NCBI GenBank assembly: GCA_003640385.1
Contig: RCAB01000069.1
Coordinates: 62,001 to 126,000 of the forward strand
Origin: Setaria digitata
Taxonomy: Eukaryota > Nematoda > Chromadorea > Rhabditida > Setariidae
Direction of reading: 5' to 3'
Length of the DNA: 64,000 bases
The notes under the pieces were generated by a model. The model was not told where the DNA came from, made no database searches, and worked only from the letters and a program-made list of their open reading frames with translations. A program made the position numbers and the translations under genes. Below are positions 1 through 64,000 of the stretch, piece by piece. Numbering within the stretch: position 1 is the stretch's first letter; each line of letters begins with the position of its first letter.

Positions 1-189
1 ACAACACTTCACGTGATATAATTTGCAACGACTGAATACCATCAAAACCCATGGCAATCTCATAATGTCGGGATATAACCCAAATAAAATTCTGAAGGTA
101 TAAATAATATATCTTCTGAACAAGCTTTACGCGAAAATCCTCACACTTCAAACTCCTTTATCCATACAACAATAACAAAACAACATTCA

Positions 190-1352
190 TTATGAAAAAT
201 ATGTTCTTGGGCGACGAGTTGTAAAGACTGCAGCATTTCTTCTTTTTGCGATGCGATGTGGCAATGGGAAACAAATTTTTGAATTATGAAATTGCTTAAT
301 TGCTGCTCGCTTACAGTCGGATGCTTTAATCACCTGCACTTTGATGATCTGCAGATAAATATAAAAATTCCTCTATCAATTTCATGGTGTACTGGAGAGA
401 GCTTCGGGAAGAGACAGTAAACTGACATAACTCAGAGCCGGAACCTATTACTTCCTTATCCATTTCTCATTTTAGAAAGATATGATGGTAGCTTAAATAA
501 AACCAAACGAGGACCTGAATTCGATCAGCCTGGGCACGATGACGTGCACCCATATCTCGATAACACTGTGTTACAGCTCCAGCAATAGTATTGTCTCGGT
601 ATTCACGATACATATTATGATGATTCGTACGCGAGTCGTAACGAAGCCAAATGCCGTAATTTTTTATGTACCCAGGTCTTTTTTCAAAAACCTGCAAAAC
701 ATATACGATAAAGAATAAAAAATATCCCAGTACACACGTTCTCTATGTTTATAAAAGCAATAGAGTTGTTCCAGAAACGTCTATTTGTGGATTATAGAAA
801 TATCCTAAAAAGGAAAAAGTATAAACGTACTTTCTTAGGTAACACCAACGAGGGCCAGAACAAGGTCTACGAAACCTAATCAAATATTTATGGAATTACA
901 ATTACACTTGAAAAGGAACACGCCTTTTCTGAAAACAAAGTACAACAGTTATGAAAACAGATTCACTTCTTTGCATTCAAGAATTTCTCCATTCGCTTTT
1001 TTGACACGTCGTAGCATACTGGTGAAATACCAAAATCGAGACTTTGCAATCACATGATTTGTTGCAAAAATTTGCATTTTATAAATTGGAGGATTCCGTT
1101 CCTTCTCGGACGGTAATTTACGTCCAACGACGATGAATTCCCTCAACTACAATAAAAAAAAAACTGCTCAATGCAAAAAAAAACAGATTTTTAAAGAGCT
1201 TCTCCATTAATCAAATTGGTTGCTTAGTTATTATACCATATAAAAAAAAATCTTCATGTTTGAGAAAAACACCTGTCGAATTCTTACATCTTCACTGTTA
1301 ATGCGAAATCTTCAAAAACACTTACTGTTTCTCCCTTGGACTTTGTAGGCAT
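190..1352 (-). CDS. RPL18A: 60S ribosomal protein L18a (eL20), 4 exons, complete
   Basis: Structural protein of the cytosolic large ribosomal subunit. Exons on the minus strand: 1352-1326, 1146-967, 691-515, 348-190, all joined in phase 0, giving 180 aa (human 176). The first exon encodes MPTKSKGET. Family hallmarks follow in order: [20 protein letters not shown] (about residues 45-52), [14 protein letters not shown] [35 protein letters not shown] (about 107-122), and a basic tail ending [10 protein letters not shown]. An acceptor-like TTCCAG lies just upstream of the ATG and could be a spliced-leader trans-splice site (inference). Identity is secure from near-universal motifs. The exact first exon is the least certain part because it is only 27 nt. 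Confidence 0.93.
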
Positions 1353-2262
1353 CTTTCAAGACCTCGTAATCTCTGGAATTTCAGTGATAAAATCACTTAT
1401 AACGCGAGAAACAGGAATATTTAAGCTATCAACGCAACTCGATAATCACATAACACAAGAAGGTAGATGGATGAAGGCCATATCTAATTAACTTTTTGGA
1501 AAGAAATAGTTGAATTTCAAACCATACATCAACCCAAATCTAGGAATATCGGATACTACTGCAAAAGTAAATATGGAATGATACAGCATAATTACAATGC
1601 TCTCAGTAAAAAACTTTCAGTGTTCAGGGAAAAACCAGAAATATGATTCAGTTAAATTTCTCATATGATATTTATTTAGAAATCTAAACAATAACTGATT
1701 TTTCATGAAGAAATCTTAGCACACTTCCACAGATCTAAATAGCAGAAAATCTTTAGGGGTTTTGAATCAGGACAAATCAAGTTAAATGTTAACTTTACAA
1801 ATTTGTCGACAATTTCACTAATATAATGCACAATTTCCTAGAAATCTGTGCACAACAATTCACAATTTCTATTTATCGCCGTTTCGTAAATGGCGGTAAT
1901 CTGACCAGATGAATCATTGACCAAGCAGACAAAAATATTAACCGAGAAGCAAATAAACTGAAGCAATGCAAGTAACAGCAGACATGTTATCTCAAGACTA
2001 GTTACAAGCACCACCACGTCTAATAACACGTACGTCTGGAAGACATCCAGATACTGCAGACAACAAACGCCAACACCCCCCCATCCTAAACCTCACCAGT
2101 CCACGTCAGAAAATTGCTCGTTTCGCTGGGCTACGCATTGAACCAAACCGTTGCATTGAAATTTCATAATTCCTCCCACCTCTGTGTCTGCAACCTTCCT
2201 CCACTTGATCCCTTTCCATCCCACCTGCGATATCGAGAGCACTGCGTGTCTACACTGCAGCG
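1353..2262. other. Intergenic, no supported gene
   Basis: Divergent space between the eL20 gene (-) and the CCDC97-family gene (+), so it probably holds both promoters. I saw only short AT-rich open frames without family motifs. A slightly more C-rich stretch at about 2040-2260 lies just before the CCDC97 start. Confidence 0.5.
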
Positions 2263-4511
2263 ATGGGTATCACGGAGAAGTTGACGGACCGTAAGTTCGC
2301 TTTCCTTATTCACCTTTTGGACGTAATAAAATCAGACAAGCAGTACCGCTGCATGCAGAGGTGCTGGACGGAATTCCCTTTTTAAATGACGAAGATTCAT
2401 GACTACTTGCATTTTAAGTGAAGGTAACACCAAGTATTAGTGGAATGATTGATCGAATCATAGCATGTGGTGATATCTTCTATCGATCAGAGCAACGTGA
2501 CACACCTGACTTGATAATGCAGGAAAAAAGGTTTTAAATTATTTCAAGTCGGATTCAAACTTTGTGAGTGAACAGCGTAAATAAAATTCTTGAGCAGCGT
2601 CAAGTATAATTTCTTCTCCTTTTTCTTTCTTTTTATCTCTGATTTTTAGATATATATTCATTAGAGGTGTATAAAATGAACAAGTAAAGATAACCTTTTT
2701 TTCAGTCAGATATTAATTTGCTTTATATAACTTAACATCAGAAGTGTGTAATTTCTAAAGGACAAATTGTGTATGAATGAACTGAATATAACATGGAAAT
2801 GTCATTGTAGCTCGTGATACTTGTAAGGCTTGCGGTAAGATTGTCTCTTATTTTAAACCTTATTTGATAGACGCAGTTCATAGAAGGTTTTTAAGGGCAT
2901 TACTGGAGAATTTGTACATGAAAGACCCACAGTTGTTCATCAGACGCTATCACAAATACTTGGTTGTGGAAGATTGCGAATATTTTGATCAAGACGATTA
3001 TGAAATTAAGTTTTACACTAAAGAAGTCATAGAACGATGTAAAGATGTTGACAGTAAAAAACGAAAGGTAGCTTCATTTTAAGGGTCTGCTTGTAGTTTT
3101 GCTCAGTAAACTCGAAAAATATTAAATTTCAGTTTCATTTCTGGTCTTTTTATTAAATATATAGGATATTAGAGTTGAAAGGTTTCCTGGCCAACTCTGA
3201 GTTCTGTTTCTTTTCAGGTTATTTTTCCAAAGTGTGATGCTTCCACTTTAATGAAAGATTAGTCTTGTTACGCAAAACTTCGTGTATTATCGTATGATTA
3301 TTTTGTTGTCTATTTTAACATCGCCGCCTCACTTACGCCTTCACATATCATTTATAGGATGTAAAACTTCGAAATCAACGCTATGCCGAATTGCAACGAC
3401 TGAAGAGAGAAACAGATTATTTTTCGAATAAAAAAATGCGAGAGCGTGAGCCACTGTTATTCGATAAAATGATTGGGAGATTTCTACCCGAAGAAGAGCA
3501 GATTCATCTTAGGCCAACTGTTGAAAATGAGTCCCTTTCTGGTGTTTTCATGCAATTTGAGGATTCCCAAATTATTTCAAATCGACGCACTGCTCATCTG
3601 AAAGAGTGGAACGACTTTTTAAGGGTAAAGAGGCGCGGTTATTTTTACTTAATTAGTTATTTGCTACATTAGTTTGCTTTCACGACGAATTCTTGAACTC
3701 TTTCCAACAAATTCAGAGAAACCGTATGGTGACTGATAAACTGAAGAAGTAAAAAAGGTACTTGGCAGCAGTTGACAAAAGGAAAAGAACGAAACATAAC
3801 CGAGAAACGAGTTATAAAATTAAAAAACTACAATATTTCTTAGAAATATTTTTTGAACAGTAGAATACAGTAAGTAGAGAATTTCTTTTCGGATGCCTGG
3901 CAGAAGTGATATGGTTTTTACAGTTTGACAGAGAAGAGAAGTCAAAGTTTGGTAACTTAGTACAGCATGCAAGTAGTCGTTTTTGTGAAGAGCTAGAATG
4001 TGACGATAACAATGAAACGAAATGTGCAGATGGCCTAGGAGAAGCTGTCGACGGTGATTGTAAACCAACTTCTAGCTATAGTAAAGAAGAAGAAATGATT
4101 TTGGAATCTTCGGAAGAAGACTGCGATCAGGATCAGCTGAGGGCGGATTTCATCGACCATATGGAGCAAAGATTTTTAAGAGGTTTCTTTTTGTTTTGTT
4201 TTCTCTTTCATTTAAACAGCATGCATGATGATAATGTAGCTCAGTGAGCTTGGTTCATTTATTAATTTGTCTTATTAGACTTAAAGAGTCACTACATTTT
4301 TTACTACATTTTAAGTTTCCGTAATGGTCAGAGTTTAAAATCTTTGCCGAAAACTAAAAAATTGCCTTTCGTAGTGAAACATGTGACGAAGTTGCTTGCA
4401 GGTGATGATACTGAATTTTACGATTATTCTCTCGTCGATAAAGGGATGATGAAGGAATATGAGCAGATGTGCGATCGAGATTTGGAGGAAGCATACTTTG
4501 AAAATGATTAA
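2263..4511 (+). CDS. CCDC97: CCDC97-family (DUF2052) protein, 6 exons, complete
   Basis: Homologue of the vertebrate coiled-coil-domain protein CCDC97, which is linked to the U2 snRNP/SF3B spliceosome (family knowledge). Exons: 2263-2290, 2419-2530, 2896-3067, 3358-3624, 3924-4182, 4402-4511; phases close throughout and give 315 aa. Signatures seen: EKRALLENLYMKDPQLFIRR (human EKVAILAQLYHEKPLVFLER), LRNQRYAELQRL, MREREPLLFDKMIGRFLPEE, an acidic linker rich in E/D/S, then DFIDHMEQRFLRG, FYDYS and a C-terminal acidic DLEEAYFEND. These match the order of motifs in CCDC97. The exon 2 donor (GTTTTA) is weak and the first exon is only 28 nt, so the extreme N-terminus is tentative. Confidence 0.85.
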
Positions 4512-5216
4512 ATTAGTCGTTTATAAGATTCGTTAAATTTGTGTCTAATGGTTATGCTGTTATTTATAAAGTTTCGTAGTCTTTAGAAAGTTTTAGCCTT
4601 ATACTGCTGAGAAAGTAATTTAATGTCTACTATCCCGAGCATATTTAGAATGCGTGCATAAGATTGTTTTCAACTTGCAGTTCTGTTTCTATGATGCATT
4701 AAGTGAACCCGTAATTGGATGGTAATAGGTTATAACAAACATCATTCTCTTGTAATCATTAAACTCTTTAAAGAAAAAAAAAACTTGATTTTTTCATTTG
4801 TCTACTTTTACAAAAAAATTCATCGATTACGTTATCGTATTTCACTGAAGTATAAATTATTTGGCGGAACCAGTAGAGCTAGTGCCAAATATAATCGCGA
4901 CTGGAATTTGAATAATGATCGACCCAAGCACATAACATAATTGAGCTTCTCCGACCCCGTACGATTTATTTTTCATTGTGTATATCACTACCTGTAGATC
5001 TGTTGAAATACATACGAATAATGCTTATGAAATAGTTATTTTCTCTTAGTTTTCTAGGAAGATGCCACTTTGATAATGTCTTCTCCATAAGCTTTGGGCA
5101 GATGAATTATTGCTTATAACGCGCACTAAAGGAACATCTTGTTCCAAGTGAAGTCCATTCCTAGTATCTGTTTTCATTTGTCGTTTGTGGTGCTGTTGAG
5201 CGCTAACTTAACCTAT
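4512..5216. other. Intergenic, convergent 3' ends
   Basis: Space between the 3' ends of the CCDC97-family gene (+) and the Bax-inhibitor-like gene (-). The 72-codon open frame at 4719-4940 (+) has low-complexity Lys/Phe/Tyr composition and no recognisable motif, and I regard it as chance. A minus-strand open stretch at about 5055-5170 follows an AACAG acceptor. It could be an alternative last exon of the neighbouring minus-strand gene, but its phase does not fit the donor at 5229. Confidence 0.4.
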
Positions 5217-6560
5217 TTATAAATATACCTGAAGATGAATGGCAAGGAATGCAGCTTGTGCAGCGATTGATAAGATGATGCAGAATGATAGGCCATGGAT
5301 CATGCCAAGAAATGTAGCTACGGCAATACCAACGGCTGTCCCTACGGCTAATAAATTCTGCCGCTGCGAATATACTACTGAAGTTGAAAGTTCTGGGTCC
5401 ACCTGTTAAGTTTCACAAGTTTGTACTGGAATTTCATTTCTCAGACTGCATTCTTTTTACAGGTCTACTTTACAGTCCTAAGAGTTACTCCACAAATGAA
5501 AATCAGGAGAATTTAAAATTTTAGGAGCGAAATTCGTTTTCAGACTTACCGTCAGTGCAAGGATTAGCGGCTGAATGAAACTGACTGATGGGAGAGTCGA
5601 AATTAATCGATATCCCATCATATGACCTATACAAGAACCGATCGCAAGAGCAAGACCGAACAAATTGACACGCCGTTCAGTTTCGTCCAGTGCTGCAAGA
5701 TGAAACTGCCACTATTAAGAGTTGGTTAGTCCGCAGAGCATGTCAGATTCGTAAAAGCAGTTCTATCCTTTTCATTTCAATGGATCTGCTTATTTAATGT
5801 TTCATATGTTCTCCTTGCTTTTCTAGAGCCAAGGACTAGGATTGGACTTATTTGACACTTACCTGAGTGTCCCGAAATTTACATTTGGTATAAATTTCAA
5901 AAAGTTGCCTGCATTTTTTCGAAATGTAAGATAAACATGGCATGGAAGTAAGATCACAAACAGCATTTCCCACCACCAGTCAAATATTCTTCGGTACAAC
6001 ATCCCCAGAATAAGAGCACCAGAGATTTCACCTAAAATTATGCATAGCCGAATCGAGACTTTAGATTCTCATTGATTGCACTGGTTGGTCGGGTTCATTT
6101 CAGTTCATTTGACTTAAATACCTGCGCCTATTCCAATTGAGAGAACAGAGCAACTTAGATACAATTCCAGCAAGTTGTTGCGAAAGTCTCTATCGCTTGA
6201 GTCTAATGGACTGAGGTCCTGCACTGCGCTCTGTACCTAAAAAACCATTTTGATTTTCTTGAAACTTTGCAACGTTATGGAGGAGGACTTTCAGAAACTG
6301 TAGAATTTTGTAATGCTGTACTTTAGGTAAAGATGGGGCAGTTTTTTGGAAAGTAAAATCGTACTACATTTCCATTTCAATCTTCCTATAAAGATAGCTT
6401 TACGTTGACAAACTGCCTTTATTTGATTTGAGTGTTCCGAAGAGAAAATCAGCAGACATACGCTCTCAGAAACTTCATAAGCAATCGGTTCAGCGTATTC
6501 ACGTAGTTTTTCTGCAACTCGTACTGTCTTCTGTCCCAAACTAATGGTCCCATCATAAAC
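5217..6560 (-). CDS. Bax-inhibitor-1-like (TMBIM6-type) multi-pass membrane protein
   Basis: Minus-strand exons: 6560-6462, 6236-6122, 6031 to 5937 (or 5883), 5705-5550, 5402-5217; phases 0/1/0/0 agree. Together they give about 217-233 aa, compared with 237 for human BI-1. BI-1-like features: NNLLELYLSC before TM1 (human HLKKVYASF), DETERRVNLFGLAL (human HETEQKRLGLLAGFA), an IGHMMGY turn, PSVSFIQP, and VYSQRQNLLAVGT (human LYARRRSYLFLGG). At least five hydrophobic segments are present. BI-1 proteins sit in the ER membrane and affect Ca2+ leak and stress-induced death (family knowledge). The frame ends at LQVYL, without the charged C-terminal tail of BI-1. A donor (CAG|GTATAT) lies there, so a further exon is possible. 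No start codon was found in these exons, so a 5' exon is needed; see the C2-like exon at 7705-8010. Confidence 0.55.
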
Positions 6561-7704
6561 CTAAAAGTGTCGTTAAACTGGGCTTCTGAATTTTTTGTGT
6601 ATTTAAAAATTTGAATTAATGTATAAAGCGAATTACGAGTGGAGATTTGTAAAGTTTTCTGTACTCAGGTGTTTACATACACATGTAAATATTAAGTTCA
6701 TATAAGTAACTTTCATATGCATAGAAGTTCAGTAACTGATAAGTCAAACTATTACTGCAGCAAAGGGAGACAAAATCTCGAGCAAAGCCCTAGAGTTAAT
6801 ATTATGGTTTATGAATTGCTTTCAAAAAACAAATCCATTAAAACCGCGAGACATCGGCGTCGCATTGTTTCGACAGTTGTTTCAATTTGTTCACGATAAC
6901 GATATGCGACCTCCATTTCTGCTGAATATTACATAATTTCTGACCTTGTTTAGGAGACGTTTAAATATTTGAACTGGAGAAAACTGCGTTAAACTTCTTT
7001 GTGGAACATAGTAAGGCTTATCTGGCTTATCTGCTTTAGGCCTAGAAGCAGTTAAGCCACTAGCATGGAAGCAGTTTTGGGTATAACAATGCTACAACGT
7101 GAATGCCAGGAAGAGGTGAGGTTATGGAGTATTTGCAGAACCCACCGCTGACAAGGATTCACTGGTGAATGAGATGTACTTCGTGATCGTTATCATTTTA
7201 TAATTTTCCACGGGCATCTATTTATTCGACCTGAACACTTTTGCATAAAAAGTTGCTAAATTCATCGTCTATACAAACAGCTCTTCTCGAGTCAGTGCAT
7301 AACGCATCGGCTTTGCTCTGAAGACCAGAGACAGACAGAGGACGACATGTTCAAGTAGCACAGTGATACAAGATCAGACGTAAGTATCTTTGAATGGTGC
7401 AATTATACAGTAACAGTTCCGTGCACCGTCTGCCAAATTAATTGATTTCCCTCTCGAATAGGTTATGGTGGCGATAAACTAACAGTCACTGTGTATTTTT
7501 GCGAAATAGGCATGCTCTTTTCTCATTTACAGTTGGTATGGTGAACAGCAACGGTTCCTGTTACTGATAATGACACAACGAGTTGTCAGAGTGGCGAAGA
7601 AATGTTCATTTGCTTGGAATTGCAGAGAATCGTTACGATTCGCTTCGCTGCAAACTAGCCTAGATCAGCGATGAACTGTACCAGCTCTTTTTGTTCATTT
7701 CCAC
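6561..7704. other. Probable large intron or intergenic space
   Basis: No convincing exon seen on either strand. The short plus-strand frame at 6717-6899 lacks motifs. If the C2-like exon upstream belongs to the Bax-inhibitor-like gene, this is its first intron, about 1.1 kb. Confidence 0.35.
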
Positions 7705-8010
7705 GTTTTGTAGATTTGAAAACGTCACTCGCATGGTTTCATATGTCATCACTTCCAAACTGACGCTGATACCCTCATTCCACGTAACCTCTGCGTGCCT
7801 TGTTCTTTTTCTCTGGAAGGAACTACGTTCGCACTGCCCGTTTTTAATGGATTTGCTTCTTTCTTGATACCCTATATAATCTTTCCTGGACGTAGTTACT
7901 TTACTAATGGATTCACTCCTTGCTTGAAATTCAACCACCGCTACATGGTATAATGCATTTGTAGTTTCAGTTGCAGCTAGTACATCTTGTTTACTACTCT
8001 GCTCAGGCAT
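7705..8010 (-). CDS. Possible 5' exon with C2-like domain
   Basis: A 102-codon open stretch starts at ATG 8010 and can end at an AAC|GTGGAA donor (7705) in phase 0. That matches the phase-0 acceptor of the exon at 6560. The translation shows a strand-like YHVAVVEF, then RTRHAEVTWNEGISVSLEV and ETMRVTFSN. This is the pattern of a C2 domain around the 'NPxWNE' strand. The next exon begins VYDGTISLGQ, resembling the following C2 'D-x-x-LG' strand. I infer a C2-like module encoded across the two exons, but conservation is weak and an unrelated small gene is possible. It lies divergently about 160 bp from the UMPS start, so the two would share a promoter region. Confidence 0.35.
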
Positions 8011-8171
8011 TAGTTTCTGTGTAACGCATTGAACTTACTACATCCATGCGTAGAGAATAACTTGTATAAGGCAGGGATCTCTGCATCTCTCTCTGATTGT
8101 TGCTGAAACAGTGATGCCCAAAGAACTAAGGCGTTTCTGAAATTCTTCTAGGGACATTAGACAGGAGAAAG

Positions 8172-11100
8172 ATGTCAGGCGCCGGCGATATGATCGAGGA
8201 GTTGTCGCTGATGAAGCAGTTGAAGGATGCTGGGGTATTCAAACTCGGTAGCTTCATTTTACAAAGTGGTCAGATCACACCCATCTACATTGATTTACGT
8301 GTTCTCTTCACCTCACCAAAAGAGCTGGTAGGTTTTCTCTTTCATTTTTTGTTCCTTTCTTATGATTAGCATACATCAGAAATACATAAATTTGATATGT
8401 CACGTTGAAAGATTTTTGGTTCTGAAACGAATGCGTTATATATTGTCCGTTGTAGATAAGGTACCTCACTCAACTTGGATAGTTTTGTTAGCCATTGGGA
8501 AGTTTTATACGTTTATTCGCAGGCTTCACTTCAGAAGTTAACGTAGTTTCATAAGTGGAATACATTCTCAACAACAATATTTAGTTTTGTTTGGAAGCAA
8601 ATTGTGAAGCTTACAGTGAGGCTTCCAATTCTGCAAAACTTCAAATAACTTTGAAATCAGTAAAGTTAAATCAAATTGCTTGAATTATAGAAGTTAACAG
8701 CCAAATGCATATGCAGTCTGATGGAAACGAGGGGCTTGAAGTATGATTATATTGTTGGCGTGCCATATGCAGCACTTCCCCTTTCAACGGTATTATATTG
8801 TCGTCATGAAAAAAACATTTTAGTATTTTCGCCTCTTTCTATTAGGTCAAAATATGAATAAATAATTTCTTTTTTTCACTGTGAATTTATTTGATTGCAC
8901 TGTTGCTACATGATTTAGATTATTGCTGATCAACTGGAGAAGCCAATGTTGTTACGACGTAAAGAAGTGAAATCATATGGCACAAAGAAACTTATTGAAG
9001 GCAACTATGAAACTGGCAAACGAGCTTTAGTTATTGAAGATGTTGTGACTTCAGGTTTTTTTTTCTGTTTAAATTTTGTTCACTAATTTCTGTTTTGAGC
9101 AGGTGTAAGAGGTTTAGCAAAAACTTCCAATTACCATTCAAAAATATAAGGAAGGAATGAATGTCGTTGATTTCACTAATTATTTGAGGAAATTATTTTT
9201 GAGCTATTCTACATTCCTAATGAGGTTCAGGCAAAAGTATTTTGGAAACAGTCATTTCACTACGTAACGAAGGTCTGATCTGTGATGAAGCTATATGTGT
9301 GTTGGATCGTGAACAAGGTGGTCCAGAAAATCTCCTAGCTGAAGGAGTTACTCTATACAGGTTATATTTTCATTTGACAGAGTTTTAGAAGGAGTGTAGG
9401 ATTAAAACATACGACTTTCTTCGTTTCATCAACTTCAGAAGATTGCAATTAGACACAATCGAATTTTGAACAGCAAGTAACCAATTCTTATTTCTCAGAG
9501 AATTACACAAGTGAGTAATTTTCTGTGTTTCAGTTTAGTGGGAATGAACAAAGTGCTTGATTTTCTGATCGATATCGGTACAATTACTCCAAAAAAAAAA
9601 GACGATATTCTGTATCAGTTGACACTTCCTCCACCGTCGACTATTGAAAAAGTGGAATACAATGATGATTGGTCGTTAACATCACGGAGAGATTCTACAT
9701 CGAATGCCTTAAACAAAAAGTTATTGGAAATAATGAACAAAGTTAGTATTTGTTTCTATTCTCTCCATCTGTTTACATTTCGAGATTTGGTACTCGATAT
9801 GGGAACCTACACGTGGAGGTTTACTTGTTGCTTGTTGTGATAGCTATGCTTTGCATCTTCTAAGATGAATATTTCTTAAACAGTAGCATTGTTTTCTCGT
9901 TCTAGTAGCTAACCGCTGACTTATGCTTGGTTTTCAAAATCATTAACCAGCGATTTAAAAGAGTTAGTGTGTTATCCTTCTACTGAAAGGATAACACACT
10001 AACTACTGAAAGACAATAAGAAAGATGATGTGAAAAAGTTGCTAGATTATCTGTCAACTTTCATTTCTTAGGAGAATATAATATTTCTAATATAATTTCT
10101 TTATTCCTAGAAAAAGACATGTTTGTGTCTTGCAATTGACAACACAAAATGTGACGAGATCATACAAATTATTGAAAAAACTGGTGGTTATATCTGTGCC
10201 GTAAAATTGCATGCTGATGTGATCGAGGATTTCAATGATGTTTTTGTGCAGAAACTTATATCAATGGCTAATAATTTTGATTTCATCATCTTTGAAGACA
10301 GATACGTTGGCGTTCTTTTTTTTTTTTAATAAAGAAAATATTCAGGAGTGTCAAGTACACCTTCATAAAGCCATCGTTATAAAATTATTGTATGACGAAG
10401 CGTAGTATCCTGCTTGCAGAGTAATTTAAAGTTATAAGATGCCTGCTTGATAGATAAGTTTAATTTATCTGTTTCATCGTATTTTAGAAAATTAGCTGAC
10501 ATTGGCTACACTGTGAATCTGCAGCTGACGAAAGGACCCTTCAAAATAGCATCCTGGGCACAAATTGTTTCTATACATGCTTTTTCTGGGCAGTCCGTTT
10601 TAAATATCTTAAGAAAGGTTCGTGTTTTTTATTTTTGTTTTTTCTGAACGTTTATGTGATTTTCTTTAGAGAATCCAAACATTTAAAGTCCGAATAAGTC
10701 ATTTCTTTCACATTATAAAATTTGATCTCCATCCTTACATTATGCTCGGATATATAAATAATGCTTCGTTTCTTTGTCTCTTTACAAGTAGACGTAACAA
10801 ATTGATGTAGTTGATATTTCTTAGTGAAAAGTGAAATTATATTTCAAAATTTAGTATCTATGTAGTTACTTGGCATACGTTTGTGCAAAAAAAAAAAAGT
10901 GAAATTTTTTGTAAAGATGCAGGTAATGTAAGCTGGATTTTCTTTTCGGCCTTGATTTTACAATCTTATAAAAGTTAGTTGTACCACACACATTAGGTAG
11001 AAGAGAATAGAGAAAGGCTCTAAAAAATAGTTTAATTTTAGGTTGTAAATCAGCCGGAGTCAAAGCTCATTGGTTGTTTGTTGGTTGTGGAAATGAGTTC

Positions 11101-11916
11101 TGAGGGAGCTTTCACTAATTCGAAAGAATATTTAAACGGTAGGTAAATAATACAATAAGTTGGTAAACTTAAGCTGTCGTCTTAGTATAAGAGCGTATTT
11201 TTTAATTTCGTCCAAAAATACCTATTTCTTTCTTTATATAAGGTGCAAAAAATAGAAATGCTTCCTGTTGGAGAAACCACTTGGATATTGCGCAGAAATG
11301 GATGAGGACGTTCTTGTACTTGTGAATGTATTGTAAATGCATCAAAATTTTGTTAAAAACATGAAAATTCTTCTATTTGTTTTCCATGGATATTAAATTG
11401 CCATTTTGCTTGAGTAAATTCTTAAGTATCAATCTAGACAGTTTTTTTTTTTTTTTTTTAGCCGCATTGGACCTAGCAAAGAATAATCGTGATATAGTAA
11501 GTGGGTTTACTTGTCAGAAACGTTGCGCCAATATACCAGGTTTTCTGTACTGGACTGCAGGTAATGATTATTAAATGATTACTAAAATTTCTTTTGTCTT
11601 TATAAGAAAGAATCGTGTCAATGATGGAGGAGCTTTGACGTTCTTATTTCATAATTTTTCAATTTTCTTCTCACCATTGATCAGTTGTGGAAATTATTTC
11701 AGTAAAATGAATACTGCTGCAGGGGTTCATATGGATGCCATAGGTGATGGAATTGGTCAAAACTGGCGTACGATCGAGAATGCAATAAGTATAGATGGAA
11801 ATGATATAGTAATAGTAGGACGAGCAGTTACGGGTGTAGCAGATGTTAATACCCAAATCCGACGTTATCGTGATGCTGCGTGGGAATCGTTCATTAATAG
11901 GCAGCAAAACCACTGA
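8172..11916 (+). CDS. UMPS: UMP synthase (orotate phosphoribosyltransferase + OMP decarboxylase), 10 exons
   Basis: Last two steps of de novo pyrimidine synthesis: orotate + PRPP to OMP, then OMP to UMP, in the cytosol. Exons: 8172-8327, 8691-8789, 8919-9054, 9231-9360, 9534-9741, 10111-10301, 10488-10617, 11042-11138, 11462-11560, 11723-11916; 1440 nt, 479 aa (human 480). OPRT half: [24 protein letters not shown], and the PRPP-binding loop [13 protein letters not shown] (about residues 132-144). ODC half: [21 protein letters not shown] (Lys-x-His-x-Asp), the catalytic [29 protein letters not shown], and a C-terminal phosphate-binding [10 protein letters not shown]. All catalytic Lys/Asp residues are present. 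The intron after exon 6 starts with AT, not GT (10302-10303), inside the catalytic motif; see findings. Confidence 0.93.
9962..10004. repeat. Perfect 18-bp inverted repeat, 7-nt loop, in UMPS intron 5
   Basis: The arm AGTTAGTGTGTTATCCTT (9962-9979) is followed by loop 9980-9986 and the exact reverse complement at 9987-10004. The 10-mer CTACTGAAAG occurs at 9980-9989 and again at 10003-10012, overlapping the loop and the 3' edge. It could be a small foldback or MITE remnant or an intronic hairpin. No function can be assigned from sequence alone. Confidence 0.9.
11442..11459 (+). repeat. T18 tract forming the polypyrimidine region of a UMPS acceptor
   Basis: Eighteen consecutive T residues lie directly before the AG acceptor of UMPS exon 9 (exon starts 11462). 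It is a mononucleotide run prone to length error and may act as the splice-acceptor pyrimidine tract. Confidence 0.8.
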
Positions 11917-12738
11917 AGAAAAATTTTGATAATTTTTCATTACAGTTGTCGACATTCTCTAATGCTTCAAATAGAAATAGAGATTTGGCTGGATTACTTT
12001 TAAAATTATTCTAACTTTTTAAGACATGGTCTTTGTGTAGTTATTGTGATAAACGTTAAGAGCAAGAAATAAATAGGTAAAAAGTATGAGTGATTTTTAG
12101 ATTGTTATCTGCCTTGTTACTCGCAGTAAACTGCTGTGTTGCAATAATTGTAGGCCTTTATTTATTTCAAGTAAAAGTTATTTTTTTGTTTTGCAAGACT
12201 AGTAACTTCAGACTAAATTTATCTTTTACATATTGAATTTAAGTGAGGTGTTATCTAAGTTGCGGATGGATTATAATTGCCCTTCTGGTAATTCTCACTG
12301 TAGTTCATTTTCTCTCTCTATTGCTCAGAAATTATTATCTCCATCTCTTTACTCTCGCTTTTTACTTGTTCCCTTCGTTCCACTAATTTTTCATTTTTTT
12401 TTTGAGAATCTGTTTTTTATTTTCATTGTGTTACAGCTTATTTCACTGAAATTTTAAACACATAAAGTACCACTGTTATTTATTTTACCTGCATTTTATG
12501 CCACAAAACAAGTTTGCAGGTATAGAAAATAAGAAGAAACAGTTAGCATGGTATAATTACTCTTGATAAAGATGAGGAACTTATGGGCTTGTTATGCTTC
12601 TATAGTTTAGTTTGTAAAAACTTCTGTGAAGAGTGAAGTGAGAGCCGTATGAGGAAAAGGTATTGCATATTAGGTTAGATGAATTATTGTATTTTATTTA
12701 AACTGTTTGATAAGCAAATTGAAGAATTGAATTTGTAG
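11917..12738. other. Intergenic downstream of UMPS
   Basis: Contains the likely UMPS 3' UTR with an AAATAAAT polyadenylation-type signal near 12066-12073. The plus-strand frame 12233-12457 is hydrophobic low complexity and is not supported as a gene. Confidence 0.4.
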
Positions 12739-13995
12739 ACACCTTGTTTAGCAGTGGATCTTCTAGAGCGAAATACAGCGTGGTTACTGAATGAATGGAA
12801 TGGTGATTTTCCTTCTGCAATTAGACAATATTTTGCAGAACAAACATGGTTAAGGATCGAGGATAAATTATGTTTGTTTTAGTATTAATATTTCTTTCTA
12901 CTTTTATTGTCAGTGGAATGAATTATATCATAGTGTCTTGTGCTTCAGTGAATTTGTTTCACAATCACTTTAGTTAACTTTCCAGTGAAAGTACAAGTTT
13001 AATTCATTTTGAGAAATGGAAAAGGAGGGGATAATTAAAAGAGGAAAAGAAATATGAGAGATATTTAGTTTTATATATCGCAAGTTTCTGATAAAAGAAA
13101 TGCTAAATACTGAATAAAAGAAGTCAAACTCTCGGAAAAATCATTGTTAGCAGTGAAGATTGTAGTACATTGGTCGTTTTCTGCATTATTCGATGGATTA
13201 CTGAAAAGAAATTGTGCATAATGGTTGATACTATTGAAGAAATTTCAAATTTGGAACTGCAAAGTGCCACAGGAACTCTTACGAGTGACGAACTGCTTTC
13301 TAATGTTGGTGTTAGTGAAGTTCAGTTGAAATCTTGATTTTTTTGATTCCAAAACGGCAGTACGATTAAGAAGAAAATTTAGCAGTGAACTGATTTCTGA
13401 TCATTGAATTGATTTTAAGAGCATTTCCAGGAAGACTTACTTGGAAAAAAATGCGGACGACTCAAACATTACTGTTAATATAATTGCTCCTGATCACCTA
13501 TTGCACAAAACGTGTTGTACGGTGAAGAGTTTTTTTCCAGAAATTATCAAAATGGCACTATTGTCATAGAGAACTGCGAAAGAAGGGACTGAAAAAATCG
13601 TCAGCAGACTTACATTCGCTGGATTTTTCAACTGTAGGTAAACTGATTCACTTCAGAACTCAAAACGACTAGAATACTTGTTACTTGAAGATCCGAGACC
13701 AAAACTTAAATTTCCCTTTGAAATGAAGGAAAGTTAGATTCTGTTTGTGAGCTAAAACAAAACTCCTTCGGGATAGCCTGGTAATTCATTTAAGAATTTC
13801 GAAGAAAGTGGTAGAGAAGGGGAAAAGGACACAAAACGCTGTTTACAATCGAAAAATCCTTTTGAGCTTCATCATGCAGATTCGGAAGCGATTCAGAAAC
13901 CATCAAAAAAACATAGATGTGGATGTTGTCAATTCTGCATGCTAATTTTGAAGGTTCGATTCATAAATCTCCTCATAAAACCATTTCCAATTTAA
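12739..13995 (+). pseudogene. Cluster of short coding-like fragments; one has a CXXC-finger-like motif
   Basis: Several unusually protein-like open pieces lie in different frames without a clean splice path. 12739-12882 sits behind a TTTGTAG acceptor and contains AVDLLERNTAWLLNEW. 13221-13337 starts with ATG and encodes MVDTIEEISNLELQSATGTL. Overlapping frames at about 13430-13560 read VNIIAPDHLLHKTCCTVKSF. A piece behind a TTTTTTTCCAG acceptor at about 13540-13640 contains LRKKGLKKSSADLHSLDF. 13777-13995 contains KKHRCGCCQFCM, which fits the CGxCxxC start of a CXXC zinc finger. No later Cys/KFGG part of such a finger was found. I read this as a decayed gene or a fast-evolving gene with unrecognised exons. 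Confidence 0.3.
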
Positions 13996-14346
13996 TTTCT
14001 CCATTTAAGGTTATGAAATTTGATCAAAGGTTAAAGGATTTCTTTAAATTGTTAATATTGCGATCCGGAATTATAAAGGAGACTTAATCATCTAAAATCT
14101 AAAATATTAATCGGTGAATAGCTTGTACGAATTTCTAGTTGAGATTTAAGTGCTTTCCTTCCAAAACCGATTCACCACTCTGCAATAAAATACTTTTTCC
14201 CAGTGTTCGAGACACGTTTCTTATTCCGTTATTTATAAACATTTACGAAGCCAAATATCACCTTTAAGTAAAAAACGTCGCTATTCATCTAGATGAAATA
14301 GGACACATGTACCGAGTAATCTCAGTTATATCATTTTCATTTTTAG

Positions 14347-16708
14347 TGTACTGGTATACTATGCTATGTATTTTGTTGCCCACCTGTACCGGAAATGATT
14401 ACCCGAAAATTAGCATTCCATCCTCTAGAGAAAGGCAAAACATACATGGTATGCGGTAAGGATGTCAATGGGAATGTCATACGAACGAACAATGCCAAAA
14501 AGGTTTTCCCAATTTAAAATGCATGAAAATTTTAAATTGAAAATTTGAAAATTAAATTGACGCTTAATGTGTATTTAAAATTAAAATAATCAGACACATT
14601 TTATTAACAGAAAACATCAATTAATGAAGAATATTTTAAAAGAGAGCTTTTCTAATTAGATTGGAATTTTAAATATATTTATTTAAGTCGAAAATTTCCA
14701 ACTTTAATTTTTTAACGAATTTTCCAGAAATTTGTTAATCGAGGCTTAGGATTGTAGGCATCCAAACTCATGTACCAAAAGTTCGAGGCACAACATCTTG
14801 TTGAAGGACCACCAGTTTCACTGGAAGGTATTGAGACCTCAATAATAAAGACAAAGCGCGGTTCGTATCTACCAATTCTTGGAATTAAAAACAATTCATT
14901 CCATGAGTCAAGTAATGGGTCTAAAGACTTGGTAAGACTTTTCTCGGACTGCAAAACTTTTAAAGCCTAATCCTATATTAGAAAAAGATAAATTCGCAAC
15001 GAATTCATGAAATTTCTTTTAAAAAATGTGTGTGCTGTCAGTGATATAATATTTTATTGCTCTTCCTAATTTGAACCATTATATCAACTTTTACAGTACT
15101 GCCAAGAATGAAGAATAGCCGAATCTTTTTTCTCTTGACCAATTTAAACATATCTTAATACGATTGAATTTTCATTTGACGATTTAAATTCAGTCTTACT
15201 TATGTTTCAATAAAAATTTTCAGTAAGTTCGTTTCAAGTAAAAATATACTTACCGGCCTTTATTCAGAAAAGCTTTCAGATCATATTATTTTCACAACCA
15301 AACAGTTCAGATCTAGGATGCTATTTTCAACCACACGGAATAAATTTAAGGTAAATACCGAATAATAAAGGATTACGGTAGTTACACTTTCAAGTGCCTG
15401 ACATTTAATTACTAGTTTCAATTACTCATCGGGGAAGTTTTTTTGCAGCCAGCGTTGCTCAGCTTTTTACCTGAACAGTGTCACTATGTAAAACACAGCA
15501 CCCCAGAAAGGATTTGTAAATTTCGTGAAAACCTAACTAGTAGGGAAACAAAACGAATGATTTGTCAGCCTTCCTTCCGCAAGCTAAGTGTTCGAAGCAG
15601 ATTTAGCTGCTTCGCCAAGTGGTTCCAAATTTTGTTTCCAGGAATATCTGCGACTTATTGCAAGCGAGGCTGTATGCCTATGATTATTCGGGATATGGTA
15701 TCAGTACCGGCATACCATCAGAAAAAAACATTTATGCCGACATTGAGGCTGCTTATAAACATATTTTTGAAACGCAAGGATCGCGTGTTCGAGTAAGTCT
15801 TGGATTTGAACATATTACTGAAAACGGGTCTGTGAAAGCTTCGTTATTATTCTCTCCTCTTAATTCATTAGTATCAGTGCGTGATGAAACGTCATCAGAA
15901 TTAATAAGTAATTATAAAGCGATAATATGATTACATGAATGAAGCAAGGCTAATGAAAATAAAACATGATGTTAAAAGAAAATTAGACCAAAATACTTTC
16001 CAACAGTGACTGAAATGAATTACACTACAAGCATTTATCGTATTATATTATCAATTAAGTAGATTCCAGATTGTATTACTTGGTTACAGTATTGGAACAG
16101 CACCAACGGTTTACATGGCTTCCAAACATCCGGCAAACCTCTGTGGCATAGTGCTCGTTGCGCCATTTGCATCTGGCTTAAGATTATACAGAAAATCTGA
16201 TCAAACATGTTGTATGGATCGGTTCTTAAGGTAAGTTCGTTAGTTTTCCAGCTAGAGGTATACTGAAATGCTGTGAAAAAAAATGTTTAATACGGAACCT
16301 CGCTAATGAAAAAAAAGTTTTATTTTTTCATGAATTAAATCATTTTTTTTTTGAAATCTAAGTTGATTTAAATTTTTTTGAGAAGTGAAATATTGAAATT
16401 GCTGCTTAAACTACTCCTGTTGTCAATCTTGTTCTTTTCATTTTACTTCATTTGTTTGCAGTTACGACAGAGCTCCAGAAGTCAATGTCCCAGTACTAAT
16501 TTGCCACGGTTGCATGGATAATGTCATACCAATAAGTCATAGTGAAGTACTGGTGGAACGATTCCCACGTGCTGTCGCACCATTTTTTGTAGAACATGCC
16601 AATCACTTGACGATATTTTCTGGAAGTTGTCTTTCCGTATTTCTCCGAATACGTCACTTCTTGTTCCACGAAACTGACCCATTGCAATCCAATGATTATT
16701 CACCCTAA
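14347..16708 (+). CDS. ABHD17-type alpha/beta hydrolase (protein depalmitoylase), 7 exons, 5' start unresolved
   Basis: ABHD17 enzymes remove palmitate from membrane proteins such as Ras (family knowledge). Exons: 14347-14502, 14758-14911, 15311-15350, 15449-15487, 15642-15792, 16070-16230, 16462-16708; phases close and total 948 nt, 315 aa (ABHD17A about 310). An N-terminal Cys cluster, [20 protein letters not shown], matches the ABHD17 palmitoylated start. Then come [15 protein letters not shown] (oxyanion HG region), [20 protein letters not shown], the nucleophile motif [10 protein letters not shown], the catalytic Asp in [13 protein letters not shown], and the catalytic His in VEHANHL. 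The start codon is missing; an ATG at 14307 would need a 31-nt intron. Exon 2 could instead end at 14931 (better donor), but that breaks the frame of the HG exon. The usual HGN is HGI here. Confidence 0.82.
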
Positions 16709-17712
16709 TGATACTAAGATTTAAATTTCATTTTAAAAATTTAACATGTATTTGTGAAACACAATAAATAAATGTGACGAACCAATTGAGGGAAGTGACA
16801 TTGTGGTTGATTTCATATCAGCTCCTGATCGAAACAGTTATTTCGCTATCACTGGAATGATTTTCATCAAAATACTTCACAAATAGAAATTAATTAACTT
16901 GCGCTTTCCCTTTCTAAACCTTATTCTGTTTCCGAAGGTAATTGTATTAATTAATTTCAGATTGAAGCAGTTCCTCTCGCTGTTCCTTATTTTGATTACT
17001 TACTATTTGTTATTTAACTGATTTTAAAGGCGGATTAGATATTCATCGGAATTAAAGTTTGGAATGAATGTTCTAGAAGGTGTCCTATCAAACTGAATTT
17101 GGAAAAAGCGATGCATTTATTACATTCACAACCTTTTAGAAGGTCAATGACAAATTTTGGAATATGAAAAATGGAAGGGTTTTTAACCTTGAATTAATGT
17201 GGAGTAAATTTACGAAGCAAACAAGCTGACAGCCTCTTCACAGCCAAATCATGCCATTATTATTATTTCTTGTTTGGTTGCAGCTACTGTTGATTCAACA
17301 TAGAACAGAAAGATTCTTTATTGAACATCTCTATATCACACAAGTTGTACCGCTATTTGATAATGATTCTATTCCAGTAAAATAGCTTCACAAGAATAAG
17401 TCAAGAAATTTTTGCAATTCAGTTCGGTTTTTTTTAAATTTAAATTTCATAACTTTTACATAAGCAAACCTTAAAGATTTTAGTTTATTCACGCTTATGT
17501 TTTTTTTCGGCTACTTTTTCATGGACATTTCGTTGTACTTTCAATTTCTTAAAAATTGCTCTAGTTTTAGAATCGGTCACACTCAATCTTTCTCCTTTTT
17601 TATATTGTCTTGCTTTAAATTCATCTTTTCATAGAATTATATTTCAGTGATTGTGCTACTTAGAGTTTCGATTTGATATTGGTCATTTTCTTCTTCAAAA
17701 AATAATTTTCAG
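16709..17712. other. Intergenic
   Basis: AT-rich, holding an AATAAATAAA polyadenylation-type signal near 16763-16772 just after the ABHD17-type gene. No other gene or RNA was recognised. Confidence 0.5.
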
Positions 17713-19054
17713 ATGTATAGAAAAACTTTGTTAATTACTGTCATCAAATTAACAGCAGTTGCCATGGGACAGGACTGGTATCCATACGAAACACATGATC
17801 ATTTGTATGATCTATTTTATAACCCTAATTCATATCAAGGTCCTTAAATTTTTGCACTATTTAATAAATTGTTAAATTAAAGTTCCAATTTTTGCGATCC
17901 TCATTAGCAATTTTTGCAAAGACATTAATTTATTTTCTGGGATATTTTAAGCCACCAAAGACAAAATATCCTTTAAACATCTAAACATTTGTTTAGCTAA
18001 TTACAATTGAATCAAAAATGCTCGGTAATGTAATGAAATCTAAAGAGTGAATCCGTTGTGGTTTCTTCAATATTTAGTTAAATAGCACTGTAAACTCAAA
18101 CTAAGCATCCAAGATCTTTCACTTGTCATTTTAAAATTTCTTACAGGAGAATTAGGATATAGTGGAGGATGTGCCAATATTATAATGGCTCATGCACCGT
18201 GTCAACAATTTCTTGGACGATGGAATCTCTATCCCCTCTATCAAGACTATCAACCGGGAAACTACTATCAACTACAAAACTACAATACAATAAGGCCACA
18301 TATCACTGGTGTGTAACTTTCATTGATTATTTTAAGAAAAGTTAGTTGTTTAAATTAAAATTTAGTCAGATATTTTTTCAAATTTACTCACAAATTTTTG
18401 AAGGTAATGGTAAATTTGCTCAATTACTAGAGCTTATTTCTAGATAATTTCTCTTATTACAGAAATATCGCCGTATGTGCCTGCGCCGTACAGTAGTGGA
18501 AGCATAAATCTTGGAATTGTGATGGATCTGCTGAATCGCGGTATTTCGCCAGGCAACGCAGAAGTAGCAACAGCAAGTAAGAGTATGCTGGAACCGAGGT
18601 TGCTTGGAGCTAATATTCTCAATGATAAAGATAGATTCATGGTGAACCGATTTAAAATATAAATTGTTTCTTAAATGATGGGGTAGTATTTGGGTGCAAG
18701 TTACTGACTAGGAAAGATGGAAATGAATGAAAACTTAAGTAAAATAAGTATTTCCATAGCTCTAAATTTATTGTTTATTTCGCTACTAACTTTCACAGTC
18801 AAAATTTCACACCAAAATTAAAAATAATCTTTAAAAAGACAGTTAATATGCAAAAATTAATACAACGCAATACAATTAATGTGAAAATTCAGATCCGTGG
18901 TTGTTTCTATGATACAAGTCGTAATAGTTGTGCCGACAACTTAAACCTTTGCAAGGGAAAATGCAAAGACTTCAGTGATGGTCTAATTCATGACTGCAGA
19001 TGTATACCGGAAGATCTGCTGCGCATTCTGGGATTGACTAAGCTGGCTAAATAA
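17713..19054 (+). CDS. Secreted nematode protein with C-terminal six-cysteine module
   Basis: Exons: 17713-17839, 18147-18308, 18463-18641, 18893-19054; phases 1/1/0 agree; 630 nt, 209 aa. Residues about 1-19 (RKTLLITVIKLTAVAMG) look like a signal peptide. A Tyr/Asn/Gln-rich segment follows (YQDYQPGNYYQLQNYN), then NLGIVMDLLNRGISPGNAEV. The last exon carries six Cys spaced C-x8-C-x6-C-x3-C-x10-C-x-C, starting GCFYDTSRNSC. I do not recognise the family. The spacing recalls small disulfide-rich secreted nematode proteins but does not match the canonical CS-alpha-beta order. If the exon 3 donor (ATG|GTGAAC) is not used, the frame ends at 18662 and the Cys module would belong to a separate transcript. 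Confidence 0.6.
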
Positions 19055-20514
19055 TTAGTGATTTCATCCAATTTGATGTCATTCTATTGTTATTTGCCTA
19101 ATTCGAGAAACTATTCTGTGTATGCAATGAAGAACCAAATACTAAATCACTTTCTATTTCTAAATACTTCTTGACCAATGTACTGAACATCTTCCTTAGC
19201 TCGAAGAAATCCTGACTTCATTCTAAATTTCATTTCAAAATGAATTAGTCAAGTGAATATTTAATGTGATTCTCAAACACTCTTTTCTTCACATTTTTTT
19301 TTTTTTTGCAGAAGAGCAGGCATATCTGAGGTAGCAAAGCGTAGTTTGATGCATTTAAAACCAATCTGTGTTAAACTGAAACTAAATATTTTAAATGTGA
19401 AATCGTGTACAGTATTCGATAGTCGTGAGTCAACAATAGCTCTGATTATAAATATAAAATATTTTTAAGTAAATACAAATCATTAACTTCACTTGAGTCT
19501 ATTAAAATTCAAGGTCGATGAATGAATGGAAATCAAATCACGAAATTTGAGTGGAAAACGAAAAAGTAATCAGATGAGTATTTATATATTCCACTAACGC
19601 AAAATTGCAAGAATATAATTTCCTCACAAAAGCATAGGATTCGTAAGTTGAAAAAGATTTTCCAGCAAACTGTTTAGATACTTTCCTTCTTGACTGCTGT
19701 TGCAAATGACAAATTAGAATCATTAAAAAGTATGTTGTTGAAACTCAGAAAAATTGAAATGAATACGGCTTGCATATAAAAACTGTCTCAATTAATATAA
19801 TCTTATGAATCTTTAGATACTATGAATTAAAACTTCATTTTTTAATAGTATTCAATTGATAAAACCAAATAGTAGGACAAAAGCGACTAAGTAAAACTTA
19901 CGACATTAATATTTCTCTAAAATTTTCTATTTTCAATACTATTTAAATGGTTTAATAATACGTCGATCCTCGGTGATCAAGTTGTTTGATGAAGAAGTAA
20001 ACCTTTATTATTATTTATTGGAAATCTTGCACTTTTAAATTATTGAAATCAGGACATAGAGTTTCGAATTTTTAGAGTACGATATAATAAGTTAAATAAT
20101 TCAGACATGTAAGCGTTAGAACAGAGAAAAAAGAAAAAAAGAATCCAAACGTTCTGGATCTTTTTTCCAGTCTGAAGCCACTATTATTTTTATGTATTCA
20201 TTTACTGATACTAGTTTAAATGGTTTCAAAGATTTTCCTTACAGATAGAAAGGATTTTTGTTGCATAGAATTATGATTTGGATGGAATTCACGCAAAAAT
20301 AAAGGTTAAAATGATTAGTTCATGCAAAAATAAAGATTAAACTTTTTTAAGAATCTGACCTGAAAGCGCTGAATTCCTGCTTTGAAAGACAAATAAAATT
20401 AACAGATGAAGAAAAAAAAATGAAATTTCCAGTGAGATTCATTTTAGCGCTATTCTAAATAAATAAATTTCTGGTTCTTGACGTATCTTGGTTTATGAAT
20501 TCAGACGAGAACAC
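19055..20514. other. Intergenic with one orphan exon-like frame
   Basis: Behind a long T-tract acceptor (AG at 19310-19311) a 51-codon open frame runs 19313-19468 (+), beginning RAGISEVAKRSLMHLKPI. It needs a phase-2 partner and none is evident, so it is only a possible alternative last exon of the upstream secreted gene. The rest is AT-rich without motifs. A short direct repeat built on GCAAAAATAAAG occurs at about 20293 and 20324. Confidence 0.35.
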
Positions 20515-21354
20515 TTAATTCCTTACAGTGGCTAAGTTCGTTCTGAAAAGTACTACAGAAAAAGGTTCGACAGAAAAATATAAAAAACAGTGCGGTAGAT
20601 GTGAAATGTAGCAACCAAAACTATTCCCAACAATACATTGCCAACCGATACCATAGGTACTATCAAATTTTTGCTTCAACGATTTAGCAACTTGTTGCAA
20701 ATTATAATTTTTCGCATCTACTAGCTGCTGCACTAATTTCTGGGCAAAAGCTGCTTTCGCTTGATTCATTTCAACACTCTGCAAGTTGAAACAGTGTTAG
20801 GCAACATTATTTCTTCGATGAAAGTAATTCCCGGTATTCCGAAACGAAAGACAATGTAGTATATGATTTTTGTAAAAGGATAGGTATGCTATTCTAAACT
20901 ACTGTATATTTCATGACTTGAAAGTCATCAATTATTGTCCATCCACAAGCAATATATAATTGACACTAATGTAAAAATGTAATCCAAGAATATTCAAATA
21001 CTCGAGAGCAAGAGATGCCAAAACAATTGCTTAAGAGATGAATTCAGAATCCTTCAAATAATCAAACACTGAATCATACTTTTTTCTTAATCGCCAAAAA
21101 TATATGCTATAACTTTTTTAAGACTATTTTTTGTCAAAGTACATTTCCAAACATCAAAATACGAACTTACTAGGATGAAATAGCAAGAGGAGTATCAATT
21201 AAATGACACTAGAAACACCTAGACAACTTACACGACTCATTTCCAGTTCACCTTTCTCTTCTTTTATTTCTGTTTTGCACGACCAACTACTTTCGAAACT
21301 AGCAAAGTTTGAAATGATATTAGAAATACACATTAAATTGATTTTCATTTTCAT
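20515..21354 (-). CDS. LC8-type dynein light chain, 2 exons
   Basis: Exons 21354-21232 and 20778-20515 (phase 0), up to 128 aa. The second exon is a full LC8-like domain: VEMNQAKAAFAQKLVQQLVD, KQKFDSTYGIGWQCIVGNSF, GCYISHLPHCFLYFSV, VVLFRTN. This follows DYNLL1 ([37 protein letters not shown]). LC8 dimers serve as hubs in dynein motors and in many other complexes (family knowledge). The sequence is divergent: [11 protein letters not shown] became GNSFGCYISHL, so this is a paralogue, not the conserved core LC8. The first exon adds about 41 residues starting MKMKINLMC with Lys/Glu-rich KTEIKEEKGELEMSR. The true start may be the later ATG in ELEMSR. Confidence 0.82.
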
Positions 21355-22066
21355 TACACTCATTAGTTGTCTCATGTGAAAACTTCAATTTAATTTAACT
21401 TGAATGTGTCATCTTCTGTCTTTAGAACGAAGCCTTTCTCGACTATTAACTATATACGAACACAAATCCGAAAAAATTTGTCGATTTGTTTTTCAGCAGT
21501 CTTACGTGTCATCAACTTGCACTTCACGTGTTTTATAAAAATCACGTATAGCACAATGCATGTACGCAAAACAATAGATTCGGCAGTACACTATCAGTTC
21601 AGAAAGGCCCAACAAGCATTAAGAGAAAAGAAAATGGCGTTAATGGCAGTAACGGTAGCACCAGAATGAAGAAAGTTTAATTAATAGTGCATTGAAGTCA
21701 TCGTACAAAGATAATTCCTATGCCTTCAAATTTTTGATCTAATCTTCCAATTTAAGCCATTTTAAATTTAAAAAATTTTTACTTCTGAATTTGGTATTTA
21801 AGAAACATTTTAATTTTTTATTCAATCGCAGGACTTTCTTTACTAAAGTATTGTCTTGTTCCAACCTCACTATTCAATAACTTTACGAGTAATTTCACTT
21901 AAAATATCACCATGTTCTAAAGTATAAGGAATGTCTTCGATGACGACAATTTCCAACATCCTTCTCTACAGAAGAGAAATGATTCAGTCGTAACAATTGC
22001 ATTAGGTATAATTCTGTCAAATTCCATAAAAAATTCTGCAGTTAAAAGATTATTGTTTAGCCTCAA

Positions 22067-24720
22067 TTACAATTTTTCGGCAGTTGTGCCAAAGTCATCT
22101 TCCGTATAATAAGAATATTCTATGCCACGTCCATTACGATGTTTTTGCCCTCGCCAAAACATAATCTCCTCAGAATCTCCATATTCACCCTCACCTTCTT
22201 GTAGAGAGGGTTCCGTCATAGATGACACAGTTCCTGATTCCTCTCTTGGCTTCATAGATACCTCCGTTTTCAGTTGCTGTGTGTCACCAGAAAGATCAGT
22301 AGGTTTTTCGCTCTGATGAAAAGAGAAGGCGGAAGATGAAGCTGGCTGTAAAGTTATTGATAATGCCCATTGCCCTTTTTCTGAAATTTAGATTTCTTTA
22401 AAACTGAAATCACATGATGAAAATTCTTCAACAACCTCACATAAAAATCAACAACTTTAGCATTACCTCGTTTCGTTCTAAATGAATAATAATCGAGATT
22501 TTCTACTCAAGAAAAATTAGGTAAAATTCTCCAGTAACTAGTTTAACCAGTTAATTTATGGATAATGATATCGCAAATGAAACCTACCATCTTCAGTTTG
22601 TTGATCATATGTATAATGTTCATCTTCATAATCTTCAATGGCGAGCACCTGTTTCTCCTGATCTATTGGTGGAGGCCTGGCACTTACTGTTTCGGCATGG
22701 AGAACACCCTGACGATCCGGTACCTGATCTGCTGTGACAATAAATCCAAACGGTGGAAGTTCCCCATTCTTCTGTATTTCAGTACGATGCCAATTTTCCT
22801 CATCAGATGTGTGGTTAGTTACACTCTGATTTGGTTCAGCAGATCCAGCATTGATGTGATTTCGCCGATTTTCCAACAGTTCATTCACTAGGATTTACAA
22901 GTTGCTCAAAATAAATGACTAAATTTCTTTTGCACTCTGAGTCAAGTTGATCACTTTGTCACTTGGGCTATCTATGTTTTGAAGTTCTAGTCGTGCAAAA
23001 GGCTGCTTTTTGAATACAACTACTCCCTTCAACCTTAATCCAAAATAAGTCTGAAAAGAGCCCAATGAGAGAGACAGGAGATATTAATGGTGTGACGAAA
23101 TCAACAGTATTTTATATTCAACAATAATGAAAAAAAAGAAAGAAAGAAAAAACCTGATTGATTAGTTTTTATCGAGGATTTACTGATTTCACTCCTGTTG
23201 AACTTCGTTACTTTCAGTTGACCTGAGTCCTGTTCATGACGTGATTCCGAAGGATTTCGGTATTGTGATGCTTGTTGTTCAGGTTGAGATTGAGGTTGTG
23301 GTGCTGTATATAATTGGTTTCTTCCATATTTTGAACCAAGTTGGCTTTCTTGATTACCTCCTTCAGGCTTTTCTGCCTGGTCAGACCAACTTTCCCGACG
23401 TGACTGTCGTTGTTCTTCAACAGTCCATTCAGGTAGTGATGCAGAAGTTGGTGCTACGGCAACAGGTCTTGGAGTTTTTTTCAGTAGTTTCCGCTTTTTC
23501 TCCATTTGCTTCAATTTTTCAAAATTCAGAAGTTTCCGATGATTCAACTTTGTAAGCCCAATTTCTTCAGACATCTTAGAATCCGTTTGTAAAGATGCAT
23601 GGGCTGCTGGATTTTGACTGTATCCTGAATTCCAATGCTTTCCTTCTGACTGCACTTGTTGTTGTTGCCGCCAGACATCTGTTTCATCTACTTGTCCTTT
23701 TCTTATACGATTCTCTGCGGCTTGCACTGCTTGCTGATAACGTTGCAATTCCTGCCTATATTTCACTTCTCGCTCGTACTCATCCCGACGTCGTTGCTGA
23801 AATAACCTTTCACGTTCACGTAAAGTCTCAGCACCTTCACGTTCGGGAGGATATAGTGGCTGCATGTTCGTTTCAGTTTGTTGTGATGGAAGCTGGTCAG
23901 CTGATTGAACTGAAGCTATCTGATGAGAATGCCTTATTTGGCCGACTCGAACTGGCCTGTTTTGAGACTCATCCTCACTCCTTCGCCGCACTTCTTCAGG
24001 TCTAGAGTAGCTAGTTTGTCCTTTTGACTGCTCAACTCGACCACGTCCACGCTTACGTGTCGTCATATAGGCGGCATATCCTTTCTTTGGTTCATGTCCA
24101 GAGTCACTTGCAGTCAATCTCAGGTACTGAGATGGGCGGTAGTGATGTAAATGTTGGTATTTTCTGGCCAGCTGGCCATCTTGTTGCTGATCACTTTGTG
24201 CACTCGTTAGATGAATTCTCTGAAATCATTAAAAGACATCGCAATATATTCTCTGTTCTCTCTCTCTCTCTCAGACAGGGGTCAACATTTTTTCACAGAT
24301 CTCGACCTGGATCAAGCACATATCCGTCTCGATCTAAGATTCGATGCCGTACTAAATTAGAATAGTAATAAATTGAAAGCATGAATGCTTGGAATTCTTA
24401 GTTGGATAATGTCTGAAACAATACGCAAGTACCTTTCGAAGAAGCGGTCTACTGTAATGAAAACGGTTCCTTCGAAACCCCTTAATACCGTCTGCCAGGG
24501 AAGTTACGAACAAATTACGATACTGTCTTCCCTCTCCTAATGGTACTGTTTTATTGAGCTGAAGAACAACTAGAAATCATATGGCAGAGCGAATTATTAA
24601 AAAATGAAGTTTTAATCGAGTTAATGATTTCGAACAAATTTTCAACATTCCGAACCTGAAAAATTTTGGATTTCGTATTTAGTCATTTAAACCTTGCAAT
24701 TTTTCCAGAAATTCGGTCAT
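22067..24720 (-). CDS. Large disordered Gln/Arg/Glu-rich protein with coiled-coil segment
   Basis: Exons on the minus strand: 24720-24693, 24569-24433, 24219-23154, 22887-22588, 22380-22067; phases 1/0/1/1 agree; 1845 nt, 614 aa. The start MTEFLEKLQ comes from a 28-nt first exon. The middle has a charged, probably coiled-coil run (RERERLFQQRRRDEYEREVK, about residue 200), followed by KLNHRKLLNFEKLKQMEKKR and PEWTVEEQRQSRRESW. The C-terminal third is acidic and ends YYTEDDFGTTAEKL. No enzyme motif was seen and I do not recognise the family. Composition suggests a scaffold or cytoskeleton- or RNA-associated protein (inference only). The 1066-nt central exon is by far the longest in the window. 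Confidence 0.7.
24257..24272. repeat. CT microsatellite in intron
   Basis: A (TC)n run in the intron between the second and third exons of the disordered-protein gene. Confidence 0.85.
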
Positions 24721-24879
24721 ACCCATTCTTCACTTATGCGCTGATCCGTTAATGTAAAAAAGAGACCATAGATTTGAAAATGAATTTATAAAAAGTTCAG
24801 AATCTGTTGCTTTCTTGATATCCGACACAAATTTTGAACTTTTTTTATAAACTTATCTCAAGTCTAACTCTAGCGTTTC

Positions 24880-26144
24880 TCAACTTTTTAGAAAAATTTC
24901 AAATTCCATAATTTGATGATGAAAGCAAAAGTCATCTTCGAAATCATCTGCACGACAGACTTGATTGCTTCCTGGCTCCTGGATGAATCGTCGAACGGAC
25001 ACTTTGGTAGTCGAGGTGCGATTGTCTGCAAACATTCCACAAATTGACATGCAGTGTGTGTAGGAGTAAAACATGTTAGAATTTCCACCACATCCCGACC
25101 ACCAGCTGAAAGTTCGAAATTTTAACAGTGATTCTATTTAAAATTTATCTCTAATAATTAAAATTGAAAATTCTTGAATCTTTAGAAGCCCAGTGTTAAA
25201 TCTGAGAATATTTCCAACTTGCCTGCAAACGCACTGCCGTGTTCGTATGTCAAAATGCCAACGTTCGAAATTGCCAGCACAACTCCCGGGATCGTGCGGT
25301 AGAACGCATCTTTTTCTAGGATCGTCCGATGATAAGTACCTGCACTCTTGACTACATTCTGTAATGTGTTATCAACAAAATAATGAGCACAAATTAAGAT
25401 GCTTCAACGTTGGTATCTTTGCAAAGTGTATAATATGAAAATAGAGCCGAGTAAACTTTGTTCAGTTTAAAATAAGTGAAAAAATTGTACTTAACGAAAG
25501 ATCTGCTTCCATGATAACATAAATTTTATCAAGAACTTCAAATTGAACAACGGTGTATTTTTAACAAGACGTTTTAATGAGTTAGTTGTAAATGAGAGAG
25601 ATCAGAGTCATGAGATAAAATCACACGTTTAGAACAATGATTCTGGAGCATACTGAAAAGTTCACATACATCTGATTACCATTGACCGATTCACTCATCT
25701 GATGGCTCTATTTCAACTGTCTGCAGCATATGAAAGCATCTATATGTTTATCCGGACAAAAACTTACTTAATATCATTCATCATTGTTTTCCACGTTTAA
25801 AGTCTTGAGAATATTGCTGCAAAGAGCTGTCGCGGATTCAATCGTGAAGATCGCAAAATGAGCTCTGATGGAATTAGGCTTACAAAAAAGATACCTTCAT
25901 TTGAATCAAAACGATTGTCATTGCCTTCGCAACCACCGTAATAAAACTCTCGACATCGGTGTGCATATCGATCATAGTACCATTTTGTAGTGAATCCTCT
26001 ATCTTCACAGGTACCTCTGTTAGGATAGTGATTACACCGCGCGTTATCTAGCATTTCCTGACCTCCGGTGCATTTTATCAATACGAATAGGACAAAAATG
26101 TGAAGCATTTTTTGTAGCCCATCATTACAAACATGCATCATCAT
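24880..26144 (-). CDS. Secreted protein with two Kunitz (BPTI) domains
   Basis: Exons 26144-25895, 25358-25223, 25105-24880; phases 1 and 2 agree; 612 nt, 203 aa. An N-terminal hydrophobic stretch (MLHIFVLFVLIKCTGG) is a signal peptide. Kunitz 1 has six Cys: CNHYPNRGTC, HRCREFYYGGC, DSNEECSQEC. Kunitz 2 spacing is C-x8-C-x15-C-x7-C-x12-C-x3-C: CVLPHDPGSC, RQCVCSWWSGC, THCMSIC, with an extra Cys two residues after the third. Kunitz domains usually inhibit serine proteases. Here the P1 position (after the second Cys) is Glu in domain 1 and Ala in domain 2, not Lys/Arg, so trypsin inhibition is unlikely (inference). The tail of about 48 residues adds CRADDFEDDFC. The second intron has a GC donor. 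Confidence 0.85.
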
Positions 26145-26156
26145 ACCTGAAGTATA

Positions 26157-26534
26157 TTACTGTAAAATCAAATTTATGTTGAATGGAAATAATTGCTGTA
26201 GCAAAAATTTTTTCAGAATAGCATCAGTTATATAAAAGAGCAGAACGAATTCGAAAATACCGCTTAATATATGAGAGCTCGAAATTTGATCGAGATATCC
26301 TAAGCAAATAAAGTATTTCTTCTTAGAATAGGAAGAAGTTGTGTTTTTACAATTTAGAGATATAATGAGAGTATTCAAGTAATTTTGGATCTTTATACAG
26401 GAAATTTTTGAATGCCACGAGTTTATACAAGTCCCAACTTCAATTTGAGAAAAATCAGGAATTGTGAGATTGCCAGCAAGAGCATTATTATTTTGAATTT
26501 CAAAAAGTTCTAAAAACTTAACATTGTCTGCCAA
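26157..26534 (-). other. Unassigned 126-codon open frame
   Basis: Open on the minus strand directly upstream of the Kunitz gene, without an ATG at its 5' end (first residues LADNVKFLELFEI). Contains NLTIPDFSQIEVGTCIN and a hydrophobic end. No family recognised. It may be chance, or part of a 5' exon of a transcript running into the Kunitz gene. Confidence 0.2.
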
Positions 26535-27552
26535 GTTTTAAAAGTCTTCTTATCCAATTAGTGGATTTGCAACACCAGAAAAATAATGAACGAACAGGAA
26601 GAAGGATGATAGCAGGACTTATGCCAACATGTGGCATGAAAGTGCTTTCAACTTTTAGAAGTCCAGGCAGAAATAACATCAATCATTCATTACAACCATT
26701 TCAAATTTCAATTACTACCGTCTGCTAAATTAAAAAATCGCAGCTAATCTATTCACTGTTCAGTGTTGTAACTTTTTGTATTGAACAGAATAGACTTACT
26801 TCTCTTTCAATTCTTATTTGTATAGCTAAACTTCAACTAAAACTGCTGAATGGCTTCCAGGAAAAGCGACTTTTTGTAACTTATCGATGGATTGTAAGTT
26901 TTAACAGTGTAACTGCGCTAATCAAAGATTCATTATACACTTAAAAGTCGAAACTACTAATTATCCCACTTAAGAATTGAATAAATTATGTTCACTACAA
27001 AACGGTAAGCAATTTCTATGAACTGACAATGTTGGGACTGAATTTTCTTTAAGATTTTACATACTATTTCGGTAGCTATAATTAAGAAAATAAACAGTTG
27101 TCAATTTTTCGGTTAAATTAGAATGATTTGGAATGATGTAAATTTCAGCGTTTCATTTTGTCATCCAGATAAAGATCGAAATGAGCCTGGAATAACCTTA
27201 TAACTAAAATATGAAATAACTATTTAATTATTTAATATAAAGAAGTTTTCAAAGTTATTGCAAGCCTTAACATCATTATAGAAGCATGATTTAACATACC
27301 AAACAGTTGATGTGAAGTTTGGGAAAATTAAAAGGAAATATTAAAAGTCGTTGGGAAGCAAACCGTTTGTATCCTTTAAAAAACAACTTTAATTAACTAT
27401 ACAAAATTGACTCTTTATTTGATCAAAAATCGAGCATGAGAAAATGTACACAAGCAGTAAAAAGTTTCACTAGAAGAAAGGGGTCGGAAAAAAGGAGGGA
27501 GAAGGAAAAAAATATATGAAATAATTAATTTCTTACCCCGGGGATGGCTCCA
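26535..27552. other. Intergenic
   Basis: AT-rich sequence in which I see no supported exon, RNA gene or repeat family. Confidence 0.45.
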
Positions 27553-27671
27553 CTAGACCTGTTGTAGTCCAGGCTGTAGAACAGCTGCCGAAGTGAAGTT
27601 CAAAAAAGTACGCTCGATCGATTCATCAGTGATATTTGCAGAAGTCTTTGATTGCGAATGTTCTTCTGACA
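27553..27671 (-). CDS. Orphan terminal exon (unknown gene)
   Basis: An ACTTTTAG acceptor is followed by 39 open codons and a stop: SEEHSQSKTSANITDESIER, then TFLNFTSAAVLQPGLQQV. It is more protein-like than its surroundings and reads as a last exon with phase-1 entry. A donor (AAGG|GTAGGTG, about 28693) at the end of the exon-like region at 28.7 kb has the matching phase, but only in a frame that is itself doubtful. Function unknown. Confidence 0.35.
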
Positions 27672-28710
27672 CTAAAAGTTAGTAATCACAGGTATCACCA
27701 CTGATGCCAGATGCGCAAACATGTGAATAAGAAAAGGTGCCATGCGAAATGACCAATAATTTAATCAGTTTGAAAAAGATTACTAAAGTAGTAAATTGGA
27801 AAAAGTGGTAATTAATTAGTTTACTACTTCTTGAGAGGTTAATTTTTAAGGAAGAACAGTTCAACACTGTTGCAAGTGTATAGTCCAGTTATTTACACTG
27901 TTAAACAAAATGTGAAATATGATAATAGCTTCCTATCAAAAATACTTTTTGAGATTTTTAGGAAATCTGAAAAAGATAAATTTTCCCTGTTGGTATCACG
28001 ATCTCTTTCCGTATGCATCGGGTTATAGGACAATTTTCTTTTTTTCCCTTTAAAGCAGAAATTCGTGGTAGTTGAGGAAAATGTTGCATTAATTTAAAAT
28101 TATCACTAATTAGTAAAATTACTAATGAACATAAACACTGATCACACCGACAACATCGAATTAATTAAATTTTTTAATATAAATTTTTCCATAGTAGTTG
28201 AAAGGATAAGATCAAATATTTCTTGCCGCAATGTTATAATTCAATCAAAGTTAAAGATTTCTCACTTGATTAACAGATGATTTATGCAAGTGCAATATCT
28301 TAAATATTTGTAGAAATAAAATATATAGTTACAACAGCAAATCTGAAATAAATGGAGCAGGCCTCGAAAAATATATCAATTTCAAGTCGAAGAAATCTTA
28401 GCATTAGAGAATACTATTAACTGAAAATATGTTAGAACAGTAATATAAGATCAAATTTGGTAAAAATCTGCGAGAATCCACGGAAATATTTCAGAATCTT
28501 CACTTCCATTCCTCTTGTACGGCACCATGAACTAAATAATTAGTAAATATTTTGTTTAATTAGGTGAAGTCAAAATCATTTGTTGCATTCAATTTAGATG
28601 ATTTGCAAAATAATTTCCTCACTCGAAATCTCGTCCCCTCGTAGTCAAGGATAAAAATGAGATACTCAAACAAGGTCCTAATTTAACGAAAAACTACCGC
28701 ACACCTACCC

Positions 28711-28998
28711 TTATTCTTTTTTATGCTTCCTTCGCAGTAAAGGAACTTTATACCAAACCAATGTTTCGTTTGCTTTCCTTCCCCTCGCACGATCGAGAAC
28801 CTGAAGATGGAAGACAATCTTCGTTGCTTTTTCTGGAAGAAATAAAACAGCCATATCGGAACCACTGTTTCGACAGATTTTAACAGTGCTTAATCTACCA
28901 TGCTCTAACTCATAACGTGTCCTGTACTTGATATTGAAAGGCTGTTGAGGAAGCTCCCTGTGTACCATAACTATCTTTGAGAACAAGGCAGGGAACAA
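28711..28998 (-). CDS. Uncharacterised basic 85-95 aa open frame
   Basis: An open stretch with an internal ATG encodes MVHRELPQQPFNIKYRTRYE, continues TVKICRNSGSDMAVLFLPEK and TKIVFHLQVLDRARGRKANE, and ends in a basic VPLLRRKHKKE. There is no in-frame stop for 95 codons in AT-rich DNA, so it is probably coding. A strong TTTATTTCTTCCAG acceptor occurs inside it (about 28828), so the true exon may be shorter and spliced. It lies just downstream of ATG5 on the same strand (gap about 140 bp), a spacing seen in nematode operons (inference). Family not recognised. Confidence 0.35.
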   Translation of the reverse strand: MFPALFSKIVMVHRELPQQPFNIKYRTRYELEHGRLSTVKICRNSGSDMAVLFLPEKATKIVFHLQVLDRARGRKANETLVWYKVPLLRRKHKKE

Positions 28999-29138
28999 TT
29001 ATGACCATTAACTTCCTGCTTCGAATATTTGAAACACTGCTATGAAGAAAACTAAAATTCTTTATTGTGTGTATTATTATAATTACATCAAGCTTAACAA
29101 AATTTTACAGTTTATAAACAGAGTAATATAGTACTTTA

Positions 29139-31021
29139 TTATTCAGAAGTGGCAAGTATAACAATGTGTATAAAATTATCGAGATAAGAAAGATTTTGTA
29201 TCATCCAAATAAGTGGAGTTGTCAGAGGTATTTTAATACCATGAGAGATCACTGTCGATCGAGTTTCGATATTTACAGCTTTCAATGCATCAGCAATTGT
29301 ACGTGTCCTACCTGCTTCGTCGAAAGGCGTAATTAACGGTTGTTTGAAAGGATGGTCGACCTAAAAAAAAAGATATATAAATCCAAAAAATATAGAAATT
29401 ACCACGAAAACCATACTGTTGTTAGACTCATAAAAACTATAGAATATTTCCCACTGTCTTCCAGATTTTTCCTGCAGACAGACCAGGCAAGCTAACACGT
29501 GAAACCACTATCAGATATGTGCGGATAATTCGAAGCATTTGAAAAAATCACCTGATAAATACGTATAGGAACATGTAACACAGGTTCACTATCACTAGAT
29601 TCCATCAGTTTCTTATTTATAATCCAAAATTCATCAAATTTATCTATAAAGAGAAAAACACATTAATATAATTAACTCTGACAACTGATTTCAGGTACGG
29701 TACGTATTACAAAATAATCAACCAATTCCATAGCCAAATTAAATGAGAATGATCACTGATATCTTATTCCAAAATGGTCTATATGATCAAGTGCCACCAC
29801 TCCATCCTTGATTAGTTTTTTCCTTCCAAATTATTCTAATATTAAACAATAGAGAAGGAAAGTAAACAGAAAACATAACAAGCCAAATTAGCTAACCATG
29901 GAGTATGCTACTCCAGAGCTGCCGATGTTCATCAACTTTCATTGAATTGACCACCCTGGCCTTATGTTTTAACTGATCAGCTTCCTTAACTGATTGAATA
30001 TATGAGCTTTCCAAGTCGTTACCTCTGAATCGCATTACTTCTTTTGGGAAATCCTGTTGTAAGTTATAAGAATGATTATTCAGAAATATGTTATCTTTCG
30101 TTGCTATACAGAAACTTATCATTTACAACGACCAAACTGACAAAACTGACCAAAGTGGAGAAATACCAAAGAACTACCATTAAAGAAAATTATGGAATGA
30201 AGTACAAAAAAAAGTCCAAAAGGATAGCTTACATTTAGTTTACTTCAAAAAAAGGCAACAAACCTTAGTTTTTAGAACGACAGTCCACGGTAAAAGATCA
30301 TCTGTTTTCAGTAAATCAAACAAAACGCCCACTGGATAATGCCTAAAATAATATAAACTACACAAAAAATTCACTTCGCAGAAATCCATTTTTTTTAAAA
30401 GTGAACTTTACAAACAAATAAAATTACGTATAAAGACGAATGTTCAAACAAGAGAAATATGGAAGATACCATTTCAACGGCTTGGTATTGTACTGCAACC
30501 ATACTGAATCTGTATCCAAATTATCAACAACAGCTGTGAAATACTGCAACACCCGTGGTAAAATTAGCGGAAAATAACTCATACCTGGAACCATAATCTG
30601 AAAATTCGTAAAAATTCGTTAACAATTCTAAAGAGGAAAGGAAAAGTAATAAGGATGAGCCAGTCATAAAGATGATAACTAACAGTTGATCTGTTTTGGT
30701 ACGAAAAAAGTACGGAATGATATACAATTTTCATGATAATTCCTATCGTACTATCACAGCAGATTTCGGTGGTAGATCCTACCTCACAAACACAGAATTT
30801 CTGAGGTATAAAAAGAAACTCTAGAGCAAATTAAGACAAACTGGAACCGATAGTACTTCAAAACTTTTCGCATACGAGATAGAATTCAAAATTCGAGGAA
30901 GGAAAAGACTAACACAGAACGGTTTAACTGAACATTGGATAAATTCCAATTTATCGAGAATGAACTGGACAGGAATACGTCCGTCCCATAATTTCCTTGT
31001 GACTTCGTAATCTTGTATCAT
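29139..31021 (-). CDS. ATG5: Autophagy protein ATG5, 6 exons, complete
   Basis: ATG5 is covalently joined to ATG12 and, with ATG16, lipidates ATG8/LC3 at the growing autophagosome. Exons: 31021-30929, 30597-30470, 30342-30264, 30053-29897, 29643-29552, 29360-29139; phases 0/2/0/1/0; 771 nt, 256 aa (human 275). Matches in order: VTRKLWDGRIPVQF (human LRDVWFGRIPTCF), YFPLILPRV, KPLKWHYPVGVLFDLL, LPWTVVL, then VKEADQLKHKARVVNSM with the ATG12-accepting Lys (human Lys130 in ADALKHK) conserved. Later come EHRQLWSSILHGDKFDEFW, VPIRIYQ, and the C-terminal HGIKIPLTTPLIWMIQNLSY, LDNFIHI. All anchoring motifs are present. Confidence 0.93.
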
Positions 31022-31989
31022 CCGTCTTGCATGAATTATATCAAAACAGTAAGGAAAACTGGAAAAAAGGAATTGCTAAACCAGCATATTCTTTAATTTC
31101 AATTTCACGTTTTACTAATGTTCATTCCCTCAACCGACGATGTTTTCTTCATCACACCATGAATCCTTCCCCTATACAAATTCGACAAGATTATTCCCAT
31201 CAATTTCTTGTTCTCACTCCATCCTTTCATGCACTATCCCTTTCCATTAGCAAATGCAATTCACATTTTCCTTTACTGTTTGCCTCAGCGCAACCAACAA
31301 ACACATACCGAAAGGTCATAAATAGAAAACTAGCCTGAAGCTCATCCCAGCTCCACCCATACTTCTAAGCCATTCTGAGCCACATTCTCAAGAAGTGCGA
31401 ATGACGCACTACACGTCAAGTACCAAACCCATAAAGTGCTACGGAAACTTTGCGCTACCATGACTGAACCGTCATGAAAACATTTATTCGACTGTCCATC
31501 GTTAACGTGAACTAGCTATTTGAGCAAATCTTCTAGTCGAGAAGTCTTTTGTGGTGGAAGTGATTTCAGTCTTACTCTATATCACTCAAATTCTGGACTA
31601 AGTCAGTGGCCGCTAAGGTCTCAGAAGACACGCGAAACATGCGTACCTACTTTGCCGTATCTCTTGTGTTCAGGAAGTGACAACACACTGATTAATTGTT
31701 GAGGCAATTAACATTCATCACTCTACGCCACCGAACAAAATGCAATTGATTTTCGCCTAAAATGCATTAGCTAGACTAAATTCAGTTTTGAAAGGCCTTA
31801 GGCTTGGCTAGCAAGTGATTTTAATCTTTCCTTCCGTTGAAACCTTTCTGAAAGGATACTTTCTAATGATAACTTTCGTTGTTACACTTTGTTCGGTAGC
31901 ATGATTGATGAAATTTGTTCAGTCATAATTTAGAGAATTTCGGCTTCTTAGATTAAGAAAGTTTTTTGAGGAATACATATATAAAAATC

Positions 31990-32012
31990 TTGTGTGTGTG
32001 TGTGTTTGTGTG
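31990..32012. repeat. TG microsatellite
   Basis: An interrupted (TG)n run with one TTTG interruption. Confidence 0.9.
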
Positions 32013-34633
32013 GAGATAGGTGAGGAGTATTTGAAATAACGAGAGGAAAAATGATGAGATCCGTTTTAAAAGGTTTTTTTGAGAGCAGCAGCCACTACAC
32101 ACATGTTCGAAGCATTACAGCGGATATGCATATACACATTTACGCACTTTTCCATCAGGAGTTTTTCTTCTTTCAAATATTTTAAAGTGATTAGCGATTT
32201 GTTGAAAGCATTCTTGGATGAATGTTTCAACTAGAAGGAAAAAGGATTTAATTAAAGTTAAGTCTGTGAAGTGAAGATCTCGTAATTGTACAAACAGGCA
32301 AAGATAAGACAGCCGCGAAGTATTTGATAACGCAAAGAACTCATGGTTTATTCACACTTCCCATGAGTTACTCAGATGAAAAAGGTACTACACCGTCATT
32401 CGATTAAAATTAATTTTAAATTCGAGTTTGAGAAATGCAATAGTTCGATAATATTGCCAATTCACATCCTAATCACTGTCCAAAGCCATTCACTAAATTA
32501 AATATTTATGGACTTTGGTCTATTTTAATAGAAAGTAGCAAATTTCAATTTGTAATAGATTTTAAACCAATCCTCTTCCGAATTTACAACCACTAGGTTG
32601 AAAAATAAGTTCGAGGAGCTATGTTACTGTCTCTTACCATTCATAAATCTCCCAAAAAAGTATTGGTTGTTGAAATCTGAAATTTATATTAGTTGGAAAG
32701 ATCTTGCTTAATGCAATATCACCGTTAATTTATGTAGGAATGAAGAAAAGATTTAAAGCAACAAAATCTATCCTCCACAGAGATCCGATTGAAGTGGACT
32801 TTGGTGAAGTATAACAGTTGCTGATATTATTGATATTTTGTTACAACACACATACTGCTGGAAGAGATGGATTCCTGAAGATTTGCAGCGGAGTGATAAT
32901 CAAGAATCGACTCACTTCTCCCTTCCTCCGATGAATTCCTTAGCAATGAATCCAACACTGTTACGACCACGGCTTCTTGGCTTTTTCGCCTACCTTGAAA
33001 CACGCAAATTTCCTCCAGATGCTGGATATTCATGTATACGCGTGTATTACACGTGGTTACGAGTATGCATACGTGGGTATGGGTGAGTATGCGTGGGCAT
33101 GTAATATTATGATTATATTATGTTAAACGATTCATAATTTTCCACTCCGGTTCAGAAAATTTTGACAAAAGAAGAAATGAAAGAGTGAAAAGGAGATCTG
33201 GATGGAACTTATCCACCTTTAATTACTTTCACTATTAATTTAACTCTTAATTTAGTTATCATTCTATCTCTCATCATTGCACTTTCTGTATCTCTGATTT
33301 TGCTAGTTATTATTTTCTGTTCACCGTTAATATAATTTGCATTTAAATGCTAATCATTTATGGAATATTTAACTTTGTAAAATCTGTAAATGCTTATCCA
33401 TCCGACCAGACAGTAATACCGAACAAAATAATTCGAAGTTAACATTTTCAAATTAACATTTAACATTTTCTATAATGTGCTCGGTCAGTAACCCAAAACC
33501 GATAGAGCATTATTCATTTTAGTCAAGCTAAGACAAAACTAGATAATTTCTGATGAAAAATAATCGATTCCAAACCAAATAGTTTTTTGCTAGAAAATTG
33601 AGATGTTCCAAACATAGAACGAAACATTTCTGGTTATATTGAAATCTTTTTGAAAATTGCGTTATCAAACTTTTTTCTTTGTTTCCTTCTCTGATCACTT
33701 ATTTACCATCAAAAATTTTCCAATTATCAATTTAAATGGATAAATTCTCTTAAACTTTCATTTAATTCACTTTTAAAAAGCTACAATGAGCTGTCGGAAA
33801 GAAATTGTAAACATTTCAAGTAATTTTTATTTGGTCAACAAAAAGATTTCGACTTAAAGACAAACAATAAAATTTTTGATTTCTTTTTTTTTTTTAAATC
33901 TGAAAGTCTCCAAAAAAAAATCAGATTAAAAAGAATGAAACTAAAATTTGCTTTATTCTGTCCTCAAGCAGAATAAAACTTTGAGAAGCAGGTTAACTGT
34001 TTTTTCAGTAATCCTGCAACTTGCTATAAAACAATAATCCTATAGGCAATTACCTGCTTTTTTGAAATTACCGATAAGTCATCTTTTACTTTAATATTTT
34101 TGCCAAATGATAGTAAACAACGAACCAGAGAAATGATTGAATTTCTAAGACACTTTTATTCACTAAGCTAAATTTTTCCAAGCTTTATTCTATTTTCAAT
34201 TTATCTCCAATTTGTATATGTTTAACAAAAGAGAATGTCTAGAGAATCACTAACAATTACAAAAACCATTTCACACTTTATAACTTAGTTATTTCTAGCA
34301 ATAGTTTGTGTCATTTTAAAATTTAATTTGATATTTTTCTTTTTCTCTGTGCATAAATACCAGAGATTCAATGAAAGTAATAACATGTCTTGAAATTTGA
34401 AAATGTTTTCTGTTGTGTAGCATGTATGTTAGAGATATAAATAAAGTTCGATTTTGAGCTCAGCCTTCTATTGCGTTGTTGCAGTTGCTAGTGGTGATAG
34501 TGATGATGTTGATACAGATGAGGGTTTAGTTAAAGCTTATCTCTAAACGATTCGTGCTTTTAACGTTTTGAACTGAAACGATATACCTCAAGTCATACAT
34601 CTCTGTCAAGAGAACCAGCCACAATACGTACAT

Positions 34634-34650
34634 ACACACACACACACACA
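34634..34650. repeat. CA microsatellite upstream of unc-87
   Basis: A (CA)n run about 140 bp before the unc-87 ATG, probably in promoter or 5' UTR. Confidence 0.9.
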
Positions 34651-34787
34651 GCTGTACGTAAAAATTTCGGATCTAAAGCAGAACAGCCTTCAGGTGCAAC
34701 AAGCAACAACCAGTGGCACAACAACTTCTAGCCAGAGGATCAGTCGGTAGAAGAAGCTTGAAGGAAGAGCGGAAGTAACAAACAAGT

Positions 34788-37700
34788 ATGGCCGATGAAG
34801 AGGACATCGTAGACGAAGCCGAGGAATCTCGGGAAGATGAGGATGAGGATGAGGATGATGAAGAAAATGCACCGGTTAGTTTATGGTTGATTCGTCATTC
34901 TTCGGCAGTCCAACTTTCTTGACGAAACTACCAAGTGACAAATTTGTCACTTTGAAGAAACTATATGTTCTTCTACCTTGTTGCATTCTGCGCTATAATG
35001 GCAACCATTCCAATCTAACTGTTTGAAAATAATAGGGAATAAATAATGAGAAAAAGCTAAAAGAAAAAGAAAAAATTTACACAATGTCTCTTAAAGATCC
35101 AAAATTTGTCAGTGTTTTGTAAATTGTTTGACAATACTTCGCTTTTTCAAACAGTAGCAACTTGCTTGCGGGAATTATTTCTCATACTTTCTTTACTGCA
35201 AAATAATAAATGCACCTCTCACAAGTTTTAAGTTTCATTCTTCAGATCTGTTTTTAGCATTTTTAATAATGTGATGTCGTCTGAAGTTGAATAAAAGTGC
35301 TCTAGGTTCACTGAGTGGAAAAAAACTTCACAGAATTTTGTGAATTTTATAGCATATCAGTCAGTTAATTAATTAATTATTTGGATTAGTTCTATTCGTG
35401 ATTTGTTTGGCGTTCAGATAAAAAAAAAAAGTTATTTCTAGGAAGGAATTCAAAGCCAAATAAAAAATGACTTACAATGTCTCATTTTTATGCATCATTT
35501 TGTTCCAGGAAGAAGATAACGAAGAGAGTAAGCAATCATATGAAGAAGAAGATAAGAAACCTTCTCCACCGCCAGAGGAGGTGAAGAAGCCACCACCACC
35601 AATCGGTATCAAAAGTCCAACACCTGGACGTCAGTATGGTGTACCTGAGGTACCAAAGTCCCTTCAACGACGTGCAGCGCAGTATTCAGGTGGTAAACCA
35701 TCAAAGCATGACAAAGAGAAGCTAATGCGCTCCGAAGGCATCATCCCGATCCAGGCTGGATCCAACAAATACGCATCACAACGAGGAATGACTGGTAAGT
35801 GAGCAATAACATGACCAAAAATTTCAAAAACCGATTGAAAATCCTGAATTTGAAAAAAGATATGTTTAATAACTGTAGTTTCGAACGCCTGGTGCAACCT
35901 AGACGGTACTTAAATTAAAGTACAATAAGAAAAAATAGTAAAATGGCAGATTAATTTATTAATTTTGCTGCTGTTTTAATTTATTAGAAAAATGAAATAG
36001 CAAACATTTTCGGACTTTTTCATTTTGACTATTGTGATAAATGAGTTTCTAATTAAGTTTACTCTCTTAAAAAAAGGTAAACACTGAAATAAAATTCAGG
36101 CATTTATCAAATGAGTTGTCCGAGAAGAAAACCTTTTTAGGCATCCTGAAAAAGTATTACGTAGCATCTTTCATCTGAATTTGGCTGCATAGAAATTCCC
36201 AGAGTTTTGCATCTTCACTTGGCTCTGTTCGAAAAAAGTGATAAACAGATTAATATAATAAAAATCATTATCGATCTAACCTCAACAAGCAGTTTAATCG
36301 TATTAGTAGAAGTGAATCGAGATGATGCATGACATCAGCTTGTAATTTAAACCCTTGTCATATAAATATTTTAACGACTTGCTTTTGTTAATGAAAACAT
36401 TTACATCATTCAAGAAAACTCCAAATTAATGTTGAGAAAAATAACTTAAATGAAAATGTTTGGGATGGCAAGAGCAACAGTTGCTTCTCAGTAATGCAAA
36501 AGAATCTTTTACTCCTCCTTGAAGACTTGAGTAGCAAGAAAATTTTTATTTATTTCAACTGCACCTCTTCGAATACACTTCCTCCATCAACATTTTCATT
36601 CCTCACATAATGGCTTTTCAAGTACATGAGGTTAGTTATTTTATATCACAGAAGTTACTGTTTATTCAAAATATCCTGCGACATTCACATTAACCCTAAA
36701 ACCTTCGGAACTAGTTTAGGCATGTTGAAAACATTAATATAGGAAGTAGTTTAAATCAGGTTCAGGTATGAAGTGTTCGGTAGTTAAGTGATTTCAGACA
36801 TAAAATCAAAATATCCATACTATATGAAGTGTTGGCTTAGGTTAGCAATTAGAAGGTTTAAGAAGTGATCACAAATTTTGTAAGAGATTAAATATTGTGG
36901 CAAAAGATTTGAGATATCAAAATATTGGTAGCATTTTGTAAACAATTAATAATTCACCACATTTATACCAAACTAGCGGAATATTTTTATAGTAGTAAGA
37001 CAGAAGTAAATTAAATTGAAGAGATAATGAAGAAGAAGTGATGATAATATTTTTGAAAAAGTGAAATCAATAGTGCGTAGTTCAAGTTTTTTTGCAGTAA
37101 ACTTTAGGGAACAATCTCTAAAACAGTTTTCACTTCAATTCCTATCGTCTACTTTTTCAAACTTATTTCACTCTGCTAAATATTACGGACTTGTGTCAAA
37201 TATTATAGAAGTTAAATATTGTGGAATCTAAGAGGATGAGAGAACCTAGCTCACACTAATAGAATACTATGAACATTTGTTATTTGTGTTTCAATCCTTT
37301 ATCTATTTGTTTAGTTATATAATAATGAGAGAGCATTATTGTGCGCACAATAAATGCTGTCTCATCTTTGTATCAGTTCACAACATTTAAAGACATTGCT
37401 CCATGCATTTAAAATAGTTTTGTTTTCAGTGAATTTCTTCCTGTAGAAATTCAACTTTTAAAGTTAGTGTGGTAATGGAGACCTTGGACAATTCGAAATA
37501 AGATGATACAAGGAGATTCGAGAGAAAAATGAGGTAGACTTTATTAAATCAAATAAAAATTTCAGGTTTCGGTGTTCCTCGCGATGTGATTGATAAAGTT
37601 AAGGCAGACAACTTGCAAGAAATCACAGATGCTGAAAAAATAAAGAGTCTAAAGCAGTCAACTTGGCTGCAATCTGGCACCAACAAATTTGCATCACAAA

Positions 37701-39577
37701 AAGGATTAACTGGTATAATTTCTACCATTCTTGAATCTAGACTATACCGGTTTATTAGTTCTTTTTAAAATTTTCTTTTTTTACTACTTATTTTGTATCA
37801 AAAACTCTATTTCAAGTGATAAATTGAGATCTAAATGCCACAGAGCTTCCGTGGTGAAAGATGAAAGGAAACTTTATAGGATTTGGTTCACCTCGCGATG
37901 TGAATTACAAAACAAAAGGTACTGGAGGTGCAAGTGAGGTACCAGAAGAAAAAGCACGAGCAACCGATGGCATTGTACCTCTGCAATCTGGTACAAATAA
38001 ATTAGCTTCGCAAGCCGGTATGACTGGTATGGGTATGCCGAGAATCGTCGATGGTATGTTTCCTGGACGAAACAGTTGCTTGTAATTTTTGTCTTTCTTG
38101 CTTGACTACATCCATCTTGGGTTTCCTGGCATTTTTGCATCGAGAAACTCTCAGAAGAAAATTCGTGTCCTACTGGCAAGTCTCAAGTTGTGCTAGTTGT
38201 TCTAGATACATACATTCTTTCTGAGTTTGAAAATAATCCAGATGAAAGCTGCAAATTTCAGTGAGGAAGACAGATGAACAGGATCGGAACAGTCAAGGAT
38301 TCATTCATCTGCAAATGGGTACTAATCGTTTCGCTAACCAATCCGGCATGACCGGTTTCGGTATGCCTCGTCATAACATCACTAAATATAAAGATGAAGT
38401 AAGAGGTGAAATGCCTAATGATGAATCGGCCATATCGAGGCAAACTACTGGGTGGAAGGAAGGTGAGTATTCTTCTCGCCTCATTCTTGTTCCATTCTTT
38501 TTCGAAATTCGGTTGATCATTAAACTGTCCAGTCTCACTCCTAATCCTCTTCTCGCACAAGAAGAGTGGTTAAAAAGCACATGGTTAAAACACCTATTGA
38601 TAAGGTCAGTATTGCAGTACATACCAAATTAATTGGATATAATCTGTTAATAGAATGGATCATAGAAATGGGTTTTTCATATCATGGTATTGTTACCTAC
38701 CATACAGTCTCGATTTGCTTTAATTTTACCTCCCAACATATTTTTCAGGTGCATCGCAGGCGGGAATGTCGGGTTTTGGTGCATTTCGAAATAATACTGT
38801 GGCAAATATGCAGGCGCAAGAGCAGCGGTCACAGGGTATGATACCGTATCAGATGGGTGTCAACTTCCTTGACTCTCAAGCTGGTAAAACAGGTTTTGGC
38901 ATGCCAAGACAGGTATGAATCATTTAGAACAAATCGGATTATACTAACTTAGGTAGAGATTCCCCTATGCAGTGCATCAATTAGTAAATGTTCATACCTG
39001 GTCTGTGCAGTACTTGTGCACTCACGGGTCTCTGTGATATGCGTAAACTCATGGGTGTCTATGATGCATGCTGCATGCTTAGACTTACAACACGTATACT
39101 TTTGATACATTGCACAGCGGAAATTATATAAATATGTTTGCTCTCATTCATCAGCTGAGAATCGTATGACGACATATGTGATCAACAAAATGGCCAAATT
39201 TGCTTTGACGCTGAATTTAAAATCTAAATCTTGAATCTAAAGGTCTAATTACCTGGTTCATAGACTATGATGGATGTTGCCTGGTTTATCTTACTGATGG
39301 ATTTGCTTTAGGTTTATACACCTTTCGTGGATGATTCACATGAAGAACTACCATTAGATATGGCTCGACGACCAGAAGTACCATTTTGGTCAGGACAAGA
39401 GACAGAATTTGCTAACCAGGTATTGATATATGCTTAGTTTATTTAAATTCTAATTTTTAAATTTCCAAATTACTTTTTTTCTTATCAGTGAAATAAGTCC
39501 ACATATTATAGACGGGAATGTCTGCCTTCGGTACTCCTCGTGATGTACGCGGTGAATACGTACGACGTTTGTGGTGA
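34788..39577 (+). CDS. unc-87: UNC-87 calponin-like actin-bundling protein, 8 exons
   Basis: UNC-87 binds and bundles actin in nematode body-wall muscle through calponin-like (CLIK) repeats. Exons: 34788-34874, 35509-35794, 37566-37712, 37880-38053, 38262-38462, 38749-38912, 39312-39419, 39512-39577; phases close; 1233 nt, 410 aa. The N-terminus is acidic (SREDEDEDEDDEENAP), followed by a Pro/Lys/Glu linker (PPPEEVKKPPPPIG). Seven repeat units follow: IPIQAGSNKYASQRGMTG, LQSGTNKFASQKGLTG, VPLQSGTNKLASQAGMTG, LQMGTNRFANQSGMTGFG, ASQAGMSGFGAFRN (partial), YQMGVNFLDSQAGKTGFG, and GQETEFANQTGMSAFGTPRD. Exon junctions fall repeatedly at MT-G|FG, so repeats spread with a common intron phase 1. A TAATAAAG polyadenylation-type signal lies near 39771. 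Confidence 0.93.
38577..38696. repeat. 120-bp duplicated segment, copy in unc-87 intron 5
   Basis: Base-for-base identical to 46614-46733, in the same orientation, about 8 kb away. The other copy spans an exon-intron boundary of the first TMBIM/Lifeguard gene (minus strand), so here the fragment lies antisense to unc-87. It creates a spurious open frame in the intron (HMVKTPIDKVSIAVHTKL). Confidence 0.95.
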
Positions 39578-41451
39578 GATTCGACATACCAGATGTTTTT
39601 CACTCAGTAGCTGCCTGTAAAGGATGATTCGAATAGACGAATCATTTTTTGGTTCGAGCTACAGAAGCTCCACTACAGTACCTTTACTCCTTTCAGAAGA
39701 ATAAGTTGTGACTTTCCAACGCAGTCTTGCCTTCTTCCGCTGTAGTTTTTTCTCTTTTGCAATAACTATTTAATAAAGTATTGTCTTTAATTTTTTTTAA
39801 TCTCGTAATAATTCTTAGCATATGTTTTGACAAATTTCCAGATAAACTTGATTTTCGAAAAATTTTGAATTTTAATTTACTGCCGCCCAGTGTCCTGACT
39901 GTGTTTAATATTTTGCTTTTAAAACTTCGTCTAGCTTTTGGAAGATCTTAATTACATTTGATTTAATTCCTTTAAGTTTATCAGATTTTTGAACAGTCAT
40001 TACCAATTATTTCAAGGACTAAATCAACCAAGATTGAATTTAAATTCTCGTCTAAAATTAAATAATAACTACCATAACTGAGAAGCAAACACCTCACACT
40101 GATTGTTTTGGTAGCTCGAAAATTTGCATTTCACTTAAGGAAGTTCTTACTTGCTGATAGATTTACCTTTAACAAAAAAGTGATAAGATTTAGCTAGTTA
40201 CATCCTCGTCTGTGAAATCAAACCGAAAAAAATAGTTATTCAGAATTTATTTCCTTTTGTTTTGAGATCTGCCATTTAAAAATTTTGCTATATTTTGATG
40301 ATGAACAACTAATTATTGCATAAAAATTATTTATCATAAAACATGCCTGACTTCAGTGTTTTATGAAAAAATTTAATAAATATTTTTAGCTTCGTAATGA
40401 CAAAGGATATTCCAAATAAACAAAGAAAAACAGTATTTTCCAGAGGACATGAATCTCAGACAGAAAATTTGCATAATCATATTCGGCATCAATCCCTGAA
40501 CAACGGCTAATCTTTTAATACAGTATGAGAATTAGCTGAGCGATATTGCAGTTTTTAAGGATAAAAAAATATAAAATAAAAACCTGAAGAGAAAATAGAT
40601 AACAATTTAAGGGCATAAAGTTAGGTAGGATTTCGACATTCGGTCGCCAAATATTCATTCACAAGGCTCATTAACCATCACCTAAATAAGCATTTATAAA
40701 ATACCTCATATTTGACGATGTAATCCAACATCATTTGATTACTATTCTGTACTGATAGTTCAATGAATGGAAGGAATGGTTTCAAACGATTGAATTTCTA
40801 TCCGTGTGACGGGAAAAGGGAACTATTTTTCCACTTGAAGTTCCGAGGATTTCATAAAATAAGCACATAGTCTCTAGATACCACCTATATTATCAATAAA
40901 ATCCTTACCTTTTATGACGCAAAATATTTTCTGAATTGTCGAAAATAAATTTAAAGTCAATTTTTTTTTATAAATTACTTTTAAATTTAAAAGCTTCTTT
41001 AAATTATTACTGAAACAAATTTAACTATGCATTTTAACAAATGCATATTTGGTAAATGCATCTAAAATTAAATAAAAAAATAATTTGTGCTTAATAACTA
41101 CCTTAAGAAACGTCAAACTTAAGCTTCAAACTTGAGCAAGAAATCAGTTTGCTTCAGCTCATTTCCCAATCATTAAAACTTTTTAAAATAGAGTTTGACA
41201 AAAAAAAATCGAAATGACAATTTTCACATTAACATTAATGGCGACTGAAGAGCCCATGAATATTTTATTTGGTATGGCAGTCTTCTAAAAGAATTATTCA
41301 CATATTAGAATAAGGAGCTGATTTCACATTATTTCTTTAGTAGTTGATTGCTTTTAATTCAGAAGTTCAGTTTCAGAATCTGAAATTACTTTCTGATCAC
41401 AGAAAAACCAGTTAGTTCATTGTATTGAAGCTGTGTGCTACCTGGTTGCTA
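39578..41451. other. Intergenic between unc-87 and BBS8
   Basis: Strongly AT-rich. I found no exon, RNA gene or repeat family beyond the unc-87 3' UTR. Confidence 0.5.
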
Positions 41452-44400
41452 ATGGAAACCATCCCAAAAAGAATGGATGTGATGAGAAGTGAAAAGTATT
41501 CAAATGTGAATGTGAATAGTATGGAAGTCGATCCTCTTCTTAAAGCTTTGATTCTTTTCAAACACAACGATATTGGGAATGCAATCAAAATTTGCACTGA
41601 AATACTAGAGAAGAATCCTTATGATCAGGTATAGAGCATTATTTTTAACTAAACTTATCACTACTTCTATGCTTTGTGTCATATCATTTCTCGACTTCAA
41701 CAAACTTTATTTGAAAGTAAAATGATGTGTTAAGAAAGAACAGCTTAAGCTTTCTAGGTTGCTTGGAGCCTGAAATTGAGCTGTCTGGCAGAAGAATTCT
41801 ATGTTGATGAATTAGAAAACGATGAACGTGGTGTTGCAGAAACATTTCTCGATGACACTATACTGGCTTCAAGAGCACGACCTGGCACTTCGTTGTCTAG
41901 GCCAATTACTTCAGATGAAACAACTCGTCAAGCTATCAGGTTCTTTACTTTCCGATTTCTCCCCAGATTACAAGTTTGAAAAATGTCAATCACAAATAGA
42001 ATAAACTGAAAGCAACGCCATTAATTGAAAGGATATATTCTTATTTAATTCCTATTTAATCAAGAATTTCAACTAGACATCTGGCAAAACATTTCTGGAA
42101 TAAATTGAAACTTTTATAGACCAACTTCAAGTGCTGGGAGACCTATAAGCGGTATCTTACGACCTGAAACTCATACTCGGCCAGGTACTTTAGAACAAAC
42201 TTTGCGTACATCAAGAACTTCTAGAGCTACCCGTGCCACTTCATCTAGTTCTGCCAGATTTATCCGTCTCGGCACGGTAAATCATTATTTCTGTTAGAAT
42301 TTTTAAACTTAACTTACCAGTCAATTCTTAACTTCGATTAATGAAATGACTGATTGAAATAATTATTCTAGATCACCAAATAAGATGATTTTAAAAGTAA
42401 ATGATTAAAAAAGCAGAACAAGTTCTGAGCATCTCAGCTGTTTACTTCATTTATTTAAAGTGTAAATCATGTTGTTATCAGCGCTATCAATAACTTTGAT
42501 CCAGCAACAAATTTCAATGATTTCTGAATGATATAAATGAGTAAATTAACATCAACTTCAACTTTATAATTTTATCGATAATTTGCCATATGCTTTTGAT
42601 AGGCATCAATGATATCTGAACCTGACGGTCCATTTGTGAATCTATCCAGACTTAATGTTGATAAATATGCAGCCGATCCACAAGTTAATCGAAATCTTTT
42701 TGAATATATCTTTTATCATGAAGGTGACATGAAAGTGGCTCACCAGGTGAGTTATGCTTCAATCCTTTTTGCCAATAATATATTTTTTACAAATTATACT
42801 TTTATAGATCGCAATTACTGCAGCGAAAAATGCTAATTACACGGATTGGTATTGGAAAAATCAAGTTGGAAAGTGTTGCTATCGTCTGGGAATGTTTAAT
42901 GATGCACTGAAACAGTTCCAATCTTCTCTGAATAATCAAAAAATGGCAGAAACATATGCATACTTGGCTAAAGTTCTATTAATTCTTCAAATTATTTTAA
43001 AATTTCATATTCTCTTTTCCTTACCTATGTGTGGCTAGTCAGACTCGTCATAGAGAATTGTCTATTTCATCGGGACTTTCGTTTTATCCAGTTCAAAAAA
43101 TGAAAAGAAAGAAAACCTTCGTCGAGTTTTTCCCAATAAATCTGCAAGTTCAGACATACTGTCGAGTTGATCAACCGCTGATGGCCATTGCTCAGTATAA
43201 TTCTGGTTTGCAAATATTCCGCAACGATATAACTCTTCTGATCGGTCTAGCACGAGTTCAAGAGGCAAAAATTTTTGAAAAAACTCATTAGATGTGAAAT
43301 GAATTTTCTGTTTTCTCAATGACTAAATATTTCATCATTACTGGAAATAAGACTGGGGTGACTTGGCATTTGAATTGGAAAAATTTATGTCTTTTACCAA
43401 GAAATCTTAACTGGAAGATTCATAGTTCCAGTCAGGACATGCTACCAGAGAGAATTCATGAATCTACTAGTTTAAATTAATATATGATTTGACTTTACTG
43501 AAACCACACATACTAAATCTTGATAGTAGTCATCACTTGCAACTCGAAAAAATAAGAAAATACACTGGAATTCTATTTTCAGCAACTTGGTAACATTGAA
43601 AATAGTATAGAAGCTTACAAGTTAGTGCTGGAGCAAGATCCAACCAATATTGAAGCTATTGCATGCATTGCAAACAATTATTTTTACGATGATCAACCGG
43701 AAATCGCTCTTCGCTATTACAGGTTAACCAATTTTATTTAAACTGATTCATGAAAGCATATAAACTAAAGATGATAGCCGGTGATGTCGGAATGAGTATG
43801 CGATTAATCAGCAAAGTGACTGATTAGAAGTGGAAGTGGTTCTCATTAGAATCACTTAATTAGTACTCATTTTCATGCTTTCTTCAAAAAGGGCATCAAT
43901 GTGCTGCGAGGCTATTAATAATCCATTACTTACTGTTCGGAATGGAAGTATCACAGAGCAAAAGTTTCGAATTATTAGACGGATCTTGCAAATGGGCGTC
44001 AGCAGTGCAGAGCTCTTCATGAATCTCGGTTTGTGCTGTTTCTTCTGCCAGCAGTTCGATCTCGCGATATCGTGCATCGAGCGCGCTCAAGCTTCAGCAA
44101 GTGATGAGGTTGTCGCCGATGTGTGGTATAACACTGGCAATATTTTGCTTGTAAGTTAAACCGTAATTAAACAATTAACCAATGAGCAAATACTGGTGGC
44201 TAATAGCCGAAAGTTTTGAAAATTTCGAAACTTATTATGTGTGAGACAAAGTTTCAGTCGTCTGGTGATGTTAAGATGGCATCTCGATGTTTCCGGCTGG
44301 CAATGGCAGCGGATCCGAATCATGCAGAAAGCGTTTGTAATTTCGGAATATTACAAATGCGGGATGGAAAAATAGAGCAGAGTCGATCGTTGTTCCGTTC

Positions 44401-44753
44401 CGCAATTGAAAAAGGACCGCACTTGTTCGAACCATACTATAATCTTGCTCTGCTTGCTTATCAAGTGAGTATTGTTGTAACAATTTGCATTAATAACATT
44501 TACAGGGAGCCTGAATACTTGTCAATTCCAAATGAACCACAATTAAATTACTCCATTTCCAAAACTATTTCATCCATTTCAAAGATAAAACAGACTTAAT
44601 AGCCTCGTTAGACTACTGATGCATTATTTATTTCAAATTGGACAATTTGATGAGAGCCGAAAAATGGTGCTGAAAGCGTTGGAACTTTTTCCCGAACATG
44701 TTCATTCGAAAACAATTCTTGGACATATCGAACAAATGCTCCATACGCTGTGA
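41452..44753 (+). CDS. bbs-8: Bardet-Biedl syndrome 8 / TTC8 TPR protein (BBSome subunit), 10 exons
   Basis: TTC8 is a TPR subunit of the BBSome, which moves membrane cargo in cilia; in nematodes it acts in ciliated sensory neurons (family knowledge). Exons: 41452-41628, 41758-41939, 42120-42276, 42603-42746, 42808-42972, 43154-43264, 43583-43722, 43979-44150, 44258-44464, 44655-44753; 1554 nt, 517 aa. Strong matches: EILEKNPYDQ, RPGTSLSRPITS, SSARFIRLGTASM, DGPFVNLSRLNVDKYA, VGKCCYRLGMFNDALKQF, EAIACIANNYFYDDQPEIAL, RILQMGVSSAELFMNLGLCC, ADVWYNTGN, FPEHVHSK. Two splice oddities: exon 6 ends at a GC donor (43265), and the last exon lacks an AG where homology predicts it to start. Two nearer in-frame ATGs (MDVMRSE) are alternative starts. 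Confidence 0.92.
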
Positions 44754-45604
44754 AATTTGGATCCACTCATTTTAAAAAAGATTGAAAAAGCTTTCCTTCC
44801 TTCCAGTCTCCCATAAAGTTTTGTCTGATTTAATTAATTAGATCATTACCACTGAACATCAAAATCAGTACTTCACTGAGATTTTTATAGTTTAAACCTT
44901 TTTTTCATCAACAAGCCTGTCATTTAAGTGATGACATGATCGCTGCATGAAACATTAGATTGTAAGATATTTACAAAATACCGATTTAATTTATTAGCAG
45001 TTTTTACAAGAAACCATGATTCTAGTAAGTAAAACTATCATTACTACAAAATAGAGCTAGGATTAAAGTAAAACTGTGTGAGGTTAACACGTAAGAGAAA
45101 GAGAATAAGTGCATGAACAAGAAAAAAAATTATAGAAGAGGGAGAAAAGACTATTTGAAAACGAACACCGGAGCTAATTACTTGGCTGAAGAAATGAGAG
45201 AATGCCAAGATTAATTAACAGGTACAGAAAAAATCAAACGGAACCTTATATTAATTAGAAGCGATAATATATAATGAAATTCTAAGGCATCAAAATATTT
45301 TTAAAAATTTCAAAAGGTCTGTCCTATCGTATTAACTATCGATTGATCATAATAAGTGAAATTGATCTTTTTCTGTCTTCATTCCATGTATAGTAATTCC
45401 TTTTTCAACCCAATTTTTTTTTTTAAGAGAAAGTTCAGTTAATTATGTCGAAATTCAGAATGTATAATCTTCTTGTAAAAAATTCTAATAATGTTAACAG
45501 TTATCGATTGAAAGTGTTAACTGTTTACCATTACTTCGTTAAAAACTGTGCTTAGAAATTGTCCTCATGAAGTCAGAAGACTCTTTTAGTTTGCTGTCCA
45601 AAAA
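44754..45604. other. Intergenic, convergent 3' ends
   Basis: Between the 3' ends of BBS8 (+) and the first TMBIM gene (-). AT-rich, no gene seen. Confidence 0.5.
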
Positions 45605-47850
45605 TTAGTCATTTTGAATATCGCCGAGAACACCAAGCAACATCCAAAATATGTACACCACATCAGTGAAAACAGTAATCGCTGCGAAGATATATTCCTC
45701 TGGCGAAAGTTCGTATTTCCTTCCCCCCATGATCATCTATAATACTTCATTTATTTGCATAATTCTGGCTTCGTTTGGATATACCGAACTGTTCATTCTC
45801 GTAAAAACTTCAAATGACCGCTTAAACCCCTACCACACATGAATGGTAATCCATTTCAATACGTCACATGTTAACTTAGGCCTTTTATATTGAAAAACTG
45901 GACAAATAGTGGTCACTCGTGACAATATTTTTGACAGATGGTTTACTAGGAATATCGGAAAACTGTATTATTTGTCTCATAATTACTTCAGTCCAGTTTC
46001 TCCAGAGCTTAATTAAGGTTGCTTATGTGAGTCTCTTCCGATTCTATTACAACTGTGTGTTTTTGGCTGATTATAAGGTGGCCAGATAGGCTTGTTTTTG
46101 CTTTTTTCCTTTGTCTCTTATTTGGCAGTGCATAGGAAATAATTCACTTGTATGTCAACGGCTAAATAAGCCATGAATAGCAGGGCAGATACACTAGCAT
46201 AGGCCGTATACAACCACCTTATTTTGAATACCAATGCGGCAATAACTGATACAACACCCAGAACGAATACAATAAATGAGCAAAGGAATAATATGCCAAA
46301 GCAGCTGGAAAATAAATTTCTTTTCACTCACCTCCGCGATATCCCCTACTGTCTTTATGGCATAGCAACTGCCATCTTCTTTGGGATCTTTATCATCTTT
46401 TCTAGATCGAATGAACTCCATTGCGTGGCACTTGCCTAATCGGTAGTAGTTTATGAAATTTTGAAATAATTGAGCAGCCTTTCAAAAAATGAGCAAATCC
46501 TACCTTGTTAAATCATACTTCGTCTGTACAGCAAAAATGATAATGCCAACACAACAAACAGTTGTGATAAGCAAACAAATTAATACTGATATGATATGAT
46601 GGTAACAGCAAATGCACATGGTTAAAACACCTATTGATAAGGTCAGTATTGCAGTACATACCAAATTAATTGGATATAATCTGTTAATAGAATGGATCAT
46701 AGAAATGGGTTTTTCATATCATGGTATTGTTACTGGAGAAAAAGTAGCAAAGGATGACGAAAGTAACAAAGTTCTACTTCTTACATCTAAATTATGGTGC
46801 TATCCGGGGAATCTCTGCAATATTTTGCAACGAACAGATATATTAGTGGGAGACTAATACATGTATAAGCTAAACAAAGGAATACATTAATTGGATACTG
46901 TACCGATCATGAACTAACCAACCTTCGCACTGATTCGAAACACATAATTACAACGTAAACGGTAAAAAATAATATCCAACTCACAATATAGAGTAGGAAA
47001 GAACGTTGCACAAAATAACGAATATCTCGGTGCATGTACGGTATCGACGTGATGAGTGTTGTCACAAACAGCTAGAAGAATCTAATGATCTCGAGCCAAA
47101 CAGCGAAAGTAGTGGGTGAAATTTACGGCTAATTGCTGGCCTTGATTGACTGCCTTTCCTAAAAGGATGCAAATTTAACTAACCATAGTAGCAACTAGTG
47201 CAAACACTTTCCGAATGAAGCCATTTCGTATTGATGTAGAATTAAAAGTGAAATTTGATAAATATTCCTCCTTTCTTCCCATTTCAACATCAATGTCTTC
47301 ATTTGTTCGATAGCTGTTCTCTGAATATTTCACAAAAAATGTTCCCTTTTCCAAAAAATGTGAATAATTTTTTGGAAAAGGTTTGGGAATTACTTTTCAT
47401 ATAATTTTAAATAATAATGGAATGTTGAACTAGTTATTATTTGCTAATAAATCCCACATAATAAAACCCTTCAACCGCTTTTACTGCTGAATAGACCGGT
47501 TGAACATACAATAATAATACAGCACTTAGTCCTGGACTTAAGCCAAATCGATACTTCTTAAACTTTACACTCGAAAATACAATCAAACTAGACGATGAAT
47601 GCGGATAGATGATAAATGACCACAGAAAACCGATAACTTCACTTGTCTACAGATTCACTTTTACAACCCATCTTAATTGACCATATACCACTGATGTTTT
47701 TGGCCAAAAGATCTGATTAAATGATATCTAATTGTAATGACAATAATGAATTTCACCTGCTCCATATCTCGAAAAATTCCACACATAGTTTAAATTATTT
47801 CCATTAGGATCACCTCCCGAATCTTTTACTCTGTCACGTGCTATTGACAT
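45605..47850 (-). CDS. TMBIM/Lifeguard (LFG) family membrane protein, copy A, 6 exons
   Basis: Seven-helix Bax-inhibitor-motif protein of the Lifeguard branch, linked to Ca2+ handling and apoptosis control in ER/Golgi membranes (family knowledge). Exons: 47850-47757, 47320-47184, 47071-46923, 46680-46504, 46304-46148, 45736-45605; phases 1/0/2/2/0; 846 nt, 281 aa. Motifs: IRNGFIRKVFALVATM, CFESVRRLYPINL, VQTKYDLTSCFGI, LLFMAYLAVDIQMIMGGRKY, ELSPEEYIFAAI. The N-terminus (MSIARDRVKDSGGDPNGNN) lacks the Pro/Gly/Tyr-rich repeat region usual in LFG proteins. Intron positions and phases match copy B exactly, so the two arose by duplication. Sequence divergence between copies is large, so the event is old. 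Exon 4 contains one copy of the 120-bp repeat. Confidence 0.9.
46614..46733. repeat. 120-bp duplicated segment, copy in TMBIM gene A
   Basis: Identical to 38577-38696. Covers the first 67 bp of exon 4 (46504-46680) plus 53 bp of the preceding intron. Because intron sequence is included, the duplication occurred at DNA level and not through spliced RNA. Confidence 0.95.
47345..47381. repeat. 15-bp inverted repeat in TMBIM A intron 1
   Basis: CCTTTTCCAAAAAAT (47345-47359) and its exact reverse complement (47367-47381) with a 7-nt loop. It lies about 25 bp upstream, in transcript sense, of the exon 2 acceptor. Confidence 0.85.
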
Positions 47851-50800
47851 TTCTAGCTTGCAAATAATTCGTACTTAAACTTTGTTTCGACCTTGGGTTC
47901 TTACGTCCTTAATATTTTTCTTTCTTTCAGGCATCTTATTCTCCACTATATTAATGAAATTTTCTTTAAACGTTTTTGTGCAAAAATGATGAGGATTTTT
48001 TAAAGGATGAATACAAACAAGCAAAAACAGGCAAACAAAAGTATCCATGCGGATAGAATTTAGGAAAAACACAGCTGAAAAAATCCACATCTGTCAAGAC
48101 ATACCGTGCTAGTAACAATTAATAATTACAGTGAACAACTGAACGCATGGAACTTCCTTGAAGTAATAATGCTATCCACCAGAAATTTGCATTCATCTGT
48201 GTACAACACAAATCTTCCAAATTTATGAATATTAAATTGAACTGAATTTCAACCACTAAAACTCACAGCTACCTATAACACTTCAAGTCAGAGTAAAAAC
48301 TTTTTAATTCGTAGTCTTTATCATGTGTTATAACAACCCATCCATGCATCGGATGCGGATCACCTCCACCATATCAAACTTCCAGTACTTATAAAATCAC
48401 TGTCCTTCATCTCCTTTTCCGCTTTGTCTGACCAGCAAGCACCTCATCATGCTGTTTGTTCCCTTTGTTTAGGCAACCGTAATTCGCGACACTGAATCCA
48501 TCCAACGTTACTGAACATTACCTCGACATCAGTTATTACTACTTTAAATCCTCATACTCTAATGGCACTCTCCACGGCTACTAGCGAATCATGACGAGTG
48601 CTCCGATGATGAATATTCAGCAAAGCACAAACGAGTGAACGCGAAACGCAATTCTGTTTACCACTTGTTAGATAGTTTACTTCCATAATCGCGACTCACA
48701 TTCGTTTCAAACCCTTCTATCGGAGGCAGCAAAGCAAAACACTTCTCGACTCCAAAAATTACAATATAACCAACTTGCAGCGGAAAAAACAAAGTTCTAT
48801 TCCGCATACTCCTCAGTGGCGAGGAATGAGTCCTCAACATGTTTTTTTTTTTTTTAAATTTTCCACAACTAAGGTAGATATCATTTAATTTTAGAAAAGA
48901 AAACTTCATTCACAAAGCCGTTATTTCCATTGTCTTATAATATTAGCAAGTGAAACTACATGAAAACGATACGTTCCCGGACCAAAAATTCAAGAAACTG
49001 CACAAGAAAAGGATTAAAAAAGGGAGAACAAGAACACACAGAACTTTGAAAAGACGAAAATTTAAAAGGTAACAGGAAAAAACGATCATCAGCAATGAGA
49101 GGAGGCAAATAAACACAATACAGAGTAATACAGAACTATGAATCAAAATCTTTCGATAGCGTTCCCACGAATTTCTTGCTATGCCATTTCACAATCAATG
49201 ACTAAAAGTACGCTTTTTCTGCGTCACTCTGCATCGAAATCACAAATTAAGAATAGAAGAAATTTGTCTAATGCACATGAATTGGTCGCTTTCCATTACG
49301 CAATTCATACTGCACTAAGTAATAAAACTGTCCAAGGTCAAACGTAAGTAAAAAGTAATAGACTGATAGAACTGATACCAAAAGAAAACTGAAAAATGTA
49401 TCTGAGTATTATAAAAAAAAAGTAGAAAAAAACGTCCATCGATCGCCCCTGCATTGTGAAACCCTTTGTAGGTGCTGAGATCGCACCCTTGGACGCTCGA
49501 TGAATAGCGCATAATACTGTAACTGTCGTATATTCCGTTACTAGCTGCTGAAATTATCGAATTATATTGATTTCAAAAAGAGGAAAAGATTTTTGCAATT
49601 TTTGCACATGAAATGTTCTTGAAAACTACACAGCACTGAACTGCAAAGAAAAAAAAAAAAAAAAAAACGAATATTATCAATGTGAACTCGTTTTGGAACG
49701 AAGCTATTGCATCACAAAACAGCGGCATAAAATTACTGTATTATGTGAGATGGTGAACTTATGTTTCCAACGCAATTCTCACGAACTCACAACTCAAAGT
49801 GTCGAAAAGTCACAGATACGACTTAGTGCCTTAAAGTGAAAAAAAATTTCTAAAATTTACATATCAGAAGTGAATATATACAAATTTAGCGATGGCAAAA
49901 TGGCTTTTGGAAAAAAAAATATTCTGCAGAAAAAATAATCGGGTCGACGTAATCTGTACAATCCTTATAACAGCTCACTCTGTTCATTTTCATTCCCTGA
50001 AATGAACACCCAACTTGAATTTCAGTGCGAATATGTCTTGTAAATTCCAAAAGCTTAGAAAAAAAAGTTGAGCTGAGCGAAAGCAATATAAGAAACATAC
50101 GATATAATGAATCACAAACAACAAAAACACTACGCACCGGAAAACTTGGTACAAATGTGAATAAAACAGAAAAAACCTTCATACAAATCACAAATGCAAA
50201 ATTTTAAATATTTTTTTATTAAAAAAAGTGTAAACAAGAACTTCAATCATTCGTTTCCTTCAGGATATGTCCCAATACCAACTTTGGGATATTTTTCAAG
50301 TCTCACATGAACTCAATCTTTTTGAAGCAATTCTAACGCGATAATTTAAATATCACTGATAAACAACAAATGTCAGAAACGAGCGAATCGCTTTGTTTAC
50401 AAGATTATGTATCTCGATAACAAAATTCACCATATAAATGACGAGAGAAATTCGCCGACAAAAAGCCTCCGAAAACACGAACTGGCTTTACAGATTTTTT
50501 TTATGGACTACATCTAGACGATAACAATCAGCACACAGGACATTATAACATTTTCAAGACTTGCCACAACAATAACATTCCGATTTTCTATCCTTGTCGC
50601 CATCTTTTGAAAATGTCATCATAGATTTTTTTAGAGGATCAAGACTAGGTTTCATAATCGAATTACCAAAAACAAAAAAAAGCAAATGTTCACCTCTGAT
50701 TCGACAGAGAAAAAAAAAAAAAAAAAAAGGAAGAATTTGAAACAAATAACAGAAGTGTGACACAACTTGCTCACTAAATGAGAAATATTTATCATATAAC

Positions 50801-51093
50801 ATTTATTACTGAATTAATGATCAATATGGTAGCAAAATCTTCCTACACTTTTCTTCGGCAGTTTAAAAACTAGTACCCATGAGTAAAATCTAACGAACAA
50901 AAAAAAAAAAAAAAAATTGACCATGAATTCAACATTCACCAGACAGAACACACTACCATATAAACCACCGTTGGTCATTCATAATGCTGTAAGCTCAAAA
51001 GTAAAAAAGAAAAAGACGACAAAATCTAATTTGCAGAATAGCAATAATTGAACATGCGCATAAGTAACATGCAAATGTATTAACTATAAAAAT
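47851..51093. other. Intergenic between the two TMBIM genes
   Basis: 3.2 kb without a supported gene. It holds several A-runs of 15 or more bases (about 49649, 50710, 50900). Open frames at 48658-48909, 49886-50191 and 50554-50802 (-) and 49138-49347 (+) have no motif or splice partner. Confidence 0.45.
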
Positions 51094-53931
51094 TTACTTG
51101 TTTGAACCGAATAATGCAAGTAAATTCCAGAAGATCAAGATAATATCCAGAAAAACTTGAATTGCTGCGAATATATAATCTTCGGGTGAAATTTCGTACT
51201 TTCGCCCCCCCATTATTTCCTACAATATTTAAAAGTTAAAAAAAGAAAATAGAATATTTAAAACAAATCGAAAATTTTCGACTTTGTGAAGTGGCTAATA
51301 ATCCAGAAAATTATTTGTTTCAACTACCGCTCTTTACCTCAAACGATAAGAAATGCCGAGAATCGGGAAAAAAAAACCCTGAAAAAAACGGATTTTACCG
51401 ATAATGATGAAAAACTAGAATTCATAGTTCCGGTAAGTTTGAGAAACCTACTTGGACATCGACAGCCAAATGAACCATGAAAAGAAGTGCAGCGAGTCCA
51501 GCATAAACAGTGTATAACCATTTAATATGAAATGCAACGGAAGCAATGATCGCAACGATACCAAAACACGTTATAACCAATCCCACGATAAACACCATAG
51601 AATACATGCTGAAATGCTTTGCTTTATAGAATTTCACTTCCACTAAAATCATAAAATCTGCCTCAGGCTGATGTGGATTTACATCTCAAGAAAAAAGAAC
51701 TGTGACATATTTCAGGAAATCAACCCAAACTTCCATGAGATTACGTAATAAATTCCGATGACAAGCACCAGAAAATACCATAACCCAATTCTAAAAACCA
51801 ATATGTGTTACCAGTCACTCAATTTTCTTCATTACGCACTTCAAGCGGTACCATTAATGCATAAGCGATTACTACGATTGCTGAGAAACTACATAAATAT
51901 TTTAGACAAATGCTTATAAATTCTACCAACAACTAAATTTTTCATCAACTTTAAACCTAGAAAGTCAATTAACAAAATTCTCGAAAATTCTAAAAATGTA
52001 AAAGTAAAGTTTGAATTTTGAGGATTTATCGCAAACCTCGTGAGATCATATTTCGTCTGCGATGAAAAAATAATTATCCCAACACAGCAAACGAGTGTAA
52101 TTATCAAGCAAAGTAGTACTGAAATTACTCTGTGATAAGAACAAAGCATCATTGTCATGTATCCCATTGCTAATGTCAAGACACTTAATGCGATCAAATT
52201 ACCCGGAAATGACCTGAAAACTTAATCAAAATATACAAAATACAAAGGAAAAAAATTTTGCATCTGAAATAAACTGTCAACAAAATGAACAAAACCGACT
52301 CAAATTACCAATAAATACTTGCGCTACTTCTCAGCTCCTTTCTAAAAATTAATTTAATTTTACCCAGTGAGAACAAACGTGTGATAAATATAAATTAAAC
52401 ATCAACTGATGCGCAAACAGCTTATTACAAATACACTATTACTTCACTGATACCAGCACCCCTCTCCTTCGAAACATTTATTTCTACGTAACATATGAGA
52501 AAACCAAAACTGAACCTTCGCACACTTTCGCAGCATGTTAATGTTAAAAAGACGACCAAAAAAGTAATAAAACTCATGATGTACAATAATGGGTTAGTTC
52601 GTATAAACATCATCGTATCATGATGAAGAAACGGCATAGCGGTCATCAATGTTACAACCATCAGCTAAAAAGCAACAAAGAATTTTCAATTAGAATCTAG
52701 TTATATGATAAACAAAGCCTTCCTGAGAGTACATTTCATTCAATTATCGATTTAATCATTTCCAGTACCTTAGCACTGTGATAAACTGTATTCTGGGAAC
52801 AATAAATAAAAATGAACTGCCAATATCTTGTACGAAGTAAGAAGTAAAACGTACCATAATGCTAACAAGCGTGAAAACTTTTCGAATAAAAGCTGCCCGG
52901 ACAGATGCTGAATTAAAGCCAAAATCTGACTTAACACCTCCACTTTCAACGTATGTGTCGGCACCAGCGTGATTTGGAGGCGGTGGTATGAATACTAAAG
53001 TCAAATAATTAAGCTTTTCCAGTTTTAGAATAAATTCAACAGAATTTTTATTTTTTGAAATCTCTAACAAGGCTCTGACAATAAACCACCAAACTTCACA
53101 TTCTTGGTTTCCAGTTTTTTCGATTTACTTATTCGAACTTATTGTTGGCTTTTTTTCTTCAAGCAACTGATGGAAAAGCAAAATTAAAAGAAAAAAAAAG
53201 TGTTAAAAAAGAAATAAAATAGAGATGCGCCAAAACAAGAAATGAAAGAAGTCATTTTTTTTTTCTTCGGGAACGCTGTAAACAGATCCAGTTATAAAAA
53301 GGAATAACAGTAGAAATGAATATTACATCCGCCTGCAGCTTTCCGGTAGCAAATTCCTGCACTTCGGAATCACGTGTTTCCGCTAGGTGGACGTTAAAGA
53401 AAGGAAGACAACTATATAATCCAAGAAAGTGTCAGAACAAACGGTGTCAAGCCTCTCCATAATACCCGCATAAAATCGTAGCTAGAGAAAAATGCACCAA
53501 AATGATTCAACTTTGCAAAACTACAGCAGGAAGAAATGAGAAATAGAAAAAGTTGAGTGGGTGGAAATCTTAAAGCAGCACATCCACAATTCCACAATTT
53601 AGCAGAAAATCCGATCTCAGCATTTCAGGAATGCGAATAGATATGCTATATAAATGTTAGTAATGAACAGAGTGCACTGTGGAAAGTACCAAAAAAAGAA
53701 AAAGTGAAATGGAAGGGATGCTAAAATCCAGTGAACAATTCCAAACTTGTCCTAACAAAAATACCTTTCTTCACCACCTACTTTAGCATCAAACGCTTGC
53801 AGTAGAAAAAAATACATACCTTGAGGAATGAAACCAGGAGGAGGTGGACCTTGCTGATATGGATTTCCTCCGTTTTGATAGCCCGGATACTGATAGGGTG
53901 GTTGCCCAGCGTAACCGTACGGTTGTGCCAT
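51094..53931 (-). CDS. TMBIM/Lifeguard (LFG) family membrane protein, copy B, 6 exons
   Basis: Exons: 53931-53820, 52994-52855, 52664-52516, 52213-52037, 51608-51452, 51219-51094; phases 1/0/2/2/0; 861 nt, 286 aa. The N-terminus is the classic cytosolic Pro/Gly/Tyr/Gln-rich LFG region: MAQPYGYAGQPPYQYPGYQN, then PYQQGPPPPGF. Membrane-region motifs: VRAAFIRKVFTLVSIM, LTCCESVRRSFPGNLIALSV, YHRVISVLLCLIITLVCCVG, SQTKYDLTSMYS, LAVDVQEIMGGRKYEISPED and YIFAAIQVFLDIILIFWNLL. The VDVQ...MGGRKYEISPEDYIFAA block is the family signature near the last helix. It is the likely ancestral-type copy; copy A has lost the Pro/Gly-rich start. Both transcribe in the same direction, 3.2 kb apart. Confidence 0.92.
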
Positions 53932-56346
53932 TAGTTTCTTTTGCTGCAGAAGAAAAAATAGAAATTTTTTGAAGTGGGATTAACAACTGCAGACGATGCG
54001 ATGATATAAAACAGAAATGGGAAGAGAGTGCAATCCACCCCAAATATCCGAGTAATGAATGCTTCTATGGAACAGGAAATGTTCAGAAGTTTTGAAAAAG
54101 CAAGACGAAAAACCTTTCCAAGTATATAAATACGAGCGAGTTCATTTATCCTGGTCAATTAAGAAGTACATTTTTAAGGAGACAGAAGAACCACTGATAA
54201 CTTTTACAACAAAGTCTCAACTTCCGATTCTGCAAAGGAACACACAATGTCGACTCGACAGTATACAATCAAGTTCCACATATCAACAAGTTTGACGGTC
54301 CAGTAAGTCGAGAAGGCAGCTAGAGTGATCGTTGTCTCATTATCACTGATCACCCCGACCCCCACGCTGATAAGAGCAAACACTGACTCAATCGCACAAT
54401 CAGTACAGCATACATTAATGTGACACAGTAGGAGCTAAGGGGGGACGGATGCTATTGATCCGTTTTCAGTGAACGGACTGGCGTTCCTCCCTCCCTCTCA
54501 TCGATCTTCGGGAGCTGTGGGAAATCGCGGTTCGCCTGCTTTCTCATCCCTTGGTTCTGAGAACTTCGAGCAGCTCCACATCACCTGTCCGATTTATGAG
54601 GTGAGCATGCTTCTGTACAGTTCCATCTAGTGATCAAGAACATCCAGTCACATCTGACAAATTTATCCTCCCAACCACTGTAAACATCCAAATTACGGAA
54701 GCTTAACAATGTTAAACTTTATCTGCTTCGCTAGGTAAAGCTACACTGCTCGAGCTTAGCATTAATGAGAACTTATAAAGTTCGGCTTTGGTTGGTACGC
54801 AACTTTGAAGACAACCAGTTTGCTAGCAGCCACAGATTTCTAATCACAAAAATTTGACTTTGTATTTAATGATTAAGATGACGAACTCGAAATAATTTAC
54901 TTATCAGAAGGGAGAAGCTCGAATAATTTTAAATTGGTAATTCTCACTAATAGAATTACATTATGACGCAGCAGTGAAAGAGTAGGAATCACAGTTACTG
55001 CATGAAGTGAAGTGTAATTCGAAATGGAATACAACTTATTTACCTGGAAAGATGAAGAGTTGCAGAGAAACACTACATTACATAAAGAAATGAATAATTT
55101 GATCATTTATTGTTCACAAAAGGTACCATTAATTTCACTTGGTGTTTTACCCTTTCAGCCCAAAAAAGGGTTGTATTGAATCAATAAAATCAGCTAAAAT
55201 TACAGCGGTATTCAATTCAGTATTATGAGCTCATCAACTTATGAATTAAAATTCTTATGAATTTTTCTCTTTTCTCCCCACCCAGACAGATACATTAATC
55301 CCTGCCCATAATGTTTCTCCTTATTATGAATTCATTCATCATACAGATATGCATGTTTAATTTCTACTCGTCACATACCAAACCCTCATGCCATTTTTCA
55401 ATTCATTTCAATCAGCAAATCTGCAGGTGATTAAATTGATGGAAGGATTAAACTACATACACAGAAACTCAACATGGCTAGAGAAACGAAATATATTTTG
55501 CGTATCACAGTAAAATCACACATCAATGACTAGTCGGTTATCTGCGACCAGTTTTACTTACAATCAGTCCTCAGTTTTACTTACAACCAGTCCTATGTGA
55601 TGGTTTAATCTCAATCACAATATACTGCCAAGGGAGAGAAATGTTGTTGCTTTCACTTCCATTGCAATAAAGTAAGAAAGTGTCAACACTACTTAGCTTA
55701 ATCCTTCCTTCATTATACTCTGGAAATACATCACAGAGGTGCTATTAAAGGGACTAGATCTGCAGCCTGACATGAACTTTTCCGTGAAAAATTTTCAGGA
55801 AGGAGTTGAATTAATTACGCACAATTTGCAACATCTCAGTCAGGTGTAACCCACTACACCTCACACAACCTGAGCGCATTATAGAATGAGCGCTTTAATG
55901 GACAAAAATGCCATAACCACACTGTTCGTCTATCGAAAGCTTTTCACTTACATGTATGGTAAATACACACACTTGTCAAGTTGCTCTGGGTTGTAAACTT
56001 GAAAGTGTTTTACCCTTCACGAAGGCAGTGAGAGGGAAGTGGTAGTGCTGACTGGAAAAACGCTTCAGCTAGAAAAGATATGATGAAATACGTGGATCAA
56101 TAAAATATAAGTAGCACTGGATGACATAATCAATTAGAAATAAAAGCAAAACACAAACCAACAACTGCCTGCGCTGAACTACTCTCGAGAAAGCCCCAAG
56201 ATTTTGGAGTGACGAAGGGATGTGAAACAGGTTATAGAAGTACTAAGGTTGTGTTACACATTGCTTTCCTCTTCGACGAATGCTCTCGAAGTGAGCGAGC
56301 AGTCAGCATTTGAGCAAGTACTACGTTTCGAGAACAGCAAAACTAG
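53932..56346. other. Intergenic upstream of TMBIM B
   Basis: The part at about 54300-54620 is clearly less AT-rich than its surroundings (G runs, CCTCCCTCCCTC) and may be the promoter or 5' UTR region of TMBIM B. No exon was recognised elsewhere. A short tandem repeat lies at 55549-55594. Confidence 0.4.
55549..55594. repeat. Two tandem 23-bp units
   Basis: CAGTTTTACTTACAAT followed by CAGTCCT at 55549-55571 is repeated directly at 55572-55594 with a single T to C change. Confidence 0.85.
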
Positions 56347-56418
56347 GGGCTGAGCCGGTGATCGAAACCGGGACCTCTCACACCCGAAGCGAGAATCATA
56401 CCACTAGACCACTCAGCC
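56347..56418 (-). tRNA. tRNA-Pro (anticodon CGG)
   Basis: The reverse complement folds as a full cloverleaf. The acceptor stem GGCTGAG pairs with CTCAGCC. The D arm begins GTCTAGTGGTAT. The anticodon stem CTCGC/GTGAG (one G-T pair) holds the loop TTCGGGT with anticodon CGG. The T arm CCGGT/ACCGG has loop TTCGATC. The discriminator is C. The internal A box (TGGTCTAGTGG) and B box (GGTTTCGATCA, one T/A away from the GGTTCGANTCC consensus) are present. No intron. It decodes CCG. Confidence 0.92.
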
Positions 56419-57412
56419 ATTGCGAATCCTCAGCACTTCTTCTGAGGACTGGTATTACAAGCAAATAACAATTACGAAAATTCTGAAGTACTTTAAGGCG
56501 TAGCACAGCAAACTAATCTGTACAGCTAGAAGACATTAAAAAGGAAAATGGGGTCGTTCATTCATTTTCTTTATAACACATTAATGGTCTAAGAATGTAA
56601 AGTACTTTCTGTTGCTTCAGACGATGATTGTCGCAGTTCTTATCACATGCAATGCAGGATATGGTTCTCAACCGTATAATACCATCGGCAATTCACAGAG
56701 TACCAAACTAGAAAACACCGTGGAGGGAAAAAATGAAAAGGAACTTCGCTAGAAGATATCCTCGAAAGGCAGTACGAAAACGAAGTTTTTTTTTATCTCT
56801 TCCAACTGCTTGTATTATAACATTTTTATTCAGTATTCTTAACATTGTATGTATAAATTCCTTTACAATACACCCGTCTTCAATACTAAAACATCCAAAG
56901 ACAATTCAGTGAATACGAATATTACAATCATAGTTTTGCAATATGCAATAAAATTGGTAAATAAGCTATAAACAAGATATTGAGAGAACAATGGCATATG
57001 CAAATGTTGAAATAATACAAAACATAGTTGAGATAAGATGACAGGAAATGCAGAATGGATCAACAACGCAAGAAAATAGAGACAAACGAATCTACAACCT
57101 AATAATAATAGTCCCTTATACTTCACTGTTCCGCTACTTCTTTCCGTATTACTTTTCCCTTTCTTTTCTCCCATATATAGTAATAATTAATAATGTTGCC
57201 TGGCTTGGAAGGTAATTCCCAATATTCTTTCACTCATTATTCTTATGGAGGACTTAATTAGTTTCAAAAAAAGATTAAGTGAACATGACGGAAGATTCCA
57301 AAAAATATAACACTGAATAAAAAGCCTTCATTGGAAATCAAAATATTTAATTTTTATCAGATATTATGTAATTCTTCCTAATAAGATTGAAAAACATCGA
57401 AAATATTTTCTT
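56419..57412. other. Intergenic
   Basis: Between the tRNA and the 3' end of the XMAP215-type gene. A minus-strand frame at 56863-57174 is hydrophobic without family motifs and is probably 3' flanking sequence. Confidence 0.4.
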
Positions 57413-60400
57413 TCACTGCTGCTGTCGGCGCATATTTAATAGCTGCTTCAATGGCTCCACATCACTTGCTGTAAGTTTCGGTTTTGGATGCAGTGATGTA
57501 GCTGGTTCATTTTCCGGTGCTCCTTCCGTCGGTAACCTAAAATGATTAAAACGAAATTTGCAATAACCAGGAGAAGGATGAATCAAATTCAGAATACCAA
57601 TAAAATGACAGCAAAGTAGGGGTAGCACTTTAAATTCCATAACCAAGGAAGTACAAAATAATTATTTAAAAAACACCTCACAAGTAGTTATGGAGCACAC
57701 AGCCAATGATGCTTGAATGCACAAGACGAAATGAACGAAAAACTTACCTTTGGAACGAACGACGTACAGTCATTGGCCTAGCATTTTCATCGGTCGAAGC
57801 AACCAGAGCACTAGCAGAAGCGCTACCAGTCCACCAACCAGTTTGCCGATAACTACGTAATGCTTCGCGATGGGCACGAATAGCTTCCATTACCTTGAAA
57901 GTAACAGATCAGCAGTATTTGGAAATCTTCAGAAATTGGAATTCTTTTGGAACTTTAGAAGGGCGGAGTCCCAATTTCAATATCTAAATTACTCGTTTCA
58001 TTCACGTATTACCATACCAAGAAAATTGCATGCTGTCATACATAGACAAAATAAAAATTCAGTACTTCGTATAGGAAAAGTATTGAAAATGAGAAGAGCT
58101 CGTTATCAAACACTACTCACGTTGTACAATTCGTCGGTGACCTCCGGTGTTTCGCGATCTCCTAAATCCATTTTCTTCAAATGGAGAGAAACGAATTCCT
58201 GCAAAAATGGATGGAACTGGAACCTTCAGAGTTTATTTCACATAAAGCTACGCACAAAGTACGAAAATGAGAAGCACATTGAATAGGGAAATATGTGTTT
58301 CAAAATATCCTCCACAAAGAAAGTTTGGCAGTTCATTGCAAAAGCCATGCTACAGAAATCAGAAAGAGCATTCCGGTCAAAATTCCTTTATGTATTGGAC
58401 AAAAGAATTAGGATAGTTGTCAATGCTCACCTTATATGGAAGGCGCTTTACTGTATGATCCTTTAATAAGTATAAGGTTTTATGATGTTTCATGAAAATT
58501 TACTTTTCGAAATTTTAACGAGTCTTTGTAAGATGACTTCTAACAATACAAATGGATAATTAATTTATTAAAACTATTTAGGTTTTCGGTAATGAGAACC
58601 CAGATGAAAACGAACTATAAAAACAGACCAAAGCTGTCAAAAGACAGACATTTCTTCCCGACTCAATTACTCCTTTTAATTTATCACTGAATGAAAGCTT
58701 TGGAAAAAGCATCTGAATATGAACATAGGATCGACAAGTAATGCGGTCAGCCGAATTGACTTTTTGACAACGTCAACCAAATCCTAATAATAGACTGACC
58801 CGTATTCGAAAATGCTTTTTCAGTTCCTCCTCCAGAACCTTCCGGGCGTCTGGATTCATCTTCAAAAACGTATGCAAAAGTCGTAGGCCCTGAAGCAATT
58901 TTCGCGTACTTTAAACGAATATTACAAGCACGAAAACTCTGGAACTTCACAGCTTCATGTAACTCAGATCAAAATAGCGGGAAAAAGGAGAAAAATGAAA
59001 TGGCAACAGGAAAGAGAAAAACAGAAAATAAATACCACTAACTTTTCCAAAAGGATTCTCAACGATTTTAGAAATCAAATTCCGTACTGATTCTTCGTAA
59101 TTGGATGTTGACACCTAGAACTAGAGAAATTTGGAAAAACTTCACCTTTCCAGAAGGTTTTTTTTTTTTTCCAGAAGTCCAACACGACACACACAAAATT
59201 TGCGAAGAGACTGTTAAAAAAAAAAAAAATTGATGACCCTCGATATTAGTAAAGCAACCTGTCCTGGTAATTCTCCATAAGCTGATGACGCGAGGCTGTT
59301 TTGATTACTTTTGTTTTGCAAACCACGAACACACTTTTTCATATAAATTATAGCCTCACTTGAATCCGGATTCTGTATTTCGCCAATATGCTGTATGATC
59401 TAGAATGAAAAAATATCAATTTCAAAAATACTCGAATATCTCAAAACATTTTTTTTTTTTTTTTTTGTAGCTGCAGCAAAAATAACAAACAGTAGCAACA
59501 AATCGAAGTAAAATGACAGCTGTTAGTCCCCATGAAATAGGGGGTACAATCAAAAAGCAAAATGATCATTTTGCTTTTTCTAATAAAGTCTAACAAATTG
59601 TCATGGTTCGCTACAAATAATTTTTAATATAAAAGAAAAGAAAAGTAAATCAAAGAGAAAGAAGAAAGTTTATTCGAAAGTTCAAAATATAAGCAAACCG
59701 ATGTTTTCGTTCCTGCCACTAAACGTTGTATGCATAATTCCATTGAGTGCATGGAATTTTTGATATTTTTATTTTCGTCTATTCGAGGACGAAATTCCTG
59801 CATGAAATTATGGATTGCCTTAACAATTTCATCCAAATTCATTGGTACGTCACGAAGAAATAGCTCAGATTGTTTATAAATACACTGAAATGTTATGCCG
59901 CATATATAGAGAAATAACTATGTCAATAATGCCAAATTTATATGTATGTATATATATGTACTGACCTACCCTACCCTAAATCTCAAACATGACTATTAAA
60001 CGACTAAGAAAAAATCATGGTTATTAAGTATTAGAAAATATAATAAAGCACATTTTAGTAACTTAAGCATTTTTACAAAAGGAAAAGAAGCAAAAGTATT
60101 CATTCACTTTAAAAAGAGATTATAGATAATATCACACCTTATTTATAAGCTCAACAGTTTTATTCCGTGGATCATGCAAAGCGGATGTTAACATCGAACA
60201 AAGAGCAAGGAAACAAGCAGTTGGATCTGCATTATCGCATATTCGAATCGACAAATAATTGAGTGAACGGAATATCTGTAAAAAAACAAGACAAATTTAT
60301 TGCTCGTCGCAGAATTTTGTTATTAATGTAAAAACAAAACAGAAAAATAGTAAATATTGAAAATTCATACAGACTGAATATCTTTTAGTTGCTCCATGCG

Positions 60401-63400
60401 TTCATCTTTCAAAAGGTAGAGAAATTCCTGTATAAGCATTTTCAGGGCTTCAGAAGAAATCCTTGTACATGTGGTTGTCTCTTTAATAAGCTAAAAGGAA
60501 ATCAACTTGACTCGAATAATTAATTTAAATTTACTTTTCGAAAACAGTCTCCAGAAAATGGCCGAATACTGAGGAAAGTTATCATTCTACGTTGTCATCT
60601 ACAAACAAGTCTACAGTTAAGCATTTTTAAGAAAAATTTCAATCAATTCATAAGTATTATTATGACGATATAATCTTGGATGTTTAGTTACTTCTAACAA
60701 AACATACCGAACTTAAGAAATGACAAATTGTTCGAACAAGCTCATTCAGCTCATCCAGCGCACTGACATCATCGAGGTGACGGCTACGTATAATAGAAGA
60801 CTGCGTTACAATGGCCTGCACAACAGCATCCGTTCGATCGGCAACATAACGAAAATTACTCGGATCACCAAATAAAAATTGTAGTTGGCTTATAGCTGCC
60901 GTCGCGGTCGATTGTGACATTGAAGCCACACCATGAACGACCTGGAAAGCTGTATGCAAATGTTTGAACAAAGAACAGCTCACTTTTCAAATTTTTTATG
61001 AAACTGCTTTAAAAGCACAAACCAAGAGTTTGCTTTTATAAGTTGCAGTGTAGGGACTGCAAACTGAAGCAAAAATAAGAAAAAATAAATATGTTTCATC
61101 AGAATCACCCAAATTTCCAGCAGTCAAAATCGAATAATAAAATATGGTATAAAGATGGCATCTTTACCGCTGAAAAAATAATCAAAATACAAAGGGGAAG
61201 GGGAAGAGAAAGACGTAAGAATCAAAATGAAATTAATTTTCTTAAGAAAAACCTTGTCCACATCGCCTGCTGCAGATTCCAAAGATGTCAATGAACTGAC
61301 GGATTCTGCCCGATCTGAATACTGAGGTGGATGTTTTCGTCTACGAACAGCTGGCTCAATAGGCTCCAACATTTCCAATGTATTGGTGTCTACTTCTGGA
61401 TATTCAACTGCTCCATCATTATCAAGTTTCAGAAGCTGTAACATTGAGATTCCAAAACAGTATATATATACAAATATGCGGGTAAAAATGTACTTCATCA
61501 GAACCACCAAAACTGTCAGAGAAAGATAAAAGATAGAAAAAAAGATGCTTAATTAAATTTAACAATTTTCATAAATGCAAAAAGTCCTCTCTTCAACCAT
61601 ATTTAAAGGAATCAATCGTTATTAGCATATAACTTACATCTAGGTTCAACGCGAAACGTTTCCGAGTTCCACTATTATCATCACTGTGATCACCAGGATC
61701 CCCTCTCTGAAAAAATTCTAAATACAAATCAAATGAAAGATAGAATTTACGCCTTAGAAAATACAACAGACAAGCAAATAAAAATCCATGAAAATACTAT
61801 ATCGCACATATTTTTCCTTGCAATAAAATTTTCTCCGACTCATTAGTAAAAGTAAAAATTAATACACACCACTAGGAAAAGAACCAAAATATTTGTCTTA
61901 TGCAAAATAGCATCAGTATTATAAATCATAAATTACTCTGAATACTTAATTTGCAAAATTTTGGACGAGTTTCACATACCGACATAGTAAATGTACGATT
62001 ATTTTCTTTCTCTTCAGCTGGACTAGAATCACGAGAAACGCTGTTGCTTCTGTGACTGTTTCTTCCTATTCTACTAGAAGACCTGTCACTTCTCATTCCC
62101 CTGCCTGAAAGTTAATGAAAAAAGCAATATGACCAATTCATTTTCAAACAAAGAAAGTTCGTAAAAAGATGTGTTAAAAAAAATACAGAATTGTGAGTAT
62201 TGGAATACAAGAGGACCTTTAATACCAACGCCAATATTTGCACTACGTCTTGCTGAAGTAATAACTCGTTCTGGGCCACCTGGAACGAAAAATTTTCAAA
62301 TTTTAAGCATTTAAAGCATATAATAGTGTACGTTATATCTCAGTACTCAATCCCATGTAGAAAAAAAAAAGTCAACTACGGAAATACGTGTGATGAATCC
62401 CGATGCCATGTTCCATCATATATGCACACTAATTTGTAGATTTCCTACAGCAAAGATCCAATAAGAAAAAGAGATCTCTACCTCGCACCTTCGAGACTAC
62501 ACCACTTCGTTTGATACGTTCATCTAACATTGCTTTACTTTTATCATTCATTTTACCAATCAGCTGGAAGACTCGATCACCTTCTTCTTTCCAGGCTACT
62601 ACAATAGCATTAATTGCTGCGTTACGCACATTATTGTCTCGATCACCAATGCACGCTGCGATCTGTTTCAGAGACTGCTGAAAACATATTCATTCAATAC
62701 AGCAGTTAGAAAGCTGTCTTTATATCTGAATGTAAACCATAGAGTTCTGGAAAACCAAGTCTTATAATAGTGAAAGGAGTTAGTATGTCTGAGCAAGGTG
62801 GGTCCCAAAATTATAATATCAAGAAATAATTCCTGTTGACCCTCCACCTTCAAAAGAGGATGGAAGTCCCCTCCTAGGACCGCCATAACAAAAAAAAAAA
62901 AAATTGATAAACCATAACCAAAGCTACAAAAAGTAAATCAAAAAGATAATTAACATCAGGAACAGCCTTTTCAGGCATCCCTAATATTACGGTAATATCC
63001 AATTACCAAAACCTCCGGTCAAAATTGGTACAACTATAAAAAAAAAAATTAAAAGATTATGCCTAGACAAAAAGGATTACAAACCTAGCCATTACTGTGA
63101 AACAAATAACCCCGTGCATACATAACTCCATATGAATAATTACAAACAAAAAAAAAAGAAAACCATCAGGAACACGAAATTTGTGTAGCAACTTACAAAT
63201 GTCAATTTCTTTTCCAGAAAAATTCAAAATTTCTTTCACAGAAAAGTGGTAAAAGCAAAAAAAAAGGAAAAAGAAAACTTACAGCTGGTGTTGTAGTGGC
63301 AGCCATTCCCGTTGTGTCGAGTAGTTGCTCCAGAACTTGTAAACATTCTGTTCGCTGTCTCGAGTTTTTCGTCTTCAGACCATCAATTATAAGTGGAAAT

Positions 63401-64000
63401 ATCTTTGGAGGACTTACCAATTCAGTGACAAGTTGGATTATAGTACGGACTGGTGTTCGAACCGAATCCTTTGATTCTCCTAACTGAAAATTTTCAAAAA
63501 GCAAAATTAATGAATTTTCTGAACAGTGAAGTAATACCGAAAAATCTGAGGACCTATTCATCTCCCTCCGAAAAAAATATCACTCCGGAAACTCAGAGTG
63601 GACAAAATAAATTTTACTGTGATAATATTTGGTAAGAGCTCTGCACAACAAGTATCTTGTATTATAATTAAAATTCCACTGGTATTCCACTAGCAAAATT
63701 TTTCAGTATAATAGAGAATAAGTATAATATAATAGAATAATAGACTCTAAATAAAGGTTCGAATAAGTATTATGGTTCCTTTCATAAAGAAAGAGAACGT
63801 TACTAAATAAAAAGCGAGATCAAATGCAAAATAAACCTTTAAGACCAAATATGGGACAAATGAACACAATTCTTGATCCGAAAAAGGTTCATTATATTGC
63901 AACAAAAGGTTGAATATTGCTTGCGTCAAATCGAGAACTTTCAACAGAACAGTTGGGTTCGTTTCAAAAAATCGTAATGAAATCCATTTTAACAGCAAAT
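57413..64000 (-). CDS. zyg-9: XMAP215/ch-TOG family microtubule polymerase (ZYG-9 orthologue), 3' part, 17 exons in window
   Basis: TOG-domain protein that adds tubulin to microtubule plus ends and supports spindle assembly. The 5' end lies beyond 64000. Exons in window: 64000-63837, 63483-63283, 62677-62482, 62279-62217, 62104-61980, 61706-61638, 61435-61253, 60941-60708, 60490-60371, 60275-60138, 59884-59699, 59399-59259, 59114-59043, 58889-58800, 58198-58121, 57893-57748, 57536-57413; phases all agree; about 776 codons. A TOG/HEAT array matches human CKAP5 TOG4: LLKWISLRFFETNPTVLLKV, SFVPYLVLK, LKTKNSRQRTECLQVLEQLL, IGDRDNNVRNAAINAIVVAW, FQLIGKMNDKSKAMLDERIK. A Ser/Arg-rich linker (DRSSSRIGRNSHRSNS) and a short KRFALNLD stretch follow, then the helical C-terminal domain (SQLQFLFGDPSNFRYVADR, LNLDEIV-like MNLDEIVKAIHNFMQEFRPR), ending KQLLNMRRQQQ. 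Confidence 0.9.
59552..59579. repeat. 28-bp perfect palindrome in zyg-9 intron
   Basis: AAAAAGCAAAATGA (59552-59565) is followed without spacer by its exact reverse complement (59566-59579). It lies between the exons ending at 59699 and starting at 59399. No known element recognised. Confidence 0.9.

Follow-up and report, generated by a model that had tools for sequence, protein, structure and literature searches.

The UMP synthase gene and its sixth intron

We analyzed a 64,000-nucleotide stretch of the draft Setaria digitata genome (contig RCAB01000069.1, positions 62,001 to 126,000, here called the window), which contains one complete gene for UMP synthase. The gene is single copy and intact apart from its sixth intron, which splits the catalytic motif FEDRKLADIG and appears to start with AT, not with the near-universal GT. 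The relevant features are as follows, with a slash marking a splice junction here and below.

8172–11916, + strand: UMP synthase gene (OPRT and OMP decarboxylase), a spliced reading of 10 exons and 479 aa
10111–10301, + strand: exon 6, ending ...FIIFEDR with a split Arg codon, AG/A
10302–10487, + strand: intron 6, AT-AG, 186 nt, placed from the sequence and an enumeration of possible splits
10302–10307, + strand: 5′ splice site ATACGT after CAG, with U1 pairing possible at seven of nine positions, the exceptions being +1 and +4
10306–10307, + strand: decoy GT four bases inside intron 6, giving FEDRYKIS and a stop with the normal acceptor
10327–10333, + strand: in-frame TAA (10327–10329) overlapping AATAAA (10328–10333), reached if intron 6 is retained
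10478–10487, + strand: 3′ splice site CGTATTTTAG, from the sequence
10488–10617, + strand: exon 7, starting A/KLADIG, with the motif residues Lys 308 and Asp 311

The spliced product has the architecture of the bifunctional animal UMP synthase (OPRT-ODC), with a Pribosyltran domain (Pfam PF00156; residues 48–160, E 2.6e-9, 37 bits against a cut-off of 26.3) followed by an OMPdecase domain (PF00215; residues 248–464, E 1.1e-41, 143.7 bits against a cut-off of 27), both above the family cut-offs. This domain order and the motif are shared by the window, filarial and human enzymes, and the sole oddity of the window gene by comparison is the donor of intron 6; the other eight of its nine introns are GT-AG. 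The motif, FEDRK.AD.G, is present in the product if intron 6 is taken as AT-AG. Its Lys 308 and Asp 311 are presumed to be catalytic, these roles being assigned from known OMP decarboxylase.

The reading frame is unbroken across the 479 codons and there is no further damage in the gene. Exons 7–10 and exons 1–6 are about equally similar to their counterparts in relatives (eight models compared), and the end branch leading to the window sequence (0.057) is the shortest among the 13 rows of a protein tree. Together these features argue against an old loss of function, and an intact gene of this kind may also be compatible with a very recent mutation or with an error. The assembly comprises 75,555,924 bases (75.56 Mb) in 976 contigs, among which a search for COX1 gave no match. 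The region spanning exons 6 and 7 (10100–10640) occurs once in it, and a genome search with this region found no second gene copy or haplotig with a different base at 10302. The genome has two OMP decarboxylase matches, both within the UMP synthase gene of the window. We also note, by eye, a perfect 18-base inverted repeat in intron 5 (9962–10004), with arms AGTTAGTGTGTTATCCTT and AAGGATAACACACTAACT separated by a 7-base loop.

Intron 6 reads CAG/ATACGTT...TATTTTAG/A, with the junctions ACAG/ATACGTTGGC at the donor and ATTTTAG/AAAATTAGC at the acceptor. A first-pass annotation had described an apparent AT-AG intron within the catalytic motif, and both assembly of the gene and a systematic enumeration of splits bear this out. 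The enumeration covered intron starts at 10250–10479, ends up to 10559 and lengths above 40 nt, and it yielded 3218 splits that are open and keep the frame. Eleven of these are GT-AG or GC-AG, and FEDRK is kept in none of the eleven. The accompanying statement that exon 6 must end at 10301 is slightly too strict, since the same peptide results from five placements (CA-TT, AG-TT, GA-TA, AT-AG and TA-GA), as exon and intron share bases at their ends or yield synonymous codons. However, AT-AG is the only one of the five with a standard AG acceptor, and it is thus the only sensible placement. It had also been noted that the downstream GT at 10306 breaks the frame. With the normal acceptor it does so (...FEDRYKIS, then a stop), but a correction is needed in that an in-frame GT-AG alternative does exist (10306–10458), although this separates the catalytic Asp from the Lys by an insertion of 11 residues. 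Retention of the intron would lead to a stop at 10327. The overlapping AATAAA at 10328–10333 may act as a poly(A) signal, and the TAA/AATAAA at 10327–10333 could permit a short OPRT-only transcript if intron 6 is retained.

Gene models of other nematodes at the same junction

The best models from seven filarial species are 77–81% identical to the window UMP synthase: Onchocerca flexuosa and Acanthocheilonema viteae at 81%, Loa loa and Wuchereria bancrofti at 80%, Dirofilaria immitis at 79% (over 95% of the length), Litomosoides sigmodontis at 78% and Cercopithifilaria johnstoni at 77%. These values are too low for any of the seven to be conspecific with the window. In the protein tree the window sequence lies among the filariae, Thelazia and Gongylonema with no firm position. 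We assembled a set of 122 homologues, consisting of the best 120 of 1031 matches together with two from a search with the peptide of exons 7–10. Within this set the motif lysine is kept in 119 of the 121 homologues that cover the site, with O. flexuosa P0121 outside the count as it does not extend over the motif. Both exceptions are nematode models, C. johnstoni P0006 and Steinernema carpocapsae P0029, and both are broken at the junction of exons 6 and 7.

C. johnstoni P0006 reads FEDRYLADIG, with Tyr where the catalytic Lys is expected. This departure is probably an artefact of the gene model. The peptide fits AG[A/G]TAY followed by GT, as would be the case if the gene finder had used a GT four bases downstream of the donor together with an AG within the Lys codon, assuming that this codon is AAG. 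The annotation of this genome was made using BRAKER2 with protein hints and without RNA-seq, according to a passage of PMC8564745. S. carpocapsae P0029 reads FEDRFKVCRYWQDYG... and fits exactly 4 extra nucleotides, RTTY ([A/G]TT[C/T]), between exons 6 and 7, with loss of the frame. In a codon-consistency test against the S. hermaphroditum P0013 peptide KFADTGKTMELQ, 12 codons of the shifted frame are consistent at offset 7; of the 16 offsets compared 14 gave 0, offset 6 gave 1, and only offset 7 gave 12. The fair count is 12, and it rises to 17 if M replaces I, a variant picked after inspection by hand. At the P0029 junction the annotation may be wrong, or the donor may be a further unusual one.

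Both broken models, as read from the proteins, would fit a gene finder that bypassed a true donor of the form [A/G]TNY in favor of a GT four bases further on; the window too has a GT at this distance from its putative donor. Both are compatible with either A or G at +1. If the base is G, the site may be a GTNNGT tandem donor at which the gene finder chose the wrong GT. Such a choice is harder to believe where it costs the frame or a catalytic residue.

Models that are intact at the motif are available for eight spirurid species (O. flexuosa, A. viteae, L. loa, W. bancrofti, L. sigmodontis, D. immitis, T. callipaeda and G. pulchrum), and those of Ascaris, Toxocara and S. hermaphroditum are intact there as well. 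In the tree C. johnstoni falls together with A. viteae and L. sigmodontis (a branch with support of 85/95, which is not firm) and apart from the window sequence. Given this position and the intact spirurid models, a shared AT donor would need either two origins or several reversions. The search with the exon 7–10 peptide gave two proteins among 60 candidates, O. flexuosa P0121 and Gongylonema P0122, the latter of which is intact at the junction (FEDRKLADIA). When exons 1–6 plus the read-through tail were used as the query, the 19 proteins listed at E ≤ 1e-80 were without exception longer models (447–487 aa) that were already among the homologues above, and no model ending inside intron 6 was found.

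Explanations for the AT donor

On balance we think that intron 6 is probably a genuine U2-type AT-AG intron, spliced inefficiently yet sufficiently; the weight given to this and to the other explanations is a matter of judgement and not of calculation. We favor it because the motif is recovered only with AT-AG among the placements that have an AG acceptor, because the gene is single copy and intact with no sign of a long-dead state, and because the models of two other nematodes are broken at the same junction. The first-pass annotation had offered a rare donor, a mutation and an error as three options; the broken models shift the weight, indirectly, towards a genuine non-GT donor and do not settle the choice among the three.

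At the sequence level CAG/ATACGT...TTTTAG/A has the U2-like consensus of a U2-type AT-AG intron, with a weak U1 duplex. A donor with A as its first base would have arisen from an ancestral GTACGT and would be used by the major spliceosome, with U1 still able to pair with the upstream CAG and, inside the intron, with UA and GU, and with the nematode-type acceptor TTTTAG/A setting the other end of the intron. A useful part of the transcripts would then be joined from 10301 to 10488 and give active UMP synthase. The remainder would probably use the GT four bases downstream or retain the intron, either of which would end the protein short of the catalytic lysine and leave the OPRT domain whole. 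We infer the identity of the base at 10302, the occurrence of splicing and the share of transcripts with each outcome from the genomic sequence. Beside the intact models and the position of C. johnstoni in the tree, two considerations count against a genuine AT-AG intron. The U1 duplex at its donor is interrupted and, at -2.7 kcal/mol, weaker than that of any other donor in the gene, the other eight ranging from -3.0 to -10.1 kcal/mol (the GT decoy has -1.5 kcal/mol). In addition, work in yeast and mammals leads to the expectation that A at +1 hinders the second splicing step.

A broader interpretation, which we regard as quite improbable, is that an ATNYGT donor is recurrent in nematodes (S. 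digitata, C. johnstoni and S. carpocapsae) and serves as a splicing dial on pyrimidine synthesis. The weak AT donor would give active enzyme, and use of the GT decoy four bases on would cut the enzyme before the lysine; gene finders, which write no AT-AG introns, would have kept the arrangement from view.

Two rival explanations are unlikely, although each has evidence in its favor. If there is a sequencing or assembly error at 10302 and the intron of the animal is an ordinary GT-AG one, one wrong base suffices to account for all that the window shows. The assembly, a draft of 976 contigs, offers a single copy for comparison, and among the very many donors of a draft a small number of false non-GT ones would be expected to arise by chance. 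However, an error here leaves unexplained the two other published nematode models broken at the exact junction, and a lone substitution would be atypical near a poly-T run, where errors of length are expected. Alternatively, the A could be real but of recent origin, a mutation or polymorphism that abolishes most splicing of intron 6 and leaves the sequenced worm or strain with a hypomorphic or null UMP synthase. Loss of the G at +1 usually damages splicing, a decoy is at hand in the GT at 10306, whose product stops at once, and umps-1 mutants of C. elegans are viable. Against this, the gene has no further damage and its end branch is the shortest in the tree, and the broken models of the other two nematodes point to a condition of greater age.

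Two further explanations are less likely still. Editing by ADAR, in which the A at +1 would become inosine in the pre-mRNA and turn AU into a GU-like donor, we consider highly improbable. Two of three foldings show an imperfect hairpin with the donor at its base, but in the third A10302 pairs inside exon 6. The fold of 10285–10385 is no more stable than those of shuffled sequences (z -0.91, with 36 of 200 shuffles equally good), and a stable duplex around A10302 was not found in this segment. ADAR also disfavors G as the 5′ neighbor, and G precedes A10302. Editing of AT-AG to GT-AG is reported for human C14orf37, NUP210 and CRYZL1 in a passage of PMC4176328; these introns resemble intron 6 in being AT-AG at the DNA level and differ in being edited to GT-AG, whereas intron 6 is without a supported stable duplex. 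A minor-spliceosome (U12) intron is exceedingly unlikely. Such an intron could explain the AT at the intron start, but the donor reads ATACGTTGG and is not ATATCCTT-like, there is no ATATCC, and a genome search gave no match to U12, U6atac or U11 genes, in agreement with the first-pass annotation that the intron is not U12-type. The same tool found five U1 loci and one U6 locus in this genome; its control genomes were prokaryotic and blank too. Nematodes are among the lineages listed as having lost the minor spliceosome in a passage of PMC10639083, and Trichinella is described in part of PMC2846911 as retaining this system.

We also looked for a compensatory U1, changed at position 8 and thereby able to pair with A at +1. 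It was absent from four pattern matches and the five U1 loci, in a search that scored the best candidates only and could have missed a copy. Two U1-like loci, C359:40325-40488 (L007) and C179:299989-300156 (L008), have altered 5′ ends (AAACUAACCUU and AAACUUACUUG) and are present alongside three canonical copies; they are possibly variant U1 genes or pseudogenes. Neither altered end pairs better with the intron 6 donor, and both pair worse.

Relation to known non-GT introns

Intron 6 is a probable further example, judged from its sequence, of a rare and already known kind of intron. One precedent is human ACTR10, in which an AT-AG intron is derived from GT and is exclusive to some primates, according to an extract of PMC4176328. 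The two are alike in having an AT donor from a GT ancestor (putatively so in intron 6) and a normal AG acceptor, but the ACTR10 intron was found by RNA-seq, whereas the case for intron 6 comes from the genomic sequence and from broken gene models in two other species. A second precedent is C. elegans unc-73(e936), for which a passage of PMC8865678 describes ~13% of transcripts as spliced at an intron beginning with UU. As would be the case for intron 6, the nematode major spliceosome there uses a first base other than G while GU sites close by compete for splicing; the difference is that unc-73(e936) is a mutant allele, G to U, whose site takes that ~13% share of the splicing. Among the listings and passages returned by a literature search we found no published nematode AT-AG intron named, and the term AT-AG is absent from the main text of PMC7072748.

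AT-AG introns are rare, and intron 6, if real, would occupy a conserved metabolic gene, where standard annotation would lose or replace the catalytic lysine. Published nematode models would then deserve rechecking at this junction. It would also add to the unc-73(e936) mutant a naturally occurring nematode example of how the major spliceosome deals with a first base other than G.

Elsewhere in the window, an open reading frame on the - strand (25797–26144) has the cysteine pattern CREFYYGGCEGNDNRF, which we take to resemble that of a Kunitz-type inhibitor domain.
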